Shown in pieces: positions 1 through 64,000 of a stretch of 64,000 nucleotides of DNA. This DNA is from Monoglobus pectinilyticus. GTDB taxonomy: Bacteria > Bacillota > Clostridia > Monoglobales > Monoglobaceae. Below the pieces are notes generated by a model, which was not told the DNA's origin, made no database searches, and saw only the letters and a list, made by a program, of their open reading frames with translations. The stretch lies in assembly GCF_002874775.1 (NCBI RefSeq), contig NZ_CP020991.1, positions 372,001-436,000 of the forward strand, given 5' to 3'. The translations under genes and the position numbers were made by a program. Position 1 is the first letter of the stretch. Each line of letters starts with the position of its first letter.

Positions 1-452
1 TTAGTGCCCATAAAATTCATTGGAATATCTAAATTTAGCCAAGGATTTAAAGCTAAAATCGAATTCTCTTTCTTAGCTATATCAGCTTCAAGCTCAGAAT
101 TTTGTTTTGACAAATCATTTAGCTCATGAGCAATATTCATAACTCTGTCGGAATTATCAACCATTTCATAATACTGTTCAACCGACAGCATCTTTTTGCC
201 GCTGAACATAGCCAACAGCGGAACGTCTTCCGGCGAATATTTCTTTAAAACTTCAAGCGACTGTTCTAAATTTGACCTAGCTTTTGCAAATGTAGCCGCT
301 GACGATGAAGTATCCATTTTTTCAAAACCATCTTCTGACAAATCTACGCTTATCGGTTCTAAAACTCCATATCTTTGGAGAGCTTCCAAAATACTCTTAC
401 GGTGTGTTTTTAATCCATAAATCTCCACCCTTTTCATTGGCAGCTTAGCCAT
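1..452 (-). CDS. ntpI: V-type ATP synthase subunit I, N-terminal part (runs off left edge)
   Basis: Membrane subunit (a/I) of the V/A-type rotary ATPase, which couples ion flow through the rotor ring to ATP synthesis or hydrolysis. Only about the first 150 residues are here; the reading frame is open through base 1. The N-terminus MAKLPMKRVEIYGLKTHRK is typical of the family's cytoplasmic arm, and the middle is helical and charged (ELNDLSKQNSELEADIAKKE), matching the coiled-coil stalk before the membrane domain. The ATG at 452 is chosen over one at 458 because GGAGG lies 6-7 bases before 452 and directly abuts 458. It follows the small stalk subunit gene by about 30 bases and continues that operon out of the window. 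Confidence 0.88.
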   Translation of the reverse strand, partial: MAKLPMKRVEIYGLKTHRKSILEALQRYGVLEPISVDLSEDGFEKMDTSSSAATFAKARSNLEQSLEVLKKYSPEDVPLLAMFSGKKMLSVEQYYEMVDNSDRVMNIAHELNDLSKQNSELEADIAKKENSILALNPWLNLDIPMNFMGT

Positions 453-482
453 ACACATCCTCCTTTCTTCATAAAGCAGAAT

Positions 483-791
483 TTATAACAATTCTCTTTT
501 AACTATTTCTAATATAGCTTCAGTACCGGCTGAAGACTTTTTTCTAATAGATTCTATCTCTTGTTTAAGTTTAGAATCAGTATTCTTTTTTAACTCTTCA
601 ACTTTCAGCTTTGCCGCTTTAGAAGCATCAGATAAAATTTCTGAAATACTGTCATCAGCATTTTTCATAATTTTATCTGCTTCCTTTTTTGCGTCTTCAA
701 TTATTCTTTTGGCTTGCTCTTTAGCTTCTTTTTCAATTTTTTCAGCCCTTGCCTCTGCTTCAGTTAATTTATTTATTGTATCTTTCGGCAT
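483..791 (-). CDS. V-type ATPase peripheral stalk subunit (G/H-like)
   Basis: A 102-residue, almost wholly helical protein of Lys/Glu/Ala heptads (TEAEARAEKIEKEAKEQAKR), as in the G/H subunit that forms the peripheral stalk coiled coil with subunit E. The stalk holds the catalytic head against the rotor. It has no membrane segment and no cysteine. Sequence alone would fit any coiled-coil stalk protein; the assignment rests on position, since it is the first gene of an operon whose second gene is ntpI. A promoter lies about 120 bases upstream at 913-941. The start has AGAAGG about 7 bases before ATG. Confidence 0.82.
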   Translation of the reverse strand: MPKDTINKLTEAEARAEKIEKEAKEQAKRIIEDAKKEADKIMKNADDSISEILSDASKAAKLKVEELKKNTDSKLKQEIESIRKKSSAGTEAILEIVKRELL

Positions 792-912
792 ATTTTAAAC
801 CTTCTTTCAAAATAACTGTAAATCTTTCTTAGTTTACCACAAAATCAAGATAAAAACTGTCGAGAAACATTTTTATTTAAAAATATCATACAATACTTTC
901 CTTATTGTCCAT

Positions 913-941
913 ATTATACTAAACCATTTTTAATTTGTAAA
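913..941 (-). promoter_or_regulatory. Sigma-A-type promoter of the V-ATPase operon
   Basis: On the minus strand TTTACA (936-941), a 17-base spacer and TATAAT (913-918). It leaves a leader of about 115 bases. The rest of the 345-base gap 792-1137 is AT-rich, and I see no further gene in it. The promoter of spoIIID must also lie here; a SigE-type match was not clear enough to report. Confidence 0.7.
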
Positions 942-1137
942 TAGTTTTTGTAAAATTATACAGATTTTTAACATTGTAATTGTATTTTGCCAAATTTTCT
1001 TTTTTATATATCTAGCTGACAAAATTAGTTTATTTACAAATTATTATTTTGCACATAAACATATATATTAAACTTTGTACTAATTTCCAAAAATCATTCA
1101 TAAACATAAACAAACAAGTTTTCGGGAGGCGAAAAAT

Positions 1138-1398
1138 GTGAGACAACATATAGAAGAAAGAACTGTTGAGCTTGGGAAATACATAGTCGAAAAAAAATGT
1201 ACAGTCAGAGAAGCAGCAAAAAAGTTTGGTATTTCAAAATCTACTGTACATAAAGACGTTACCCAAAGACTCAGAAAAATAAACTTGATGCTCGCAAACC
1301 AAGTCGGTTCCGTTCTTCTTGAAAACAAAATGGAACGCCATATCAGAGGCGGTAATGCAACCAGAGAAAAATACAGACATATAAAAGAAACAGGATGA
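1138..1398 (+). CDS. spoIIID: Stage III sporulation transcriptional regulator SpoIIID
   Basis: DNA-binding regulator of mother-cell gene expression between the SigE and SigK stages of sporulation. The 86 residues match the family along their length: an N-terminal (ERTVELGKYIVEKKCTVREA), a helix-turn-helix AAKKFGISKSTVHKDVTQRL at about residues 23-42, and the basic C-terminal RHIRGGNATREKYRHIK that also contacts DNA in SpoIIID. The start is GTG at 1138 with GGGAGG about 8 bases upstream; an ATG at 1136 overlaps it in another frame and is followed at once by TGA. A terminator follows, so the gene is monocistronic. Confidence 0.95.
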   Translation: MRQHIEERTVELGKYIVEKKCTVREAAKKFGISKSTVHKDVTQRLRKINLMLANQVGSVLLENKMERHIRGGNATREKYRHIKETG

Positions 1399-1403
1399 TT
1401 AAG

Positions 1404-1425
1404 ACCGCCTTTTCGGCGGTTTTTT
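1404..1425 (+). terminator. Rho-independent terminator after spoIIID
   Basis: Stem ACCGCC (1404-1409) / GGCGGT (1415-1420), loop TTTTC, followed by TTTTT. It starts 6 bases after the stop codon. Confidence 0.9.
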
Positions 1426-1488
1426 ATATATAGATTTATATAATTATTTAAAGCAAAATTTTCGATATATTTCAAACAATTTGTGCAG

Positions 1489-1520
1489 ATTGTCGTCTAA
1501 CCGATTATATTGACGACAAT
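1489..1520. promoter_or_regulatory. Perfect 9-bp inverted repeat upstream of citrate synthase
   Basis: ATTGTCGTC (1489-1497) and GACGACAAT (1512-1520) are perfect reverse complements separated by 14 bases. No T-run follows, so a terminator is unlikely. The repeat ends 47 bases before the -35 box of the citrate synthase promoter, a position suited to an activator or a looping repressor. The centre-to-centre distance of the arms is 23 bases, about two helical turns. The protein that would bind is not identified. Confidence 0.5.
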
Positions 1521-1566
1521 AATTGTAATATTATATTAACTTTTTATTAATATTTTTTAATTTTAA

Positions 1567-1595
1567 TTGACTGTTCTCAATATTAGAGATATAAT
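1567..1595 (+). promoter_or_regulatory. Sigma-A promoter of the citrate synthase gene
   Basis: TTGACT (1567-1572), 17-base spacer, TATAAT (1590-1595). The start codon is 45 bases beyond the -10 box. Confidence 0.85.
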
Positions 1596-1640
1596 TTAAA
1601 TATTATTATCTATATAAAATTAAGAAACGGAGGAAAACGA

Positions 1641-2996
1641 ATGAAAAGGATTTCACAAATTGCACCTGAGGTTATAGAGCTGTCAGAAAAATGTATTAAA
1701 AATAATAATATAGACCCTGCTCTATATAAAAAATATGACGTTAAACGTGGTCTCAGAGACATCAATGGAAATGGTGTTTTAACCGGTCTTACAGAAATAT
1801 CCGAAATATGTTCAAGTAAGATTGTTGACGGAAAAGAAGTTTCATGCGATGGTGAACTTTACTACAGAGGGTATAATATTAATGATATAGTATCCGGATT
1901 AAATGGGCGCAGGTACGGATTTGAAGAAACTGCTTACCTATTATTATTCGGTGAGCTTCCAAGCAGCGAAAATCTGCACAGCTTTCTTTCACTGCTCTCA
2001 GAGTACCGTAAACTTCCTACAAGTTTTGTTAGGGACATAATTCTTAAAGCTCCAAGCAGTGATATGATGAACACATTACAAAGAAGTGTGCTTACTTTAT
2101 ATGCTTATGATAAAAAAGCAAATGATACATCTATTCCAAACGTATTGCGGCAATGTCTGCAGCTCATAGCGTTGTTTCCGCTTTTTTCTGTTTATGGATA
2201 TCAGGCATATAATCACTATTATTCCGGCAACAGTTTATTTATTCATCAGCCGGTTGCAAATTATTCTACAGCTGAAAACATTCTGCATTGCCTGAGACCT
2301 GACGGAAAGTTTACCGCCACAGAATCAAAAATTTTGGATATTGCATTAATACTTCATGCCGAGCATGGCGGCGGAAACAATTCAACTTTTACAACACATG
2401 TTGTATCTAGTTCTGGAACCGACACATATTCTGTCGTTGCTGCCTCATTAGGTTCCTTAAAAGGTCCTAAACATGGCGGCGCAAACATTAAAGTTGTGGA
2501 GATGTTTGAGAATATTAAAGAAAATATTAAAAATTGGAATGATGAGGGAGAAGTCAGAGATTATTTGAGTAAAATGCTGGACGGAGAAGTTTTTGATAAA
2601 TCCGGTCTTATTTACGGAATGGGCCATGCAGTATATTCTATTTCTGATCCTCGCGCTAATATTTTTAGGTCATTTGTTAAAAAACTATCTCTTGAAAAAG
2701 GCTGTGATGAAGAGTATACGCTTTACAGCATGATTGAAAGGCTTGCGCCCGAAGTTATATCAGAAAAACGTAAAATTTATAAGGGCGTTAGTGCTAACGT
2801 TGATTTCTACAGCGGTTTTGTATATAAAATGCTTGGTCTTCCAACTGAATTATTTACTCCTATATTTGCTATTGCCAGAATTGCCGGCTGGAGCGCTCAC
2901 AGATTGGAAGAATTAATAAATGCAGGAAAAATAATCAGACCATCTTATAAAAACGTATGCGAAAGAAAAGATTATATTGATATTGAAAACAGATAG
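1641..2996 (+). CDS. gltA: Citrate synthase
   Basis: Condenses oxaloacetate and acetyl-CoA to citrate, the entry into the oxidative branch that anaerobes use to make 2-oxoglutarate and glutamate. The 451 residues include the family signatures: HAEHGGGNNST at about 239-249, catalytic His278 in GPKHGGAN, His329 in GMGHAVYSISDPR and Asp388 in NVDFYSG, the usual His-His-Asp set. The protein has a longer N-terminus (about 40 residues before the domain) than the B. subtilis enzyme, common in clostridial members. CGGAGG sits about 9 bases before ATG. It stands alone, between its own promoter and a strong terminator. 2-Methylcitrate synthase activity cannot be excluded by sequence, but no propionate-catabolism gene is nearby. 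Confidence 0.93.
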   Translation: MKRISQIAPEVIELSEKCIKNNNIDPALYKKYDVKRGLRDINGNGVLTGLTEISEICSSKIVDGKEVSCDGELYYRGYNINDIVSGLNGRRYGFEETAYLLLFGELPSSENLHSFLSLLSEYRKLPTSFVRDIILKAPSSDMMNTLQRSVLTLYAYDKKANDTSIPNVLRQCLQLIALFPLFSVYGYQAYNHYYSGNSLFIHQPVANYSTAENILHCLRPDGKFTATESKILDIALILHAEHGGGNNSTFTTHVVSSSGTDTYSVVAASLGSLKGPKHGGANIKVVEMFENIKENIKNWNDEGEVRDYLSKMLDGEVFDKSGLIYGMGHAVYSISDPRANIFRSFVKKLSLEKGCDEEYTLYSMIERLAPEVISEKRKIYKGVSANVDFYSGFVYKMLGLPTELFTPIFAIARIAGWSAHRLEELINAGKIIRPSYKNVCERKDYIDIENR

Positions 2997-3021
2997 ATTT
3001 ATTTTATTCCTAGTATAAAAA

Positions 3022-3052
3022 AACACGGCTGACTATATGAGTCAGCTGTGTT
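3022..3052. terminator. Bidirectional terminator between citrate synthase and rubrerythrin
   Basis: AACACGGCTGAC (3022-3033) pairs with GTCAGCTGTGTT (3041-3052) with one G-T pair. An A-run lies on the left and a T-run on the right, so it can end transcripts from both convergent genes. Confidence 0.85.
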
Positions 3053-3070
3053 TTTTTAAAATTTTAAATA

Positions 3071-3619
3071 TTAACCAAAATATCTCTTTAAAAGTCCTTC
3101 AAAGCCGCAGCCGTGTCTTGCCTCGTCTTTTGCCATTTCATGTACAGTGTCATGTATAGCGTCATATCCTAACTCCTTGGCTAACTTAGCAAGTTCTAAC
3201 TTACCTGCGGTTGCACCGCACTCAGCATCCTTACGAAGTTCAAGATTTTTCTTTGTATCAGGATATACTACTTCACCTAATAATTCAGCAAACTTTGCTG
3301 CATGTTCTGCTTCCTCAAAAGCAGCTTGCTGATAAAAAGCTCCAATTTCAGGATATCCTTCACGGATTGCTTGTCTTGACATTGCAAGATACATTCCAAC
3401 TTCTGTACATTCACCTGTAAAGTTAGCCTGTAAACCTTCTATAACTCTAGAATCAACGTCCTTAGCAATACCTACAACATGCTCACATGCCCAGCTCATT
3501 TCTCCATTCGAAACCTGCTCTGTAAACTTCTCAGCCGGAGCACTACATTGCGGACATTTTTCAGGCGGCTGTTCTCCTTCATATATGTATCCGCATACTC
3601 CACAAACCCATTTTTTCAT
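3071..3619 (-). CDS. Reverse rubrerythrin (rubredoxin domain first)
   Basis: Non-haem diiron peroxidase that reduces hydrogen peroxide, taking electrons through rubredoxin-type iron, in the cytoplasm of anaerobes. The domain order is inverted relative to classical rubrerythrin: the rubredoxin-like CGVC...CPQC pair (Cys6, Cys9, Cys22, Cys25) comes first, then a ferritin-like four-helix bundle with diiron ligands visible in EEAEH and DEARH. It is 182 residues from the ATG at 3619, which has GGAGG 8 bases upstream; the frame stays open to a TTG that lies in the ribosome binding site itself. It begins 45 bases after perR with no terminator between, so the two are probably co-transcribed. In clostridia reverse rubrerythrins are well-known PerR targets. 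Confidence 0.93.
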
Positions 3620-3664
3620 AATAATTACCTCCAAAAAATTGATATATAAATTTTTATTTTTATC

Positions 3665-4048
3665 TTAATTATTTTCACTCAAACATTCATTACAAGTACC
3701 ATAAAAAAGAAGAGTATGATATTCTATATCACCATTAAAATGATTTTCAGCAATTCTGTCTATATTAAAATCATATTCTGTTTCTATATCAGAAATTCTA
3801 TGGCAGCGCCGACATACAAAATGATTATGCGGATTTGTGTTGCCGTCATAATGACTTTGGTCATAGCCAACATCTAGTTTCAAAATCTCTCCATTTTCGG
3901 ATAAAATATTTAAGTTTCTGTAAACAGTTCCAAGACTTATATTCGGGATTCTTTCACGAACCTTATCGTATATCCAATCTGCTGTTGGATGAGACGTTGT
4001 GGCACATAGTATTTCCAGTATAGCTTCTCTTTGTCTGCTTCGTTTCAT
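3665..4048 (-). CDS. perR: Fur-family peroxide regulator, PerR type
   Basis: Metal-dependent repressor of about 127 residues. An N-terminal winged helix (SRQREAILEILCATTSHPTADWIYDKV, then SLGTVYRNLNIL as recognition helix) is followed by a dimerisation domain with HYDGNTNPHNHFVCRRCHRI and the C-terminal CNEC; the two CxxC pairs make the structural zinc site. The downstream rubrerythrin supports PerR rather than Fur or Zur. The ATG at 4048 has GGAGG 7-8 bases upstream; reading back five codons reaches only a TTG inside that site. A symmetric element at 4073-4085 between its promoter and start suggests autoregulation. Confidence 0.9.
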   Translation of the reverse strand: MKRSRQREAILEILCATTSHPTADWIYDKVRERIPNISLGTVYRNLNILSENGEILKLDVGYDQSHYDGNTNPHNHFVCRRCHRISDIETEYDFNIDRIAENHFNGDIEYHTLLFYGTCNECLSENN

Positions 4049-4072
4049 AATTTGTACCTCCAAATCAGAAAT

Positions 4073-4085
4073 AGTAACTATTACT
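4073..4085. promoter_or_regulatory. Candidate operator in the perR leader
   Basis: AGTAA-CTA-TTACT is a perfect 5-3-5 inverted repeat. Its outline fits the 7-1-7 layout of Fur/PerR boxes, with the core TAAT-N-xTTA on the minus strand. It lies just downstream of the perR -10 box, where a bound repressor would block transcription. A 17-base stretch across it recurs at 7895-7911 (see findings). Confidence 0.5.
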
Positions 4086-4097
4086 GTTTACAAACAT

Positions 4098-4126
4098 ATA
4101 ATAACTCAAAGATTTTTATTTGTCAA
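4098..4126 (-). promoter_or_regulatory. Sigma-A promoter of the perR-rubrerythrin operon
   Basis: On the minus strand TTGACA (4121-4126), 17 bases, TATTAT (4098-4103). The remaining gap to 4393 is AT-rich, and I see no gene or clear structure in it. Confidence 0.8.
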
Positions 4127-4393
4127 GAGTTTTTTTAAAAAATTTATATTTTAAATTTTCAAAGTATAAAATGCAAATTAATAAAAACTAAAATAGTTGT
4201 CACTCTGATTAGAGAGTATCGAAAACAATTATCGATAAAGTTTATTTAATAATACTAAATGTAAGGTCTTTGTTTAATAAAGAATTTAAATAGTATAAAA
4301 ATGGATATAAGGTATTGCAATTTTTAGATTTATTTTTATTAAATATCTAGCCAAATTATATCTTACTAAATATAAATTTATATAATAATTTTC

Positions 4394-5068
4394 TTATTTA
4401 TCTACTATTATTGGGTCACGTGTTACAATTGAAAAAATATCTCTTACTTTTTCTGCAATATAAGTTGCTCCGGAATTTTCCAGTTCTTCTTTTGACCCAT
4501 ATCCAAACAATACTCCAATTGAATCAATATCAAATTTTTTTGCTCCTAATATATCATATTTTCTGTCTCCGACCATAACAATTAAAGACCTGTTTTCAAC
4601 ACCACACAAATCTAATGCGTCTGATATAACTTCTTCTTTTTTAGTTTTGCTGCCGTCCAAATTGGCTCCGGCTATAAATGAAAAATATTGAGCAATGTCA
4701 AAATATTTTAATATTCTTTCCGCAAATACTTTTGGTTTTGAAGTTGCAACTCCAAGACAAATACCACTGTTCTGTAAATCACACAATAACTCTTTTATAC
4801 CATCATATAATTTGTTTTCAAAAATACCCGTATCCTTATAATATTCCCTATAATACTCTACAGCTTTTTTAGCTTCTTCTTTAGAAAATCCAAAATATTT
4901 TTCATAAGATTCATGAAGCGGCGGACCAATAAACTTATATAATTCTGATCTATCCTTTATTTGAATATTATATTTTTTAAGCGAATAAATCACAGAATTT
5001 GTTATACCTTCGCCGGGATCGGTTAAAGTGCCGTCTAAATCAAACAACACTACGTCATAATTTTTCAT
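4394..5068 (-). CDS. HAD-family phosphatase, phosphoglycolate phosphatase-like
   Basis: A 224-residue haloacid-dehalogenase superfamily hydrolase. Motif I is DVVLFDLDGTLTDPGEGI near the N-terminus (nucleophile Asp in DLDGT), motif II the Ser/Thr in GVATSK, motif III a Lys in the KPKVF or KTKKE region, and motif IV GDRKYDILGAK. The helical cap between motifs I and II (about residues 15-85) is the C1 type of Gph/PpaX-like enzymes. Likely substrates are small phosphate esters; the true one cannot be read from sequence. GGAGG precedes the ATG by about 9 bases. It is transcribed like hxlR, about 50 bases downstream of it, and could be in the same transcript. Confidence 0.85.
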   Translation of the reverse strand: MKNYDVVLFDLDGTLTDPGEGITNSVIYSLKKYNIQIKDRSELYKFIGPPLHESYEKYFGFSKEEAKKAVEYYREYYKDTGIFENKLYDGIKELLCDLQNSGICLGVATSKPKVFAERILKYFDIAQYFSFIAGANLDGSKTKKEEVISDALDLCGVENRSLIVMVGDRKYDILGAKKFDIDSIGVLFGYGSKEELENSGATYIAEKVRDIFSIVTRDPIIVDK

Positions 5069-5119
5069 TTTTTAATTCCTCCAAAATATAAAAAGACCCA
5101 AAATATTTTATTATGTGAA

Positions 5120-5440
5120 CTATTGATTTGCCTTTTGGTAGGCTTTCCCCCATTCAACCATAGAATCTAATATTGGCTTCAAGCTATAGCCTGTCTCAGT
5201 CAAAGTATATTCAACCCTGGGAGGAACTTCAGCATACACTTTTCTAGTTAATAGCCCCGACTCTTCCATTGAACGCAAATTAGAAGTCAGCACCTTCTGA
5301 GAAATACTCCCAATAGACTTTTTTAACTCACCAAACCGTTTGGTTCCATCCATCAAATCTCTGATTATAAGCACCTTCCATCGGTCTGATATTAACATCA
5401 AAGTCGTTTCAACCGGACATGCCGGCAGTTCTCTTTTCAT
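5120..5440 (-). CDS. HxlR-family transcriptional regulator
   Basis: A 106-residue winged-helix repressor. The signature CPVETTLMLISDRWKVLIIRDL at the N-terminus is the HxlR domain, with the family's conserved Cys near residue 8, and the wing follows in PPRVEYTLTETGYSL. Members commonly sense electrophiles, aldehydes or redox change through that Cys and regulate a divergent oxidoreductase gene. The same arrangement is seen here: it is divergent from the flavin/ferredoxin-macrodomain-sirtuin operon starting at 5651. Probable operators lie in its own leader (5465-5483), at 5559-5578 and at 7901-7920. Confidence 0.92.
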   Translation of the reverse strand: MKRELPACPVETTLMLISDRWKVLIIRDLMDGTKRFGELKKSIGSISQKVLTSNLRSMEESGLLTRKVYAEVPPRVEYTLTETGYSLKPILDSMVEWGKAYQKANQ

Positions 5441-5464
5441 ATTATTTCATTCCTCTCAGCATAA

Positions 5465-5483
5465 TAGTATATATTTGAAACTA
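5465..5483. promoter_or_regulatory. Possible HxlR autoregulatory site
   Basis: TAGTAT...GAAACTA, an imperfect inverted repeat in the hxlR leader. Its right half GAAACTATA is identical over 9 bases to the right half of the operator at 5559-5578. It lies downstream of the hxlR -10 box. Confidence 0.4.
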
Positions 5484-5508
5484 TACATCAATAAGTAATC
5501 TATAATAC

Positions 5509-5537
5509 ATTATAAACACAAATTTTCAGTTTGTCAA
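5509..5537 (-). promoter_or_regulatory. Sigma-A promoter of hxlR
   Basis: On the minus strand TTGACA (5532-5537), 17 bases, TATAAT (5509-5514): a near-consensus promoter facing away from the operon at 5651. Confidence 0.85.
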
Positions 5538-5558
5538 CTTCACTATTTAATTGTTCTA

Positions 5559-5578
5559 TAGTTACCATAAAGAAACTA
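5559..5578. promoter_or_regulatory. Candidate HxlR operator, divergent operon side
   Basis: TAGTTAC-N6-GAAACTA, an inverted repeat with one mismatch. It sits 20 bases before the -35 box at 5599. The same 20-bp element occurs at the same distance from an equivalent promoter at 7901-7920. Confidence 0.55.
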
Positions 5579-5598
5579 TAAAACAAAAAAGTGCTTAC

Positions 5599-5627
5599 TT
5601 TACAAATATTAGTGTAAGTATTATGAT
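5599..5627 (+). promoter_or_regulatory. Promoter of the flavin/ferredoxin-macrodomain-sirtuin operon
   Basis: TTTACA (5599-5604), 17 bases, TATGAT (5622-5627), 23 bases before the start codon. Just upstream is AAAAAAGTGCTTAC, repeated with one change before the promoter at 7941. Confidence 0.75.
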
Positions 5628-5650
5628 TAAGTTATAAAGGAGGCAATCAT

Positions 5651-6271
5651 ATGGATATAACCTCTGTATTTAAACTTTTACAAGACGATATACATTCTGT
5701 TGTTTTTGCTACAATAAACGAATTCGGGCGTCCCGAAACACGAGTGACAGATATAATGCTTTGCGACGAAAATAGTATATATTTTATTACTGCAAGAGGA
5801 AAAAATTTTTATGAACAATTGATTGATAATAAATATGTCTCTCTGACAGGTTTCAAAGGAAACAGTACGATTTCCTCTATCGCAGTCTCTGTCCGAGGTA
5901 ATGTCAAAGATATTGGAGCTGAACTATTGAATGAAGTATTTGAAAAAAATCCTTACATGAACACCATATATCCTACTATTGAAAGCAGAGCAGCACTAAC
6001 CGTATTTCAAATTTATAAAGGTACTGGTGAGTATTTTAATTTATCCAAACGTCCTATAGAACGATACACCTTTTCTTTTGGAGACGCTGAACTTACTTGG
6101 AATGGTTATTTTATTAACGATAAATGTATACACTGCTTTCAATGTCTCAGTGTATGCCCGCAAAGCTGCATTAATATAAATGAAAAGTCAGCTTATATAA
6201 GACAAGAAAATTGTCTTCACTGTGGAAATTGCTTTGATATCTGTCCAGCTAGCGCTATAGAAAGAAGATGA
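5651..6271 (+). CDS. PNPOx-fold flavin protein fused to a 2[4Fe-4S] ferredoxin domain
   Basis: Putative flavin-dependent oxidoreductase of 206 residues. Residues 1-130 resemble the pyridoxamine-5'-phosphate oxidase (FMN-binding split barrel) family: VVFATINEFGRPETRVTDIMLC, then YFITARGKNFYEQL and YVSLTGF. Residues 155-206 are a bacterial ferredoxin domain with Cys159, Cys162, Cys165, Cys169 and Cys188, Cys191, Cys194, Cys198, enough for two [4Fe-4S] clusters. Such fusions can pass electrons between FMN and ferredoxin partners; the substrate is unknown. AAAGGAGG lies about 8 bases before ATG. First gene of a three-gene operon, ending 4 bases before the macrodomain gene, and divergent from hxlR. 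It could be the target or the redox partner of the ADP-ribosylation pair, which is inference. Confidence 0.85.
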   Translation: MDITSVFKLLQDDIHSVVFATINEFGRPETRVTDIMLCDENSIYFITARGKNFYEQLIDNKYVSLTGFKGNSTISSIAVSVRGNVKDIGAELLNEVFEKNPYMNTIYPTIESRAALTVFQIYKGTGEYFNLSKRPIERYTFSFGDAELTWNGYFINDKCIHCFQCLSVCPQSCININEKSAYIRQENCLHCGNCFDICPASAIERR

Positions 6272-6275
6272 TAAA

Positions 6276-7052
6276 ATGGCTCAAGAAGAACGTTTAAAAT
6301 ACTTGATAAATTATTTATTAAACGAACAACCTGAATATTCAAATATAAATATACCTGAAAGCTTAGAAGACAAAAAACAGCTTTTGCGTTCACTTATGAA
6401 CGTCAGACCACCTTCTGATATTAGTCAGGAATTTTTATTGGTTCAAAATCAATATTTATCACAGGAAATTATTAAAAAAGGAATTACTAATGTGAATGAC
6501 CTGACTCCGATAAAAGAAAAGATTTATTTGTGGCAAGGAGATATTACAACATTAAGATGCGATGCAATAGTAAGCGCGGCAAATAACAGATTGCTTGGTT
6601 GTTTTGTTCCATGTCATGAATGTATTGATAACGCTATACATACATATGCTGGAATACAGCTCAGATTAGCATGCGATAAAATTATGAAGTCTAAAAATTC
6701 TTTTGCCGGAACCGGCAGTGCGGAAATAACTCAGGCATATAACCTGCCGTCTGATTATATCATACACACTGTAGGCCCTATTATTAATTCAAAGTTGACA
6801 CAGAATGACTGTTTACTCCTTAAATTATGCTATCAATCCTGTCTCAATGCTGCAGAGAAAAACAATCTCAAATCAATAGCTTTTTGTTGCATTTCCACAG
6901 GTGAATATCACTTTCCAAATCAAAGGGCTGCTGAAATTGCAGTAAAAACCGTATCCGAATTCATTCAATATTCAAACATAGAAAGGGTGATTTTTAATGT
7001 TTTTAAGGACAAAGACTATGAAATCTACCGAAAATTACTTCAAACAAATTGA
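6276..7052 (+). CDS. Zinc-dependent macrodomain protein (protein ADP-ribose hydrolase)
   Basis: Predicted to remove ADP-ribose from protein. It has 258 residues, with a helical N-terminal region (about 1-85) and a macrodomain beginning YLWQGDITTLRCDAIVSAANN. The loop GCFVPCHECIDNAIHTYAG (Cys109, Cys113, His114, Cys116) is the mark of the zinc-containing macrodomain class found beside SirTM sirtuins in staphylococci and streptococci; GTGSAEITQAYNLPSDYIIHTVGP and STGEYHFPNQRAAEIA complete the ADP-ribose pocket. Translation is probably coupled to the gene before it (TGA and ATG 4 bases apart). Its 3' end overlaps the sirtuin start by 35 bases. Family and neighbourhood support the role strongly; activity is not shown by sequence. 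Confidence 0.93.
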   Translation: MAQEERLKYLINYLLNEQPEYSNINIPESLEDKKQLLRSLMNVRPPSDISQEFLLVQNQYLSQEIIKKGITNVNDLTPIKEKIYLWQGDITTLRCDAIVSAANNRLLGCFVPCHECIDNAIHTYAGIQLRLACDKIMKSKNSFAGTGSAEITQAYNLPSDYIIHTVGPIINSKLTQNDCLLLKLCYQSCLNAAEKNNLKSIAFCCISTGEYHFPNQRAAEIAVKTVSEFIQYSNIERVIFNVFKDKDYEIYRKLLQTN

Positions 7053-7872
7053 ACGTTTAAAAAATGTTTTAGACATTTCTGACGCTGTTATTATTGGCGC
7101 CGGCGCTGGGCTTTCAACATCTGCCGGTTTTACTTATTCCGGCGAGCGGTTTGATAAATATTTTTCAGACTTTAAGAATAAATATGGTTTTACAGACATG
7201 TATTACGGTGGATTTTATCCTTATAAATCACCCGAAGAATATTGGGCATATTGGAGCAGATATGTTTACATCAACCGTTATGAGCCTGCAAAATCAACCG
7301 TGTATACCGATTTGCTTGAGCTTATTAAAGAAAAAGACTATTTCGTCATCACTACTAATGTTGACCATCAATTTCAAAAATCAGGATTTGATAAACACAG
7401 ATTGTTTTATACGCAAGGTGATTATGGATTATTTCAATGCTCGGTGCCTTGTCATAATAAAACTTATAATAATGAAGATATAATAAAACAAATGATGAAA
7501 GAACAGAAAAATATGCGCATACCAACAGATTTAATCCCTTATTGCCCAAAATGCGGGAAGCCAATGACGATGAATTTGAGGTCTGATAATAGATTTGTTG
7601 AAGATGATGGATGGCATATTGCAGCAGAAAGATATTCAAATTTCATTCGCCGTCATAAAAATATGAAAGTATTATTCTTTGAGCTTGGCATAGGTGAAAA
7701 TACTCCTGTTATTATCAAATATACATTTTGGAATATGACATATGAAAACCCAAATGCTGTATACGCATGCGTAAATTTAAAAAATTACATATATCCTAAC
7801 GAAATAAAAAAACAGTCCATTTGTATAAATTCAGATATACGCAAAGTAATTTTAGACTTAAAACACTGTTAG
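7018..7872 (+). CDS. Class M sirtuin (SirTM), protein ADP-ribosyltransferase
   Basis: NAD-dependent enzyme of the SirTM class, members of which mono-ADP-ribosylate proteins rather than deacetylate them. About 284 residues. The nucleotide-binding loop is GAGAGLSTSAGFTYSG instead of the GxxxSxxxGIPDFR of deacylases; TTNVDHQF replaces TQNID, and a Gln in TQGD stands where deacylases have the catalytic HG. A zinc ribbon is formed by Cys141, Cys145, Cys176 and Cys179. The ATG at 7018 is preferred (AAGGA 8 bases upstream, about 30 residues before the GAGAG loop, as in the family); an in-frame ATG at 6997 with AAGGGTG upstream would add seven residues. It overlaps the macrodomain gene, so writer and eraser are made together. 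Confidence 0.92.
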   Translation: MKSTENYFKQIERLKNVLDISDAVIIGAGAGLSTSAGFTYSGERFDKYFSDFKNKYGFTDMYYGGFYPYKSPEEYWAYWSRYVYINRYEPAKSTVYTDLLELIKEKDYFVITTNVDHQFQKSGFDKHRLFYTQGDYGLFQCSVPCHNKTYNNEDIIKQMMKEQKNMRIPTDLIPYCPKCGKPMTMNLRSDNRFVEDDGWHIAAERYSNFIRRHKNMKVLFFELGIGENTPVIIKYTFWNMTYENPNAVYACVNLKNYIYPNEIKKQSICINSDIRKVILDLKHC

Positions 7873-7895
7873 AAATACAACATTTACGTTATACC

Positions 7896-7920
7896 AGTAA
7901 TAGTTACTATTAGGTAACTA
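7896..7920. promoter_or_regulatory. Composite operator before the NAD(P)-binding protein gene
   Basis: TAGTTAC-N6-GTAACTA (7901-7920) is a perfect 7-bp inverted repeat matching the candidate HxlR operator at 5559-5578. Overlapping it, AGTAA-TAG-TTACT (7896-7908) is identical in reverse to the element in the perR leader. Two regulators, or one regulator with two overlapping sites, could act here. Confidence 0.5.
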
Positions 7921-7940
7921 CAGCACAAAAAAGTGTTTAC

Positions 7941-7969
7941 TTTACAAAATACATTTATGGCAATATAAT
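7941..7969 (+). promoter_or_regulatory. Promoter of the NAD(P)-binding protein gene
   Basis: TTTACA (7941-7946), 17 bases, TATAAT (7964-7969). The stretch AAAAAAGTGTTTACTTTACA repeats the one at 5585-5604 with one change. Confidence 0.8.
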
Positions 7970-8016
7970 GAAACCGGTTTTAAAACTAAATATTAAAATA
8001 GAAAGGATTGTAATTT

Positions 8017-8646
8017 ATGAAAATCGCAGTAGTATGCGCAAATGGAAAAGTTGGAAAATTAGTTGTAAAGGAAGCAATGAAAAGAGGACTTGACGTAACA
8101 GCCATAGTTAGAGGAGAAAATAAATCACTGGCTGAGCACACAATCATTAAAGATCTTTTTGATCTTAAGAAATCGGATTTAGATAGTTTTGATACAGTAG
8201 TAGACGCTTTTGGAACATGGAATCCAGAAAGCCTGACGCAACATAGTACATCATTAAAAAAGCTATGCGATCTTTTATCAGGGACTAACAAGAGATTAAT
8301 AGTAGTCGGCGGCGCCGGAAGTTTATATGTTAATCCTGAACACACATTGCAGCTGATGGATACTCCGGATTTTCCTGATATGTTTAAACCTCTTGCATCT
8401 AATATGGGAAAAGCGTTAGAAGAACTTCGTTCGCGAGATGACGTGCGCTGGACATATATTAGTCCAGCCGGTGATTTCAGGGCAGATGGTGAGAAATGCG
8501 GAAAATACATATTAGGCGGTGAAGAGCTAACATTAAATTCAAACGGTGAAAGTATAATAAGTTACGCCGATTATGCTGCCGCACTTGTTGATGAAATAAT
8601 AAATGGTAATCACATAAATGAGCGCATAAGTGTTGTTAGAGCATAA
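8017..8646 (+). CDS. NAD(P)-binding Rossmann-fold protein (YwnB/NmrA-like)
   Basis: A 209-residue atypical short-chain dehydrogenase. The N-terminus MKIAVVCANGKVGKLVVKEAMKRG holds a variant dinucleotide-binding loop (CANGKVG in place of GATGxxG); VVDAFGTWN, RLIVVGGAGSLYV and WTYISPAGDF are the later strands and loops of this family. No YxxxK catalytic pair is obvious, so it may be a redox sensor or a reductase of the NAD(P)H-binding type often controlled by HxlR regulators. AAAGGA precedes the ATG. Its promoter region copies that of the operon at 5651, which argues for the same regulator. Confidence 0.88.
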   Translation: MKIAVVCANGKVGKLVVKEAMKRGLDVTAIVRGENKSLAEHTIIKDLFDLKKSDLDSFDTVVDAFGTWNPESLTQHSTSLKKLCDLLSGTNKRLIVVGGAGSLYVNPEHTLQLMDTPDFPDMFKPLASNMGKALEELRSRDDVRWTYISPAGDFRADGEKCGKYILGGEELTLNSNGESIISYADYAAALVDEIINGNHINERISVVRA

Positions 8647-8761
8647 TATTTTGTCTTTAATATATATAACGGCAGCTTGACTAGTGCGCCAGACTTTGAC
8701 TGTTTGACTGTCATTACTCTGTTAACTTATAATTGGCTTTTTAAGATTAAATATTGATTAT

Positions 8762-8795
8762 AATATAATGTTTGTTTTATACAAAACATTATATT
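8762..8795. repeat. AT-rich 12-bp inverted repeat
   Basis: AATATAATGTTT (8762-8773) and AAACATTATATT (8784-8795) with a 10-base loop, 115 bases after the NAD(P)-binding gene. A short T-rich tail makes a weak terminator possible. The rest of 8647-8814 shows nothing else. Confidence 0.4.
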
Positions 8796-8814
8796 TTAAA
8801 ACAAAACTATAAAA

Positions 8815-8843
8815 TTGACATTTTAAATAAACTCATATATACT
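8815..8843 (+). promoter_or_regulatory. Promoter of the tyrosine phosphatase gene
   Basis: TTGACA (8815-8820), 17 bases, TATACT (8838-8843). The start codon is 20 bases beyond the -10 box, so the leader is very short. Confidence 0.75.
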
Positions 8844-8863
8844 AAATTCAGAGGAGTGATAAA

Positions 8864-9481
8864 ATGTCAAGTTTATTTAAGTCAACTTTTAACAGCAGGT
8901 TTCTCAACGGAGATAATATTCCTTACCACAGATATATTCGCAGTGATGTCCCTAATAATATCAGCAAAGACGAAATAGATTGGTTATATAAAAATAATTT
9001 TACAACAATCATTGATTTGCGCTCTGATTGGGAACACGAGCATGAATCTGTCCCTCTTGAAATTGACAACAGATTTATATACCTTCACAAACCCGTTACA
9101 ATAGACGGTTTAGTTGATATAGATAATATTAATGGTATAGTTCCTAAAACTGTTGCTGATGTATCAAAATCGTATATTTTGATGGCTGACAAAAATATGA
9201 AAAATATAATCAATACAATTTTAAATGCTAAAACAAATGTTTTATATTTTTGCAGCGCAGGCAAAGACCGAACAGGCGTTGTTTCAGCTATATTAATGCT
9301 GATATACAAAGAAAGCCGAAACAGTATCATAGATGATTATATGAAATCTTTAGATAATATCAAAGTTATATTTGAGAAATATTCTAAAGAATTCCCCGAT
9401 ATTAATACTGATATTATATATCCTAAAAGAGAATTTATAGAATCATTTTTGGATAATGTAAATCTTAATAATATAATTTAA
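8864..9481 (+). CDS. Tyrosine-protein phosphatase, dual-specificity-like
   Basis: A 205-residue cytoplasmic phosphatase of the bacterial Tyr/Ser (PF13350-like) type. The phosphate loop CSAGKDRTG gives nucleophile Cys130 and Arg136 of the CX5R motif. The N-terminal NFTTIIDLRSDWEHE is the usual first strand (TIIDLR) of this family. Substrates may be phosphotyrosine, phosphoinositide or small phosphate esters. GAGGAG is about 8 bases before the ATG. It has its own promoter and no obvious partner. Confidence 0.88.
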   Translation: MSSLFKSTFNSRFLNGDNIPYHRYIRSDVPNNISKDEIDWLYKNNFTTIIDLRSDWEHEHESVPLEIDNRFIYLHKPVTIDGLVDIDNINGIVPKTVADVSKSYILMADKNMKNIINTILNAKTNVLYFCSAGKDRTGVVSAILMLIYKESRNSIIDDYMKSLDNIKVIFEKYSKEFPDINTDIIYPKREFIESFLDNVNLNNII

Positions 9482-9593
9482 TCATCATTACAACTTCAAT
9501 AATATAACTTTTGTAAACTTATTAGAAATAAAATCATATATTATTCAATGAAGATTTAATGCTTATATTAAACTGCATAAAGGAGAATGATAT

Positions 9594-10553
9594 ATGAAAC
9601 GTTTAGTACCACTTGAACCACAAGCTGAAAAAGTATGCAACGAAGCCTCAAAGCCGCCTCTTATATTTCAGCTTCCGCCTGAAAAAGGCCGTGAAGTGCT
9701 GGAAAAAATGCAAGACAGCCCAGTATACAAATATCCGGCGGAAATTAAAAGACTACAATTTGAATCTGATAACTGGGGAACTTTTAAAATATATTTTGTT
9801 ATTCCAAGCAACTTACAGGGAATCCCAAGCGTTATCTACTATATACATGGGGCTGGATGGGTATTTGGTAGTTTTCATACACATGAAAAGCTGGTTCGGG
9901 AACTTGCAGCAAGAACCAATTCAATTCTAGTCTTTCCTGAATATAGTCTTTCCCCTGAAGTTAAGTATCCTACTGCTATCGAACAATGTTATGAAGCCTT
10001 ATGCTGTATTCCCGAACTGCTGAAACAAGAAAGTATTTCAGCTGATTTAAGTAAACTCACTGTGGCGGGCGACAGCGTCGGCGGTAATATGGCAACGGTA
10101 ATGACTATAATGGCAAAATATCGAAACGGACCATATATAAATAAACAGCTTTTATACTATCCTGTTACCAACGCATGCTTTTCAACAGACTCTTACTGCG
10201 CCTTTGCTGTAAATTATTATCTATATCGAGCAGGAATGATGTGGTTTTGGAACCAATATACAAGCAATCTTTTAGAAAGAACACAAATTACTGCCTCTCC
10301 TCTTAAGAGTTCGCTTAATGAATTAAAGAATTTACCGCCAGCGATGATTTTAAACGGTGAGGCAGACGTTCTGCGAGATGATGGAGAATCTTATGCGCGA
10401 CGTCTTAGAAAAGCCGGTGTAGATGTAACTGCAGTAAGATTTCAGGCAATTATTCATGATTTTGTTATGCTTAATGCTTTAGACCAAACTAAAGCATGCC
10501 GCGCAGCTATGGATCTCTCGACCGAGTGGATAAAAAAGAAAAATGCCGAATAA
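9594..10553 (+). CDS. Alpha/beta hydrolase, hormone-sensitive-lipase-type esterase
   Basis: A 319-residue carboxylesterase of the HSL family (family IV). The oxyanion motif reads YIHGAGWVFGS in place of the usual HGGG. The nucleophile Ser160 lies in GDSVGG, the acid Asp in GEADVLRDDG and the base His in IIHDFVM, all in the expected order. No signal peptide, so it acts inside the cell on short acyl esters. AAAGGAGA is about 9 bases before the ATG. It is followed by more than 900 bases without a recognisable gene. Confidence 0.88.
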   Translation: MKRLVPLEPQAEKVCNEASKPPLIFQLPPEKGREVLEKMQDSPVYKYPAEIKRLQFESDNWGTFKIYFVIPSNLQGIPSVIYYIHGAGWVFGSFHTHEKLVRELAARTNSILVFPEYSLSPEVKYPTAIEQCYEALCCIPELLKQESISADLSKLTVAGDSVGGNMATVMTIMAKYRNGPYINKQLLYYPVTNACFSTDSYCAFAVNYYLYRAGMMWFWNQYTSNLLERTQITASPLKSSLNELKNLPPAMILNGEADVLRDDGESYARRLRKAGVDVTAVRFQAIIHDFVMLNALDQTKACRAAMDLSTEWIKKKNAE

Positions 10554-10801
10554 AATTTAATACACAATTCAGTATATACAAAAATTTGTCTAATAAAATA
10601 TTAGATTACTATGAAAAATATAATATAAATCAATATTGTTTATTTCAATAATTTTCATCTGCATATAATCATTTTAATAAATGTTTTTCTCATAACAGAT
10701 ATTATAATAATTATATATCATAACTAAAATATAAACTGCAATCAAAATAAATGCGCCTCGAAAACTGAAAAATAATAACTGATGATTTTAACTATACGAC
10801 A

Positions 10802-10835
10802 AATTCAGGTGTGCTGTTTTATGCACACCTGAATT
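10802..10835. repeat. Perfect 13-bp inverted repeat
   Basis: AATTCAGGTGTGC (10802-10814) and GCACACCTGAATT (10823-10835), 8-base loop. It lies 250 bases after the esterase gene and lacks a clean T-run, so it is either a weak terminator or a protein site. Confidence 0.5.
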
Positions 10836-10928
10836 CTTATAATATTTAATTATAGAAAAATATATTTTAAAACTTATACTTTTCATTTCAGTTAGTATTA
10901 AAATATTAGAACTATTTGACTCCAAAAA

Positions 10929-11219
10929 TCAGCGTAACTTTTTAAACGAATCCCATAAACATGCTTTTATAATATCAAAATTAACTTCACTGACATTTAT
11001 TTTGTTTGTATTTCCAAGTATATCAGCTTGCTTTAAATCTGTTAATACCAATCATTTGTATAACCGTGCAAAATGCTTTTGTGCCTCTTGTTTAGTTTAC
11101 ATCATGATATGTTATCAATCGCTGTCTGAAGAACCAATATCACTGTATTCAGCATCTCTAACAGATGCGTCACAAGCCAGCTAAAATCCTGCTTCAAGTT
11201 GAAGATTTGCAAAAATCAT
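10929..11219 (-). pseudogene. Possible remnant of a coding sequence
   Basis: In one minus-strand frame an ATG at 11219 is followed by 97 codons to TGA at 10929, broken by five in-frame stops. The pieces between look protein-like: ACDASVRDAEYSDIGSSDSD, EAQKHFARLYK and LKQADILGNTNKINVSE. The frame can be followed upstream to about 11417 with two more stops (RNEAADILLLVWLNKIIYGN). At this base composition stops are expected about every 13 codons, so the run is suggestive but not statistically strong. Family unknown. The rest of the gap 10554-11489 holds only the inverted repeat at 10802. Confidence 0.25.
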
Positions 11220-11489
11220 CATTTTCCAAAATTAAAGTTCTATAGAGTTAGCTGCTTTTATCTTATATGTTTTAAAAATAAACTGACATTTCTACCGAAT
11301 AAAATATTTTAACATATTCCGTACGTTATTGCCATAAATTATTTTATTTAACCATACAAGTAACAAAATGTCTGCAGCTTCATTTCTTAAAATACATACT
11401 AGGTTAAAAATTATCATTTAAAAGATCCATTTATATAAAGCTTGCAACAATTCAGATATAGTATGTATATTAACTTTATATCTTCATAA

Positions 11490-13076
11490 TTATACTATTA
11501 ACTTTAAATCAGTTCTATTATTTTTTCTATACAATACAAACGATATAAATAACAGGATCAAGCACACAAGAGCTAAAATCACATCTGACGGTACGCTGGA
11601 AATCAGAAATACCGGTAATGCAAAAATAAGTACTATAACCATACTCATAAATACTGAGATCATAGACGTAGTACTCTGCTTTACAACTGCAGCCTCATTT
11701 TCCCAATCAAATACCGGAAACATCAGATTTGAAAAAATACCAAATACTGTTGTAAATATAATCAATGCCGCTGGTACTAGTATAAGCCAAACAGCTTCAA
11801 GTATTGACGGTTTTACAGCAATCATTAAAAATATTTCTGAAAGTATATAAAATGGCGCTATAACTGAAAAGTTAACCATTATTTTACTATCAAAAACAGT
11901 CTTTGCTTTTACGGGCAGACATTTTATAATCCACCATTCCTTACCCTCTAAAGAAATTGATACTGAAGTGGTCGGCATCAAAGCGGGCATATATCCTATT
12001 ACAAACGGAAGAGCTTTTCTTACCATTCCAGGTATAGGAATCAACGCTTCAACTTTGTCTATTCCCATAACCAAAATTGCAACTGAGGCCAAAGTCATCA
12101 TTACAGCTCCCATTACAGTATTGGATATATAGACGCCTGATGAAAAGTAGCGCCTTAATTCTCTGAAATAAAGAGCTTTTAATGTTGAATTAGTTTTTAA
12201 TTTATGAATTTTATAATTATGCTTTGCCGTTGTTGAGTATAGTGTACTGCATATCTTTTGAAAATTCAAAGACACAATAACAGCCATAACTAAAAATACC
12301 GCAACCGAAACGATAATAAAAGTCAGTAAAAATAATATACTTCCCGATGTCATCGCTTCCCCAAGCCAAATTGCCGGCGGATAAATATTATTAATCTGTT
12401 CAATAATGACCTGTGACAAATTTTGAAGCGTCTCAGATGAAACATTCTCCATATTATTAGACTGCATGCTGAATATAATTATCACAGAAGCAAACAATAT
12501 AGATAAAACAGCGGTAACTGGTCCTTTATATTTCATCTTAGAAGCGATCGCCGTTACTGCCGCTCCCAATAATGTAGCAACAGCCATTGGGAGAAACGGC
12601 AGAAAAATTATTCCAACCAAACTGGTCAAATAAAATCCAAACCCAAGACCTAAGCTTATTCCATAGACAACAGTCCCTGTTCCCATTACTACAAAAGATA
12701 TCAACAGGTTATCAAAATACATATTAAAAAATCGGCTTATAACTACATCAATTTTAGAAATCGGCAATGAACATAAAACCTCATAGCTGTTTTTTTGGAA
12801 TATAACATTGCCTGATGATACTATACCGAAAAATAATATTAACAAACTTGTTGTCGCCGTTAGTATTACGGGAACGACATCAGCCATCCCCATCTGTATA
12901 TACGTATATGAAAATAAACTGACATAGAAGATAAACATAATGCCAAGGAATATACGAAGAAGCATTAAATATATTATACGTTTTTTCTTTTGCTTGTCTT
13001 TGCCAAAGCGAATTTCATTTATCTTCCAAAAATTTGTCAACTGAATTTGAACCAGTTTTTTAATTTGACGAACCAT
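11490..13076 (-). CDS. ABC-2-type exporter permease
   Basis: Integral membrane subunit of about 528 residues with roughly 12 hydrophobic segments (for example IFLGIMFIFYVSLFSYTYI, ILTATTSLLILFFGIVSSG, LIFALPVFLISSVPSDVILA). The first 30 residues are cytoplasmic and basic. The next gene upstream encodes its ATPase and overlaps its start, so the two are one transporter. The substrate is not predictable; members export peptides, drugs or lipids, or act in membrane stress. ATG at 13076 and GTG at 13079 share the GGAGG 6-9 bases upstream. No regulator gene is adjacent apart from the RNHCP protein. Confidence 0.85.
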   Translation of the reverse strand: MVRQIKKLVQIQLTNFWKINEIRFGKDKQKKKRIIYLMLLRIFLGIMFIFYVSLFSYTYIQMGMADVVPVILTATTSLLILFFGIVSSGNVIFQKNSYEVLCSLPISKIDVVISRFFNMYFDNLLISFVVMGTGTVVYGISLGLGFGFYLTSLVGIIFLPFLPMAVATLLGAAVTAIASKMKYKGPVTAVLSILFASVIIIFSMQSNNMENVSSETLQNLSQVIIEQINNIYPPAIWLGEAMTSGSILFLLTFIIVSVAVFLVMAVIVSLNFQKICSTLYSTTAKHNYKIHKLKTNSTLKALYFRELRRYFSSGVYISNTVMGAVMMTLASVAILVMGIDKVEALIPIPGMVRKALPFVIGYMPALMPTTSVSISLEGKEWWIIKCLPVKAKTVFDSKIMVNFSVIAPFYILSEIFLMIAVKPSILEAVWLILVPAALIIFTTVFGIFSNLMFPVFDWENEAAVVKQSTTSMISVFMSMVIVLIFALPVFLISSVPSDVILALVCLILLFISFVLYRKNNRTDLKLIV

Positions 13077-13785
13077 CACTGACTACCTCCATAAATACTG
13101 ACTCAAGTGTCTCGCCGTCTTTAACAAACTCATTCATATTACCTGATACTACAAGTTCACCATTTTTTATTATTGCTATCTTATTACATAACTTTTCAGC
13201 AACATCCAATACGTGAGTTGAAAAGAAGATTGATCCTCCTTCATTACAAATATTATGCATAATTTCTTTTAAAGCAATACTGGCTTTTGGATCAAGTCCC
13301 ACAAAAGGTTCATCCAATATCAATAGTTTTGGCTGGTGAACTAATGCAGATATAATAGCTAACTTTTGTTTCATACCATGAGAATATGATGAAACCAAAT
13401 CGCCCAGCGACCCGGTTATCTCAAAAATCTCAGAATATTCGCGTATTCTTTCTTCCCGAACTTCTGCCGGAACTTTAAAAACATCAGCAATAAAATTAAG
13501 ATACTGAATCCCGGTTAAATATTCATATATATCAGGATTATCAGGTATATACGCGATCTCAGCTTTACACCGTATAGGATTTTCTTTTACTGAAACTCCG
13601 TCAATTAATATCTCACCTTCATCAAAATCATGTATACCAACCACACACTTTATTGTAGTGGTCTTACCTGCTCCGTTATGTCCTATAAATCCATAAATAT
13701 CGCCGGAACTGATTTCTATATTTAAATTAGACACCGCCTTTTTTCCGCCTTTATAAGTTTTGCTTAAATTGTTAATTCTTAACAT
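13060..13785 (-). CDS. ABC transporter ATP-binding protein
   Basis: The 241-residue nucleotide-binding subunit driving the permease at 11490. Walker A is GHNGAGKTTT at about residues 35-44, the signature is YSHGMKQKL, Walker B is LLILDEPFVGLD, and the switch His is in FSTHV. The signature has SHGM in place of the canonical LSGGQ, as in CcmA/YtrB-type export ATPases. GGAGA lies about 8 bases before the ATG. Its 3' end overlaps the permease start by about 20 bases. Confidence 0.93.
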   Translation of the reverse strand: MLRINNLSKTYKGGKKAVSNLNIEISSGDIYGFIGHNGAGKTTTIKCVVGIHDFDEGEILIDGVSVKENPIRCKAEIAYIPDNPDIYEYLTGIQYLNFIADVFKVPAEVREERIREYSEIFEITGSLGDLVSSYSHGMKQKLAIISALVHQPKLLILDEPFVGLDPKASIALKEIMHNICNEGGSIFFSTHVLDVAEKLCNKIAIIKNGELVVSGNMNEFVKDGETLESVFMEVVSDGSSN

Positions 13786-13811
13786 GACTTTTCTCCTTAT
13801 TTAAAGTTGAC

Positions 13812-14207
13812 CTAATCCAACTTACTGTCTATTTCTATATTTATATTTTCAGACATAACCAGTTCTTCAAAATATTCCAGCGGAAACGGCGGCAATGACA
13901 AAGGTTTAACAGCAATAGACAACAATTTCACTATATTATCATCAGCTGCAATTCTATTTGAACTTATTTTTCCACAAATTCGACATCTATGTATAATTGC
14001 CCATTCTCCATTTTCTCGTGCCCATACACTGATAGGTTCCATTATTCCCCCACAGTTAGCTTTTCTATCTCCGGGAATGTTATCTAAATGTATACTCATC
14101 AAACATTTAGGACAGTGATTACGGTTTCTTGTTCCGCATCCGTCAATCGGTACTAACTTATCACAGTTCTTACAAGTAAAACTTCTTTTATTATTTTTTC
14201 TATTCAA
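13812..14207 (-). CDS. RNHCP-domain zinc-ribbon protein
   Basis: A 131-residue cytoplasmic protein with the RNHCP signature: FTCKNCDKLV, then TRNRNHCPKCLMSIHLD, a GDRKANCGG motif and a second ribbon HRCRICGKISSNR. The paired cysteines suggest two zinc sites. The family has no established function; its ribbons suggest nucleic-acid or protein binding. The start is TTG at 14207 with AGGAGG 8 bases upstream. It precedes the ABC exporter genes by 26 bases and is probably in their transcript. Confidence 0.85.
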   Translation of the reverse strand: MNRKNNKRSFTCKNCDKLVPIDGCGTRNRNHCPKCLMSIHLDNIPGDRKANCGGIMEPISVWARENGEWAIIHRCRICGKISSNRIAADDNIVKLLSIAVKPLSLPPFPLEYFEELVMSENINIEIDSKLD

Positions 14208-14240
14208 ATTAATTCCTCCTAAAAGTTACTTCAATAACTT

Positions 14241-14280
14241 CGGGAGGTTATGCAGAGATTTATTTTATGCAAACCTCCCG
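14241..14280. terminator. Stem-loop between the Fpg/Nei-like gene and the RNHCP gene
   Basis: CGGGAGGTT (14241-14249) pairs with AACCTCCCG (14272-14280), and the inner TGCA / TGCA adds four pairs. No T-run follows on the minus strand, so it is an imperfect terminator, or a leader structure of the RNHCP-ABC operon, which starts 34 bases on. Confidence 0.45.
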
Positions 14281-14358
14281 GCTTGCTGCAATCTCCAATT
14301 TACCATATTTATACATAAATTTCTCCTTATTAAAAACATTATAATTTTTTGATTCACA

Positions 14359-15180
14359 CTATATTTGACATTTAGGACAGTAATAAACTGTCCCGCCTAA
14401 ATATGATTCTTTAGTTATCTCACTTCCGCATATAGAGCAGCCATTTTTATAGGTGTTTTTTGAAAGCTTTGTTTTATATCTTCCAGGACTTCCAAAAATA
14501 TCTTTTTCCGTATCACGACCGCCATGTTCAGTCATATCCAGCAAAACAGATTTTATTGAGTTAAAAATGTTTTTTATATCTTCTTCACTCAATTCAGAGA
14601 TTTTGTGTCTTGGTCTTAAACGAGCTTCAAATAATATGTCCTGCAGTACTCCATTACCTAGACCAACAAATCTTTGTTCTGTCGCCAAAAAGGCTTTTAA
14701 ACTCAGCGACGGTTTCACCGAACTAAGTATATTTTTAAAATACTGATAACTAAATTCATCACCAATAATTGAAATACTCTTCTTGCCGCTTATATAATAA
14801 TCATTATCATAATCTCCGTTATGACATATGATTCCACCATACATTGCTACTGTAAAAATCAAAGCACATCCGTCTTCAAAATCAATAATCAATTGATATT
14901 TTGATGGACGCTTTTCACCTGGAGTAAGCAAACGCAGATTTACACCATCGTTATAACATAATCTTTTTTCATCAGAAAAAACTATTTCAACAAATATTCC
15001 AACATTATTTACAGCAATTACTTTTTTTCCTGTTAAAATATCATTATATGATTCAACTTCGCCATTAAACCAGCAAAATTTGTGAGGTGAAGACGGAGGT
15101 ATAACTGATTTAACCATTTTACCAACTATGTTTTCATTTAACTCACGTACTCTTGACAAAACTTCCGGTAATTCCAACAC
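14359..15180 (-). CDS. Fpg/Nei-family DNA glycosylase homologue without the N-terminal proline
   Basis: Homologue of formamidopyrimidine-DNA glycosylase/endonuclease VIII, base-excision repair enzymes. About 273 residues, with an N-terminal beta-sandwich (to about 125), an H2TH region (LATEQRFVGLGNGVLQDILFEARLRP) and a C-terminal zinc finger CSICG...YYCPKC. The GTG at 15180 has GGGAG 8 bases upstream; a GTG at 15189 abuts that site and is less likely. From 15180 the protein begins MLELPEV, where active family members begin MPELPEV: the glutamate is kept but the catalytic N-terminal proline is leucine. A clostridial subgroup with MLELPE or MIEIPE starts is known, so this is not a sequencing slip, but its chemistry must differ. 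Confidence 0.85.
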   Translation of the reverse strand: MLELPEVLSRVRELNENIVGKMVKSVIPPSSPHKFCWFNGEVESYNDILTGKKVIAVNNVGIFVEIVFSDEKRLCYNDGVNLRLLTPGEKRPSKYQLIIDFEDGCALIFTVAMYGGIICHNGDYDNDYYISGKKSISIIGDEFSYQYFKNILSSVKPSLSLKAFLATEQRFVGLGNGVLQDILFEARLRPRHKISELSEEDIKNIFNSIKSVLLDMTEHGGRDTEKDIFGSPGRYKTKLSKNTYKNGCSICGSEITKESYLGGTVYYCPKCQI

Positions 15181-15202
15181 ATTATCCACTCCCTTTATAA
15201 AT

Positions 15203-15871
15203 TCACTTTATACCCATAAATCCTGCTTGCATACCTGATATCCATATAGTTTCATATTTATTGAAACCGCACTTCTTTAATATGTCAAGCTGACTTGAAA
15301 TAGTTATCGGATAATAATTTACTCCATAACGGTTAATGTGACTTTCAGCCTCATTCTCGCTCTTTCCATTATTAATTTGATATTTTTTCCACCTTTTAAG
15401 CTGCATTGATTTACCAAAACCGGTATTCGGAGCAAAATTTTCAAAAGAAAATAATACTCCTCCTTTTTTTAATGCTTTATAACAGTTTAGGATTACACGT
15501 TCCCTGACAGTTTTGTTAAAATAATGATTAACCATAATTGAAGTAACAATATCATATTTATCACAAAATTCAATTTCTTCAGCAGACATCAGAAAAAACC
15601 TATTATTTTTATTTTTAAATCTTTCTCTTGTTATATTTAACATTTCTTCAGAAACATCACAAAATGCGAATTCATTAATATTAAAATAATTATAAGCTGC
15701 TTCAGCCATTTTCCCGGTGCCGCATCCAATATCAAGCCAATCTATATCTTTAAATTCTAATACATCAACAATATCAATAATCTGTTTAAAAAACTCATTA
15801 TAGTATGGTACTGTTTTTTCTACTTTATCATTATATTCAAACGCATCAAACGCAGCGTTGTAAGTCGGCAT
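15203..15871 (-). CDS. Class I SAM-dependent methyltransferase
   Basis: About 222 residues, Rossmann methyltransferase fold. Motif I is WLDIGCGTGKMAEAA, motif II the acidic end of FAFCDVSEEML, and motif IV YDIVTSIMVNHYF. ALKKGGVLFSFENFAPN is the strand-4/5 region. Similar proteins methylate small molecules, but the acceptor is unknown. The ATG at 15871 (MPTYNAAFDAF) has GAGG 8 bases upstream; the frame is open another 36 codons with no ribosome site. It precedes the glycosylase gene by 22 bases and may be co-transcribed with it. Confidence 0.88.
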   Translation of the reverse strand: MPTYNAAFDAFEYNDKVEKTVPYYNEFFKQIIDIVDVLEFKDIDWLDIGCGTGKMAEAAYNYFNINEFAFCDVSEEMLNITRERFKNKNNRFFLMSAEEIEFCDKYDIVTSIMVNHYFNKTVRERVILNCYKALKKGGVLFSFENFAPNTGFGKSMQLKRWKKYQINNGKSENEAESHINRYGVNYYPITISSQLDILKKCGFNKYETIWISGMQAGFMGIK

Positions 15872-16087
15872 AGATTTAACCTCACAAATTCTAAAATTCG
15901 TTTTATAACATCTCATTTTATTCAGAATATAAAAAGCTATTTGCTTATAAAAAATATACTTGTTTATAAAACAAGACATAAAAACAATTATGTCGATAAT
16001 TTTACTTATTGTACTTCATTAACATAGTAAAGTCAACATATAATAAACACAATTTATATAAATTTTATATATCAGCAAACGTTAATA

Positions 16088-16116
16088 TTGAAATAGAAAA
16101 AAATTTGTTGTATAAT
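16088..16116 (+). promoter_or_regulatory. Promoter of the kinase-acetyltransferase pair
   Basis: TTGAAA (16088-16093), 17 bases, TATAAT (16111-16116), about 70 bases before the first start codon. Confidence 0.7.
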
Positions 16117-16184
16117 ATTTTTTATACCGCATACCAATTAAGTGATATCGATTTATTATCCAATAAGTCATTGGAGGATATAAT

Positions 16185-16682
16185 ATGAAAAATTTTTATA
16201 TGATTGGCGGAACTATGGGAATTGGTAAAACTTCAACTTGTAAATTTTTAAAAAACAAGCTCCCAAACTCAGTATTTTTAGATGGAGACTGGTGTTGGGA
16301 TATGAACCCATTTCAGATAAATAATGAGACAAAAAGTATGGTAATGAAAAATATATGTTATATGCTTAACAACTTTTTAAAATGTTCGTGCTATGATAAT
16401 ATTATTTTCTGCTGGGTTATGCACAAGCAAGAAATTATAAATAGTATCTTAGAAACTCTTGATTTATCTGAAGTCAAGCTGCATTTAATTTCTTTAGTCT
16501 GTGAACGTCAAACGTTATATGATAGATTAATGTCTGATGTTGCCGCCGGAATAAGAAACACGGATGTGATTTTTAGAAGCATTGAGTATCTTCCTCTTTT
16601 TTATAAATTAAATACAGATTTGCTTGATGTAACCGACGTTTCACCTGAACAAGCCGCAAACTTAATACGAAATAATTACTAG
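16185..16682 (+). CDS. Small P-loop NTPase, nucleoside/antibiotic kinase-like
   Basis: A 165-residue protein with a Walker A loop GTMGIGKTST at residues 8-17 directly at the N-terminus, followed by VFLDGDWCWDMNP, where an Asp-Gly-Asp acceptor region sits as in chloramphenicol phosphotransferase and gluconate-kinase-like folds. The lid region is CERQTLYDRLMSDVAAGIRN with the usual Arg residues. It is probably a small-molecule kinase. GGAGG is about 7 bases before the ATG. The acetyltransferase gene follows by 21 bases in the same direction; such pairs are common in resistance or metabolite-repair contexts, but no substrate can be named. Confidence 0.75.
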   Translation: MKNFYMIGGTMGIGKTSTCKFLKNKLPNSVFLDGDWCWDMNPFQINNETKSMVMKNICYMLNNFLKCSCYDNIIFCWVMHKQEIINSILETLDLSEVKLHLISLVCERQTLYDRLMSDVAAGIRNTDVIFRSIEYLPLFYKLNTDLLDVTDVSPEQAANLIRNNY

Positions 16683-16703
16683 ATAAAAGGAGAAAACAAG
16701 TAA

Positions 16704-17195
16704 ATGAAAATAATAGTAAACAAATATGAAAAAAAAGATATTAATGAAATGAAAAATATATGGAATGAGGTCGTTAGAGATGGTAACGCATTTCCGCAAA
16801 TTGAAGAATTAACAGAAGTATCCGCTGCCAATTTTTTTGATGAACAGAGCTTTTGCGGTGTTGCAAAAGATTCTGAATCAAATATAATAGTAGGGTTATA
16901 TATACTTCACCCAAATAATGTTGGAAGATGCGGTCATATAAGTAATGCCAGCTTTGCAGTAAGTTCATCTGTCAGAGGATATGGTGTTGGTGAAATATTA
17001 GTAAAACACTGCATAGAGCAAGCAAGAAAATTAGGCTTTAAAATATTACAATTTAACGCGGTGGTAAAATCAAATACTGCCGCTCTGAAATTATATAAAA
17101 AATTAGGATTTATTCAGCTTGGAATTATACCTAATGGTTTTCTTCTGCCAAATGGCACCTATGAAGATATAATCCCTCACTACATATCACTATAA
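16704..17195 (+). CDS. GNAT-family N-acetyltransferase
   Basis: A 163-residue acetyltransferase. The acetyl-CoA site is VSSSVRGYGVGEILVKHCIEQA (motif A, R-GxGxG), preceded by the strand GHISNASFAV and followed by LQFNAVVKSNTAALKLYKKLGF (motif B). The latter, with its NTAALKLYKKLGF ending, is typical of amino-acid or aminoglycoside-like substrates in the family. AAGGAG lies about 12 bases before the ATG. Likely second gene of a two-gene operon. Confidence 0.88.
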   Translation: MKIIVNKYEKKDINEMKNIWNEVVRDGNAFPQIEELTEVSAANFFDEQSFCGVAKDSESNIIVGLYILHPNNVGRCGHISNASFAVSSSVRGYGVGEILVKHCIEQARKLGFKILQFNAVVKSNTAALKLYKKLGFIQLGIIPNGFLLPNGTYEDIIPHYISL

Positions 17196-17391
17196 TAATT
17201 ATTGTAAAGTGAATCTTCATTTGTTAAGAAAGCTTTTTATACTATACTAAATAAATCGGCTTTTCTAAAAAGCTTCAAACCAACAAAGATTATTATAGAT
17301 AACCGGTAGACTGCAATATTGCACAACCTATATAAAAATAAAAGACATACTTGCTCAAATTAGTCATGAAGTTTGACCCCGTTACTTTCTC

Positions 17392-17419
17392 AGACAGCGG
17401 TCCACGCGCATGGCTGTCT
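17392..17419 (+). terminator. Stem-loop after the acetyltransferase gene
   Basis: AGACAGC (17392-17398) / GCTGTCT (17413-17419) with a 14-base loop and a TTTT tail. It lies about 200 bases past the stop codon within the 314-base gap 17196-17509. The surrounding 17370-17420 is more GC-rich than its flanks, and nothing else is recognised there. Confidence 0.4.
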
Positions 17420-17450
17420 TTTAAACGGATATTATATGAGCCAAACAAAA

Positions 17451-17478
17451 AACGCTTTCTTGTTTTTAAGAAAGCGTT
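17451..17478 (-). terminator. Rho-independent terminator of the trmFO-topA-dprA run
   Basis: AACGCTTTCTT (17451-17461) / AAGAAAGCGTT (17468-17478), 6-base loop. Reading the minus strand, it is followed by a T-rich tail ending in TTTTGTTTGG. It lies 32 bases past the trmFO stop. Confidence 0.85.
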
Positions 17479-17509
17479 CACTTTACAAATAACCTATTTT
17501 TAATTGATT

Positions 17510-18820
17510 TTACAAATCTTCATTATTTATCATAGAATCAATTTCATTAAAAGACCTTTCAGCTACCATTTCAGCTTTTTTCTTTTTATCTTTCACCCTT
17601 ACTCCCAAATCTGATATTATTCCATAATTAATATTCATAGGCTGAAAATTTGTTATACTGCTGTTAGACACATAGTTTGACAATGCACCAATCGCAGTAT
17701 CAGCTGAAAATGGTTTTAAATCTTTGCCCATTATTCTCTTTGCGGCATAAATACCTGCAAGCAATCCGCTTGCAGCTGATTCAACATATCCTTCTACACC
17801 TGTTATCTGACCCGCAAAAAACATTTTTTCATTCTCTCTCATTGAATAAAACTTATCAAGCGCACAAGGCGAGTTTATATAAGTATTTCTATGCATAACT
17901 CCGTACCGGACAAATTCAGCATTTTCAAGTCCCGGAATCATACTAAAGACGCGTTTTTGTTCACCAAACTTTAAATGAGTTTGAAATCCAACTATATTAA
18001 ACATACTATGCGCCGCATTATCCTGTCTAAGCTGCACAACGGCATAAGGCTTATCCTCACAATGCGGATTTTTCAGTCCCACAGGCTTTAGCGGTCCGAA
18101 ACGCATTGTATCCTCTCCGCGTTTTGCCATAACCTCGATAGGCATACACCCCTCAAAAACCTTTGGATTTTCTACGTTCTCATGAACCTCTGCAGTCTCA
18201 GCGGAAATCAAAGCATTATAAAATTTTATATATTCTTCTTTAGTCATAGGACAATTAATATAATCAGCGCCGCCCTTATCATATCTTGCAGCTTTAAAGG
18301 CTTTAGACATATCTATACTTTCATAGCTGACTATTGGCGCGGCAGCGTCATAAAAATGCAGATACTCCTGACCAATAAATCTGTGAATTTCTTCAGCCAA
18401 AACCTCTGACACTAAAGGACCTGCCGCTACAATCGTATATTCATCCGGGTTCAGTTTATCAACTTCTTTTTCAATAATTGTTATCTTTGGATTTTCCTTA
18501 ATCTTCTTTGTAACTGCGGCAGAGAATCCCTCCCTGTCCACAGCCAACGCACCTCCTGCAGGAACTTTAGTTTCATCCGCACACACCATAATAAGTGAAT
18601 TTAATTTACGCATTTCTTCTTTTAAAAGACCAACAGCATTATATATTCCATCAGCACGCAAAGAGTTACTGCACACCAACTCAGCAAAATTACTATTTTT
18701 ATGAGCAGGAGAATATTTTTTAGGCTTCATCTCATAAAGCTCAACGTCTATTCCTAAATTAGCTGCCTGCCATGCGGCTTCACAACCGGCTAACCCGGCT
18801 CCGATTACTTTTAATTTCAT
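17510..18820 (-). CDS. trmFO: Methylenetetrahydrofolate-tRNA-(uracil-5-)-methyltransferase TrmFO
   Basis: Makes 5-methyluridine at position 54 of the tRNA T-loop using methylenetetrahydrofolate and FAD. 436 residues, the normal family length. It starts MKLKVIGAGLAGCEAAWQAA, the FAD-binding loop, followed by the GidA-related motif VELYEMKPKKYSPAHK, ELVCSNSLRAD, and near the C-terminus YVESAASGLLAGIYAAKRI. The ATG at 18820 has GAGG 6 bases upstream and lies 25 bases after the topA stop; the frame remains open into topA but without a start signal. Confidence 0.96.
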   Translation of the reverse strand: MKLKVIGAGLAGCEAAWQAANLGIDVELYEMKPKKYSPAHKNSNFAELVCSNSLRADGIYNAVGLLKEEMRKLNSLIMVCADETKVPAGGALAVDREGFSAAVTKKIKENPKITIIEKEVDKLNPDEYTIVAAGPLVSEVLAEEIHRFIGQEYLHFYDAAAPIVSYESIDMSKAFKAARYDKGGADYINCPMTKEEYIKFYNALISAETAEVHENVENPKVFEGCMPIEVMAKRGEDTMRFGPLKPVGLKNPHCEDKPYAVVQLRQDNAAHSMFNIVGFQTHLKFGEQKRVFSMIPGLENAEFVRYGVMHRNTYINSPCALDKFYSMRENEKMFFAGQITGVEGYVESAASGLLAGIYAAKRIMGKDLKPFSADTAIGALSNYVSNSSITNFQPMNINYGIISDLGVRVKDKKKKAEMVAERSFNEIDSMINNEDL

Positions 18821-18845
18821 ATCAAACCTCAAACTGACATATTTT

Positions 18846-20981
18846 TTATTTCTCAGATTTCTTTTTTTTAGACTCCGGCTTTCTGACATAGTCACAGTCC
18901 TCATTATAACATACAAAGCTCAAAGGTCCGTTTTTTCTGAATGCATGTTTTTTCATAAGTATGCTTCCGCATTTGGGACATTTTTCATCACTAGGTTCAT
19001 CCCAGGAAATAAAATCACACTCGGGCGAATGCTCACAAGCATAAAATGTCGCCCCCTTTTTAGACTTGCGTATCAAAACCTTACCGCCGCATTTGGGACA
19101 CGGAACTCCAAGTTCAACAGTTATCGCCTTAGTATTTCTACATTCAGGAAAACCGGGACATGCTAAAAATTTCCCAAACTTACCTTGCTTATACACCATT
19201 TTTCTGCCGCACTTCTCGCATACTACGTCAGATTCCTCATCTTTTAACTCAATATCGCCTATTTTTTCTTCTGCTTCTTTAAGAGTCTTTTCAAACGGAT
19301 CATAAAAATCTCTTATAACTTCTTTCCAGTTGGTAGAGCCGTCGGCGACATCCTCTATTTTGTCTTCCATATTAGCCGTAAATTTAGTATTAACTATATC
19401 CTTAAAATTTTCTTTCATCAAATCAGTCACTATATATCCAAGTTCTGTCGGAAACAGCGTCTTTTTTTCCCTAGCAACATAACCTCTAGCAGTAATCGTA
19501 GCAATTGTTGGAGCATAAGTACTCGGACGACCAATGCCTTCTTCCTCCATTGCTTTTACAATAGACGCCTCCGTATATCGAGGCGGCGGCTGGGTGAAAT
19601 GTTGTTCCGGCTTAAGTTCAGAAAGTTTTAATTCCTGCCCTTCTGTCAATACCGGCAGTTTTTTTGCTTTTTCCTCTTCAGTATCCTTGCCTTCAACATA
19701 CAGAGTAGTAAAACCGGCAAATTTAACAGTGCTTCCGCTGGCTTTTAACATATACTTATCAGTGGTTATTTCAGCGCTGACTGTATCCATTATTGCGTCA
19801 GACATCTGACTTGCCATAAAACGCTGCCAAATCAATCTATAAAGTTTAAACTGGTCAGGTTTAAATGTATCTTTATATTTTTCAGGAGAATTAGCCGCAT
19901 AAGTAGGACGTATTGCTTCATGTGCGTCCTGTGCAGATTTTTTAGCCTTATACTGTCTTGGCGCAGACGGAATAAATTTATCACCAAACTTTTGTGAAAT
20001 ATAAGAACGCGCCTCATTTTGAGCCACTGTGGCGATTCTTAAAGAGTCAGTTCTCATATAAGTTATAAAGCCCATCTCGTAAAGCTGCTGTGCCGCCATC
20101 ATAGTTCTTCTGGCCGTAAAATTCAGCTTTCTTGAAGCTTCCTGCTGCATAGTACTGGTGGTAAAAGGAGGCGAAGGACGACGCTTTGTTTCCTTTTTTA
20201 TTATTTTGGACACAGCATAGTCGGAAGTTTTGAGTTCTTTTACAATTTTATCAGTGTCCTCACCATTTTCCAACGGAATCTTTTTACCATCCCTAGAGCC
20301 ATAAAACCTTGCAATAAACGGCAGTTTTCCACTAACATTTGTAAGTTTAGCGTCTATTGACCAATATTCTGTTGGTTCAAATGCGTCAATCTCACGTTCG
20401 CGGTCAACAATCATTCTAGTTACAACCGATTGCACGCGTCCGGCGCTTAAACCTTTTTTTATTTTTTTCCAAAGCAGGGGACTTATTTGATATCCTACGA
20501 TTCTGTCAAGTACACGGCGCGTCTGTTGAGCGTCCACCAAATCCATATCTATACCTCTGGCTTCTTTAACCGCTTCTTTAACCGCATCCTTTGTAACTTC
20601 ATTAAAAGTTATTCTGCACGGACTCTTAGGGTCAATATCCAAAATATTTGCCAAATGCCATGAAATGGCTTCTCCCTCTCGGTCAGGGTCAGTTGCAAGA
20701 TAAACTTTTTCGGCTGATTTAGCCTTTTTCTTTAATTTTGCTATTAAATCTCCCTTGCCTCTTATAGTTATATATCTAGGTTCAAAGTCATTATCTATAT
20801 CAACTCCGAGCTGGCTCTTTGGCAAGTCGCGCAAATGTCCCATTGTTGCCTCTATATTATATGAACTTCCCAAATACTTTTTAACACTGTCAACTTTTGT
20901 TGGAGACTCAACTATAACCAGCTTCTTCTTTTTTTCAGAAGACTTGGTTTTTTTTGTAGAAGTTTTTCTCTTTTCCGCCAT
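18846..20981 (-). CDS. topA: DNA topoisomerase I
   Basis: Relaxes negative supercoils by a type IA single-strand passage. 711 residues. A Toprim domain at the N-terminus (KLVIVESPTKVDSVKKYL and the DPDREGEAI acidic motif) is followed by the catalytic region with the active tyrosine in MGFITYMRTDS. Three C-terminal four-cysteine zinc ribbons follow: CEKCG...CPGFPEC, CPKCG...CEHSPEC and CPKCG...CYNEDC. The N-terminal AEKRKTSTKKTKSSEKKKK is a basic leader. CGGAGG lies about 7 bases before the ATG. It sits between dprA and trmFO, a gene order found in many Firmicutes. Confidence 0.97.
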   Translation of the reverse strand: MAEKRKTSTKKTKSSEKKKKLVIVESPTKVDSVKKYLGSSYNIEATMGHLRDLPKSQLGVDIDNDFEPRYITIRGKGDLIAKLKKKAKSAEKVYLATDPDREGEAISWHLANILDIDPKSPCRITFNEVTKDAVKEAVKEARGIDMDLVDAQQTRRVLDRIVGYQISPLLWKKIKKGLSAGRVQSVVTRMIVDREREIDAFEPTEYWSIDAKLTNVSGKLPFIARFYGSRDGKKIPLENGEDTDKIVKELKTSDYAVSKIIKKETKRRPSPPFTTSTMQQEASRKLNFTARRTMMAAQQLYEMGFITYMRTDSLRIATVAQNEARSYISQKFGDKFIPSAPRQYKAKKSAQDAHEAIRPTYAANSPEKYKDTFKPDQFKLYRLIWQRFMASQMSDAIMDTVSAEITTDKYMLKASGSTVKFAGFTTLYVEGKDTEEEKAKKLPVLTEGQELKLSELKPEQHFTQPPPRYTEASIVKAMEEEGIGRPSTYAPTIATITARGYVAREKKTLFPTELGYIVTDLMKENFKDIVNTKFTANMEDKIEDVADGSTNWKEVIRDFYDPFEKTLKEAEEKIGDIELKDEESDVVCEKCGRKMVYKQGKFGKFLACPGFPECRNTKAITVELGVPCPKCGGKVLIRKSKKGATFYACEHSPECDFISWDEPSDEKCPKCGSILMKKHAFRKNGPLSFVCYNEDCDYVRKPESKKKKSEK

Positions 20982-20993
20982 AATTTTCCTCCG

Positions 20994-22262
20994 TTATATA
21001 CTAAGTGAATAAAGATTTCCGGCGTGCTGTGACACGGCGCCTTTCATTTGAAGTATAAGTATTGTACTGCTTACCTCAGATGACCTCATACCTGTGTTTC
21101 TCATAATCTCATCAATATGCGCCGGTTCGATACACTTATATAAATATTCTAAAATCCGCTGTTCTGAGTTATCAAAGTCTTTAAAGTCCGGTTTTTTATA
21201 CGGCTCAATAACGGCGGGCTGTTTTCCTTTTATAACTGAACCTATCTGAATTTGATTTCTATTCTCTTTTTTTGTTTTCTCTTTCTCGATTTTGGTTATC
21301 TCATATTCATATTCATCTGTGCCATCCAGGTTGTTTAACCGAACAGCACTGCCAATACAATCTAAGCCATTATCCATTAAATCAGCAAATCTGTCATTAT
21401 ATTCTGATAATATATCCTCAGCTGAAGTAGTGACTATTGCTCCAACTTTCAAAAGCGAATTGGGCACATAAGAATTGTAATCTGTAGGACGTCCGGGAAC
21501 TGCAAATACATCTCTGTCATATTCCTGTGCATAATTTGCAGTTATTGAGGTACCGCTTCTTATATGCCCTTCAACAATAACAGTTCCATAAGACAATCCC
21601 GATATAATTCTATTTCTTTCCTGATAATATTCAGCTCCGCCCAAATCCTCAGGCGGACGTTCAGAAATAATAATTCCATTATTTAATATTTCATAATATA
21701 AATTTTCATTCTGCGGAGGATAAATTGTATCTACTCCTCCTGCTAATACTGCAATTGTTTTTTGTCCGGCTTCAAGAGCTCCGGAATGAGCAGCCGCGTC
21801 AAGTCCAATTGCCATTCCGCTAACAACTATTATTCCTTCTCTTGCCAAATTAAAACATAACTTTTTAGTAAATTTAACGCTATCTTTATTACAGCGCCTT
21901 GTTCCGACAACTGAAAGCGTTAAATAATCATTTAGATTGAGATTATCGCCCTTCATATACAAAATCTGAGGAGGAACATCAGTATTCTTTAACAGTATTG
22001 GATAATCAGGTTCGGATATATGTATTATTCTAATATTATTTCTATTACAATAACCATAAATTTCTTCAGCAGATTTCAAATCCTTCTTTTTACATTCTGA
22101 AAATCTATAACCCAAAATATTTTTAAGTTTTCTTTCATCAAAATTTCCATTATAAATTTCTTCCGCTGTTCCGATATGAGATACGCAATCATGTATCAAC
22201 TTAGGAGAATGTTCACAGACGCAATTTAGCCATATACACTTTAATATTTTTGACTCATCCAT
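20994..22262 (-). CDS. dprA: DNA-processing protein DprA
   Basis: Loads RecA onto incoming single-stranded DNA during transformation. 422 residues: an N-terminal helical (SAM-like) part, then the DprA Rossmann core (SVVGTRRCNKDSVKF, VVSGMAIGLDAAAHSGAL, TIAVLAGGVDTIYPPQN, GAEYYQERNRIISGLS, VVEGHIRSGTSITANYA, VFAVPGRP). A C-terminal winged helix follows (RILEYLYKCIEPAHIDEIMRN) after a lysine-rich linker. GGAG sits about 9 bases before the ATG. Whether the organism is naturally competent cannot be judged, since many Clostridia keep dprA. Confidence 0.95.
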   Translation of the reverse strand: MDESKILKCIWLNCVCEHSPKLIHDCVSHIGTAEEIYNGNFDERKLKNILGYRFSECKKKDLKSAEEIYGYCNRNNIRIIHISEPDYPILLKNTDVPPQILYMKGDNLNLNDYLTLSVVGTRRCNKDSVKFTKKLCFNLAREGIIVVSGMAIGLDAAAHSGALEAGQKTIAVLAGGVDTIYPPQNENLYYEILNNGIIISERPPEDLGGAEYYQERNRIISGLSYGTVIVEGHIRSGTSITANYAQEYDRDVFAVPGRPTDYNSYVPNSLLKVGAIVTTSAEDILSEYNDRFADLMDNGLDCIGSAVRLNNLDGTDEYEYEITKIEKEKTKKENRNQIQIGSVIKGKQPAVIEPYKKPDFKDFDNSEQRILEYLYKCIEPAHIDEIMRNTGMRSSEVSSTILILQMKGAVSQHAGNLYSLSI

Positions 22263-22295
22263 AAAAACACTCCTAAAAATTTATATTATAAAAAA

Positions 22296-23093
22296 TTATA
22301 GCAAATACATCAGTATACCCGCGGCAATAGCAGCATTAAGAGATTCAACTTTTCCCCTCATAGGTATTCTTACTCTTATATCAGACATATTTAAAACTTC
22401 CTCTGATACACCAAAAGCTTCGCTTCCAACAACAATAGCAGTCTTAATAGACTCGTCTGCTCCTCTGTCAGCAATATACCGGTAAATATCCACACTGTTT
22501 TCTAAGCAGGAACAAATAATTTTAAATCCGTGTTTCTTCACATCATTTAATATTTCCGCGTTGTCCGCAAATACAAATTCAGTTCTGAATATTGACCCCA
22601 TAGTCGAGCGAACTACCTTGGGATTATATATGTCAGCGCATCCCTTTAATAAGTATATTAATTCAATACCGGCTGCCTCAGCTGTTCTAATTATAGTGCC
22701 CAAATTTCCGGGTTCAGAAATACCGTCGAGAATTAATATTTTATTAATATCATTCAATTCAGATTTCTTAACAGATAAGTTTTTAATTGACACGGCGGCA
22801 GCAATTCCTTGTGGATTCATTGTGTCTACACTTTCTTTAAACAGCTTATCACTGACAGTATAGACAGAAATAGCGCTCTCGTCAAGACTTGTAACCAAAT
22901 CTTTATTTTCAGAACTAAAATTTTCACTTATAATAATGAACATAATAGCGTCTCTGACATATTCAAACGCCTCTAAAACCATACGTTTTCCCTCTACAAG
23001 ATAGGCGTTATTTTTTATACGTCCTTTTTTAGCGGAAAGTGAAGATATTAGTTTTAATTTCTTATTTTCTTTGGCAGTAATGCTTTCAATCAT
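22296..23093 (-). CDS. TrmH/SpoU-family RNA 2'-O-methyltransferase
   Basis: A 265-residue SPOUT-class RNA methyltransferase. An N-terminal substrate-binding domain begins ITAKENKKLKLISSLSAKKGRIKNNAYLVEG, and a knotted SpoU domain follows with ILDGISEPGNLGTIIRTAEAAG (motif 1), AIVVGSEAFGVSE (motif 2) and VRIPMRGKVESLNAAIAAGI (motif 3). It is similar to the 23S rRNA methyltransferases of the RlmB/TsnR group; the exact nucleotide is uncertain. GGGAG precedes the ATG by about 8 bases. It lies between rplT and dprA on the same strand. Confidence 0.9.
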   Translation of the reverse strand: MIESITAKENKKLKLISSLSAKKGRIKNNAYLVEGKRMVLEAFEYVRDAIMFIIISENFSSENKDLVTSLDESAISVYTVSDKLFKESVDTMNPQGIAAAVSIKNLSVKKSELNDINKILILDGISEPGNLGTIIRTAEAAGIELIYLLKGCADIYNPKVVRSTMGSIFRTEFVFADNAEILNDVKKHGFKIICSCLENSVDIYRYIADRGADESIKTAIVVGSEAFGVSEEVLNMSDIRVRIPMRGKVESLNAAIAAGILMYLL

Positions 23094-23132
23094 AAACTAC
23101 TCCCTTAGATCTATAAACTTCTGAATATAGCA

Positions 23133-23162
23133 AAAGTTATACTCAAAAATGAGTATAACTTT
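23133..23162. terminator. Stem-loop after rplT
   Basis: AAAGTTATACTC (23133-23144) / GAGTATAACTTT (23151-23162), 6-base loop, 8 bases past the rplT stop. Its tail on the minus strand is TTTTGC, so read-through to the methyltransferase gene is possible. Confidence 0.75.
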
Positions 23163-23170
23163 AAATTTAA

Positions 23171-23515
23171 CTATTTTACCTTTTCTACCAGCTTAGTGAA
23201 AGCAGCCGGATCAGATATTGCTATTTCAGACAACATCTTTCTGTTAATATTTATATTGTTCTTTTTAAGACCATTCATAAACTTGCTGTAACTAATACCA
23301 TTCATTCTAGCAGCAGCATTTATACGGGCAATCCATAACTGTCTGAACTCCCTCTTCTTTGCTTTTCTGTCTCTATAAGCGTATGAAAGCGACTTCATAA
23401 CCGCCTGATTAGCTGTCTTAAACAGCTTACTCTTAGCACCTCTGTATCCTTTAGCAAGCTTCAGGATTTTCTTACGTCTTGCACGAGTCTTAACTGCACC
23501 TTTTATTCTAGCCAT
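23171..23515 (-). CDS. rplT: 50S ribosomal protein L20
   Basis: Binds 23S rRNA early in assembly of the large subunit. 114 residues; the N-terminus [30 protein letters not shown] is nearly invariant, and the globular C-terminal half contains [20 protein letters not shown]. Last gene of the infC-rpmI-rplT operon. In Firmicutes L20 or its leader RNA regulates this operon. Confidence 0.98.
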
Positions 23516-23582
23516 AGTAATTTTCCTTTCCGAATTTTCAAAATAATGTAATTATCAAATCATAAATAAACCGTTTTAAGAT

Positions 23583-23780
23583 TTATTTGTAAGGTATCAT
23601 GCCTTTTATTGTAGCGGCATTAGCCTTTGACAGGTAACCCATTTTTCTGAGCTTTCTTTTTCTCTTCGTAGTCTTCTTATTAAGAATGTGACTTCTGTAA
23701 GCTTTTCCTCTTTTTACCTTGCCGTTTTTTGTAATACCGAAACGCTTTGCTGCGCCTCTGTGAGTCTTAATTTTAGGCAT
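23583..23780 (-). CDS. rpmI: 50S ribosomal protein L35
   Basis: A 65-residue basic protein with the family start [14 protein letters not shown] and a C-terminal [23 protein letters not shown]. Middle gene of the infC operon, about 60 bases from each neighbour. Confidence 0.98.
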
Positions 23781-23840
23781 TGTTTTTTCTCCTTCCGTTT
23801 TCGTATGAAAATATGTTCTAAAGCATATTATGCATTATAA

Positions 23841-24356
23841 TTAATTCTTCTTCGGTGTAATAAACATAGCCATGTTTCTGCCTTCCATCTTTATTCCTTT
23901 ATCAACGCTTCCATATTCCTCAATAGCGTCCTTAAACTTCATAAGCATATCTCTGCCTAAAGATGAATGTGTGATTTCACGACCTCTGAACCTAACTGAA
24001 ACTTTAACTTTGTCACCGTTTTGCAGAAACTTAATACCCGCCTTGACTTTAGTGTTAAAGTCATGCTCATCGATATTTGAACTTAGTCTTACTTCCTTAA
24101 CCGCCACAACTTTTTGATTTTTACGGTTTTCCTTTTCACGTTTTGCAAGCTCAAACTTATGCTTGCCGTAATCCATAATCTTACATACCGGCGGTTTTGC
24201 CTGCGGAGCAATTTTAACCAAATCAAGGTTTTTCTCGTCCGCAAGTTCCAAAGCACGTGCAGATGATACTATACCAAGCTGTTCACCCTCAGGTCCAACA
24301 AGACGAACCTCTTTGTCTCTGATTTCGTCGTTAATCATCAAATCTTGCCTAGCTAT
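23841..24356 (-). CDS. infC: Translation initiation factor IF-3, inferred ATA start
   Basis: Prevents premature 50S joining and checks the start codon and initiator tRNA. About 171 residues: an N-terminal domain with INDEIRDKEVRLVGPEGEQLG, a lysine-rich linker, and a C-terminal domain ending GRNMAMFITPKKN. The codon 8 bases after the GGAGG is ATA (24354-24356), giving (M)ARQDLMINDEIRD, which matches the usual N-terminal length. The only upstream canonical codons are TTG and GTG inside the ribosome site, and the next ATG (24338) has only a weak AGG upstream. A rare start codon (AUU in most bacteria) is the known basis of infC autoregulation, so ATA is plausible. Confidence 0.95.
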   Translation of the reverse strand: MARQDLMINDEIRDKEVRLVGPEGEQLGIVSSARALELADEKNLDLVKIAPQAKPPVCKIMDYGKHKFELAKREKENRKNQKVVAVKEVRLSSNIDEHDFNTKVKAGIKFLQNGDKVKVSVRFRGREITHSSLGRDMLMKFKDAIEEYGSVDKGIKMEGRNMAMFITPKKN

Positions 24357-24371
24357 ATAAAACACCTCCAA

Positions 24372-24502
24372 AATAATTTAAAAATTTGCATAAAAAATGC
24401 GAAGTACAAAAGTACACCGCAATATCCATAAAATATTTATCTGTAATAATCGGATACCCTTTTGCTTTTCGCTAAGGGGAGAAGCGGCACTTCTGCTTTA
24501 CT
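24372..24502 (-). ncRNA. L20-type leader with attenuator upstream of infC
   Basis: The transcript from the promoter at 24508-24536 begins with a hairpin rich in G and C (minus strand AAGTGCCGCTTCTCCCC) of the kind found in Firmicute infC-rpmI-rplT leaders. It ends with stem GCGGTGTAC / GTACTTCGC (24399-24420) followed by ATTTTTT, a transcription terminator. Premature termination when L20 is in excess is the known mechanism for this class. The leader lies directly before the infC ribosome site. Confidence 0.75.
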
Positions 24503-24507
24503 AAAAA

Positions 24508-24536
24508 ATACTACCACATTATTTTTAATATGTCAA
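24508..24536 (-). promoter_or_regulatory. Promoter of the infC operon
   Basis: On the minus strand TTGACA (24531-24536), 17 bases, TAGTAT (24508-24513). Confidence 0.8.
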
Positions 24537-24613
24537 GCATTTTTTCAAAAATTATTATATTTATTTATTTTTACTAATATTTATACTAAAGCAATCAACC
24601 TATTAAAAAATTC

Positions 24614-24642
24614 TTGTATTATTTTACCAATTATGCTATAAT
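24614..24642 (+). promoter_or_regulatory. Promoter of the DHHW surface protein gene
   Basis: TTGTAT (24614-24619), 17 bases, TATAAT (24637-24642), 32 bases before the start codon. Confidence 0.65.
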
Positions 24643-24674
24643 AATGTCGTATTTAATATGCTGGAGGGTTCAGT

Positions 24675-26204
24675 ATGAAAAACGCCATTTTATATTATAA
24701 TTCTATAAAAAATAAATTTATCTTTAGAAAAATTATTGAGTCTAATATACAACGCTTACTTAAATCAACATTATATAAGATTTGTATTCTTATTTTACCT
24801 ATATTTTTATCACTTGTCAACCCCGCGTTTGCTGAAACAACAACCAGCGATATTATTCTTTATCTAAATGGGAACATATTTTATTCATCATGTCCTATAA
24901 TAGTAGAAAACGGAACTGCTCTTGCACCTTTCAGAGAAATAGCCGATACCTTTGGCGCATCCACTAGCTGGGATTCTTCATCTGAAACCATAACCTCAAC
25001 TTTAAATGAAGTTACAGTTCAATTTAAACTTGGAAGCAATGTAATGATAAAATATGGCAAACCGGTAGAAATGGGATCCGAAACATGTTATTATGGCAAT
25101 ACAGCTATGGTTCCTGTCAAAGCTATAGGCGACGCTTTTGGTTATCCGGTTACATGGGACGAGTGTAACAGAGTGATTTTCCTGGGAGATGTTGTAAATA
25201 TAAATAATAATCCCATGAACAATATAAAAATAACTAATGAATTTAGATATAATGATTATATCGGCGAATACAGCGGCGTAAGTATATTTTCAAATGGAAA
25301 TGAAAACTTTGGTATGGAATTGCTGGGTATAAATGATTATTGGGGAAGTTCCTATGCTGAAACAATAGCAAAAATTGCTGATTGTGTTCCATATGCAAAT
25401 GTGTATAATATAATTGTTCCTACTGCTCAGGAATTTTACGCGTCTAACAGCAAGAAGACCAATCAGACAGCAGCAATATCAGACGTATATGAACACATAA
25501 TACAATACAACAAAAAGAATCTGAAACCAATAAACATTGTCCAAACATTATACGACCATGCTGCTGAAAAAATATACTTCTGCACAGACCATCACTGGAC
25601 GCAAAGAGGAGCCTATTATGCTTATCAAAAATATGCTCTAGAAAATAAGTCAATTCCAGAAATTGATCCTTTAAACACTTTTGAAGTTCAGAACATATAC
25701 GGTTACTATGGTTCACTATGTTCTTTCACTTCAGGAACATATGGAAATCAACTGCTCGCTCAAAATCCTGACATGCTTCAGTTGTTTTCTCCCAAATCGT
25801 CCAGTGAGGGCGCCGCTTACCGTGATCCGTTTATGCGTTCATATATACAAAGTATAAAAGTGATTTACCCTCCTGCCAAAAGCTACAGCTGCTTTATCGA
25901 AGGCGATTATCCTCTTGAGGTATTTAAAACAAACGTAAACAACGGAAAAAAGATTTGTATAATAAAAGATTCGTTTGGAGACGCATTCGCAACCTGGGCT
26001 GTAAATAACTATGAAGAAGTATATGTTATTGATTACAGAATGTTTAATGGAGGAACCTACGGAGACTATGGAAGCGGCAAAAATGATTTTAAAATAAGTG
26101 ACTTCTATAATTTTGTCAAGTTTGACGACTTAGTTATAATAAGCTATCCAGTAACAGTTTCAACCGGTTCATCTGTTCAGCTTCTAACAAAAATGGTAAA
26201 TTAA
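24675..26204 (+). CDS. Exported protein: copper-amine-oxidase-N-like domain plus DHHW (SGNH/AlgX-like) domain
   Basis: A 509-residue surface protein. An unusually long N-terminus precedes the hydrophobic LYKICILILPIFLSLVNPAFAE (about residues 33-54), which reads as a signal peptide or anchor. Residues 60-175 form a copper-amine-oxidase N-terminal-like module (LYLNGN, VENGTALAPFREIADTFG, WDSSSETIT, MVPVKAIGDAFGYPVTWDE), a cell-wall or stalk domain in Clostridia despite its name. Residues 190-505 fit the DHHW family: TDHHWTQRGAYYAY (Asp305, His306, His307) and KDSFGDAF (Ser433) supply an SGNH-type Ser-His-Asp set, as in AlgX-like polysaccharide O-acetyltransferases. Probable role: acetyl transfer or removal on a wall or capsular glycan. 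GGAGG is about 8 bases before the ATG. Confidence 0.82.
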   Translation: MKNAILYYNSIKNKFIFRKIIESNIQRLLKSTLYKICILILPIFLSLVNPAFAETTTSDIILYLNGNIFYSSCPIIVENGTALAPFREIADTFGASTSWDSSSETITSTLNEVTVQFKLGSNVMIKYGKPVEMGSETCYYGNTAMVPVKAIGDAFGYPVTWDECNRVIFLGDVVNINNNPMNNIKITNEFRYNDYIGEYSGVSIFSNGNENFGMELLGINDYWGSSYAETIAKIADCVPYANVYNIIVPTAQEFYASNSKKTNQTAAISDVYEHIIQYNKKNLKPINIVQTLYDHAAEKIYFCTDHHWTQRGAYYAYQKYALENKSIPEIDPLNTFEVQNIYGYYGSLCSFTSGTYGNQLLAQNPDMLQLFSPKSSSEGAAYRDPFMRSYIQSIKVIYPPAKSYSCFIEGDYPLEVFKTNVNNGKKICIIKDSFGDAFATWAVNNYEEVYVIDYRMFNGGTYGDYGSGKNDFKISDFYNFVKFDDLVIISYPVTVSTGSSVQLLTKMVN

Positions 26205-26227
26205 ATATATAAGATTGGAGAATAAAA

Positions 26228-26887
26228 ATGGTTCATATAGGTAACGACTGGGACGATCTTCTGAGTGAAGAGATTCAAAAAGAATACTACTTAAAATTGA
26301 GGGCCTTTCTTGCAAAAGAGTATAAAACAGCTACTATATATCCTGATATGTACGATATTTTTAATGCGTTAAAATTAACGCCGTATAATGATGTAAAAGT
26401 TGTTATTATAGGTCAAGACCCTTATCACGGACAAGGACAGGCACACGGTCTGTGTTTTTCAGTTCTGCCGGGTGTAACACCTCCTCCATCACTGGTAAAT
26501 ATATATAAAGAAATTCAGTCGGAATATGGAACAGAACCACCTAAAAACGGTGATTTAACTCGGTGGGCTAAACAAGGGGTATTGTTGTTGAATACAGTTT
26601 TGACAGTAAGGGCTGGTATGGCTAATTCCCACCGCGGAATGGGTTGGGAAATATTTACTGATAAAATTATTCAGCTTTTAAATAAACGCGAAAAACCTAT
26701 AGTGTTTATTTTATGGGGAGGAAACGCAAAAAGAAAACAAAGTCTTATTACAAATCCTAACCATTTAGTGCTCACTGCAGCCCATCCAAGCCCACTTTCA
26801 GCTTACAATGGATTTTTCGGCTGCGGACATTTCAGGAAATGTAATGATTTTTTAATATCCACAAATCAGGAACCAATTGAATGGTGA
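26228..26887 (+). CDS. ung: Uracil-DNA glycosylase (family 1)
   Basis: Excises uracil from DNA as the first step of base-excision repair. 219 residues. The catalytic motif GQDPYHGQGQAHGLCFSV contains the Asp that activates water; PPPSLVNIYKEI follows, and the C-terminal HPSPLSAYNGFFGC holds the catalytic His and the intercalating loop. TTGGAG lies about 9 bases before the ATG, and the gene follows the DHHW gene by 23 bases, so it may be co-transcribed with it. Confidence 0.97.
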   Translation: MVHIGNDWDDLLSEEIQKEYYLKLRAFLAKEYKTATIYPDMYDIFNALKLTPYNDVKVVIIGQDPYHGQGQAHGLCFSVLPGVTPPPSLVNIYKEIQSEYGTEPPKNGDLTRWAKQGVLLLNTVLTVRAGMANSHRGMGWEIFTDKIIQLLNKREKPIVFILWGGNAKRKQSLITNPNHLVLTAAHPSPLSAYNGFFGCGHFRKCNDFLISTNQEPIEW

Positions 26888-26936
26888 TTATAATAACTAA
26901 CAAGAATAAAATTTACAGTTATTTCATAAATTCTCA

Positions 26937-26965
26937 TTGTAAACTTTAAAAATGTATGTTAAAAT
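26937..26965 (+). promoter_or_regulatory. Possible promoter of the lipoprotein gene
   Basis: TTGTAA (26937-26942), 17 bases, TAAAAT (26960-26965), 29 bases before the start codon. Confidence 0.55.
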
Positions 26966-26994
26966 ATTTTTAAATATAAAAATGAGGTGTTTTT

Positions 26995-27486
26995 ATGAAT
27001 TTTAAAACTGGTATAAAATTAGCATCTATAACTATGGCAGCAGTGATAGGCACAGTTTCATTAACTGCATGTTCAATTCCAGGGTTTAAGTCTTCACCAA
27101 CTCCGTCGCCTGCTTCTGCTCAAACAACTGCGGAACAAGCAACAAAGACCCCTGAAGAAGAAATTGTAGGCGAATGGAAAATTGAATCTATACTTGATAA
27201 GAGTGGTAATACCGTTTCGTTGTCAGACGTTGATTTAACCGGAACCCCCTTGGAGGAAATGTCCGGAGTGATAGGTATGGTATTAAAAACCGGAGTTACT
27301 TTAAACTTTAAAGCTGATAAAACAGTATCTTTTTCAGTTTTAAGCGGCAATTATGAAATAAACGACAATAAGCTTACGCTTTCAGTTCCGCAAGTTTCAA
27401 AATCAATTGAATTATCTTATTCTATTGATAATAATAACATGAAAGTTAAAATAGATTCTTATTCTATTAACCTTAAAAGACAATAA
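26995..27486 (+). CDS. Lipoprotein with lipocalin-like domain
   Basis: A 163-residue exported lipoprotein. The signal peptide MNFKTGIKLASITMAAVIGTVSLTAC ends with a lipobox LTAC (Cys26), followed by a Ser/Thr/Pro-rich linker (about residues 30-50). The mature domain from EEIVGEWKIESI resembles the small lipocalin-like beta barrels of clostridial lipoproteins (GxW motif, then LNFKADKTVSFSVLSGNYEI). Function unknown. GAGGTG precedes the ATG by about 7 bases. Two tandem stem-loops follow. Confidence 0.82.
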   Translation: MNFKTGIKLASITMAAVIGTVSLTACSIPGFKSSPTPSPASAQTTAEQATKTPEEEIVGEWKIESILDKSGNTVSLSDVDLTGTPLEEMSGVIGMVLKTGVTLNFKADKTVSFSVLSGNYEINDNKLTLSVPQVSKSIELSYSIDNNNMKVKIDSYSINLKRQ

Positions 27487-27489
27487 TAC

Positions 27490-27529
27490 AAAATGGATAT
27501 CCGAGTTTCAACACTCGGATATCCATTTT
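27490..27529. terminator. Perfect 17-bp stem-loop after the lipoprotein gene
   Basis: AAAATGGATATCCGAGT (27490-27506) and its exact reverse complement (27513-27529) around TTCAAC. The A-run and T-run at its ends allow termination from both sides. Confidence 0.75.
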
Positions 27530-27538
27530 GACTACCTG

Positions 27539-27567
27539 AGCTATTTACATCTGTAAATAGCTTTTTT
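27539..27567 (+). terminator. Second, tandem terminator
   Basis: AGCTATTTAC / GTAAATAGCT around a short loop, followed by TTTTTT. It lies 10 bases after the 17-bp stem-loop and 30 bases from the convergent metal-permease stop. Confidence 0.8.
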
Positions 27568-27597
27568 GTGATAAATGTATAGTTCAATATTTTGTTT

Positions 27598-28416
27598 TTA
27601 ATTCAACCTAAGCTTTCCTAAAATCGAAAATAATATGAAAATTCCAATATTTATAACAACTACTGTCGCACCGGTAGGTGTAGAGAAAAAATAAGAAATT
27701 ATAAGTCCTAAAAGAAAACAAATAATTGAAATTACTGCTGAAACTATAACAACAGTTTTAAAATGCTTACATACTCTCATAGAAGTTAAAGCCGGGAAAA
27801 TGATAAGACTAGAAATAAGCAGTGCTCCCATCATTCTCATTCCTAGAACTATGGTTATCGCCGTCAAAATAGCAATCAGCATATTATATACATTTGCCCT
27901 GATACCTGTTGCATTTGAAAATGTTTCATCAAAGGTAACAGCAAAAATCTTATTATAAAACAGAACAAACAGTACTATTACAACTGCTGACAAAACAACA
28001 CTTAACAGAACGTCATTTAAGGTCATAGCCAATATACTGCCGAAAAGATAGCTGTTTATATCAGTATTCATACCCGTTGTCATAGATGCCACAAGTATTC
28101 CGAATGCAAGTGCACCCGTAGAAATTATAGCTATTGCGCTGTCACCTTTAATACTGCTGTTTTCGCTTAACCGAAGAAGCAAAAATGCGGCAATAATAAC
28201 TACAGGAATAGTAAATTCCATAGGCGCCCAATTAAATGCTGTGGCTACTGCAATAGCCCCGAATCCCACATGGCTTAGTCCATCACCAATCATTGAATAT
28301 CTTTTCAAAACTAAACTAACTCCCAGAAGAGATGCGCATAAAGACACCAAAACTCCTACTATAAGAGCTCTTAATATAAATGAATAAGAAAACATAATAT
28401 GTAATGTTTCAATCAT
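27598..28416 (-). CDS. Metal-ion ABC transporter permease (ZnuB/MntB type)
   Basis: Membrane subunit of an ABC-3 family importer for zinc or manganese. About 272 residues, eight or so membrane segments, and the family region LGVSLVLKRYSMIGDGLSHVGFGAIAVA near residues 30-60, followed by LRLSENSSIKGDSAIAIISTGALAFGILVAS. The ATG at 28416 has GGAGG 7 bases upstream; a further ATG at 28440 lies before that site. It overlaps the ATPase gene end by 8 bases. No solute-binding protein gene is adjacent, so the binding partner must be elsewhere. Whether it takes zinc or manganese cannot be told. Confidence 0.92.
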   Translation of the reverse strand: MIETLHIMFSYSFILRALIVGVLVSLCASLLGVSLVLKRYSMIGDGLSHVGFGAIAVATAFNWAPMEFTIPVVIIAAFLLLRLSENSSIKGDSAIAIISTGALAFGILVASMTTGMNTDINSYLFGSILAMTLNDVLLSVVLSAVVIVLFVLFYNKIFAVTFDETFSNATGIRANVYNMLIAILTAITIVLGMRMMGALLISSLIIFPALTSMRVCKHFKTVVIVSAVISIICFLLGLIISYFFSTPTGATVVVINIGIFILFSILGKLRLN

Positions 28417-29119
28417 GTTTATGACCTCCAACAAACTCAATTCCTATTTTAGACCGTGAGTATTCTTTGGACGGTCCGTCAAACATCACACTTCCGTCTT
28501 CCAAATGTAAAATTCGGTTTGAATATTTAACTGCACAATGGATATCATGGGATACCATTACAATAGTTATACCATTTCTGTGCATTTCGTTTATTATATT
28601 AAAAAACTCAGTTGTAACAACCGGATCCAAGCCGGTTACAGGCTCGTCCAAAAACAATATTTTTCTTGTAGCACACATAGCGCGTGCAAGCAAAACTCTC
28701 TGCTGCTGTCCACCGCTTAGTTCACGAAAACATTTAGACTTTATATTGGCAATGCCCAACAGTTCCATTTTTTCCAAGGCAAGCTTTTTATCAGATAATG
28801 AATAAAAAGGTTTAAAAACTCCTCCTTTTAAACATCCTGACAAAACCACTTCATTAACAGAAGCAGGAAAATCTTTCTGAACCGGCGTCTGCTGAGCCAA
28901 ATAACCAATATCAGACTGCACAAGCCCGTCACCGTATTCTACACTGCCGCTTTCTGTTGATTTTAGATGCAGTAAGGCCTTCAAAAGTGTACTTTTTCCG
29001 CTACCGTTACGACCTATTATACTATAGTAGTCACCTTTATTTATTTCAAAAGATATATTATTTGCTACTATAAGTCCATCATAACTCAAACTCACATTTT
29101 TACACTTAATTAATGACAC
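28409..29119 (-). CDS. Metal-ion ABC transporter ATP-binding protein (ZnuC type)
   Basis: Energy subunit for the adjacent permease. About 236 residues: Walker A GRNGSGKSTLLKAL, Q-loop YLAQQTPVQKDFP, signature LSGGQQQRVLLARA, Walker B ILFLDEPVTGLD and switch MVSHD. The start is GTG at 29119, with GGGAG 8 bases upstream; a TTG five codons earlier lies within that ribosome site. It ends over the permease start. Confidence 0.94.
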   Translation of the reverse strand: MSLIKCKNVSLSYDGLIVANNISFEINKGDYYSIIGRNGSGKSTLLKALLHLKSTESGSVEYGDGLVQSDIGYLAQQTPVQKDFPASVNEVVLSGCLKGGVFKPFYSLSDKKLALEKMELLGIANIKSKCFRELSGGQQQRVLLARAMCATRKILFLDEPVTGLDPVVTTEFFNIINEMHRNGITIVMVSHDIHCAVKYSNRILHLEDGSVMFDGPSKEYSRSKIGIEFVGGHKHD

Positions 29120-29175
29120 AAAATCAACTCCCAATACAAATTTTGTTAAGTCATTTTTCTCTTAAATAAATTTAA

Positions 29176-29240
29176 AGATTAGCGAAACAAATTTACACGC
29201 TGAACAGATTGTGTTCTGAAGTATATTTGTCCGCTAATCT
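29176..29240 (-). terminator. Long imperfect stem-loop after clpX
   Basis: AGATTAGCG (29176-29184) pairs with CGCTAATCT (29232-29240), and the inner ACAAAT / ATTTGT extends it. On the minus strand a T-rich tail (TTTAAATTTATTT) follows. It lies 13 bases after the clpX stop and 57 bases before the ZnuC-type gene, so it may also lie in that gene's leader. Confidence 0.55.
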
Positions 29241-29253
29241 AAATTTTATATTA

Positions 29254-30528
29254 CTATGCAGTTTTAGGTCTCTTTTTTGAACTTTTTTGTTCAGTAATAA
29301 TTTTAGGAGAACCCTTTTTCAAAACACTGTCACGTGTTATAATAACCTTTTTAGCGTCAGGCATTGAAGGAATCTCATACATTATATCCAGCATAATATC
29401 CTCAACAATCGTCCTTAGACCTCTGGCTCCAGTCTCACGCTCAACTGCTCTCTTAGCTATTTCCTCAACTGCGTCATCCTCAAAGTCAAGTTCAACGCCG
29501 TCCATTTTCATCAAAGTCTTATACTGTTTCAAAAGCGCATTCTTCGGCTCACTGAAAATCTGCTTCAAAGCTTCAAGATTTAAAGTATCAAGAGTTGTAA
29601 TTATCGGCAGTCTGCCGATAAGCTCCGGTATTAGTCCATATTTAACTAAATCCTCCGGGGCTATCTCCTTTAGAATATCTCCGCGGTTACGCTCTTTTTT
29701 GCTTTCAACTTTGGCGCCAAAGCCAAGAGTTTTATCAGATACGCGAGCTTCGATTATTTTCTCCAGCCCTTCAAATGCTCCTCCGCAAATAAACAATATA
29801 TTTGTAGTATCTATCTGAATAAAGTCCTGATGCGGATGCTTTCTTCCTCCATTAGGAGGAACATTAGCTACCGTTCCCTCAAGTATTTTAAGCAAGGTCT
29901 GCTGTACGCCCTCGCCGCTAACATCCCTGGTTATAGAAGGATTTTCAGATTTTCTGGAAATCTTATCAACTTCATCAATATATACTATACCTTTCTCAGC
30001 AAGAGCGATGTCATAATCTGCTTCCTGAATCAGCTTAAGCAAAATGTTTTCAACATCTTCTCCAACATAGCCAGCTTCTGTAAGTGAAGTGGCGTCAGCA
30101 ATTACAAATGGCACATTTAAACGTTTTGCCATAGTTTGAGCAAGGAAAGTTTTTCCCGAGCCTGTTGGTCCTATCATTAAAATATTGCTTTTCTGAAGAT
30201 CAACATCTCCGCTGTCTGAATCGGTGCCAATTCTTTTATAATGGTTATATATAGCAACTGATAAAGCTTTTTTTGCTTCATCCTGACCTATAATATAATC
30301 ATTTAAAAATTCATGAAGTTCTTTTGGTTTTGGTAATTCTTCCAAACTTTCAATCTTTTTATTGTTTTCATTTTCCGTCTCAACGTCCATTTCCATTATA
30401 TCAATGCAAAGGTCAACGCATTCGTTGCAAATATTTGCAGCCGGCCCTTGAATCAATTTTTTAACCTGACTGCGGCTTTTGCCGCAAAATGAACACCTTT
30501 CCTGGTTGTCGGTGCTGCTTTCAGACAT
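29254..30528 (-). CDS. clpX: ATP-dependent Clp protease ATP-binding subunit ClpX
   Basis: AAA+ unfoldase that feeds proteins to ClpP. About 424 residues. The N-terminal zinc domain [18 protein letters not shown]...CNECVDLC is followed by Walker [16 protein letters not shown], pore loop GYVGEDVE, Walker [11 protein letters not shown], and an IGF-equivalent loop KTLGFGA for ClpP docking. The ATG at 30528 has GGAGG 7 bases upstream; a TTG two codons earlier is closer to that site. Last gene of tig-clpP-clpX. Confidence 0.97.
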
Positions 30529-30551
30529 ACACAATCCTCCAATAATAAAAT

Positions 30552-31157
30552 TTAACGTTTAGTAACTATATTGTCAATAAGTCCGTATTTTAATGCTTCT
30601 TCAGCATCCATAAAATTATCTCTTTCTGTGTCTTGCTTAACAATATCAATCGGCTGACCGGTATTCTCACTTAAAATCTTATTCAAGTTTTCTTTTATTT
30701 TGAGCATTCTCTCAACATGAATCTTCATGTCTGTCGTTTGGCCCTGAACACCGCCGAGAGGTTGATGTATCATAATCTCACTGTTAGGAAGTGCAAATCT
30801 TTTTCCTTTTGCACCCGATGAAAGCAGGAATGCTCCCATTGATGCAGCCATTCCAACACAGATAGTAGAAACATCCGCTTTTGTATACTGCATAGTATCA
30901 TAAATTGCCATACCTGCTGTCACAGAACCACCGGGGCTGTTAATATAAAGATTAATATCCTTATCTGGATCTTCGCTATCTAAAAACAGAAGCTGGGCAA
31001 CAACTAAACTTGCTGTAGCGTCATTAACTTCATCTGACAAAAAAATTATTCTATCTTTAAGCAATCTGGAAAAAATATCATAAGACCGCTCACCATGACC
31101 TGTTTGTTCAACTACGTATGGAACTAAACTGCTGTTTCTAATAATTTTACTATCCAT
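30552..31157 (-). CDS. clpP: ATP-dependent Clp protease proteolytic subunit ClpP
   Basis: Barrel-forming serine protease of 201 residues, normal for the family. Catalytic Ser is in [15 protein letters not shown], His in [13 protein letters not shown], and the third residue Asp in [35 protein letters not shown] is the oxyanion-hole segment. GGAGG is 6-7 bases before the ATG. Lies between tig and clpX. Confidence 0.98.
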
Positions 31158-31263
31158 ATGATTACCTCCAATAAAAAAAATATGTTAATAATTAATGATA
31201 CAATAAGGCTGATTTGAAAATAATCCAAATCAACCTTAATTCTATGTTATTTAATATAGAGTA

Positions 31264-32544
31264 TTACTCAAAATCAGCGCTCTCAACCAAAAGATTAATT
31301 GCTTTTTCTGCCTTTATTCTAGCTTTAACGTCATCTTCTTTTATATATTTCTTAATGTCGTCAATCTTCATGCCGTTTTCTTCACTAATCTTTTGATATT
31401 CGTTTTCAACGTCTTCATCTGTAGGTTCTATTTTTTCAACTTCAGAAACCTTTTCAAGAACCAGCGTAGTCTTAACACGCTTTTCAGCCTCAGGCTTATA
31501 CTGCTCGCGGATTGTATCCATAGTCTGACCTGTATACTGCATATAAGTATTTAAGTCGATTCCCTGATAACGCATCTGCATATCCATATCGCGAATCATA
31601 CTGTCAATTTGCGAGTCAATCATCTCATCAGGAATATCAATTTCTGTGTTTGCACACACAGCGTCTATAACATTCTGTTCAGTCTCATGCTTTGCTTTAT
31701 CTTCATTAGCCTTTTCAAGCTTTGCCTTTATATCAGCCTTATATTCGTCAAGAGTATCAAATTCACTGACATCCATTGCAAAATCGTCATCTGCTTCAGG
31801 AAGTTCTTTAACCTTTAAAGAGTTGATTTTAACTTTAAACACAGCGTCTTTTCCAGCTAAATCCTCAGCATGATACTCGTCAGGGAACGTCACTTTAACT
31901 TCAACATCATCTCCAACATTCTTACCTAGCAATTGATCCTCAAATCCGGGAATGAACTGACCAGATCCAATTGTCAAATCAAAGTTTTCACCCTTACCGC
32001 CCTCAAATGCAACGTCATCAACAAAGCCCTCAAAATTAATGTTAGCAATATCATCAGCCTGAACAGCTCTGTCTTCCACAGGAACCAGTCTTGAATTTCT
32101 TTCTCTTAACTTTTCTATTTCTTCATTAACATTTTCATCAGTTGTTTCATAAACAGCTTTCTCAGCTTTTACACCCTTATATTCGCCGAGCTCAAATTCA
32201 GGTTTAACTACAACCTTAGCTGTAAAGATAATTTCTTTGTCCGGCTCAATCTTTTCACTCTTTAAATCAACTTCAGGCTGAGCTACCGGAGAAATTCCGT
32301 TTTCTTCCACCGCTTTATCATATGCGTCTGGAAGAACAAAGTTAATAGCATCTTCATAAAAAACTTCTTTTCCATAGGCTTTTTCGATGATAATCCTAGG
32401 TGCTTTTCCTTTTCTGAATCCAGGCATGTTAATCTTCTTAACATTTTTCTTATAAGCCTTTTGAACCGCTTTTTCAAATTCCTCAGGTGAAACTGAGAAT
32501 TCAAAACTAACAATATTCTTATCCGTTTTTTCTACATTACCCAT
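31264..32544 (-). CDS. tig: Trigger factor
   Basis: Ribosome-bound chaperone with prolyl isomerase activity. 426 residues in the standard order: ribosome-binding N-terminal domain (the tip GFRKGKAPRIIIEK is the signature loop), a FKBP-type PPIase domain near residues 155-240 (DDIANINFEGFVDDVAFEGG), and a helical C-terminal chaperone domain. It leads the tig-clpP-clpX cluster, with a promoter about 46 bases upstream. Confidence 0.97.
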   Translation of the reverse strand: MGNVEKTDKNIVSFEFSVSPEEFEKAVQKAYKKNVKKINMPGFRKGKAPRIIIEKAYGKEVFYEDAINFVLPDAYDKAVEENGISPVAQPEVDLKSEKIEPDKEIIFTAKVVVKPEFELGEYKGVKAEKAVYETTDENVNEEIEKLRERNSRLVPVEDRAVQADDIANINFEGFVDDVAFEGGKGENFDLTIGSGQFIPGFEDQLLGKNVGDDVEVKVTFPDEYHAEDLAGKDAVFKVKINSLKVKELPEADDDFAMDVSEFDTLDEYKADIKAKLEKANEDKAKHETEQNVIDAVCANTEIDIPDEMIDSQIDSMIRDMDMQMRYQGIDLNTYMQYTGQTMDTIREQYKPEAEKRVKTTLVLEKVSEVEKIEPTDEDVENEYQKISEENGMKIDDIKKYIKEDDVKARIKAEKAINLLVESADFE

Positions 32545-32589
32545 AAAAAATACCTCACTATGTTAAATTTCTGTCTAACGCATTTAATG

Positions 32590-32618
32590 ATTATAACATA
32601 TAAGAATTGAATAGACAA
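32590..32618 (-). promoter_or_regulatory. Promoter of tig-clpP-clpX
   Basis: On the minus strand TTGTCT (32613-32618), 17 bases, TATAAT (32590-32595). Confidence 0.75.
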
Positions 32619-32657
32619 GTACTTTCAAAAAAAATTATATGTTACTTTTAACAAATT

Positions 32658-33353
32658 TTACACAAGTTTTGGAATAAAATTCAAGAAATCACACGAAACT
32701 AACGATAAATTGACACCATTCACATCACCTTGTCTTGCAAATTTTTGTGCAGCAGCATGCAGATGTCCATATATACATTTTTTTACTCCATATTCTTTCA
32801 TTATATCAATAAACTCTAAATTTTGACCTCCTATTTCGACAGGAGGATAATGCATCGCAACTATAATTTCTTCAGAATTATTCCTCTTTGCGTCTTCCAA
32901 AGAGAGAATCAATCTTTGTTTCTCTCTCAAAAAAATTCTTTTATCCTCTTCACTTGAATTTTCTCCGGCTATATTCCAGCCCCTTGTACCGCATATAGCA
33001 GTTCTCCCATACATGAAAGCATTGTTATGAATAAACTTTATTGTATTAAAATCTTTTCGTTCTAAAAAATTATTTAGTTTATTCATAGTTGTCCACCAAT
33101 AATCATGATTGCCTTTCAAAATCACTTTTGTTCCATTTAAGTTATTAATATATTCAAAGTCAGCGACAGAATCGTCTAAATATGTAGCCCATGAAATATC
33201 ACCGGGCATAATGACAATATCATCGGCCCCAACAATCTTCTGCCAATTGCTCTGCATTCTTTCAACGTAATTACGCCAGCGTTCTCCAAAAACATCCATT
33301 GGCTTATCCACACTAAGCGGCAGATGCAAGTCTGAGATTGCAAAAATTGCCAT
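32658..33353 (-). CDS. Calcineurin-like metallophosphoesterase
   Basis: About 231 residues. Dimetal motifs are in order: AISDLHL (D-x-H), MPGDISWA (GD), LKGNHDYWW (GNHD), AMHYPPV (H) and YGHLHAA (GHxH). The substrate is unknown; the family includes phosphodiesterases and small phosphatases. The ATG at 33353 (MAIFAISD) has AGAGGTG about 8 bases upstream; the frame is open a further 57 codons without a ribosome site. Confidence 0.9.
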   Translation of the reverse strand: MAIFAISDLHLPLSVDKPMDVFGERWRNYVERMQSNWQKIVGADDIVIMPGDISWATYLDDSVADFEYINNLNGTKVILKGNHDYWWTTMNKLNNFLERKDFNTIKFIHNNAFMYGRTAICGTRGWNIAGENSSEEDKRIFLREKQRLILSLEDAKRNNSEEIIVAMHYPPVEIGGQNLEFIDIMKEYGVKKCIYGHLHAAAQKFARQGDVNGVNLSLVSCDFLNFIPKLV

Positions 33354-33446
33354 TTTATCACCTCTGTCACATGAATATTTTAAATTTAAGAATATAATTT
33401 TATAACCCGGAAATAATAATACTGTACAACGAAAGGAGGAATTATC

Positions 33447-33599
33447 ATGGACAATAATAAAATCGTTTGCAAGGTAAAAAACTGTGAGTATCATACAAGC
33501 GGAGATCTTTGCACAGCTTCCCAAATTGAGGTGGGTGGCGGTACAAAGTGCTGCAGCTCATGTGATACAGAATGTATAACATTTAAACCCTGCGAATAA
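33447..33599 (+). CDS. DUF1540 small cysteine-rich protein
   Basis: A 50-residue protein, too short for many gene finders. It reads KIVCKVKNCEYH...LCTASQIEVGG...CCSSCDTECITF, the DUF1540 pattern of paired cysteines (eight Cys) and likely metal binding. AAGGAGGA lies 6 bases before the ATG at 33447. Function is unknown; related proteins are common in spore-forming Clostridia. It stands alone and divergent from the phosphoesterase gene. Confidence 0.85.
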   Translation: MDNNKIVCKVKNCEYHTSGDLCTASQIEVGGGTKCCSSCDTECITFKPCE

Positions 33600-33681
33600 T
33601 TCCTATTCATTAGGTAAGGTTTTGATTAATAATATATTATTATCATAACCAAACTTCTAAATTCTATAAAAACGAATCAAC

Positions 33682-33703
33682 GGCTGTCTCAATTGAGACA
33701 GCC
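33682..33703 (+). terminator. Palindromic terminator after the DUF1540 gene
   Basis: GGCTGTCTC (33682-33690) / GAGACAGCC (33695-33703) around AATT, followed by TTCTTTTATTT. It also abuts the convergent thrC stop. Confidence 0.75.
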
Positions 33704-33708
33704 TTCTT

Positions 33709-35205
33709 TTATTTAATATTTAAAGCTTTTTTAATTGACTTATACATTTCGTCTGCGTCTATTATTTCATCAAACCGAATTTCTTTTCCGTTAAGTGCAG
33801 CCAAAGACTCCGGTATTTCCATTTCGCTCTTCTCTTTCAATAAATCCAAAAGCTCAAACTCATTTTTATCATATGGTTCAATCCCCAGAGCAGATAATAC
33901 TGCTGCATTGAACTTAAATGGACTTGCCGTAGACGCTATAATCGTTTTTGTCATATCACCTGTTTCTGTAACATATTGCTTATACACGTCAACAGCAACA
34001 GCTGTGTGAGTGTCGAGTGTATAACCATCCTCAGCAAATGTTTTCCAGATTTGAACTTTTGTAAAATAATCATCACAGCAGCCGCCCCAAAATAACTTAG
34101 TTATTTTGTTATGCATAGTTTTTGTAAGTCTATACTCTCCGCCAGCTGACAGCTTATTCATTAAGTCATTTATCTTTTTATCGTCATTTCCTGAAATATC
34201 AAACAATAGTCTTTCCAAATTGCTTGAAATAAGGATATCCATAGAAGGCGAAACGCTTTGATAAAATTCCCTGTTTTTGTTGTATACACCAGTTTTAATA
34301 AAATCTGTCAGAACATCGTTTTTATTTGATGCGCAAATCAGTTTATTAACCGGAAGTCCCATTTTTCTTGCATAGTATGCGGCAAGTATATTACCAAAGT
34401 TGCCTGTTGGAACGCATACATTTATTTTATCACCATTCTGTATCTCTCCGCCTTCAACCATATCACAGTAAGCAGAAAAATAGTACACAATCTGCGGAAC
34501 CAATCTTCCCCAATTGATAGAGTTAGCAGATGAGAATGCAAAACCATTCTTTTCTAACTCGTCGCTTATCTCAGAATTAGTAAATATCTTTTTAACTCCA
34601 GTTTGCGCATCATCAAAATTACCGCTTATACCTTCAACGCATACATTTCTTCCATCCTGCGTAATCATCTGCAGCTTTTGAATATCGCTTACGCCTTCAC
34701 TTGGATAGAAAACAATAATTTTAGTTCCGTCAACGTCCTTAAAGCCTTCTAAAGCAGCTTTTCCCGTATCGCCCGATGTAGCAACCAAAATAACTATTGT
34801 TTTGTCCTCGCCTGTCTTTTTCATGGCAGTAGTCATAAAATGAGGCAGAATTTGCAGAGCCATATCTTTAAATGCGCATGTGGGTCCATGCCATAACTCT
34901 AAAATATACTCACTGTCATTTATTTTAACAACAGGAGCAACCTTCTCACTGCTGAACTTTCCGTCTCCATAAGCTCCCTCAGTGCATTTCTCAATTTCCG
35001 ACTTAGTAAAATCAGTTAAAAACTTAGATAAAATAAAATTAGCTCTTTCAATATATGTTTTACCAAGCAGACTCTCAATATCCGCTTTTTTTATTTTTGG
35101 AAATTCGTCTGGAACAAACAATCCGCCGTCATCAGAAAGCCCCTTTTTTATAGCTTCGGCAGAAGTAAGTTTTACGTTTTTGTTCCTCGTACTGATATAA
35201 TTCAT
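33709..35205 (-). CDS. thrC: Threonine synthase
   Basis: PLP enzyme converting O-phosphohomoserine to threonine. 498 residues, the long (fungal/bacterial ThrC type 2) form. The N-terminus is MNYISTRNKNVKLTSAEAIKKGLSDDGGLFVP; the PLP lysine is in HGPTCAFKDMALQ, and VATSGDTGKAALEGF and VPTGNFGNILAAYYA are the phosphate and substrate loops. ATG at 35205 lies about 10 bases after AAAGG; in-frame codons before it are too close to that site. No other threonine-pathway gene is adjacent. Confidence 0.95.
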   Translation of the reverse strand: MNYISTRNKNVKLTSAEAIKKGLSDDGGLFVPDEFPKIKKADIESLLGKTYIERANFILSKFLTDFTKSEIEKCTEGAYGDGKFSSEKVAPVVKINDSEYILELWHGPTCAFKDMALQILPHFMTTAMKKTGEDKTIVILVATSGDTGKAALEGFKDVDGTKIIVFYPSEGVSDIQKLQMITQDGRNVCVEGISGNFDDAQTGVKKIFTNSEISDELEKNGFAFSSANSINWGRLVPQIVYYFSAYCDMVEGGEIQNGDKINVCVPTGNFGNILAAYYARKMGLPVNKLICASNKNDVLTDFIKTGVYNKNREFYQSVSPSMDILISSNLERLLFDISGNDDKKINDLMNKLSAGGEYRLTKTMHNKITKLFWGGCCDDYFTKVQIWKTFAEDGYTLDTHTAVAVDVYKQYVTETGDMTKTIIASTASPFKFNAAVLSALGIEPYDKNEFELLDLLKEKSEMEIPESLAALNGKEIRFDEIIDADEMYKSIKKALNIK

Positions 35206-35244
35206 TTTCATCAAACCTTTCAAAAGATTTATTTCAACAATAAA

Positions 35245-35275
35245 ATAGAGGCTGTGTTTATATCACAGCCTCTAT
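35245..35275 (-). terminator. 12-bp stem-loop overlapping the thrC promoter
   Basis: ATAGAGGCTGTG (35245-35256) / CACAGCCTCTAT (35264-35275), 7-base loop, followed on the minus strand by TTTATTGTT. It lies about 100 bases after the P-loop gene stop and 40 bases before thrC, so it is either that gene's terminator or a leader structure of thrC. Confidence 0.65.
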
Positions 35276-35304
35276 ACAATATCATAAAAATTAACTTAAG
35301 TCAA
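35276..35304 (-). promoter_or_regulatory. Possible promoter of thrC
   Basis: On the minus strand TTGACT (35299-35304), 17 bases, TATTGT (35276-35281). Transcription would begin inside the stem-loop at 35245-35275. Confidence 0.6.
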
Positions 35305-35377
35305 TATTTTAACTTTAATTATATGATTAAAAATATATCTTAACAATCTCAACTCATTTTAAATAATTATATTACAA

Positions 35378-35791
35378 TTAAACAATATATTTCTTAACGT
35401 TTGCGCCGGCTGAATCAGCCTCAGCGCTTACCATCATAGTAAACGAAACGTTAAATGCGCCGGCCAGCTTTTCTAAATCACTGATAAATTCTTCAATAGA
35501 ATTCATATCACCGTTTGGAACACTTTTGAAAACACTGTCAATAAATATATGAGTAATATCATAATCCTGAGCTATCAAACCACATATTAAACCTTCAAAC
35601 ATATCAAAGTTTTTAATATTAAAATCCTCAGTATTAATCATTCTAACTTTTCTGTCAATATCATGAATCAAACGGTTTCCGTCTGTGATACAAACAACAT
35701 TGCCATTTTCTACATTAACAGCATTATTAACGGCTTCAATGAGTTTTTTTGTCTTTCCGCTGCCCTTTAATCCAATATGTATCTTAATCAT
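35378..35791 (-). CDS. Small P-loop protein, function unknown
   Basis: A 137-residue protein with an N-terminal Walker A (GLKGSGKTKKL, residues 7-17) and a possible Walker B THIFIDSVF. Between lie KVRMINTEDFNIKNFDMFEGLI and other segments that I cannot place in a family. Proteins like this are sometimes labelled PilT-like ATPases, but no pilus gene is near and it is too short to be PilT. Start has GGAGG-like GGCGG about 9 bases upstream. It precedes thrC on the same strand with a stem-loop between. Confidence 0.7.
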   Translation of the reverse strand: MIKIHIGLKGSGKTKKLIEAVNNAVNVENGNVVCITDGNRLIHDIDRKVRMINTEDFNIKNFDMFEGLICGLIAQDYDITHIFIDSVFKSVPNGDMNSIEEFISDLEKLAGAFNVSFTMMVSAEADSAGANVKKYIV

Positions 35792-35962
35792 AATAATTAC
35801 CGCCTTTCCATTCTAGGATTTTAATTAAAATCCAAAACCTGACCAATCGTCTAATCAATCAAAGTTTGGATAAATATTATTTTATTCTTAAAGATATTTT
35901 AACATATATATTCAAAATATACAAGACTTATTTTAAAAATATTTATAAATTTAATAAATTTG

Positions 35963-37300
35963 CTACTTTAATCTTGATTCTAGCTTCTCTTTGTCTGCTT
36001 CATATCCCGGTTTGCCCAATAGAGCAAACATATTTTTCTTGTAGCTCTCAACTCCCGGCTGGTTAAATGGGTTTACTCCCAGCAAATATCCGCTTATGCC
36101 GCAGGCTTTTTCAAAGAAATATACCAATTGACCAAATGTATATTCGTCCAGCGATTCAAGTTCAATAACAAGGTTTGGAACCCCGCCGTCGGTATGCGCC
36201 AAAAGAGTACCTTCAAAAGCTTTTTTGTTTACATAATCCATAGTTTTGCCTGCAAGGAAATTAAGACCGTCTACATTATCACTGTCTTCAGTTATTTCTA
36301 TATCGCTTTTTGGATTTTTAACATATAACACTGTCTCAAAAATCTGTCTCATACCGTCTTGTATGTACTGCCCCATAGAATGCAAATCTGTTGAAAAACA
36401 TGCTCCGGCCGGGAAAATACCTTTTTGATCCTTTCCCTCGCTTTCGCCGTACAGCTGTTTCCACCACTCAATAAAGTATTGAAGCTCAGGCTCATAATTT
36501 ACCAGCATTTCTATATTTTTTCCTTTTTGGTGTAAAATATTCCTTATAGCTGCATACTGATAACATTCATTTTCTTTAAGAGAAGGTTTTGAATACATTT
36601 CACGCGCGTCAGCAGCTCCCTGCATCATTTCATCAATATCAGCGCCCGATACAGCAATCGGAAGCAAACCTACAGCTGTCAAAACTGAATATCTTCCTCC
36701 AACATCATCAGGCACGACAAAAGTTTCGTATCCTTCTTCGTCAGCCAAATTTTTTAATGCTCCTCTAGCTTTGTCTGTGGTTGCATAAATACGTTCTTTA
36801 GCGCCTTCTTTTCCATATTTATTTTCAAGATAGTTTTTTAAAATTCTAAAAGCAATAGCGGGTTCTGTAGTAGTTCCGGATTTGGAAATAATATTTACCG
36901 ACACATCCTTATCTTCTATTGTTTTTAAAATTCCATTTAAATAATTTGGACTAATATTATTACCGCAAAAAATAATCTGAGGTTTTTGATTAAAATTATA
37001 AAACGGACCGCCTAAAAACTCGCAGGCAGCTTTAGCACCCAAATATGAACCGCCAATTCCTACTACGAGCAAAACATCGCTGTCATTTCTAATTTTATGA
37101 GCTGCCGATTTTATTCTGCTGAACTCTTCCTTATCATAATCTACAGGCAGGTCAATCCAGCCCAAATAATCATTGCCTGCTCCGGTTTTACTCATCAAAA
37201 CCTTATCTACAGCCTCTATCTGCGACTGCATATTATCAACTTCTTCCTGAGAAAAGAAGCCGAGAGCTCTTCGATAATTAAATACAACATTTTTTTTCAT
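35963..37300 (-). CDS. pgi: Glucose-6-phosphate isomerase
   Basis: Interconverts glucose-6-phosphate and fructose-6-phosphate. 445 residues, the shorter Firmicute form. Signatures: [52 protein letters not shown], and the catalytic Glu region [15 protein letters not shown]. The ATG at 37300 ([16 protein letters not shown]) has AAGGAG about 9 bases upstream; a start further up would add 21 residues without such a site. Confidence 0.97.
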
Positions 37301-37630
37301 ATCTATTTGCTCCTTTATATTAGTATAAAATTTAATTATATTTACTAATAAATATTTTACCATATTAGTAAATTTTGTGCAATACCTATTATTGAAAATA
37401 AAAAAAGTTTTTTTAGGGAATAATGTTTAATGTGATTTAATTCAAATGAAATCGACATGGATTTTTATATATTTAAAAATAAATAATAATAAATTTTCAT
37501 CAGTTAATTTCATTATTAGTATTAACATGTAAAAGATGATTTATTTTAACCATAATTTACTTGTATAATAAACAATAAATAATCACAAAATACTATTGCA
37601 ACACAGAAAAAAATAAGGAGTGAAAACAAA

Positions 37631-37849
37631 ATGTCAGATTCAAATAGCTCAAATAACTTGGTAGTTCCACAGGCAAAAGCTGCTATGGAACAGTTCAAGA
37701 TGGAAGCAGCATCAGAAGTTGGTGTAACACTCAACAAGGGTTACAACGGAGATTTAACATCTAGACAGGCCGGAAGTATCGGTGGACAGATGGTTAAGAA
37801 GATGATTCAGAAGTATGAGCAGGATATCGCGAACAGCCAACAGGGCTAA
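37631..37849 (+). CDS. Alpha/beta-type small acid-soluble spore protein
   Basis: Coats DNA in the dormant spore and is degraded on germination. 72 residues: the two family signatures are seen, the germination-protease region MEQFKMEAASEVGV and the C-terminal DLTSRQAGSIGGQMVKKMIQKYE. AAGGAG is about 10 bases before the ATG. A SigG-type promoter should precede it; I could not pick one with confidence in the AT-rich 267 bases upstream. Confidence 0.96.
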   Translation: MSDSNSSNNLVVPQAKAAMEQFKMEAASEVGVTLNKGYNGDLTSRQAGSIGGQMVKKMIQKYEQDIANSQQG

Positions 37850-37980
37850 GAAAACGGTAAATCCTATCTTTTGGAAATTTATTCAAACATCAGAAGAAGA
37901 TAGCGTAAAATATAACTAGTTGGCGCAGTTTATTAGCTTTCCTGATTTATAATAAATTTTCAAAATAAGCGTCAAAGTTT

Positions 37981-38007
37981 AAGAGGAAGCCGAATCGGCT
38001 TCCTCTT
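37981..38007. terminator. Bidirectional terminator between the spore protein and the Cys-rich protein genes
   Basis: AAGAGGAAGCCG (37981-37992) / CGGCTTCCTCTT (37996-38007), 3-base loop, with TTTTG after it. The convergent minus-strand gene ends 8 bases further on. Confidence 0.85.
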
Positions 38008-38014
38008 TTGCTAT

Positions 38015-38245
38015 CTAATTTTCATCGTGATGACTATGTCCGCAGCCGCAGCTATCTGATTTAACATGTTTTTTATATTGATGATCAGGTGTAATAATAC
38101 TGTCTATTTTTATCTCCTGATAATCCTTTCCGCTCTCTATACACTTTCCACAGTTATCACACAGCTTCATAGGATTAAGGTCACAGTAATCACATTCACC
38201 GCAGCCGGTACAAATTCTGTCATACAGCACGCATTGTCTTCCCAT
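38015..38245 (-). CDS. Small cysteine-rich protein, function unknown
   Basis: A 76-residue protein with ten cysteines, in GRQCVLYDRICTGCGECDYC, LNPMKLCDNCGKC and the C-terminal CGCGHSHHDEN. The clustered CxxC pairs suggest zinc or iron-sulfur binding; a His-rich tail may add a metal site. GAGG lies about 8 bases before the ATG. It is the last gene of the run that begins with the symporter at 45189, 32 bases after the methionine gamma-lyase-family gene. Confidence 0.7.
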   Translation of the reverse strand: MGRQCVLYDRICTGCGECDYCDLNPMKLCDNCGKCIESGKDYQEIKIDSIITPDHQYKKHVKSDSCGCGHSHHDEN

Positions 38246-38277
38246 CAGCTCACATCCTCTATTAAATAGATTTTAAA

Positions 38278-39561
38278 TCAAACAAACTCGTCTGCTGCTT
38301 TTAATACGCCGATTTTTGCGCTGTCGTAGATTACTCCGCCCTGCATATAGGCAATATAAGGTTCACAAATCGGAGCGTCAGCTGACAATTCAATGGATGC
38401 GCCCTGAACAAATGCTCCGGCAGCCATTATAACAGGATTTTCATATCCCGGCATATCCCACGGCTCAGGTGTAACAAAACTATCAATAGGCGAGCCTTTC
38501 TGAATTGCCTGACAAAATTTAATAACATTATCCGGCGTTTTTAGTTTAACTGCCTGAATAATATCGCTTCTGGCAGAATTAACCTCCGGACATACTTCAA
38601 ATCCCAGCTCTTTAAACATGGCAGCGCAAAGCACTGCTGTTTTTATGCTCTCAGAGACAATATGAGGAGCCATAAATAGACCCTGGAACATGTTTCTGTT
38701 CATGCCAAGACTGGCTCCAACATGTTTGCCAAGACCGGGAGCTGTCAAACGGTAACCTACTTTTCTTACACATTCAGCTGTGCCGGCAATATAACCGCCG
38801 CTTAACGCCAAACTTCCCCCTGCGTTTTTTATCAGCGAGCCAACAATCAAATCCGCACCAAATTCAGTCGGTTCCTTAGTTTCGACAAATATACCGTAAC
38901 AATTATCAACAATACAAATTGTTTCCGGGCTAACATGCTTTACAGTTTTAATTATATTTCCGATTTCTTCAACGGTCAGCGAATCACGCCAATCATATCC
39001 CCGTGAACGCTGTATCAAGACAGCTTTGATTTTTTCAGATTTTAATAGTTCTATTATACTATCATAATCAATTTTGTTTTGATCAGTTAAATCAACCTGA
39101 CGATATGAGACTCCATAATCTTTTAAAGATCCCATATCATCATAATCGCCTTCACGGATTCCTATTACCTCTTCCATTGTGTCATAAGGAGCGCCAACCA
39201 CAGAAGCAAGAACATCTTCCGGTCTTAAAACCCCAAACAGACATGCCGAAATAGCCTGCGTTCCCGAAACAATATTGTGTCTTACCATTGCGTCTTTAGC
39301 ACCTAGAATTTCGGCATAAACTTTATCAAGAGCGTCTCTGCCCATATCATCATATCCATATCCGGTTGTCTCCCCAAAGTGAGCATATGAAATACGGTTA
39401 TTCTGAAAAGCTTTAAGAACTTTTGCCTGATTATATCCTGCGGTCTCTTCAATCTCCGCAAACCGCTCTTTAACTTTCTCATTTACTTTCTTATAGAGTT
39501 CGATAGTGGAGTCTTTTAATCCAAATTCTTCTTTCAAATATTCAAATGAGTTATTTTGCAT
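38278..39561 (-). CDS. Methionine gamma-lyase-family PLP enzyme (aluminium-resistance type)
   Basis: A 427-residue fold-type I PLP protein of the family once called aluminium resistance (YnbB-like). The PLP lysine is in GSLIKNAGGSLALSGG; YAHFGETTGYGYDDMGRDALDKVYAEI and HNIVSGTQAISACLFG are family signatures. The reaction is not settled for the family; a Cys/Met-type carbon-sulfur lyase is likely. Its start overlaps the ACT-protein gene end by 11 bases, so the two are translationally coupled. Confidence 0.88.
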   Translation of the reverse strand: MQNNSFEYLKEEFGLKDSTIELYKKVNEKVKERFAEIEETAGYNQAKVLKAFQNNRISYAHFGETTGYGYDDMGRDALDKVYAEILGAKDAMVRHNIVSGTQAISACLFGVLRPEDVLASVVGAPYDTMEEVIGIREGDYDDMGSLKDYGVSYRQVDLTDQNKIDYDSIIELLKSEKIKAVLIQRSRGYDWRDSLTVEEIGNIIKTVKHVSPETICIVDNCYGIFVETKEPTEFGADLIVGSLIKNAGGSLALSGGYIAGTAECVRKVGYRLTAPGLGKHVGASLGMNRNMFQGLFMAPHIVSESIKTAVLCAAMFKELGFEVCPEVNSARSDIIQAVKLKTPDNVIKFCQAIQKGSPIDSFVTPEPWDMPGYENPVIMAAGAFVQGASIELSADAPICEPYIAYMQGGVIYDSAKIGVLKAADEFV

Positions 39562-39994
39562 AATCGAGATTGTTCACATCCTCTTTAGAGAGAACATTAA
39601 CGCCATTCTCTCTTAAAACATTAATAGAAAGATCCAAATCGCTTGTTTTTAAAACGATAACCGCCTTGCTTGACTTTTCACCAATAAATGAATATATGTA
39701 TTCAATACTAATATTCTTATCTTTTAAAAGCTCAATTACATTGCTGAAAGCACCAACGCTGTCTGAGATAGATATAGCGATTACATCAGATATATTTGCA
39801 GTCATATTATTGCCCCTTAAGACTTTTTCTGCATTTTCCTCATCATCAACAATCATTCTGAGTATTCCAAAATCTGTAGTATCGGCAATATTAATCGCCC
39901 TTATATCAACGGAATTTTCAGACAATATCTTTGTTATTTCAGCCAATCTTCCCGGACGGTTTTCCATAAATACAGAAATCTGTTTTACATACAT
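39551..39994 (-). CDS. Tandem ACT-domain protein
   Basis: A 147-residue protein made of two ACT domains: residues 1-70 (QISVFMENRPGRLAEITKILSENSVDIRAINI) and about 72-140 (DVIAISISDSVGAFSNVIELLKDKNISIEYIYSF). ACT domains bind amino acids; similar proteins are a standard companion of paaK-iorAB clusters and may sense aromatic or other amino acids. AAAGGAGG is about 9 bases before the ATG. It starts about 35 bases after iorB. Confidence 0.9.
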   Translation of the reverse strand: MYVKQISVFMENRPGRLAEITKILSENSVDIRAINIADTTDFGILRMIVDDEENAEKVLRGNNMTANISDVIAISISDSVGAFSNVIELLKDKNISIEYIYSFIGEKSSKAVIVLKTSDLDLSINVLRENGVNVLSKEDVNNLDYAK

Positions 39995-40029
39995 TCCTAT
40001 CTCCTCCTTTATAAAGTGTTATAATAATA

Positions 40030-40611
40030 TTATATATTACGTCCCAAATCAAAAGCTTTTAAATTTACATCTATAACTTTCGCTGGAACTGTATTTTCAA
40101 GAGCAGACTTCCAAACGTCTTCGGGTATATCTGTCTGCTTTGACAAAACACCAATTAAAACGACATTAACAGTTTTTATATTGCCTGCTTCAAACGCTAA
40201 TTTATCAGCATCTACTGATATAATATTAACTTCTTTTGATTTAATTTTTTCCACTATATCATTTGGATACTCTTTAGCGCCTATAATAACGGGCATTGGG
40301 TCGATATTCTGTGAATTACAGATTATCTTACCGCCTTTTTTCAAATATGGAAGATAGCGGTATGCTTCCAATTCCTCAAATGCCAGGATTATATCTGCGC
40401 CGCCTTTGTCGATAATAGGGGATTGAACTTTTTCACCAAACTTTACATAAGTTACAACGCTTCCGCCCCTTTGTGACATACCATGGACTTCAGACACTTT
40501 GACGTCATAACCCTCGCTCATTAACATGTTTCCCAGTATTCGGCTTGCAAGTAATGTTCCCTGCCCGCCTACTCCAACTATCATAATTGATAAGCCTTCA
40601 CTTTTTTTCAT
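40030..40611 (-). CDS. iorB: Indolepyruvate ferredoxin oxidoreductase, beta subunit
   Basis: Small subunit of the enzyme that oxidises aryl-pyruvates (indole-, phenyl- and p-hydroxyphenylpyruvate) to aryl-acetyl-CoA, reducing ferredoxin. 193 residues with the gamma-domain signature IMIVGVGGQGTLLASRILGNML and GMSQRGGSVVTYVKFG. It follows iorA by 12 bases. Confidence 0.93.
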   Translation of the reverse strand: MKKSEGLSIMIVGVGGQGTLLASRILGNMLMSEGYDVKVSEVHGMSQRGGSVVTYVKFGEKVQSPIIDKGGADIILAFEELEAYRYLPYLKKGGKIICNSQNIDPMPVIIGAKEYPNDIVEKIKSKEVNIISVDADKLAFEAGNIKTVNVVLIGVLSKQTDIPEDVWKSALENTVPAKVIDVNLKAFDLGRNI

Positions 40612-40623
40612 AATTCAATCCTC

Positions 40624-42354
40624 CTATTCAATTGCGCCGAAACTGCACACATTTTGACATAATCCACATCCAACGCAAAGAGTTTTATCAATCTCTAAGT
40701 AATCGCCTCTATCCACAATTGCAGGACATCCAAGTTTCATACACATCTTGCATTTCTTACATTTCTCATTATTAATTTTTATCGGGCCGGGGAATTTTAC
40801 TGATTTTAACAACGCGCACGGTCTCTGCACTATCACAAGAGACGGCTCGTCAGACGCAAGTTCCTCTTTTAAAACCTTTTCACACTGTTTTAAATCAAAT
40901 GGGTCAATAATAGAAACTCGGTCAATCCCCACAGCTTTTCCAAGCAGTTCTAAATCAACCTGTTTCGTCTTTTCACCCTTTAGAGTTTTTCCCGTCGTTG
41001 GATTATCCTGATGACCAGTCATACCCGTAATAGAATTATCCAAAACTAAAACTGTGTTTATTCCCTTATTATACACTATTTCAACAAGACCGGTAATTCC
41101 GCTGTGAATAAATGTTGAATCACCCAAAACCGCAACCGTATTTTTTGCGAATTCTTCTCCTCGTGCTAAAGACATACCAAACGACATGCCGATACTTGCG
41201 CCCATACAAACCACTGAATGTATAGACTGAAGCGGCGCAACCGCTCCCAGAGTGTAACATCCTATATCACCGCAGACATTAACTCCCATTTTTTTAAGAA
41301 CATAAAAGATTCCTCTATGCGGACAGCCGGGACAAAGCACAGGGGGGCGCATAGGAACCTCTTCGTCAACCGTATCAAATTCAGGACAGGCTTGACCTGA
41401 AATAAGTTCTTTAATCTGACGTGTAGAAAATTCATAGCACATCGGAAAGAGTTCTTTTCCTATTACCTTTACACCGATATTGTTACAATGTTCCTCTATA
41501 AATGGGTCAAGTTCCTCAACAACATATAAAGTATCAACATTCTTTGCAAACTCTTTTATTATGTTAACAGGCAATGGATAAACCATTCCCAATTTAAGTA
41601 CGGAAACGGAATCTCCAAAAGCTTCTTTCACATAATTGTAGCACATACCGCTGGTAATAATACCGATTTTTTTGTCGCCGTACTCAATTCTATTAAGCGG
41701 TGTTGTTTCTGCGTACTCACGCAGTCTATTTATTCTATCTTCAACCTCGGGATGTTTTTTTATCGCATTGCCGGGCATCATAACATATTTTGCTATATCT
41801 GCAGTGTATGGTTTAACTTCAACTTCCTGTCTTTCAGACAGCTCAACAATACTTTGTGAATGTGAAACTCTTGTAGACAGTCTATATATAACAGGCGTAT
41901 CAAAGTTCTCACTCATCTCGTAGGCGGCTTTTATAAACTCTTTGCACTCACTGCTGTCAGACGGCTCTATCATCGGAACTTTAGAGGCCTTAGCATAATT
42001 TCTGCTGTCCTGCTCATTTTGAGAAGAGTGCATACTCGGGTCGTCAGCGACGCCGATAACCAAACCACCGTTAACACCTGTATATGCCACTGTAAACAAT
42101 GGGTCAGCTGCTACATTAAGGCCGACATGCTTCATGGCACAAAACGCTCTTGCACCGCCAACTGAAGCACCTATAGCAACTTCCAAAGCCACCTTTTCAT
42201 TCGGTGACCACTCAGCATAAATTTCATCATACTTTGCCGCGTATTCTGATATTTCAGTACTCGGCGTTCCGGGATAAGCAGTTGAAACATGTACTCCATT
42301 CTCATAAAGTCCGCGTGCAACAGCCTCATTACCAAGCATAAGCTTTTTTTCCAT
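40624..42354 (-). CDS. iorA: Indolepyruvate ferredoxin oxidoreductase, alpha subunit
   Basis: Large subunit carrying thiamine diphosphate and iron-sulfur clusters. 576 residues. The thiamine-site glutamate region is YPGTPSTEISEYAAKYDEIYAEWSPNEK; the TPP motif GDSTFIHSGITGLVEIVYN follows in the C-terminal half; and the C-terminus carries two [4Fe-4S] motifs, CKKCKMCMKLGCP and CVGCGLCQNVCSFGAIE. CPGCPHRGIFY is another cysteine motif of the family. GGAGG lies about 9 bases before the ATG. Confidence 0.96.
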   Translation of the reverse strand: MEKKLMLGNEAVARGLYENGVHVSTAYPGTPSTEISEYAAKYDEIYAEWSPNEKVALEVAIGASVGGARAFCAMKHVGLNVAADPLFTVAYTGVNGGLVIGVADDPSMHSSQNEQDSRNYAKASKVPMIEPSDSSECKEFIKAAYEMSENFDTPVIYRLSTRVSHSQSIVELSERQEVEVKPYTADIAKYVMMPGNAIKKHPEVEDRINRLREYAETTPLNRIEYGDKKIGIITSGMCYNYVKEAFGDSVSVLKLGMVYPLPVNIIKEFAKNVDTLYVVEELDPFIEEHCNNIGVKVIGKELFPMCYEFSTRQIKELISGQACPEFDTVDEEVPMRPPVLCPGCPHRGIFYVLKKMGVNVCGDIGCYTLGAVAPLQSIHSVVCMGASIGMSFGMSLARGEEFAKNTVAVLGDSTFIHSGITGLVEIVYNKGINTVLVLDNSITGMTGHQDNPTTGKTLKGEKTKQVDLELLGKAVGIDRVSIIDPFDLKQCEKVLKEELASDEPSLVIVQRPCALLKSVKFPGPIKINNEKCKKCKMCMKLGCPAIVDRGDYLEIDKTLCVGCGLCQNVCSFGAIE

Positions 42355-42400
42355 AATATGTATCCTCCTTTAGAATCTAAACCCTATATGTAAGAACAAA

Positions 42401-43711
42401 CTAATCCTGCTCTCTCAAATCAATAATTCTCTTTGCTTTTCCTGTCGTCCTCTCAATCGACTTAGGCTCAGCAAGTCTAAGCTTTGCTCGAAGCCCCAGT
42501 ACACTGTGAAGACGTTCTTTCATTTCATTTTCTAATTTTTCTATCTCGGAAAATCTTTCAAGGAGCGAACCGTCAACCAATTCAACAACAATTTCAAGCG
42601 TATCAAGCATATTTTCTCTTCTCAAAATCAGCTGGTAATTCGGGCTCACCTGAGGAAACTCAAGAACAACGCTCTCAATTTCAGACGGGAACAGATTTAC
42701 GCCTTTTATTTTGAGCATATCATCAGTTCTGCCCTGAATCGGAGCAAGTCTGTAAGACGTTCTGCCACAAGTGCATGGTTCAGGTATGATATACGAAATA
42801 TCTCTGGTTCTATACCTCAGAACAGGCATAGCCTCTTTTGTTAAAGTTGTTATAACAACCTCACCGGATTCTCCGTAAGGGAGTACTTCTCCGGTTTTAG
42901 GGTCAATTATTTCAACGATAAACATATCCTCATTAATATGTTCACCGCACTTATATATACATTCACCCGAAACGCCCGGTCCCATAACTTCTGTTAAACC
43001 ATAATTTGAAGTAACCAAAATACCCATTGAATCTTCCAGCTTCTCTCTCATCTTCTCGCTCATAGCTTCTGAGCCGAAAAATCCATATTTCAATTTAAAG
43101 TTATCTCTTGGTATTCCTTTTTCTTTTATCATCTCAGACAGATACATTGCATACGATGGTGTTGCAACAAGCGCAGTTGTTCCAAAATCCTGCATAAGCA
43201 TCAACTGTTTCTGAGTGTTACCGCTGGACATAGGAACGATGGTTGCTCCAACCTTTTCAATACCGTAATGAAGTCCAAATCCGCCGGTAAACAATCCATA
43301 TCCAAATGAAATCTGTACAACGTCGTTTTCATCAATACCGCCGGCCGTTACAATCCTGGCAATAGCCTCAGACCAAACTTCAATATCTCCTTTTGTATAT
43401 CCGGCAACAACAGGTTTTCCGGTTGTCCCGGATGACGCATGAAGTCTTACAACATTCTTCATGGGCTCCGCAAACAATCCAAAAGGATAATTATCCCTCA
43501 AATCCTCCTTAGTAGTAAACGGCAAGTTTTTCAGATCTGAAAGAGACTTTATCATTTCAGGCTTAATTCCGCTTTCATCAAATCTTTTCTTATAAAACGG
43601 AACGTTTTCATACGCCTTGCAAGCCATATGCCGTAAACGCTCAAGCTGAATATCCTCAATTTTTTTCCTGTCTGAACAACACTCTATGTCCTTATTCCAA
43701 ATCTTTATCAT
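42401..43711 (-). CDS. paaK: Phenylacetate-CoA ligase
   Basis: Adenylate-forming acyl-CoA ligase of 436 residues. Motifs: RLHASSGTTGKPVVAGYT (phosphate loop), SNYGLTEVMGPG (the YGLTE adenylate motif), and MLKIKGVNLFPSEIE toward the C-terminus. In iorAB clusters this ligase can work in either direction, making the free acid plus ATP from the CoA thioester, or activating the acid. It ends 46 bases before iorA and starts directly on the symporter stop. Confidence 0.95.
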   Translation of the reverse strand: MIKIWNKDIECCSDRKKIEDIQLERLRHMACKAYENVPFYKKRFDESGIKPEMIKSLSDLKNLPFTTKEDLRDNYPFGLFAEPMKNVVRLHASSGTTGKPVVAGYTKGDIEVWSEAIARIVTAGGIDENDVVQISFGYGLFTGGFGLHYGIEKVGATIVPMSSGNTQKQLMLMQDFGTTALVATPSYAMYLSEMIKEKGIPRDNFKLKYGFFGSEAMSEKMREKLEDSMGILVTSNYGLTEVMGPGVSGECIYKCGEHINEDMFIVEIIDPKTGEVLPYGESGEVVITTLTKEAMPVLRYRTRDISYIIPEPCTCGRTSYRLAPIQGRTDDMLKIKGVNLFPSEIESVVLEFPQVSPNYQLILRRENMLDTLEIVVELVDGSLLERFSEIEKLENEMKERLHSVLGLRAKLRLAEPKSIERTTGKAKRIIDLREQD

Positions 43712-45189
43712 CAGTCAAAAATCCCCTTTATAAAATCATCCTTATATTTTGGTGTATATCTGCTCACAAGCGGAGTAATTATTATTGAAACTATCATAGC
43801 AACCATACCAAAAGTCGGTGCATACTGAGCATTAAAGCCGGACACAACCGCCGGGACAATAGAGGTCAAGAATCCTAGAACCATACCCGACCAGGCTCCG
43901 ATACGCGTTATCTTCTTTGAATACAATCCCCACAAATACGGGCCTAAAAACGTTCCTGCCAATGTTCCCCATGAGAAAGACATAAGCGTGATAATCTCTT
44001 TTGGCTTAAACGCAGCGATTGCAAATGAAAGACCAACAAAAACCACACATAAAATACGCATTAGTCCAACTGTATCTTTCTCACTCATATCCGGAGCATA
44101 TTTTCCCTTAACCAAATCTATAGCTATTGAACTGCTGGACGTCATAACCACTGACGAAAGTGTAGACATAGACGCTGAGAGTATAAGAACCAAAAGCACT
44201 CCCATCATAACAGCAGGCAGAGCTTTATTCAGCATCAATGGCATTACAGCGTCAAAACCTTCTGCCGGCACCTGGTTTCCAAGGAATAAACGAGCAAACG
44301 CACCAATAAAATATGCGCTGCCTCCTATTAACAAAGCAAACAAAGTCGATATAACAGCAGCCTGTTTGATTGATTTATTATCCTTAATCGTATAAAACTT
44401 ATGTACCATCTGCGGCAATCCCCATGTACCTAAACTTGTTAAAACAAGCAGAGACAAGAGATTAAACCAGTTCTGACCACCGAACGGAGAAGTGAGATTA
44501 GAACCGTCCTTTGGAATTTGAGATAAGCTTTGCAGTCCATTTTTAAGGCCGTCAACCACATCGCTTGACAAAACAAAATAAACAACAAACACAATACCGA
44601 TTATCATAATTATACCTTGAACAAAATCAGTCAGCACAGTAGCCACATATCCGCCAAGAGATAGATAAAGCGCTGTCAAAACAGCCATAATAACCATCCA
44701 CCAAATATAGTCAACCGCAGGAAAAACCGCTGAAAACAAATAGCTGAGTCCCATATATACTGAAGCTGCATACGGGGTCAAGAAAACAAATATTATAAGT
44801 GCACAGAATATTTTCATTCCGTTGTCATTATATCTGGAACCAAAAAATTCAGGCATCGTCCTGCTTCCGAGTTTATGCGTCATAGCTCTTGTTCTCTTTG
44901 CAAGAACAAGCCAAGATAAAAGACATCCTATAACCGCATTTCCTATACCTATCCATACTGCTGAAATTCCAAGATTCCAACCATTCTTTCCTGCATATCC
45001 GATAAATATAACAGCTGAAAAAAAAGAAGTACCATAGGCAAAAGCTGAAAGCCATGGCCCGAGACCTCTTCCTCCAAGTAGAAAGCCGTCTACAGTCTTT
45101 GTATGCCTGATACTATATATTCCCATTCCAACCATCATACCAATATACAGTATGAGTATTAGAATATTAATCACTGTATCACTTGTCAT
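43711..45189 (-). CDS. Sodium:solute symporter (SSS family)
   Basis: A 492-residue membrane protein of the SSS family with about 13 hydrophobic segments. The family signatures GYVATVLTDFVQGIIMIIG and LGTWGLPQMVHKFYTIKDNKSIKQA are present, and a sodium-site Ser/Thr-rich segment LSASMSTLSSVVMTSSSSIAIDLVK. By place, at the head of the paaK-iorAB operon, it may import the organic acid or amino acid handled there. The substrate is not readable from sequence; the family includes proline, pantothenate and monocarboxylate carriers. GGGGAG lies about 8 bases before the ATG. Confidence 0.88.
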   Translation of the reverse strand: MTSDTVINILILILYIGMMVGMGIYSIRHTKTVDGFLLGGRGLGPWLSAFAYGTSFFSAVIFIGYAGKNGWNLGISAVWIGIGNAVIGCLLSWLVLAKRTRAMTHKLGSRTMPEFFGSRYNDNGMKIFCALIIFVFLTPYAASVYMGLSYLFSAVFPAVDYIWWMVIMAVLTALYLSLGGYVATVLTDFVQGIIMIIGIVFVVYFVLSSDVVDGLKNGLQSLSQIPKDGSNLTSPFGGQNWFNLLSLLVLTSLGTWGLPQMVHKFYTIKDNKSIKQAAVISTLFALLIGGSAYFIGAFARLFLGNQVPAEGFDAVMPLMLNKALPAVMMGVLLVLILSASMSTLSSVVMTSSSSIAIDLVKGKYAPDMSEKDTVGLMRILCVVFVGLSFAIAAFKPKEIITLMSFSWGTLAGTFLGPYLWGLYSKKITRIGAWSGMVLGFLTSIVPAVVSGFNAQYAPTFGMVAMIVSIIITPLVSRYTPKYKDDFIKGIFD

Positions 45190-45223
45190 ATTTTTCTCCC
45201 CTCAAATTAATATATTAGTAAAT

Positions 45224-45252
45224 ATTATATCATCGTGCTATGGATAATGCAA
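45224..45252 (-). promoter_or_regulatory. Promoter of the symporter-paaK-iorAB operon
   Basis: On the minus strand TTGCAT (45247-45252), 17 bases, TATAAT (45224-45229), about 35 bases before the start codon. Confidence 0.7.
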
Positions 45253-45267
45253 GAAAAAAATAAAAAA

Positions 45268-45305
45268 ATATGCAATAGTGTTACAAAATAAAACACATTG
45301 CATAT
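45268..45305 (-). terminator. Terminator insulating the symporter operon
   Basis: ATATGCAAT-A-GTGTT (45268-45282) pairs with AACAC-ATTGCATAT (45292-45305) with one bulged A. On the minus strand a long T-run (TTTTTTTATTTTTTT) follows. It is the second of two terminators between ytxC and the symporter promoter. Confidence 0.75.
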
Positions 45306-45342
45306 TCTTGTTGAAAAATATAACTTTAAACAGTAATATAAA

Positions 45343-45366
45343 AGACGGAGAAATTAATCTCCGTCT
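45343..45366 (-). terminator. Terminator of the ytxC operon
   Basis: AGACGGAGA (45343-45351) / TCTCCGTCT (45358-45366), 6-base loop, followed on the minus strand by TTTTAT, just past the ytxC stop. Confidence 0.8.
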
Positions 45367-45373
45367 AAAAAAG

Positions 45374-45835
45374 TTAATCCTTAAAATCGGTGATATCAAA
45401 CAAAAAATTCATCACGTCTATAAAGTCCCTGTAATCTTTGTAGGCAAACATATCATAACCGCATTCTTCAACAAGTGTTTTCAGTTCAGCCCTATATGCC
45501 TTTAATCTAAAATTAACGAAACCATCTATGTTCATTTCATTGTTTCTCTCAAAAAAATCAGAAATTTTTCCTTTTATATAATTAAGATGTTCCAAACTGT
45601 ACCGCCCGGTTATTATATCACACACGCTGTCATAAACCGCGTCACGCTCGTCCCCATCCATATCTCCAAAAACGTCATCTATACAACTGTATATAATCTT
45701 AGAACGGTATTTGGCTATAAGCCAATTTGCAATAAGTTCAGCTGTGTCACTGTCCAACTCACAGCTGTCAATTTTTAAACAGCTGAAGTCATCGCTTTGT
45801 TCCGTTTCCGGATCTGTTATCTCTGTAATATTCAA
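45374..45835 (-). CDS. ytxC: YtxC-like putative sporulation protein
   Basis: A 153-residue cytoplasmic protein. The C-terminal half matches the YtxC pattern FVNFRLKAYRAELKTLVEECGYDMFAYKDYRDFIDVMNFLFDI; the N-terminal part is shorter and acidic. YtxC is linked to sporulation by occurrence, but its role is not known. The start is TTG at 45835, with GGAGG about 9 bases upstream; it overlaps the stop of the preceding gene by 4 bases, so translation is coupled. Confidence 0.72.
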   Translation of the reverse strand: MNITEITDPETEQSDDFSCLKIDSCELDSDTAELIANWLIAKYRSKIIYSCIDDVFGDMDGDERDAVYDSVCDIITGRYSLEHLNYIKGKISDFFERNNEMNIDGFVNFRLKAYRAELKTLVEECGYDMFAYKDYRDFIDVMNFLFDITDFKD

Positions 45836-46536
45836 TGGTCGTCACCTCCAAAAATGATGCTTCCAAAATCCTTTAATTGTCCATTACCTGCCTCAAAAAA
45901 ATCTATTTCACATTCTTCTAAAAACTTAATAATTCTGTTGTCTGTAATTTTACCAGTAAACACCAAAGTATCTTCCACAAGACCGCTGGCGCCTCCAATA
46001 AAACCATACGGATATCCAGGCAGCAAAACATTTCCTTTTTCAACTGCCAAACACTCTATATTTAAGACATCAGATAAAACTGAATATATATTTGCATCCT
46101 CTGTGATTACAGCATATCTATCTGCGATACACAGATTACATTTTGCATATCCCTGTTTTGTATTAAGAATGGTATAACCATGGCTTTGATAGTATTCGAT
46201 AATTTTGGGTTCTGTATACCGAATATTTGAAATAACATAATTTCCCACTCTTGCTACATTGTATGCCACATCAAGCGGATAAGTGTTTTCAGGCACCAAA
46301 GTACCGCACAACAGATTATCTATATTTTTGCTAAACTGCGCATAATAGTCATAGCATTCAGGAGCACAAACCGCAGTGTTTGAATTCAAAAAATGAATTT
46401 GTATATCCGGGTGTGTATTAAGCGGCGCAGAAATCGAAGTCAGGGGAAACGATTTAATCAAATTTTTTTGAGGAAATTTTCTCCTCAGTGCATTGATTAT
46501 TTCTTCATCCATATTATTATCAACAATGATTGGCAT
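45832..46536 (-). CDS. GME-fold-like protein of unknown function (DUF6873-like)
   Basis: A 234-residue cytoplasmic protein. It has segments such as DIQIHFLNSNTAVCAPECYDYY, YPLDVAYNVARVGNYVISNI and LLPGYPYGFIGGASGLVEDTLVFTGKI, which suggest the pentein (arginine-deiminase-like) fold reported for such proteins in Oscillospiraceae. The Cys/His catalytic set cannot be identified with certainty. The ATG at 46536 (MPIIVDNN) has AGGAG about 8 bases upstream; a start further up would run into the small gene at 46610 on the other strand. It is coupled to ytxC. Confidence 0.6.
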   Translation of the reverse strand: MPIIVDNNMDEEIINALRRKFPQKNLIKSFPLTSISAPLNTHPDIQIHFLNSNTAVCAPECYDYYAQFSKNIDNLLCGTLVPENTYPLDVAYNVARVGNYVISNIRYTEPKIIEYYQSHGYTILNTKQGYAKCNLCIADRYAVITEDANIYSVLSDVLNIECLAVEKGNVLLPGYPYGFIGGASGLVEDTLVFTGKITDNRIIKFLEECEIDFFEAGNGQLKDFGSIIFGGDDH

Positions 46537-46609
46537 ATTATCAACTCCTGAAAAGAATTTCTGAATAATAAAGAATATATAGCTAAAAATATTATGGGGT
46601 GATTTTGTT

Positions 46610-46774
46610 GTGTCAAATATAAATTGTACTAATCCGGACTGCAAATTTATGTCAGATGGCAAATGTTGTCTTAACACTGTTCCAAAGGCAAGAGCAAGTA
46701 AAAATAAAACTGAGCAAAATAAGGCTGATATCAATTCAGACTGCCCTTATTTTATGGCAAATGATTCGATATAA
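46610..46774 (+). CDS. Small cysteine-motif protein, function unknown
   Basis: A 54-residue protein that starts at GTG (46610) with GGGGTGA about 8 bases upstream. It reads NCTNPDCKFMSDGKCCLNT near the N-terminus and DCPYF near the C-terminus, five cysteines, and a basic middle. The pattern of paired Cys suggests metal binding, as in the DUF1540 gene at 33447, but it is not the same family. Divergent from the gene at 46536, convergent with the amidohydrolase. Confidence 0.6.
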   Translation: MSNINCTNPDCKFMSDGKCCLNTVPKARASKNKTEQNKADINSDCPYFMANDSI

Positions 46775-46789
46775 GCCTTAATCTCAAAT

Positions 46790-47983
46790 TTAATTTTCAT
46801 TTAAGTATTGGGTAACATAATCAACTAAAATCTCGGCTCCATATTTAATGCAGCTATCAGAAGCCGCAAGCCTGCAGTTGTGCAAAGGATATTGTGCAGC
46901 TTTCTCCTCAGTGCAGCCGAGCCAAAACAGAGCGGAATCATTCACAGCACGCGTCAAATATGAAAAATCCTCTCCTCCCATGGTTGGGTATCCGCCAAAG
47001 AATATATTCTCAGGCTCGAGATACTTTTCCGCCGATTTTTTAAGTTGTTCTATAGTATTTTTGTCATTTATCAAAGGCGGGAAAAGTCTGTCGAATTTAT
47101 ACTCAAATTCCGCGCCGTATAATTCACATATTTGTTTTACAGTCAGACCAATTTTTTCTTCAAGCAAATCTCTGTCATAATCACTAAATGAACGTGCCGT
47201 GCCTTTTATATGAACAGAGTCCGGAATCACATTATAAGTACTTCCTCCGTTTATTGAACATACAGATACGACAACCGGATTTAAAGGATTAATAATTCTG
47301 CTGGGTATAGTTTGAAGAGCACATACAATTTCTGAAGATATCAATATAGGGTCAATACACTTATGAGGATCGGCAGCGTGTCCGCCTTTTCCTAATATTT
47401 TTATAGAAAACTCATCAGGACATGCATATGCGGCGCCAGGTTTAAATCTTACCTGCCCCACATTAAGACTTGGTTCTATATGAAGCGCTACACAAGAATT
47501 GACTTTTGGATTTTCCAGTATTCCGGAGTCTATCATAGGCTTAGCGCCGCCGCTGGTTTCTTCTCCGGGCTGAAACATCAACTTTACACAGCCTGAGAAT
47601 TTATCTTTTAAATTATTTAAAACCTGTGCACAGCAAAGCAATATTGAAGTATGAATATCATGCCCGCAAGCGTGCATAACATTTTCTTTTTCGGAACTAA
47701 AAGGCAAACCTGAATCTTCATTTACCGGAAGAGCGTCTATATCGGCTCTGATTAAAACGGTTTTTGAATTATCTTCATGTTTTAATCCATTTATAATTCC
47801 AAGCACTCCGGTTCCGGCTAGACCTGACTGAAACTCTATGCCAAGTTCACTTAATGTCTCGCAAACCAAAGAAGACGTATTAAATTCATGAAAAGAAAGC
47901 TCGGGATTTCTATGGATAATATGACGCTTATTTATAGCTTCTGGAACAGCCTTTTCTACTTCAGATTTTATATACTCGTACAT
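46790..47983 (-). CDS. M20-family amidohydrolase/peptidase
   Basis: A 397-residue metallo-amidohydrolase (M20D, IAA-amino-acid hydrolase/HipO-like). Metal ligands: GHDIHTS (MHACGHDIHTSILL), FQPGEETSGGAKPMID (catalytic Glu), ALHIEPSL, and the C-terminal MGGEDFSYL. It hydrolyses N-acyl or N-aryl amino acids; the true substrate is unknown. Begins 25 bases after rnmV on the same strand. Confidence 0.92.
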   Translation of the reverse strand: MYEYIKSEVEKAVPEAINKRHIIHRNPELSFHEFNTSSLVCETLSELGIEFQSGLAGTGVLGIINGLKHEDNSKTVLIRADIDALPVNEDSGLPFSSEKENVMHACGHDIHTSILLCCAQVLNNLKDKFSGCVKLMFQPGEETSGGAKPMIDSGILENPKVNSCVALHIEPSLNVGQVRFKPGAAYACPDEFSIKILGKGGHAADPHKCIDPILISSEIVCALQTIPSRIINPLNPVVVSVCSINGGSTYNVIPDSVHIKGTARSFSDYDRDLLEEKIGLTVKQICELYGAEFEYKFDRLFPPLINDKNTIEQLKKSAEKYLEPENIFFGGYPTMGGEDFSYLTRAVNDSALFWLGCTEEKAAQYPLHNCRLAASDSCIKYGAEILVDYVTQYLNEN

Positions 47984-48008
47984 TTCATACCTCCGGCAGG
48001 CTTAATTA

Positions 48009-48596
48009 TTATTTAATTTTATTTACCGCTTCCTTATACTTATCATATAAATCAGCCTTATTAATAAAGTCAATCATAGCGTTGGGAGACATGCGAACAG
48101 GCAAATTAAGCGATTCCAAAACCTGTCTCCGTTTTAATAAACTATCCGGCTTTCCCGACAATCCGTCACTGTATAATATTGACTTAGTCAGTTTAGAATT
48201 CATATCGACAGTCTCATATTTATCGACTGACATTTCTGATAATATTTTCGCCAGCACATCTTCACTTATTCCTTCAACACCTAAAAGACCTTCTTTTCCC
48301 GGCTTATCTTTTCTTTTCTCTTTACCGGCAACAGAAGGAATGTATGCATGCTTAACAACACCATCATTTCCAACGCATTGCTTGATATAATTTCTTATAA
48401 CAAATCCTGCCCTGTCACTGTCGGTAAGAATTATTATACCGGTAGTTTTAGCTAGACTCACTATTGTATTTAAAAGTTTCTTTGATTTAAATATACCAAA
48501 TCCGTTAGTAGAAATAATCGGTGCGTCACAAATCCGCTTTATCCGCTCTTTATCAAATTTTCCTTCAACAATTATAGTTTCTTTTATATGTAACAT
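48009..48596 (-). CDS. rnmV: Ribonuclease M5 (Toprim, DUF4093)
   Basis: Matures 5S rRNA precursor in Firmicutes. 195 residues: Toprim domain KETIIVEGKFDKERIKRI and the acidic pair in ILTDSDRAGF, followed by a C-terminal DUF4093 region with GLLGVEGISEDVLAKIL and the basic LKRRQVLESLNLP. The start region has ATTATG without a strong Shine-Dalgarno. In a divergent arrangement with rlmD. Confidence 0.9.
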   Translation of the reverse strand: MLHIKETIIVEGKFDKERIKRICDAPIISTNGFGIFKSKKLLNTIVSLAKTTGIIILTDSDRAGFVIRNYIKQCVGNDGVVKHAYIPSVAGKEKRKDKPGKEGLLGVEGISEDVLAKILSEMSVDKYETVDMNSKLTKSILYSDGLSGKPDSLLKRRQVLESLNLPVRMSPNAMIDFINKADLYDKYKEAVNKIK

Positions 48597-48707
48597 AATA
48601 TTGATTATATTTTATTTTATTGCAAATGTCAATGGTTCTATTGACTTTAACGCAAAGTACGGTTAAAATAAAAAGACATAATTAAGACGAATAATAAGGG
48701 GATATAT

Positions 48708-50045
48708 ATGCAAAAAAATGATATCTATGAAATTGAAATAACAGGTATGACAGACGAGGGCGACGGAGTCGGCAGAATCAATGGATTTGCAGTATTTGTT
48801 CCATACACTATTATCGGTGAAACCGTCCGTATTATACTAATAAAAGTACTTAAAAACTATGCTGTAGGAAAATTGATCGAAGTTATTATCCCTTCAAAAA
48901 GCAGAACTAAATCAGCCTGTGCTGACTTTTATAAATGCGGCGGATGTAAACTATGGCACATGAGTTACGAAGAAGAACTTTTGTTCAAAAAGAAAAAAGT
49001 TTCCGACTGTCTGAAACGAATAGGCGGATTTGATAATATTAATATTGATGACGTTGTTCCTTCCAGCAAAATTTCAAGATACAGAAATAAATCTCAGTTT
49101 CCGGTAACCCCTGAAGGTATAGGTATGTATGCCGTGCACAGTCATCGTCTTATTGAAATGAATGATTGTCTAATCTCATCAGAAGTCAATAAACCAATAT
49201 TGGAATCGGTAAATTATTGGATGAAAAAGTTTGGTATTGAAGCCTATGATGAGTTATCAGATTCAGGATTAATAAGAAATATCTATACAAGAACCGGAAA
49301 AAGCGGAACGCTTGTTTGTATTGTAACTAACGGCCAAACTCTGCCAAGAAAAAAAGAACTTATAGACGAGATTATAAACTGCGGCACAACCATATGCGGT
49401 ATAGTTCAAAATATAAATATTGGCAAAACCAATGTACTGCTTGGCAAAGAAACCAAAACATTGTATGGAAACGCTGAGCTTACTGATAATATTTCCGATA
49501 TTGAGTTTTCAATATCCCCATTGTCATTTTACCAAATTAATAAACCGCAAACCGAAAAATTATATAGTTTAGCTCGTGAATATGCAGACTTAAAAGGTCA
49601 TGAAACAGTTCTTGACATGTACTGTGGAATCGGAACAATAGGTCAGTTTATGGCGCGTAGTGCCGGAAAAATAATCGGTGTTGAAGTCGTTCCGCAGGCA
49701 ATTGAAGACGCCAAAGATAATGCAAAACATAATGGAATAGAAAACGCAGAGTATTACTGCGGAAAAGCTGAAAGCATAATAAAACAAATTGTAAACAGAG
49801 GAGCAAAACCGGATATAGCAATATTAGACCCACCCAGAAAAGGCTGTGACAAAAAGCTTCTTGACGTTTTATCCGATATAAAAAGCTTAAATAAGATAAT
49901 TTATATTTCGTGCAAACCTTCAACATTAGCAAGAGATTTAAAATATCTCAACGATAAAGGTTTTGCACCACAAAAGATTACACCTGTTGACATGTTTCCT
50001 AGAACACCTCATATTGAGACAGTTGTGCTCTTAAACCGTAAATAA
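48708..50045 (+). CDS. rlmD: 23S rRNA (uracil-5-)-methyltransferase, RlmD/TrmA family
   Basis: Methylates uridine in 23S rRNA using SAM. 445 residues: a TRAM domain (about residues 1-60: GMTDEGDGVGRINGFAVFVPYTI), iron-sulfur cysteines CADFYKCGGCKLW with the C-x5-C-x2-C spacing and a fourth Cys in EMNDCLIS, then the SAM domain with LDMYCGIGTIGQF, DPPRKGCDKKLL and the nucleophile Cys region YISCKPSTLARDL. Several paralogues occur in Firmicutes, so RlmD or RlmCD specificity is uncertain. AGGGGA lies about 7 bases before the ATG. Confidence 0.92.
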   Translation: MQKNDIYEIEITGMTDEGDGVGRINGFAVFVPYTIIGETVRIILIKVLKNYAVGKLIEVIIPSKSRTKSACADFYKCGGCKLWHMSYEEELLFKKKKVSDCLKRIGGFDNINIDDVVPSSKISRYRNKSQFPVTPEGIGMYAVHSHRLIEMNDCLISSEVNKPILESVNYWMKKFGIEAYDELSDSGLIRNIYTRTGKSGTLVCIVTNGQTLPRKKELIDEIINCGTTICGIVQNINIGKTNVLLGKETKTLYGNAELTDNISDIEFSISPLSFYQINKPQTEKLYSLAREYADLKGHETVLDMYCGIGTIGQFMARSAGKIIGVEVVPQAIEDAKDNAKHNGIENAEYYCGKAESIIKQIVNRGAKPDIAILDPPRKGCDKKLLDVLSDIKSLNKIIYISCKPSTLARDLKYLNDKGFAPQKITPVDMFPRTPHIETVVLLNRK

Positions 50046-50236
50046 TTTTTTAATAATATAAAAAACAAAAACTCTCTTTAAACCTTTAACACTATTAATA
50101 TTAGCATATTTATTCGTGTAATTGAGAGAAAAATAACGCTTTAATACGATTACATGAAACAAAAATAAATATAGCTATAGTTACACTACAAAAACGATAA
50201 TATTAAAAAATATATAAAAGGAGAGTCAAAAAGACC

Positions 50237-51343
50237 ATGAATGACTCAATAAATGATTCAACAATTTATAAAAATAAATCTTTTATTAAAAACAAAAATA
50301 TATATAGACTTTATAAAAATGAGATAAATAAACGTAATTATAAAATGTTATTATATGTCAGCGTAAGTCTATTACTTTTAGGATTTCTCTTTTTATTAGT
50401 TAATTGGATTTTTCATGTTTTTAATGATGGGACAAAATACATTTATATTTTCTGGATAAGTTTTTCTTGCCTATGTCTTGCTTGCTGTATCCTTTTAAAT
50501 CAATGGTTTGTAAATCATGCAACTGCTATTTTATATATTTTTTTATCTGGTATAATGATGTCCATGATAATTTCAGGAACTTATTTTTATAGAGAAAACG
50601 CTTCTGCCATCATGATTGGATGTATTGCTAGTATGCCAATTCTTATTTTTGATGAATTATGGAGATTTTATTTATTTGATTTCTTTATTTGTATACTGTT
50701 TATAATATTCTCATTCATCACAAAGAGTTTTTCTATTTCAATTATTGACTGTGTTAATACACTAACATTTTGCTTTATATCTTGTATGATTGGAATGTAT
50801 ACTATACGTTTAAAGCTATACGATGTTAAATCAAAGTATCAAATGATGGAGCAATTGCAAACTGACCAGCTAACCGGTCTTATGAGCAGAAATGCTATAA
50901 TTAAAGAAATAGAAAGTTATTATAAATCTGAAAACAGAACTTCCGGTGCATTGTTTATTATTGATATTGATCATTTTAAAAAAATCAATGACACATTTGG
51001 GCACCTTCAAGGAGATCATATATTAATAGAATTTGCTCAAATTATTCGAGAAAATTTCCGAGAATCAGATTATATGGCACGGTTGGGCGGAGATGAATTT
51101 TTAGTATTTGCAAAAGATATTGACAATATTGAGACAATAAAGGAAATTGCAGAAAGACTAAATCAAAAAGTCAGAAAAGAAATCACTTTGATGGAAAATC
51201 ATATTTATTTGTCGGTAAGCACAGGTATAGTGTTAAGTAAAAGGTTTACAAACTTCGAAGAATTATATGTTCTGGCTGATAAAATGCTATATGAGGTAAA
51301 AGAAAAAAACAAAAACGGCTATAAAATTTATAATAATAATTAA
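50237..51343 (+). CDS. Membrane-bound diguanylate cyclase
   Basis: Makes cyclic di-GMP from two GTP. 368 residues: about six membrane segments in residues 40-190 (for example MLLYVSVSLLLLGFLFLLVNWIF), then a GGDEF domain from QLQTDQLTGLMSRNA. The catalytic signature is MARLGGDEFLVF at about residue 283, and RESD, five residues before, is the allosteric I-site RxxD, so product inhibition is likely. The sensor part has no named domain. AAGGAGAG lies about 11 bases before the ATG. Confidence 0.93.
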   Translation: MNDSINDSTIYKNKSFIKNKNIYRLYKNEINKRNYKMLLYVSVSLLLLGFLFLLVNWIFHVFNDGTKYIYIFWISFSCLCLACCILLNQWFVNHATAILYIFLSGIMMSMIISGTYFYRENASAIMIGCIASMPILIFDELWRFYLFDFFICILFIIFSFITKSFSISIIDCVNTLTFCFISCMIGMYTIRLKLYDVKSKYQMMEQLQTDQLTGLMSRNAIIKEIESYYKSENRTSGALFIIDIDHFKKINDTFGHLQGDHILIEFAQIIRENFRESDYMARLGGDEFLVFAKDIDNIETIKEIAERLNQKVRKEITLMENHIYLSVSTGIVLSKRFTNFEELYVLADKMLYEVKEKNKNGYKIYNNN

Positions 51344-51676
51344 ATAATTATAGCAGATATGAGTAAAAAACATATATTGCTGTTATCTGTACCAGTAAAT
51401 TAAATTATCCATAGAAATACATAATATACAAAAAACTAAATCTACATAGTTGACCTTATATAAGGAAACTGCATAAAAATTTTAAAATTTCAATGTTATA
51501 TTAAATTAAAATATTTAACGCCTATATAAATACAGATAAAATACTTTAAATATCTATAAGTAAAATGTTTCTTTTAGTAAATATTGAATCTGTTAACATT
51601 TATCCAAAAATCCTTCAGTTTGACACTAAATTGATAGTTTATAATGAGACGATAAATATACAATTTAGTAAGCTGA

Positions 51677-51703
51677 GAACTGACGATTTACTATCGTCAG
51701 TTC
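51677..51703. terminator. Stem-loop between the diguanylate cyclase and splB genes
   Basis: GAACTGACGAT (51677-51687) / ATCGTCAGTTC (51693-51703), 5-base loop, T-rich on the right. It lies in the 384-base gap between convergent genes (51344-51727); the rest of the gap is AT-rich and I see no gene. Confidence 0.6.
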
Positions 51704-51727
51704 TTGTTTATAACAAATTTGTTTTCA

Positions 51728-52723
51728 TTAGCTTATATAAAGTATTTTCACATTTCCTAATATTCTTTTTATTTCGGAACGCAAAAACTCCTCCGCTTCT
51801 GCTCTTGCCTCCGGTCTGTAACAATATCTTCCTCTGCCGCGTCCTGTCATTAACTGCTTGTCATACAAATCCAACGCATTCGGAAAAGCCTCACTGTTAA
51901 TGGCGCGGTGCACATATGAATATGTCATCATGATTATTTCTAAAAACATTTGTTTTTGCGCCTTCTCTGTCAAATCATCGCGCAGCTGTTCCAAAAGCTC
52001 TGTATACATCGCTTTCCAGCCGTCTACCAGCATTACCGGAGCAATTAACAGTCCACATGGATAACCGGCTTCACACATACGGTTTACTGCCTCTATTCTT
52101 TTTTCAAGACTGGAAGTTCCCAACTCAATACGGCTAATAAGTCTTTGCGGATTAACGCTCATACGGAAAATAACTTTTCCTTTATGAGGGAGGTCAAGCA
52201 GACTATCCACCATATGAAACTTGGTAGGAAACGTAAGACTTCCTGCCCCCTCTTCAGCAAAACGTGGAATAGTATATAAAAGATTATTTGTTATTGTATT
52301 TTCAAGAACTAAATCACTGTTGCTGCCTATTTCAAAGGTAAGCGGTATCTCACTGTTTTTACTCTTTTTTATAAGCCTATCCAGCATTTGTTCTCTATTA
52401 ACAAACAGACGGAGGTAAGCGCACTTATTATAATTACAAACAAGATAACAATATAAGCACATTGCAGTGCAGCCTGATGAGGTATATGGAACTAGATAGT
52501 CTGACACTTTATGATTTTCAACATACTTATGAGTTTTCCTGGTTCCAACTATTAAGTTGCGTTTCATTTTACTAAATTCGGAATTCTCTTTTTCTCGCAT
52601 TTCCTCTATAGAATTGTGGTTTTCTATTGGAATCCATGGTAAATCATAAAACTGTTCCTTTAATTGCTTTCCTAGCTCAAACGATAGACTTGCCGGTTCA
52701 TAGTATACTGCGTCAAAATCCAT
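51728..52723 (-). CDS. splB: Spore photoproduct lyase
   Basis: Radical-SAM enzyme that reverts the spore photoproduct (5-thyminyl-5,6-dihydrothymine) during germination. 331 residues. The cluster motif is GCTAMCLYCYL with Cys85, Cys89 and Cys92 (C-x3-C-x2-C); KVSDYLVPYTSSG before it and the C-terminal GRGRGRYCYRPEARAEAEEFL are typical. AAAGGA lies about 6 bases before the ATG. It fits the spore-forming lifestyle. Confidence 0.94.
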   Translation of the reverse strand: MDFDAVYYEPASLSFELGKQLKEQFYDLPWIPIENHNSIEEMREKENSEFSKMKRNLIVGTRKTHKYVENHKVSDYLVPYTSSGCTAMCLYCYLVCNYNKCAYLRLFVNREQMLDRLIKKSKNSEIPLTFEIGSNSDLVLENTITNNLLYTIPRFAEEGAGSLTFPTKFHMVDSLLDLPHKGKVIFRMSVNPQRLISRIELGTSSLEKRIEAVNRMCEAGYPCGLLIAPVMLVDGWKAMYTELLEQLRDDLTEKAQKQMFLEIIMMTYSYVHRAINSEAFPNALDLYDKQLMTGRGRGRYCYRPEARAEAEEFLRSEIKRILGNVKILYIS

Positions 52724-53017
52724 AATATCCTTTCTGCTCTGATTATTCAGATATAATTCGTATTTTGATTATAGTATGCACCTCCTCTACATAATTATTT
52801 ATATTGGTTTTTAAGAATTATAAATATCTATATTTTTTTAAAATTATTTTCAGATTTTGGATATAAATAAATATATTTTTTCTTTTACTTGTGTTATACT
52901 TTCTATATCACAATTTAAGCAGAAAATTTTATCTAATACGTTCAGTTTTATACGAACTTATATATTTTTAACATATATGTAAGACTATTAAAATTTTTAT
53001 TTTAGGAGGAAAAATCT

Positions 53018-53917
53018 ATGTATGATGTTATTATTATTGGAGCTGGACCAGCGGGAATCAGCGCAGGTATATACGCTGTCAGCAGAGGCCGAAAAACACT
53101 TATTCTTGAAAAAGAAGAAGTCGGCGGCGTTATCGGGAAAGTATCAACCGTTACACATTATTCAGGTATTATAGAACAAGAGACAGGCAAAACCTTTGCA
53201 GACCGTCTCAAGAAACAAGCTGTTCAATCAGGTGTAGAAATAAAATATGAAGAAGTTAAAAACGTTAAACTCACCGGAGATATAAAAATTGTATCAACTG
53301 ATACAGCAGAATATCAGGCGCCAAAAATTATACTGGCAAATGGAACAACTCCAAGAAAGTTAGGTATACCCGGAGAAAGTGAATTAGCCGGTAAAGGTAT
53401 AGGAACAAACGCCGCTATAGACGGTCCATCTTTCAGCGGTAAAAACATTTATGTAATCGGCGGAGCTGACGGCGCTGTTAAGGAAGCAATTTATTTAGCA
53501 CAGTTTGCTAAAAGACTGACTATCATACACTTTGAAAATACTTTAGGCTGCATTGCCGAATTTAAAAACAAAATCAAACAGCTGCCCAATATTTCTGTCC
53601 TAACCAATTCAAGATTAAAAGCTGTATACGGAACTAATCAAATTGAAAAAATAGATATACTGTCGGAAAATGACAGTAAAATAACAACTATTGAAGATGA
53701 GGGTTGCGGAATATTTATATACGCAGGCTCAACACCAAACACAGAACTGTACAAAGAATTATCATTATCTGACGGCTATATTCCGGTGAATGAAAAGATG
53801 GAAACTTCTATTAACGGCGTTTATGCTGCCGGGGATATTTGCGTCAAACAAGTAAGACAGGCTGCAACAGCAGTTTCAGATGGAGCAATTGCCGGAATAA
53901 ACGCTGCTATAATATGA
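53018..53917 (+). CDS. Thioredoxin-reductase-like flavoprotein without the redox CxxC
   Basis: A 299-residue FAD/NAD(P) oxidoreductase. The FAD loop is GAGPAGISAGIYAVSRG and the second nucleotide loop IYVIGGADGAVKEAIYLA; the C-terminal GVYAAGDI is typical of the family. Where thioredoxin reductases have CATC followed by DG, this protein reads NAAI-DG (residues 131-136), so both active cysteines are absent. It cannot reduce thioredoxin by the usual thiol relay. Ferredoxin- or flavodoxin-linked NAD(P)H reduction is one possibility. AGGAGG lies about 7 bases before the ATG. Confidence 0.88.
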   Translation: MYDVIIIGAGPAGISAGIYAVSRGRKTLILEKEEVGGVIGKVSTVTHYSGIIEQETGKTFADRLKKQAVQSGVEIKYEEVKNVKLTGDIKIVSTDTAEYQAPKIILANGTTPRKLGIPGESELAGKGIGTNAAIDGPSFSGKNIYVIGGADGAVKEAIYLAQFAKRLTIIHFENTLGCIAEFKNKIKQLPNISVLTNSRLKAVYGTNQIEKIDILSENDSKITTIEDEGCGIFIYAGSTPNTELYKELSLSDGYIPVNEKMETSINGVYAAGDICVKQVRQAATAVSDGAIAGINAAII

Positions 53918-54005
53918 TTATAGACACTAACAATTCTTAAATGGAACCAAATTATACCTTTTGTCGTCTAAGCATATAAAAACAATGCATAGGGAGAGAA
54001 GGTAA

Positions 54006-56597
54006 ATGAAAAAATTATTATTAACATTTATGGTTTTAACATTCTGTTTATCAAGTTGTATTATCGCATTTGCAGATAACAACATCAATACAGAATCCGG
54101 CAGTATTATTGAAGCCCCTGACCTAAGATTTACTCCGGCAGGCGGCGGAAAATTTATATATTGCAACAATGAAGAAGGTATAGGCCGGCACGTACTTGCA
54201 GATTCTTCAAATCCAAATCCGATCTATACCATGAACAACGAGAATCTTACACCGGACAGGTATTTAGTATATTTGACGCATATAAATTACACCTATTCAA
54301 TCGATGAATATTACCAGCCAAACGGCATGGGATTTAATATTGAATTGGATATGGAAATAAAAGCTAAAGAAGATTCTGTACTAACGATTAACAATGCTGT
54401 ATTTGAAACGCCAAAAATACGCCGCTATTACGATAATAACGGTGATATAAAAGTCGCTTTTTCTGACTGGGGAGCAATGAATGCATGTGCTTCATTGCTG
54501 GGAGAACCAATATATCAGCTTCATTCAAGCTCAGTATTTAAACCCAGTTCTTATAAACCTGTCACGGTACATATAAAAAAAGGCGAAACAGTTTGGCTGA
54601 GCCAATATGTAAATAACTATGCTTCAACTGCTTTTATGGAACCGGTTTTTATGGCTGCAGATATGCAGCTTGTCAGCGGAAAACTTGATATGAACGTTGT
54701 AAAACTAAAATCTAATGATAAAATCGGTGACCGAAGCTACTTTAATGGCGAAGGCGTCGCCTTTGGCTCATATCAGCGAGACCGCTGCCAAAAAGGAATA
54801 GCCGACACACTTCCCGAGGTCAACACTGAGCTTAAATATACAATAGATGATTCCGTTGAAACAGGAACAAATCTGCCTGTTAAAATTTATAATCAATACG
54901 TAGATGGTGAAGCTGTTGATATATGGTGTACTAATCTCAATCCACAGGATGATATTTGGTCTAAGTACATTGCCGCAGAATCGGATATTTTAACATTTAA
55001 ATATTACGATCCTTCAAAACTTAGCTACTATGGAAAAAGCGTCCCTGCATCAAAACGCGACGCAGTATGGGTCTTTGACACAAAACATAGCGATACGAGT
55101 TCCTATTTAAGTGAAACAGGATTATCTCGGGACAACTACAGCCCCAATTTCATCTTAGACCCCGGCAGAGATAACTACGGTATTGGATGCAGTATAGGTA
55201 ATTATGGAGTTACAACAAAATATAACTTAAAAGTAACAAATGCTGGAAATCGAACAAGGTATTTTAATTATAACCTGCTTACCAGCGGTAATGTTATTGC
55301 ATACGCAAGGGATAAAAACGGAAAACTTATAGATGAAGTTCACTCAAAAGGTATAACAGATGAGCAAACCACAGATACAATGGCATGCGTAGAACTTCCT
55401 CCTAATCAAACTACTCAGTTTTCAATAGAAGTTATACTGCCTGTTAACTATCTCGCCGGACTAAAAAATTCATTTACTATAACCGATACAAAAAGCGAGT
55501 TCGATTTGAAAACTGAGAAAAAAGCTCCTGCTCCGGATTATGTTACAATACTCAGCGATTATATGGACGAATATAATAATGCCAACGATTACACAAAAGA
55601 ATTCTTTGCCGGAAATCTTAACAATTTTGAAGTCACCGAAACTGATTATGGCTATATGCTGCGCTGGTGCGCCTGGGATGACCAACCGGGGTATCAAGCA
55701 AGATTCTTTAGTTTGATGAGCTATATATATTTTCTTGACAAAGACTTTAATATGGCCGGCTCGCAAAAATTTTCCACATTTCCTGCAGAATGCAGCGCCG
55801 GAAACGGGAAAATGGTAGTAAAAACCATTGACGGAACAAAAAAATTTACTACTGACGGAGTAAATTGGGCAAGTGTATATTGGAGTGAAGATACAAATTT
55901 CGAAGATGTCATTTTAGTTAAACTAAATGGAGAATATTTAAAATTTGATCAACTTCCTATTATTGAAAATGACAGAACTTTGGTTCCGATGAGATTTATA
56001 TTTGAAAAACTCGGTATGACGGTTGAATGGGACGATTTAACTCAGACTGCCTCAGCAAAGAAAATAAACGGCAAAAACAACTCATTTGAAATAAAATTTA
56101 CAATTGGAAGCGATACTGCTTTTGTAAACGGAACTGTACAAACAATGGACGTTGGACCAAAAATACTTGGCGACCGAACTTTGATTCCACTGAGGTTTCT
56201 TAGTGAAAATTTAGGTTATATTGTAGATTGGGAAGAGATTTCTCAAACGGTTACTATATCTGAAATGCCGGTTCTTCCTAATGTAACACAAAAATATTAT
56301 GTCATCTACCGCGAGGGATACCGCGACGGCAGGATTGAAGTTTCGTTCTTTGATACGTCAGACGGCTCTGTACCTGAACTTGTATGGGACAGAGAAAGCG
56401 GAAATTTGGAGCTTAGCGACAACACAAAATACTCAAACGATTCAAAATGGTATTTAGATAAAAATACATGGCAGTCTTTTGAAGGCGGTTACGAAAGACC
56501 AAGCAACAATGCTTTACAGATTTTAAGGTCAAATATAAAAATCGTTGCTAAAGACACTATAGATTCTGATGTTAATAATAACAGATCAGAGGAGTAA
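54006..56597 (+). CDS. Large secreted protein with C-terminal copper-amine-oxidase-N-like domain
   Basis: 863 residues. The signal peptide MKKLLLTFMVLTFCLSSCIIAFA is followed by about 600 residues that I cannot assign, containing Tyr- and Asn-rich beta-type sequence. Residues about 640-755 form a copper-amine-oxidase N-like module (KLNGEYLKFDQLPIIENDRTLVPMRFIFEKLG, WDDLTQTASAKK, then VNGTVQTMDVGPKILGDRTLIPLRFLSENLG), seen in clostridial cell-surface proteins. A further C-terminal region ends VNNNRSEE. GGGAGAG precedes the ATG by about 8 bases. The CPBP gene follows by 4 bases, probably in one transcript. Confidence 0.8.
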   Translation: MKKLLLTFMVLTFCLSSCIIAFADNNINTESGSIIEAPDLRFTPAGGGKFIYCNNEEGIGRHVLADSSNPNPIYTMNNENLTPDRYLVYLTHINYTYSIDEYYQPNGMGFNIELDMEIKAKEDSVLTINNAVFETPKIRRYYDNNGDIKVAFSDWGAMNACASLLGEPIYQLHSSSVFKPSSYKPVTVHIKKGETVWLSQYVNNYASTAFMEPVFMAADMQLVSGKLDMNVVKLKSNDKIGDRSYFNGEGVAFGSYQRDRCQKGIADTLPEVNTELKYTIDDSVETGTNLPVKIYNQYVDGEAVDIWCTNLNPQDDIWSKYIAAESDILTFKYYDPSKLSYYGKSVPASKRDAVWVFDTKHSDTSSYLSETGLSRDNYSPNFILDPGRDNYGIGCSIGNYGVTTKYNLKVTNAGNRTRYFNYNLLTSGNVIAYARDKNGKLIDEVHSKGITDEQTTDTMACVELPPNQTTQFSIEVILPVNYLAGLKNSFTITDTKSEFDLKTEKKAPAPDYVTILSDYMDEYNNANDYTKEFFAGNLNNFEVTETDYGYMLRWCAWDDQPGYQARFFSLMSYIYFLDKDFNMAGSQKFSTFPAECSAGNGKMVVKTIDGTKKFTTDGVNWASVYWSEDTNFEDVILVKLNGEYLKFDQLPIIENDRTLVPMRFIFEKLGMTVEWDDLTQTASAKKINGKNNSFEIKFTIGSDTAFVNGTVQTMDVGPKILGDRTLIPLRFLSENLGYIVDWEEISQTVTISEMPVLPNVTQKYYVIYREGYRDGRIEVSFFDTSDGSVPELVWDRESGNLELSDNTKYSNDSKWYLDKNTWQSFEGGYERPSNNALQILRSNIKIVAKDTIDSDVNNNRSEE

Positions 56598-56601
56598 AAT
56601 C

Positions 56602-57243
56602 ATGAAAAAGAGAAGCCTTGATGTTAAAACAATAGTTTTTTCTTATTTGATATTTTTAGCGGGATGGATAATATGGTCCAAAACAAATAAATTAATATCA
56701 ATAAATGAATATATTGACTGGGGCATCGGGCTTCTTGTTCATATTATTTGGTGGCCTTTATTTGCAATCGTTTTAATAAAACGTTATAATGATAATTTAA
56801 CTGTATCTCTAGAAGAAATGCTGTTCACAAAACCCAAGCTTAAACTGCTTATTCCCCTTTTGGCTTTTGCACTCGTTTATAATATTGGCGTATACTTTCT
56901 TGACAGTGATGGTTTTAGATTAGAAATGAAAGTATATGACTTTATTGTAACTGTATTAACTGTTGGCTTTTTTGAAGAAATTGTATTCAGAGGGTGGTTT
57001 CAAAATGCAATCTCTCGCTTTACCGGCAACAGAATTGGAAATTTGTTAGCTTCGTTTCTTTTCCTGTTCATACACTATCCTTCTTGGATATCACATGGTT
57101 ATGGAATTATTGCAATTATTACAAACAGCATCATTTTATACGGACTGAGTTTATTATTTGGATGGACTTTCAGAAAAAACCGCTCAATTTGGCCCGGCGT
57201 TATATTTCATTCATTTTGGGACTTGCTGTCTTTCATAATGTGA
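56602..57243 (+). CDS. CPBP-family intramembrane glutamic endopeptidase
   Basis: A 213-residue membrane protein of the CAAX-protease/bacteriocin-processing (Abi) family with about six membrane segments. Motif 1 FFEEIVFRGWF (Glu-Glu-x3-Arg), motif 2 FLFIHYPSW (His), motif 3 VIFHSFWD (His-x3-Asp) are in order. Role: membrane protein or peptide processing, or resistance to a bacteriocin. ATG at 56602 has GAGGAG about 8 bases upstream, and the gene starts 4 bases after the stop of the secreted protein. Confidence 0.88.
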   Translation: MKKRSLDVKTIVFSYLIFLAGWIIWSKTNKLISINEYIDWGIGLLVHIIWWPLFAIVLIKRYNDNLTVSLEEMLFTKPKLKLLIPLLAFALVYNIGVYFLDSDGFRLEMKVYDFIVTVLTVGFFEEIVFRGWFQNAISRFTGNRIGNLLASFLFLFIHYPSWISHGYGIIAIITNSIILYGLSLLFGWTFRKNRSIWPGVIFHSFWDLLSFIM

Positions 57244-57331
57244 TCATCTATTTAAATAAAATGTGTGTTTATCTGTTCATTAAAAAAACAATCAACTACA
57301 ATTATAAAACATATTAAATATTCGGTTTTGT

Positions 57332-57365
57332 TATCCTGAAAATATACTTTCAGGATATTTTTTTG
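57332..57365 (+). terminator. Terminator after the CPBP gene
   Basis: TATCCTGAAA (57332-57341) / TTTCAGGATA (57348-57357), 6-base loop, then TTTTTTTT. The rest of the 510-base gap to 57753 is very AT-rich, and no gene was recognised there. Confidence 0.88.
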
Positions 57366-57753
57366 TTAAAATTACTATGTATTATAACCGATTCCTATTT
57401 TTCTTAACTCATGTTATTCTATTGTTTAATAAATAAAAAATATTTAAAAACACTGTTTCCTTTTATATTGTTACTTTGCTTTTATATCCTTTTTAGCAAA
57501 TTTATTTAATTACTATTATTTTTCTTTAAGAAATAAGAGTTAATTATATATTGATTTATAACTTTACTACTTAAATAATAAATATGCTATATCAAATTTC
57601 TGTCAGATAATATATTTCAATTTCATAATCTTTTATAATTTATTTAACCTATATGTAATCAACAAATTTATAAATTTCACATTAATGTCGAAAGAAACAT
57701 AATATAAATAAAAAATAATTATATCTAGGATTAAGATTGAAAGGGGCATACTC

Positions 57754-58338
57754 ATAGTAAAAATATTTAAAGCCATAAAATCACTTCTTGATAACTTTTG
57801 TATTGTTAACAAATGTCTTATGCTTATAATGCTGATTTTACTTCTTCAATCGGCCTACAATATTTTTCTCGATGAACCGGCTTATCAAGAAGAAAATACT
57901 ATAGATGTAATAGTGAGAACTTCGCAGGCAGCTATTTTCGGATACTTTCTAAGCGCCAATTTTGCAAACAGAAACATTAAAAAAAATAACAATAATACAA
58001 AAAATAATAGAATTAAAAATGAAAATATAAATTCAAAAAACAGTTTAAAAACAGTTGAAAATTCTATAGGTTTCACAACCGGGGCCGATAATAATAATGA
58101 TTATAAATTGGGAAATATAGATATAGAAAATGAAGATGAGCAAAGTTCCGACTTAGATTGCAGCAAACATCAAATTATAATAGTAACATTAATTTGTGTG
58201 TCTTGTTTAATTATACTGCTTACTTTCAGAGATTTCTGCGAGGTTACACCGAGAGTAGCATCAAAAGTATCTCAACTTAGAGACTTTGTCTCTGCCGGCG
58301 TCGGATTTTTAGTAAGCTGCGGCAAAAATAAAAGCTAA
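57754..58338 (+). CDS. Two-span membrane protein with inferred ATA start, function unknown
   Basis: About 194 residues from an ATA at 57754, or 172 from the ATG at 57820. The first membrane segment is CLMLIMLILLLQSAYNIFL, then DVIVRTSQAAIFGYFLSANF; a long Asn/Lys-rich cytoplasmic middle follows, and a second span IIIVTLICVSCLIILLTF near the C-terminus. AAAGGGG lies 7 bases before the ATA; no ATG, GTG or TTG is in frame between the upstream stop at 57709 and 57820. The region KIFKAIKSLLDNFCIVNK before 57820 looks coding. I cannot assign a family. A bidirectional terminator follows. Confidence 0.6.
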   Translation: MVKIFKAIKSLLDNFCIVNKCLMLIMLILLLQSAYNIFLDEPAYQEENTIDVIVRTSQAAIFGYFLSANFANRNIKKNNNNTKNNRIKNENINSKNSLKTVENSIGFTTGADNNNDYKLGNIDIENEDEQSSDLDCSKHQIIIVTLICVSCLIILLTFRDFCEVTPRVASKVSQLRDFVSAGVGFLVSCGKNKS

Positions 58339-58371
58339 AAAACTCTGAGAAGTAATACTTCTCAGAGTTTT
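58339..58371. terminator. Bidirectional terminator between convergent genes
   Basis: AACTCTGAGAAG / CTTCTCAGAGTT around TAATA, with A-run on the left and T-run on the right. Confidence 0.88.
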
Positions 58372-58386
58372 AATTTGTCTTACTTA

Positions 58387-59160
58387 TTAATCACCGTAAA
58401 TTCCAGCTCTGTCATTTACTACATAGTATCTTAAATCTTCTTCTGTCAGCCTCAGTCTTCCATATATGTCACCAACTATATACCCCTTGTTGACAAGTTT
58501 AGTAATAGTTGCTCTTGCCCACTCCGGCATATTGCCGTCTATATAATCATAATATGTAACCTGTTCTGCACCTGAAACCGCAGTATCTTTTGGTATATCA
58601 TATGTTGGAGCTTTAGTTGTGGTAGGTCTTTGATATTCAGCAATGCTCATTCCGTCAAGCCAAATATTCACCGCTTTGTTTTCGCTGACAAAATACATTG
58701 TAGCACCCAAAGCAGTTAAATCACCAACATATATGAATGTATATCCGGATATACCGGCGAAACTCTGCATTTGATACTCATAATCATTAGCGTAAACCTT
58801 AACATCTGAAGTATAGACATCACATTGTTTTGTTCCTAAAAGATTTGTAGCCGGAAGATAAACCGGTATAGGATTAGGATAAACTTTGTCATAATTTCTG
58901 AAAATTCTCAAAGTACGGTTAGCAGAATCCCAAAGAACATCAAAACCATACTTGTCCAAATCCTCAACTGCAACCATAGGATAACCGTTCACTATCCAAG
59001 ATGGAATAGCATAATGATTAACATACGTAATAATATCAGTATAATCGGCTTCACCAACATATTCTCCCGGTTTTTGTATAGAACTATACGCATATGCAGG
59101 CATTGCCAGCGCACTTAAAATAAATGTAACAGCAACACATAATGCAGCTAACTTCTTCAA
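58387..59160 (-). CDS. Secreted wall-associated protein, copper-amine-oxidase-N-like with endolysin-type C-terminal module
   Basis: About 257 residues with a signal peptide (KKLAALCVAVTFILSALAMPAYA). The mature part contains WIVNGYPMVAVEDLDKYGFDVLWDSANRTLRIFRN, a copper-amine-oxidase N-like module, and a C-terminal segment NMPEWARATITKLVNKGYIVGD...LRYYVVNDRAGIY that resembles the repeat at the end of clostridial prophage endolysins. The start is ambiguous: TTG at 59160 has GGAG about 10 bases upstream; GTG at 59169 is only one or two bases from it. Function is probably in the cell wall. Confidence 0.72.
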   Translation of the reverse strand: MKKLAALCVAVTFILSALAMPAYAYSSIQKPGEYVGEADYTDIITYVNHYAIPSWIVNGYPMVAVEDLDKYGFDVLWDSANRTLRIFRNYDKVYPNPIPVYLPATNLLGTKQCDVYTSDVKVYANDYEYQMQSFAGISGYTFIYVGDLTALGATMYFVSENKAVNIWLDGMSIAEYQRPTTTKAPTYDIPKDTAVSGAEQVTYYDYIDGNMPEWARATITKLVNKGYIVGDIYGRLRLTEEDLRYYVVNDRAGIYGD

Positions 59161-59395
59161 AATAAACACTCTCCTTATTTGGAATTAATAAAATCCCGGC
59201 ATTTACATATAAATCTCAGGAAGACACTGATATCTTAAATTAATCTATATAATTTGTTATATAATATATGACGACTAATTTTAGGAAAAGTTTCATATTT
59301 ATAAAAACTTGCCATAAAAAATATTATATCAAAAAAACAAATAATTGCAAGCCTTTTTTAGTAACTTTATAAATATTGATATAAATTAATATAAA

Positions 59396-59809
59396 TTATT
59401 TCCGCAATTCCTCTACTGTTCTTAAAATTGCTTTATATGCGCTGTCAGGATTATCCATTCCCATGACAGCTTTTTCCATAGGACATATATCATTACCCGA
59501 CCTATTAATTATCGTATCAGCACTCTCACCAAACTGATATGATATACCATGTTTTTTTAATACGTCTTCTCCGCCTTTGCTTAACACGCAGGCATACACT
59601 TCTTTTACACCTGCGAGCACAAACAGCATAGCCGCGGCTCTTCCTACTATTCTGTCAGCTGCCGAATATTCGGAAAAATCAGTGCCTTTACTAATAAATT
59701 CCAGCATAGGTCTAATCCCGGAATAACTGCTCTTTAATACATTTTTACCATCACATAAAACACATGTTAAAGATTCATCGCTCAACAATATTTCTTTAGC
59801 TTTATTCAT
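59396..59809 (-). CDS. DUF1893 protein
   Basis: A 137-residue cytoplasmic protein of the DUF1893 family: LTCVLCDGKNVLKSSYSGIRPMLEFI, then DRIVGRAAAMLFVLAGVKEVYACVLSKGGEDVLKKHGI. Its fold is cytidine-deaminase-like, but the HxE/PCxxC metal set is absent. The ATG at 59809 overlaps the end of the ECF S-component gene by 8 bases, so the two are co-transcribed and may act together. Role unknown. Confidence 0.85.
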   Translation of the reverse strand: MNKAKEILLSDESLTCVLCDGKNVLKSSYSGIRPMLEFISKGTDFSEYSAADRIVGRAAAMLFVLAGVKEVYACVLSKGGEDVLKKHGISYQFGESADTIINRSGNDICPMEKAVMGMDNPDSAYKAILRTVEELRK

Positions 59810-60356
59810 TTTCACCACGCTTATTGTACCAGAATATAAACAACGGTATAATTGACCACTGTAAAATAAGTCCCGGTAATCCCTGAACTATGCTTGACAA
59901 AATAACTGACGACGACACTGCCTGTATATTAAAAATATAAAATGAGGCAAGTATTGCAGCTGCTCTAACTCCTCTGCCAAAAAACTGTGCGATAATTACT
60001 TTCAAAATAACCGGAAGTTTTACGTCCTTTAAAGCGCCTGCCGCAAAACCATATACCAAAAGTTCTACCATCATAAACGGAAGCATTGCTGAAGCCGGCA
60101 TTCCCGTTAGAGCAAAACTTATAAGCGGACTAAACAACCCGGCAATAATTCCAACTACCGGACCCGCAATAAGCGCGGCTATCAAAATCGGCAAGTGCAT
60201 AGGTAAAAATGACTGTCCAAGCGCTGGACCTGTTCCGGAAACAATTCCTACAGAATGAAATACCTGCGGAAGAACAACGGCAGCAATTACTGCCAAAACT
60301 GTTGCGGCTGTCTTTTTTCTGATAACTTTTTTATCTAATACATCTGAATTCAACAT
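59802..60356 (-). CDS. ECF transporter S component
   Basis: A 184-residue membrane protein with five or six hydrophobic segments. The family pattern PALGQSFLPMHLPILIAALIAGPVVGIIAGLFSPLISF and MLPFMMVELLVYGFAAGAL is typical of ECF substrate-specific subunits. The vitamin or metal it binds is not predictable. No EcfA or EcfT gene is in the window, so it probably uses a shared module. The ATG at 60356 has GAGGAGG about 8 bases upstream; a GTG further up is inside that site. Confidence 0.85.
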   Translation of the reverse strand: MLNSDVLDKKVIRKKTAATVLAVIAAVVLPQVFHSVGIVSGTGPALGQSFLPMHLPILIAALIAGPVVGIIAGLFSPLISFALTGMPASAMLPFMMVELLVYGFAAGALKDVKLPVILKVIIAQFFGRGVRAAAILASFYIFNIQAVSSSVILSSIVQGLPGLILQWSIIPLFIFWYNKRGENE

Positions 60357-60423
60357 AATATTCCTCCTCACTTATAATCTAATTATACTATATAAATTTC
60401 AATTCTTCAATACCAATCTTTAA

Positions 60424-63400
60424 TTAATTCCTAATAACCAACACTGTATTAGCAATTCCATATCTCATCTGAACAAATACGGAGCCGCCTTGTTCAATAT
60501 CAGAATTATCACCTTTTATAAGAACTTTTGTTCGGCGGTCATACACATATACACTTCCGTTGAGCGGAATAGTTCTTAAATAACCCTGAATTGTATTCCC
60601 CATAAGCAAAATCTTATCGGAAAACTTTTTATCAACTATGCCTAAAGATGTGTATAGCTCACTATAAAACAATTCTTCACTCAGAGCCCCATAGTCTGCT
60701 AGATTTTTTTCATAATAATCATTATTGTAAATCTGTTCTTTTGTAAGCAATATCCGGAAAGCAGCACATTTTCCATCACGTTCGGAATATTGAAGAACCT
60801 CACCCGTACTAAATGGATTTACACCATTTTTTGTATCCCGGTTAACGTATCCGTCAATCCATCCGTTAGTCCTGTCTGTGGCTCCGTCATTATCAAACAG
60901 TAATTCTTTCTCTTCGCCTCCGGAAAACATTTTCAGACTTAAACATTTATCACCCTCATCATTTACATATGTTCCCGAATTTATAATAACTCCAACTGGA
61001 CTATAGTTATATATATCAGCGTCGTCCGTGCCCAAAGTTATTACTGCGGCCCCCACCTTATACTCATCATTTAAATCAAACAGCTGTACATTATACGCGG
61101 TATCGCTGAGCAATCTGCTTAAATCAGACACTTCATATTTTGCTATCTCGGATTTATCATTTGGCACAACAAACACTTGCGTTTCCGAACTCAATTGGTA
61201 CTTTGACGCAAATATATTTAAAGTATCATAAAATTTCGCTGAATCAGATACATAGTTCCTTGTAAACAGCTCAGTATTAACTTCACCGAACAAATCAACA
61301 GCAGTATCAAGAACAGCTATAGTGCCGTCACCCTTCAATGAAAATTTAACTAGTTGTGGAGACAGATTAAAAAAGCTTTTAACAGAAGAAACTGAGCCGT
61401 TAAGCGACGACTTTGACGTTGCCTTTATTTCTTCGGCTTTGCCGCTTTCTGTAATAATCTGAAGAGTAGCCGTATTACCAAAAACATCATTTAACTCTGA
61501 GACTGACTTTAAATATCCATATCGTTCGCCGCTCACCGCTCCTCTGCAATCCACGATGTTTCCATTTATGTCCAAATATACAGTTACTGTATCTGAACTT
61601 ATATCAATCGTCCGATTAGTATCAAGGAAGTAATTTGAAAGCTTATACGTCTTATCTCCTATTGTATATTCCTGCTCAGAACTATTTATATTCGTGACTG
61701 TTCCAGTATCAGTATCGACTGATATTCTTATATCAGCAATTTTACCGTCTTCACTTTTGGCTATACACACAACCTCATTTTTATTTATCTTGTATTCAGG
61801 AGTATAAAGAACTTTTTCATTGTCATATTTTAGTATTACCGTATCTGCCTCATCAAGATTAAAATTAACCGCACCCTTATACTTATCCGTAAGCACTCCG
61901 CCCAGCTTTGAAGAATCTGATGCTATATATGTATCATAGTCATACACCATTATATAATCCGCATAACTGCTTCCGACGTTATTAGAAATAACTTTTAGAT
62001 ATCCGCATTTAATATCTATATTGTCAATAAGTCCAACCCTGGTTTGATATTTATAATTATATATTACTTTTGTATTAGTTCCGACAGCTATCCGCTTTTC
62101 TCTGCCGTCATCACCATTATAACATAAATATCCATCATCTAAACGATCATAACTATTGTAATCAATTTCTGTAATCTTAGTGTTTTTATCCTGTTCAACA
62201 TACAAGGCTGTATAGTCATTCTCATCTTTATCATACTTCACATAAGCCGTAACCATTATGCCCAAATATTGAAGCATATCATAATCCCCGGTTTTGTATG
62301 ACTGATTATTAAGCTCAAACCTTCCATCTTTTGCGGCTCCCTCTGCAAACACACTTGCGTACCCAACATCGGTTATTTCCCCTCGGCGCTCATAAATGCC
62401 GTGATATCTGTTTAATATAGTTGAACCGTCATATTCATATCTGTTTTGACCATCTCCAAAAGAAGTTTGATATATCAATTCAACATCCAAAGCATTGTCC
62501 ATTAATATAGCAGCGTCGCCTCGGGATAAACTATCCTCATTTTTCAGGTCTTCAATTTCCTTCAATAATTTTAAACGTGACGCCTCGCGCATATATCCTG
62601 ACGGGTAACCACCATTTTGATTTGCAACAGCCGTATAACCCAAAGAAGAAACCATAATTTTTACCGCTTCCTGAAGCGATATATTAAGCTCAGGATTAAA
62701 ATTACCGTTTTCATCCCCGTTTACTATACCAAGACTGTAGAGTGCATATATTGAGCCTGCTCCCCAGTAATCAGCGGTTACATCATTAAAAACCTGCTTT
62801 AGAGACGCCGGATTATATACAGAATTTAAATCCAGGAGCTTAGCCATCATCGCTGAAAACTCAGCCCTTGTTATATCACCGCTCGGTTTAAACTCCGAAT
62901 TACTATAACCGTTTATCAACCCAAGATTTTTTAGTTTAGCTGTTGAATTATAATATTTTGTTGACACACAGTCTGCAAAACCAACTTCGTCAGTATTATG
63001 TTCTTTTAACTCAATACTTTCTATACAAGGCGACCATGGCGTACCGCCGATATTTCCAAATATAATCTTTATAAATTTAGCTTCCGCAGGCAGTTTCTTT
63101 AAACTGTAATGCACGGTTATCCACTTACTTGGCTCCGTATCATCAACAGTGATGATTGGATTAAACGATGTCCAATTTTCTCCGTCTGCAGAACTTTCAA
63201 ACGTGAAATGTGAAAGTTCCTCATTGGGTGAAAATGCAGTGTTAAAAACAAAATAACCATTGGGTTCCACCGCGTATTCCAGCCATTCGGCATCGGAAGT
63301 CACCCTTATGATATGTGTATCATCACCGCTGAAAGCATACTTGTTTTCATCTGTAACCACATCAAGTGATAAACCTTCACTATAGGCAACAACTTTAGAA

Positions 63401-63528
63401 AAATCAGCACAGTCATCGTATACATTTCGTTCAGTATTTATATCAACATCTGAACTTTCTGCAAAAACTCCCTGAACACTCACGGCACAAATAATAATAG
63501 ATAATATAATTGATAATAATTTTTTCAT
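60424..63528 (-). CDS. Large S-layer-homology (SLH) domain surface protein
   Basis: About 1034 residues with a signal peptide (MKKLLSIILSIIICAVSVQGVFA). An N-terminal region (about 30-160) has the shape of a discoidin/carbohydrate-binding jelly roll. Three SLH modules then follow: one with NLGLINGYSNSEFKPSGDITRAEF, one with FNDVTADYWGAGSIYALYSLGI and NGDENGNFNPELNISLQEA, and one with SRGDAAILMDNALDV. These anchor the protein to pyruvylated wall polymer. The remaining 600 or so residues hold repeated beta-rich segments of unknown role. The ATG at 63528 has GGAG about 8 bases upstream; the frame is open a further 28 codons without a site. Confidence 0.88.
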   Translation of the reverse strand: MKKLLSIILSIIICAVSVQGVFAESSDVDINTERNVYDDCADFSKVVAYSEGLSLDVVTDENKYAFSGDDTHIIRVTSDAEWLEYAVEPNGYFVFNTAFSPNEELSHFTFESSADGENWTSFNPIITVDDTEPSKWITVHYSLKKLPAEAKFIKIIFGNIGGTPWSPCIESIELKEHNTDEVGFADCVSTKYYNSTAKLKNLGLINGYSNSEFKPSGDITRAEFSAMMAKLLDLNSVYNPASLKQVFNDVTADYWGAGSIYALYSLGIVNGDENGNFNPELNISLQEAVKIMVSSLGYTAVANQNGGYPSGYMREASRLKLLKEIEDLKNEDSLSRGDAAILMDNALDVELIYQTSFGDGQNRYEYDGSTILNRYHGIYERRGEITDVGYASVFAEGAAKDGRFELNNQSYKTGDYDMLQYLGIMVTAYVKYDKDENDYTALYVEQDKNTKITEIDYNSYDRLDDGYLCYNGDDGREKRIAVGTNTKVIYNYKYQTRVGLIDNIDIKCGYLKVISNNVGSSYADYIMVYDYDTYIASDSSKLGGVLTDKYKGAVNFNLDEADTVILKYDNEKVLYTPEYKINKNEVVCIAKSEDGKIADIRISVDTDTGTVTNINSSEQEYTIGDKTYKLSNYFLDTNRTIDISSDTVTVYLDINGNIVDCRGAVSGERYGYLKSVSELNDVFGNTATLQIITESGKAEEIKATSKSSLNGSVSSVKSFFNLSPQLVKFSLKGDGTIAVLDTAVDLFGEVNTELFTRNYVSDSAKFYDTLNIFASKYQLSSETQVFVVPNDKSEIAKYEVSDLSRLLSDTAYNVQLFDLNDEYKVGAAVITLGTDDADIYNYSPVGVIINSGTYVNDEGDKCLSLKMFSGGEEKELLFDNDGATDRTNGWIDGYVNRDTKNGVNPFSTGEVLQYSERDGKCAAFRILLTKEQIYNNDYYEKNLADYGALSEELFYSELYTSLGIVDKKFSDKILLMGNTIQGYLRTIPLNGSVYVYDRRTKVLIKGDNSDIEQGGSVFVQMRYGIANTVLVIRN

Positions 63529-63556
63529 ATGTAAACTCCAAATTAAATTTGATTCT

Positions 63557-64000
63557 CTACTCAAAAGTATAGACCGTTTTTCCGTCTGATTCCATGGTCT
63601 TTTTAAGATCAATCATCCTTTGATTTTTGCTTCCCCTAAACCTTAACAATAAAGTTTTTTCAGACATTATGAACTTTCCGTCTATCAAAACATCAGCTAA
63701 ATTTAAAAGCCGCATAATGTCCTTATCCTCTTTAGCCATTTCATATAACTGTTCAAATGTATATCCGGAATAAACAGTTATGTTTTTTCCTAAACTTATA
63801 ATCTCTTCTGCAAGGTCAGCCAACGCCCCGGCCTGACAAAACGGCTCGCCTCCGGAAAAAGTTATTCCGCTCAGCAAAGGGTTTGCTTTAAATTCTTCCA
63901 AAACCTGTCCGCTGTCTACAATTGTTCCTCCGTTAAAATCATGGGTCTGAGGATTATGACAGCCATAACAGTGATGCGGACACCCCTGAACAAACAAAAC
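63557..64000 (-). CDS. nrdG: Anaerobic ribonucleoside-triphosphate reductase activating protein (5' end outside window)
   Basis: Radical-SAM activase that makes the glycyl radical on NrdD, needed for deoxynucleotide synthesis without oxygen. 147 residues are visible; the frame is open through the last base, so the start lies beyond 64000. The cluster motif is CPHHCYGCHNP (C-x3-C-x2-C), followed by GITFSGGEPFCQ and DVLIDGKF, all typical. nrdD would be expected upstream, outside the window. Confidence 0.93.
   Translation of the reverse strand, partial: VLFVQGCPHHCYGCHNPQTHDFNGGTIVDSGQVLEEFKANPLLSGITFSGGEPFCQAGALADLAEEIISLGKNITVYSGYTFEQLYEMAKEDKDIMRLLNLADVLIDGKFIMSEKTLLLRFRGSKNQRMIDLKKTMESDGKTVYTFE

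Follow-up and report, generated by a model that had tools for sequence, protein, structure and literature searches.

What does a class M sirtuin (SirTM) modify, and its zinc-containing macrodomain partner (Zn-Macro) restore, when the lipoylated carrier is missing? By an account of 2024, no SirTM target other than GcvH-L was known, and what the remaining SirTM/Zn-Macro pairs act on was termed elusive (PMC11490716). The question is raised by a locus in the 64-kb stretch of DNA analysed here (the window), which comes from a gut bacterium. On the plus strand, a gene for a PNPOx-like flavin-binding domain fused to a 2[4Fe-4S] ferredoxin (5651-6271; Pfam PNPOx_N 9.5e-9 plus 4Fe-4S domains) is followed in the ORF list, 4 bases 3′ of its stop, by the start of a Zn-Macro gene (6276-7052, plus strand; Pfam Macro 7.8e-35). 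The latter overlaps the SirTM gene (6997-7872, plus strand; Pfam SIR2 2.9e-5) by 56 nt, counted from the SirTM ATG at 6997, with a second ATG at 7018. Divergently, hxlR (5120-5440, minus strand; Pfam HxlR 1.3e-34) encodes an HxlR/DUF24-family regulator, and further along lies a gene for an NAD(P)H-binding protein (8017-8646, plus strand; NAD_binding_10/NmrA-like, Pfam NAD_binding_10 5.9e-12), placed in the same predicted regulon. All five are open reading frames with no visible damage, and ORFs and Pfam matches confirm the divergent arrangement of hxlR and the three-gene operon described in the first-pass annotation.

The window SirTM matches the characterised SirTM of PDB 5a3a over residues 15-285 (E 1.6e-79), which amounts to full-length homology, and its TQGDYG motif carries the class M QG in place of HG. 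All 146 SirTM ORFs above 300 bits, a set with duplicate loci, have this QG: 140 match the pattern and the 6 exceptions also read QG. The macrodomain passes the NCBIfam model NF003163, 'protein-ADP-ribose hydrolase', with 356 bits against a cut-off of 272, and its best solved chains are 8rsi (4.4e-86), 5kiv and 8rsl; 8rsi and 8rsl are presumably Zn-Macros of the Ariza 2024 series. Since it aligns with 8rsi from residue 3, the N-terminal extension, predicted to form three helices, is present in the sequence. Its Zn loop, CFVPCHEC, has the form Cx4HxC, as in 135/135 macrodomains above 250 bits, an Asp/His dyad lies in DNAIH, and the protein reads SAAN where the family has NAAN. From these sequence features, the window SirTM is predicted to be a protein ADP-ribosyltransferase and the Zn-Macro an ADP-ribose hydrolase. 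The pairing is common, a macrodomain lying near SirTM at 64 of 69 evenly drawn loci and at 76 of 80 named loci; the latter are the best 80 of at least 557 candidates that were confirmed, under titles of Clostridia or unplaced Bacillota. The profiles and score cut-offs behind these neighbourhood calls are our own, and genes lying past a contig end were counted as absent.

The carrier and its ligase had been reported missing from the 64 kb, and profile searches extend this absence to the whole genome. No lipoate ligase was matched by LplA-B_cat (PF21948), and the sole PF03099 match is a BirA-type protein (HTH_11, BPL and BPL_C). No true GcvH was found genome-wide either, the sole GCV_H match (23 bits) being a Biotin_lipoyl carrier (80 bits) that adjoins OAD_beta. 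We thus rejected the idea that a lipoate system is encoded at another place in the genome, and the same whole-genome search returned no GcvH-L/LplA2 pair. Neither OYE nor LLM oxidoreductases appear in the Pfam matches of the operon and its nearest flanking genes. Among 66 SirTM genomes, true GcvH (above 100 bits) occurs in 5, and beside SirTM only in one (G416).

The first position of the operon is instead occupied by the PNPOx-ferredoxin. The flavo-ferredoxin fold is assigned from profile matches, with PNPOx_N and Fer4 in all 29 members scanned by Pfam and two CxxCxxCxxxC motifs in 59/59 ORFs; flavin and cluster binding is predicted from homology, the flavin domain matching PDB 2hhz (4.4e-25). 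In a class sample of 391 Clostridia genomes, the family, counted above 200 bits with a profile that was built on SirTM-linked members and so favours linked genes, is found in 30, and 29 of these also carry SirTM, against a base rate of 66/391 (Fisher 2e-24; 19/19 by genus). Twenty-five of the 32 genes adjoin SirTM, and the remaining 7 have no SirTM nearby, one of them adjoining a radical SAM maturase of ACGX-repeat peptides (L149). Where the PNPOx-ferredoxin is present, it lies immediately 5′ of the macrodomain gene at 37 of 51 distinct loci. The main prediction of the first-pass annotation, co-occurrence with SirTM, held, and the linkage recurs in relatives; neither of the two outcomes that it had named as refuting was found. 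The idea of a flavin/iron-sulfur protein as the partner stood in that it recurs with SirTM but not as the sole partner, ACGX peptide plus radical SAM enzyme, nitroreductase, DUF1848 and others being found as well. Of the 69 evenly drawn loci, 44 lack a PNPOx-ferredoxin inside 5.5 kb, 33 lack every redox partner that was scored and 23 lack hxlR as well, some of these loci being cut by contig ends.

The window regulator combines an HxlR HTH domain with an N-terminal Cys in a CPVE motif (ORF, Pfam and motif scan), and its best NCBIfam match is the redox regulator RrpB, at 139 bits under a cut-off of 175. Of 70 HxlRs encoded on the opposite strand no more than 5.5 kb from SirTM, 3 of them at duplicate loci, 62 have the corresponding motif, C[PT][IVLM], at the N terminus. 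A 21-base element, AAAAAGTGNTTACTTTACAAA, lies before the operon as a candidate HxlR-type operator/promoter (AAAAAGTGCTTACTTTACAAA, 5586-5606, plus strand) and again, as an exact copy, before the NAD(P)-binding gene (AAAAAGTGTTTACTTTACAAA, 7928-7948, plus strand), which confirms the promoter copy proposed earlier for that gene. Shuffles of the window gave 0.02 matches with 3 mismatches allowed. The 2.76-Mb genome holds no further exact copy and three more sites with 3 mismatches, the reversed-pattern control giving 1. A match with 3 mismatches at window position 17469 was taken as chance, no plus-strand ORF of at least 90 aa lying downstream to 19500. A related core, A[AG]GTGCNTACTT, was found in 51 of the 70 hxlR upstream regions, the window and the 3 duplicate loci included (mean of 0.03 in shuffles, a few of which were possibly plain shuffles). 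An hxlR gene occurs near SirTM at 35 of the 69 evenly drawn loci and 38 of the best 80 of at least 557. This recurrence and the common core speak for the proposed HxlR control of the module, and from operator conservation the window HxlR is predicted to bind the shared element; it may respond to oxidants. A homologue of the NAD(P)-binding gene lies within 5.5 kb of SirTM at 8 of the 69 loci and 14 of the best 80 of at least 557.

In relatives, including 6 of 8 sampled same-genus genomes, the operon also encodes a peptide with ACGX repeats (NCBIfam TIGR04341) and the radical SAM enzyme that matures it (NCBIfam TIGR04340). The maturase exceeds the TIGR04340 cut-off in 16 of the 391 class genomes, and all 16 have SirTM; 13 of 17 maturase genes are within 4 kb of SirTM, and three genomes have the maturase elsewhere in the genome. 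One genome (G447) that seemed to have a maturase without SirTM was rejected as such, its contig ending inside the Zn-Macro gene. Peptide and maturase are found together at 13 of the 69 evenly drawn loci and 16 of the best 80 of at least 557. The window genome differs: its best maturase match reaches 27.8 bits against a cut-off of 400, so a hidden ACGX system was rejected, and a peptide scan of the 64-kb window found no ACGX peptide. In a Monoglobus relative (G005, locus L118), a deletion fuses the peptide to a nitroreductase and removes the maturase, leaving PNPOx-ferredoxin, macrodomain and SirTM; apart from this deletion product, every evenly drawn locus with an ACGX match has the maturase too. 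One cluster with an MBL-like look has no Pfam match and carries no name here.

Phylogenies indicate how fixed these associations are. In the PNPOx-ferredoxin tree, from which 4 duplicate loci were dropped, the maturase accompanies 21 of 24 rows of one clade and 0 of 30 of the other set, to which the window protein belongs. In the joint macro-SirTM tree (121 of 145 loci kept, short or weak SirTM or macrodomain sequences being dropped; 42 of 118 branches open), the window pair falls outside the clade of seven other sampled same-genus pairs. Both placements indicate that the window operon is not simply a decayed ACGX operon. On this second tree, ACGX requires at least 17 changes on 26 rows (200 shuffles: mean 23.9, minimum 19), and PNPOx-ferredoxin without ACGX at least 21 on 28 rows (mean 25.6, minimum 20), the latter inside the shuffled range; contig ends and weak branches inflate both counts. 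The partner association thus changes many times, unlike a single block frozen since the ancestor. Were the target a dedicated one encoded in the operon, specialised macro-SirTM lineages would be expected, and the weak tracking of partners by this phylogeny therefore argues against a tightly dedicated target.

Our preferred reading, offered tentatively and at somewhat under even likelihood, is that of an operon under HxlR control that answers thiol or electrophile stress. A redox component, in the simplest case the PNPOx-ferredoxin of the operon itself, would be ADP-ribosylated by SirTM and cleared of the mark by Zn-Macro. Stress control of the operon is probable, and the flavo-ferredoxin is the putative SirTM target. 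Oxidants or electrophiles would induce the operon through modification of the HxlR cysteine, the PNPOx-ferredoxin would carry electrons between flavin and iron-sulfur clusters, SirTM would draw on NAD+ to place the mark and Zn-Macro would take it off, so that NAD+ level and redox stress together would set the activity of the marked component. In sister operons, the radical SAM-modified, Cys-rich ACGX peptide and its nitroreductase may be part of the same circuit, filling the place of lipoyl-GcvH-L and the OYE/LLM flavoenzymes of staphylococci and streptococci.

It is quite conceivable, if on balance improbable, that the PNPOx-ferredoxin serves the stress response as redox partner or electron donor, in an operon that only co-induces, and that SirTM and Zn-Macro act on a target which many Clostridia share and encode at another place. 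The absence of a nearby PNPOx-ferredoxin from 44/69 evenly drawn loci favours such a target, as does the swapping of macro-SirTM among PNPOx-ferredoxin, ACGX, DUF1848 and bare contexts, with no clear lineages tied to one partner, and the way in which PNPOx-ferredoxin clades track the maturase would be expected of a donor to a radical SAM enzyme. However, 29 of the 30 PNPOx-ferredoxin genomes also have SirTM, and the SirTM target known from staphylococci and streptococci is described as co-encoded (PMC4518038). Shared regulation might even be the only bond, with HxlR-controlled detoxification genes and a biochemically unlinked SirTM/Zn-Macro pair travelling together, as the varying sets of nitroreductases, NAD(P)-binding and SnoaL-like proteins at SirTM loci could suggest. 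We regard this as unlikely given the presence of SirTM in 16/16 maturase genomes, three with the maturase elsewhere in the genome, and the tight packing of the window genes (4-base gap, 56-nt overlap).

In a very unlikely variant, the target in the ancestor and in the ACGX-bearing relatives is the Cys-rich ACGX peptide or the enzyme that matures it, the window being a reduced descendant with an idle or retargeted pair. The presence of peptide and maturase at 13/69 and 16/80 loci (the best 80 of at least 557), SirTM in every one of the 16 maturase genomes, the G005 deletion that spares PNPOx-ferredoxin, macrodomain and SirTM, and the reported ability of Zn-Macros to cleave S-linked Cys-ADP-ribose (PMC11490716) are all in keeping with it, but the window genome has no maturase above cut-off and its five genes are undamaged reading frames. 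Least probable is a SirTM that acts, in detoxification or NAD control, on NAD+ or a small molecule instead of a protein: the gene setting is detoxification-like, yet the protein closely matches SirTM 5a3a, of a class described as protein ADP-ribosyltransferases (PMC4518038), and the macrodomain matches a protein-ADP-ribose hydrolase family.

A wider proposal, which we hold doubtful, treats SirTM/Zn-Macro of Clostridia as a redox-stress system that acts on the ACGX peptide, or controls its making, as a thiol carrier replacing lipoyl-GcvH-L, with the flavo-ferredoxin as substrate at peptide-less loci such as the window. If true, this would give reversible ADP-ribosylation its first known link to a RiPP in the literature searched. 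The genomic association itself narrows the SirTM target question to a few co-encoded, expressible candidates, namely the flavo-ferredoxin and, in relatives, also the ACGX peptide and maturase, and ties the ACGX RiPP family to ADP-ribosylation and a redox-type regulator.

Among known systems, HypR, YodB and CatR of B. subtilis (DUF24, HxlR family) offer a parallel for the regulator: they share the HxlR fold and N-terminal Cys, which senses HOCl, quinones and diamide, and control flavin and NAD(P)H enzymes (azoreductase, nitroreductase, flavin disulfide reductase), but SirTM and Zn-Macro are not among the regulon members noted from that paper (PMC6943732); the likeness concerns the fold, the Cys and the controlled enzymes. 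The ACGX operon of relatives shares its regulator and a PNPOx-ferredoxin homologue with SirTM/Zn-Macro, but its maturase is absent from the window genome and its PNPOx-ferredoxin forms a separate clade; the literature searched held no paper on this RiPP family (TIGR04340/TIGR04341). Stand-alone SirTM/Zn-Macro pairs, the kind of module highlighted in the first-pass annotation, are not new in themselves and were already published (Rack 2015, PMC4518038; Ariza 2024, PMC11490716). Lone pairs from the MorMacro source, Enterococcus faecalis and Treponema pedis are, like the window, without carrier or ligase (PMC11490716), whereas ferredoxin, flavin, HxlR, pyridoxamine, radical SAM and nitroreductase have 0 occurrences in the main text of that paper. 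No paper joining flavo-ferredoxin, sirtuin and macrodomain, or macrodomain with radical SAM, was found in the literature searched, nor did radical SAM occur among the ADP-ribosyl/RiPP/macrodomain matches listed. Lone pairs are therefore already known, and the HxlR/flavo-ferredoxin/ACGX context was not found in the literature searched. The extended operon of Staphylococcaceae and Lactobacillales comprises GcvH-L, Zn-Macro, SirTM, LplA2, OYE and LLM (PMC4518038, PMC11490716); the window operon lacks GcvH-L, LplA2, OYE and LLM and has the PNPOx-2[4Fe-4S] protein and HxlR. Common to both are adjacent, in some cases overlapping, SirTM and Zn-Macro genes and flavin oxidoreductases, and the extended operon is tied to oxidative stress, as proposed here (PMC4518038, PMC11490716). 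The GcvH-L type and both types described here thus combine SirTM/Zn-Macro with flavin enzymes.

The locus comprises hxlR (5120-5440, minus strand) and, on the plus strand, genes encoding a PNPOx-2[4Fe-4S] protein (hereafter flavo-ferredoxin; 5651-6271), a zinc macrodomain (Zn-Macro; 6276-7052), a class M sirtuin (SirTM; 6997-7872) and an NAD(P)-binding protein (8017-8646). All five genes of the first-pass annotation were recovered as open reading frames at the positions it gave, with agreeing Pfam and NCBIfam assignments, except for the NAD(P)-binding protein, which is assigned by Pfam and had no match in the NCBIfam search. In the macrodomain, both the zinc loop (CFVPCHEC) and the dyad (DNAIH) are present; its sequence can be aligned to solved relatives from residue 3 onward and departs once, reading SAAN instead of NAAN. 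The sirtuin, with a match of 1.6e-79 to the solved SirTM 5a3a, has QG at the site of HG in other sirtuins. A second sirtuin-like ORF of the 2.76-Mb, single-contig window genome (L027, G000:C1:1504475-1504825; 254 aa) matches SirTM weakly (6e-4) and is presumably an ordinary sirtuin. Near hxlR, past an adjoining HAD gene, lie genes (3071-4063, minus strand) for a rubrerythrin bearing a rubredoxin-like domain and for a Fur-family regulator that by eye resembles PerR; oxidative-stress genes are thus neighbours of the locus. No tRNA or tmRNA genes were found in the window (1-64000).

A profile built from 30 SirTM-linked flavo-ferredoxins, which describes a delimited family and not every PNPOx-ferredoxin, found 32 genes above 200 bits in 30 of 391 Clostridia genomes, the next scores being 160, 99 and 87 bits. 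SirTM (E ≤1e-30) occurs in 66 of the 391 genomes, including 29 of the 30 that encode the flavo-ferredoxin (Fisher 2e-24; 19/19 genera). Furthermore, 25 of the 32 genes stand near SirTM, the other seven being found in G351, G360, G192, G383 (two) and G349 (two). From the SirTM side, 69 loci were drawn evenly (66 genomes, 44 genera and 25 families, window included): the flavo-ferredoxin lies within 5.5 kb at 25 of them (16 genera) and is missing within that distance at 44. It is near SirTM at 29 of the best 80 of at least 557 confirmed candidates. None of the scored redox partners is near SirTM in 33/69 loci of the even sample, and both these partners and hxlR are missing in 23/69. The flavo-ferredoxin gene is immediately 5′ of the macrodomain gene in 37 of the 51 distinct loci that carry it.

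Other genes were also seen in these neighbourhoods. DUF1848 (PF08902) proteins are encoded near SirTM in L078, L081, L139, L140, L145 and other loci (4/69 of the even sample; 10 among the best 80 of at least 557 candidates); of 145 distinct loci, 8 have such a gene immediately before Zn-Macro. By eye, an HD-domain-like ORF stands between the flavo-ferredoxin and macrodomain genes in three Monoglobus relatives (L120, L121, L122), small cupin-like proteins replace the flavoprotein directly 5′ of the SirTM operon in L133, L155, L070 and L087, and a radical SAM protein of another kind, with the NPYVGCTHACKYCYA motif, immediately precedes the macrodomain in L089 and L148.

A 21-base element, AAAAAGTGNTTACTTTACAAA, is present in one exact copy before the operon and in another before the NAD(P)-binding gene, while the shuffled window gave 0.02 matches at ≤3 mismatches. 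The rest of the window genome contains no further exact copy and three sites with 3 mismatches each. Downstream of the NAD(P)-binding gene, also on the plus strand, lie genes for a tyrosine-phosphatase-family protein (Y_phosphatase3; 8864-9481) and an Abhydrolase_3 esterase (9594-10553), neither preceded by an exact operator copy. A shorter core, A[AG]GTGCNTACTT, was looked for upstream of the 70 hxlR genes (three from duplicate loci) that lie on the opposite strand at most 5.5 kb from SirTM, and 51 have it (shuffled mean 0.03); the other 19 upstream regions lack it, several with a visible near-variant. In addition, 62 of the 70 proteins have an N-terminal Cys-Pro type motif. Passages of PMC6943732 report that the N-terminal cysteine of the B. 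subtilis HxlR-family members HypR, YodB and CatR senses HOCl, quinones and diamide. On these grounds, it is a sound inference that the window operon would be under thiol or electrophile stress control. HxlR is near SirTM in 35/69 loci of the even sample and in 38 of the best 80 of at least 557 candidates, hence about half of the SirTM loci are without it.

Many relatives have a longer operon, which encodes HxlR, an ACGX-repeat peptide (e.g., MALSNLSDW...ACGAACGASDKP...), a radical SAM/SPASM enzyme, a nitroreductase, often the PNPOx-ferredoxin, the macrodomain and SirTM. The one enzyme scanned (L055) belongs to NCBIfam TIGR04340 rSAM_ACGX (597 bits, cut-off 400), a model made independently of the present analysis, and four of five scanned peptides pass TIGR04341 (cut-off 28), the fifth scoring 27.9. 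Peptide and maturase occur jointly in 13/69 loci of the even sample and in 16 of the best 80 of at least 557 candidates. TIGR04340 is over its cut-off in 16 of the 391 genomes, all 16 with SirTM (Fisher 8e-14; by genus 9/9, 2e-7), and in 6 of 8 sampled same-genus genomes. Thirteen of 17 maturase genes lie ≤4 kb from SirTM; the others are in G332, G351 and G366, where the two genes occupy separate genome sites, and on G303 C26 (L188), a contig that ends soon past the fifth operon gene. Three weaker matches (285-308 bits), from one genus, are all in genomes without SirTM. A second sample of 70 genomes from one family, 56 of them new, contained SirTM in 26 and the maturase in five (three new), four of these with SirTM; in the fifth, G447, this operon is cut short where the sequence stops, inside its Zn-Macro gene. 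No ACGX maturase was found in the window genome.

The flavo-ferredoxin tree has two main sets and two rows (L134, L066) beside the first. The first clade, with full support, holds 24 rows, 21 with ACGX; those without are L161, the contig-edge locus L089 and the deletion locus L118. None of the 30 rows of the second set, which include the window, has ACGX; 29 of these rows fall within one clade with strong support. The joint macrodomain-SirTM tree (121 rows; short search, 42/118 branches open) tracks the partner weakly. The fewest changes required are 17 for ACGX association, against a mean of 23.9 and a minimum of 19 in 200 shuffles, and 21 for PNPOx-ferredoxin without ACGX, which is inside the shuffled range (mean 25.6, minimum 20); both counts are inflated by contig-edge loci scored as partnerless. 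Because partner association changes so often, the SirTM/Zn-Macro pair looks like a portable cassette repeatedly joined to both partners. In the Monoglobus relative G005 (L118:7773-8630, minus strand), the nitroreductase gene is fused to the beginning of the ACGX peptide by a deletion, or possibly an assembly error, with loss of the maturase, and the flavo-ferredoxin, macrodomain and SirTM frames are still open. The window pair is not in the clade that unites the other seven pairs sampled from its genus, so exchange, not trimming, is its probable origin.

Oxidants or electrophiles would inactivate HxlR and thereby induce the operon. The PNPOx-ferredoxin, judged from its domains, would handle electrons through a flavin and two clusters, and SirTM would transfer ADP-ribose from NAD+ onto a redox component, from which Zn-Macro would remove it; passages of PMC4518038 and PMC11490716 report such transfer and removal by relatives. 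Because the published target, GcvH-L, is co-encoded with its SirTM, the flavo-ferredoxin is the simplest candidate for the target. Nearly as likely, the flavo-ferredoxin is only a partner and the target is encoded elsewhere. The repeated joining of the SirTM/Zn-Macro pair to both partners supports a genuine functional link but speaks against a narrowly co-evolved target.

The absence of lipoyl carrier and ligase, claimed in the first-pass annotation for 64 kb, extends to the whole window genome. No LplA-B_cat match was obtained there, PF03099 is matched only by a BirA-type HTH-biotin ligase, and the lone GCV_H match (23 bits) is a Biotin_lipoyl carrier (80 bits) adjoining an OAD_beta decarboxylase subunit. 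True GcvH (>100 bits) occurs in five of the 66 SirTM-bearing Clostridia genomes, and only in G416 beside SirTM, at 1.1 kb. At this locus (L165; ~3655-5960, with SirTM at 6188), a larger protein containing a GcvH-like domain is encoded, with small cysteine-bearing proteins around it, immediately 5′ of SirTM, and a distant PNPOx-ferredoxin (87 bits) is encoded 3.4 kb downstream; it is possibly a further operon type.

The stand-alone module of the first-pass annotation was rightly observed and is wider than was then seen, but the lone pair as such was already known: according to passages of Rack 2015 (PMC4518038) and Ariza 2024 (PMC11490716), SirTM/Zn-Macro systems occur in lone, extended and fused forms, and the latter states that targets beyond GcvH-L are unknown. 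The main texts of both contain no mention of ferredoxin, HxlR, pyridoxamine or nitroreductase, nor of 'radical' (PMC4518038) or 'radical SAM' (PMC11490716); 'flavin' appears thrice in PMC4518038, in passages relating to OYE/LLM. The mostly open-access literature searched yielded no paper on TIGR04340, TIGR04341, rSAM_ACGX or the ACGX-repeat and none joining ACGX with radical SAM, and the three papers naming both macrodomain and radical SAM appear unrelated from their titles and the start of their abstracts. The flavo-ferredoxin context under HxlR control and the link of SirTM/Zn-Macro to ACGX are new variations on the lone pair, and both render the question of the SirTM target testable. It is the ACGX operons that bear the closer likeness to the lipoyl-GcvH-L system, with a small thiol-rich carrier, its own maturase, flavoenzymes, a writer and an eraser; the cleavage of Cys-linked ADP-ribose by Zn-Macros, reported in PMC11490716, would fit the cysteine-rich ACGX peptide.
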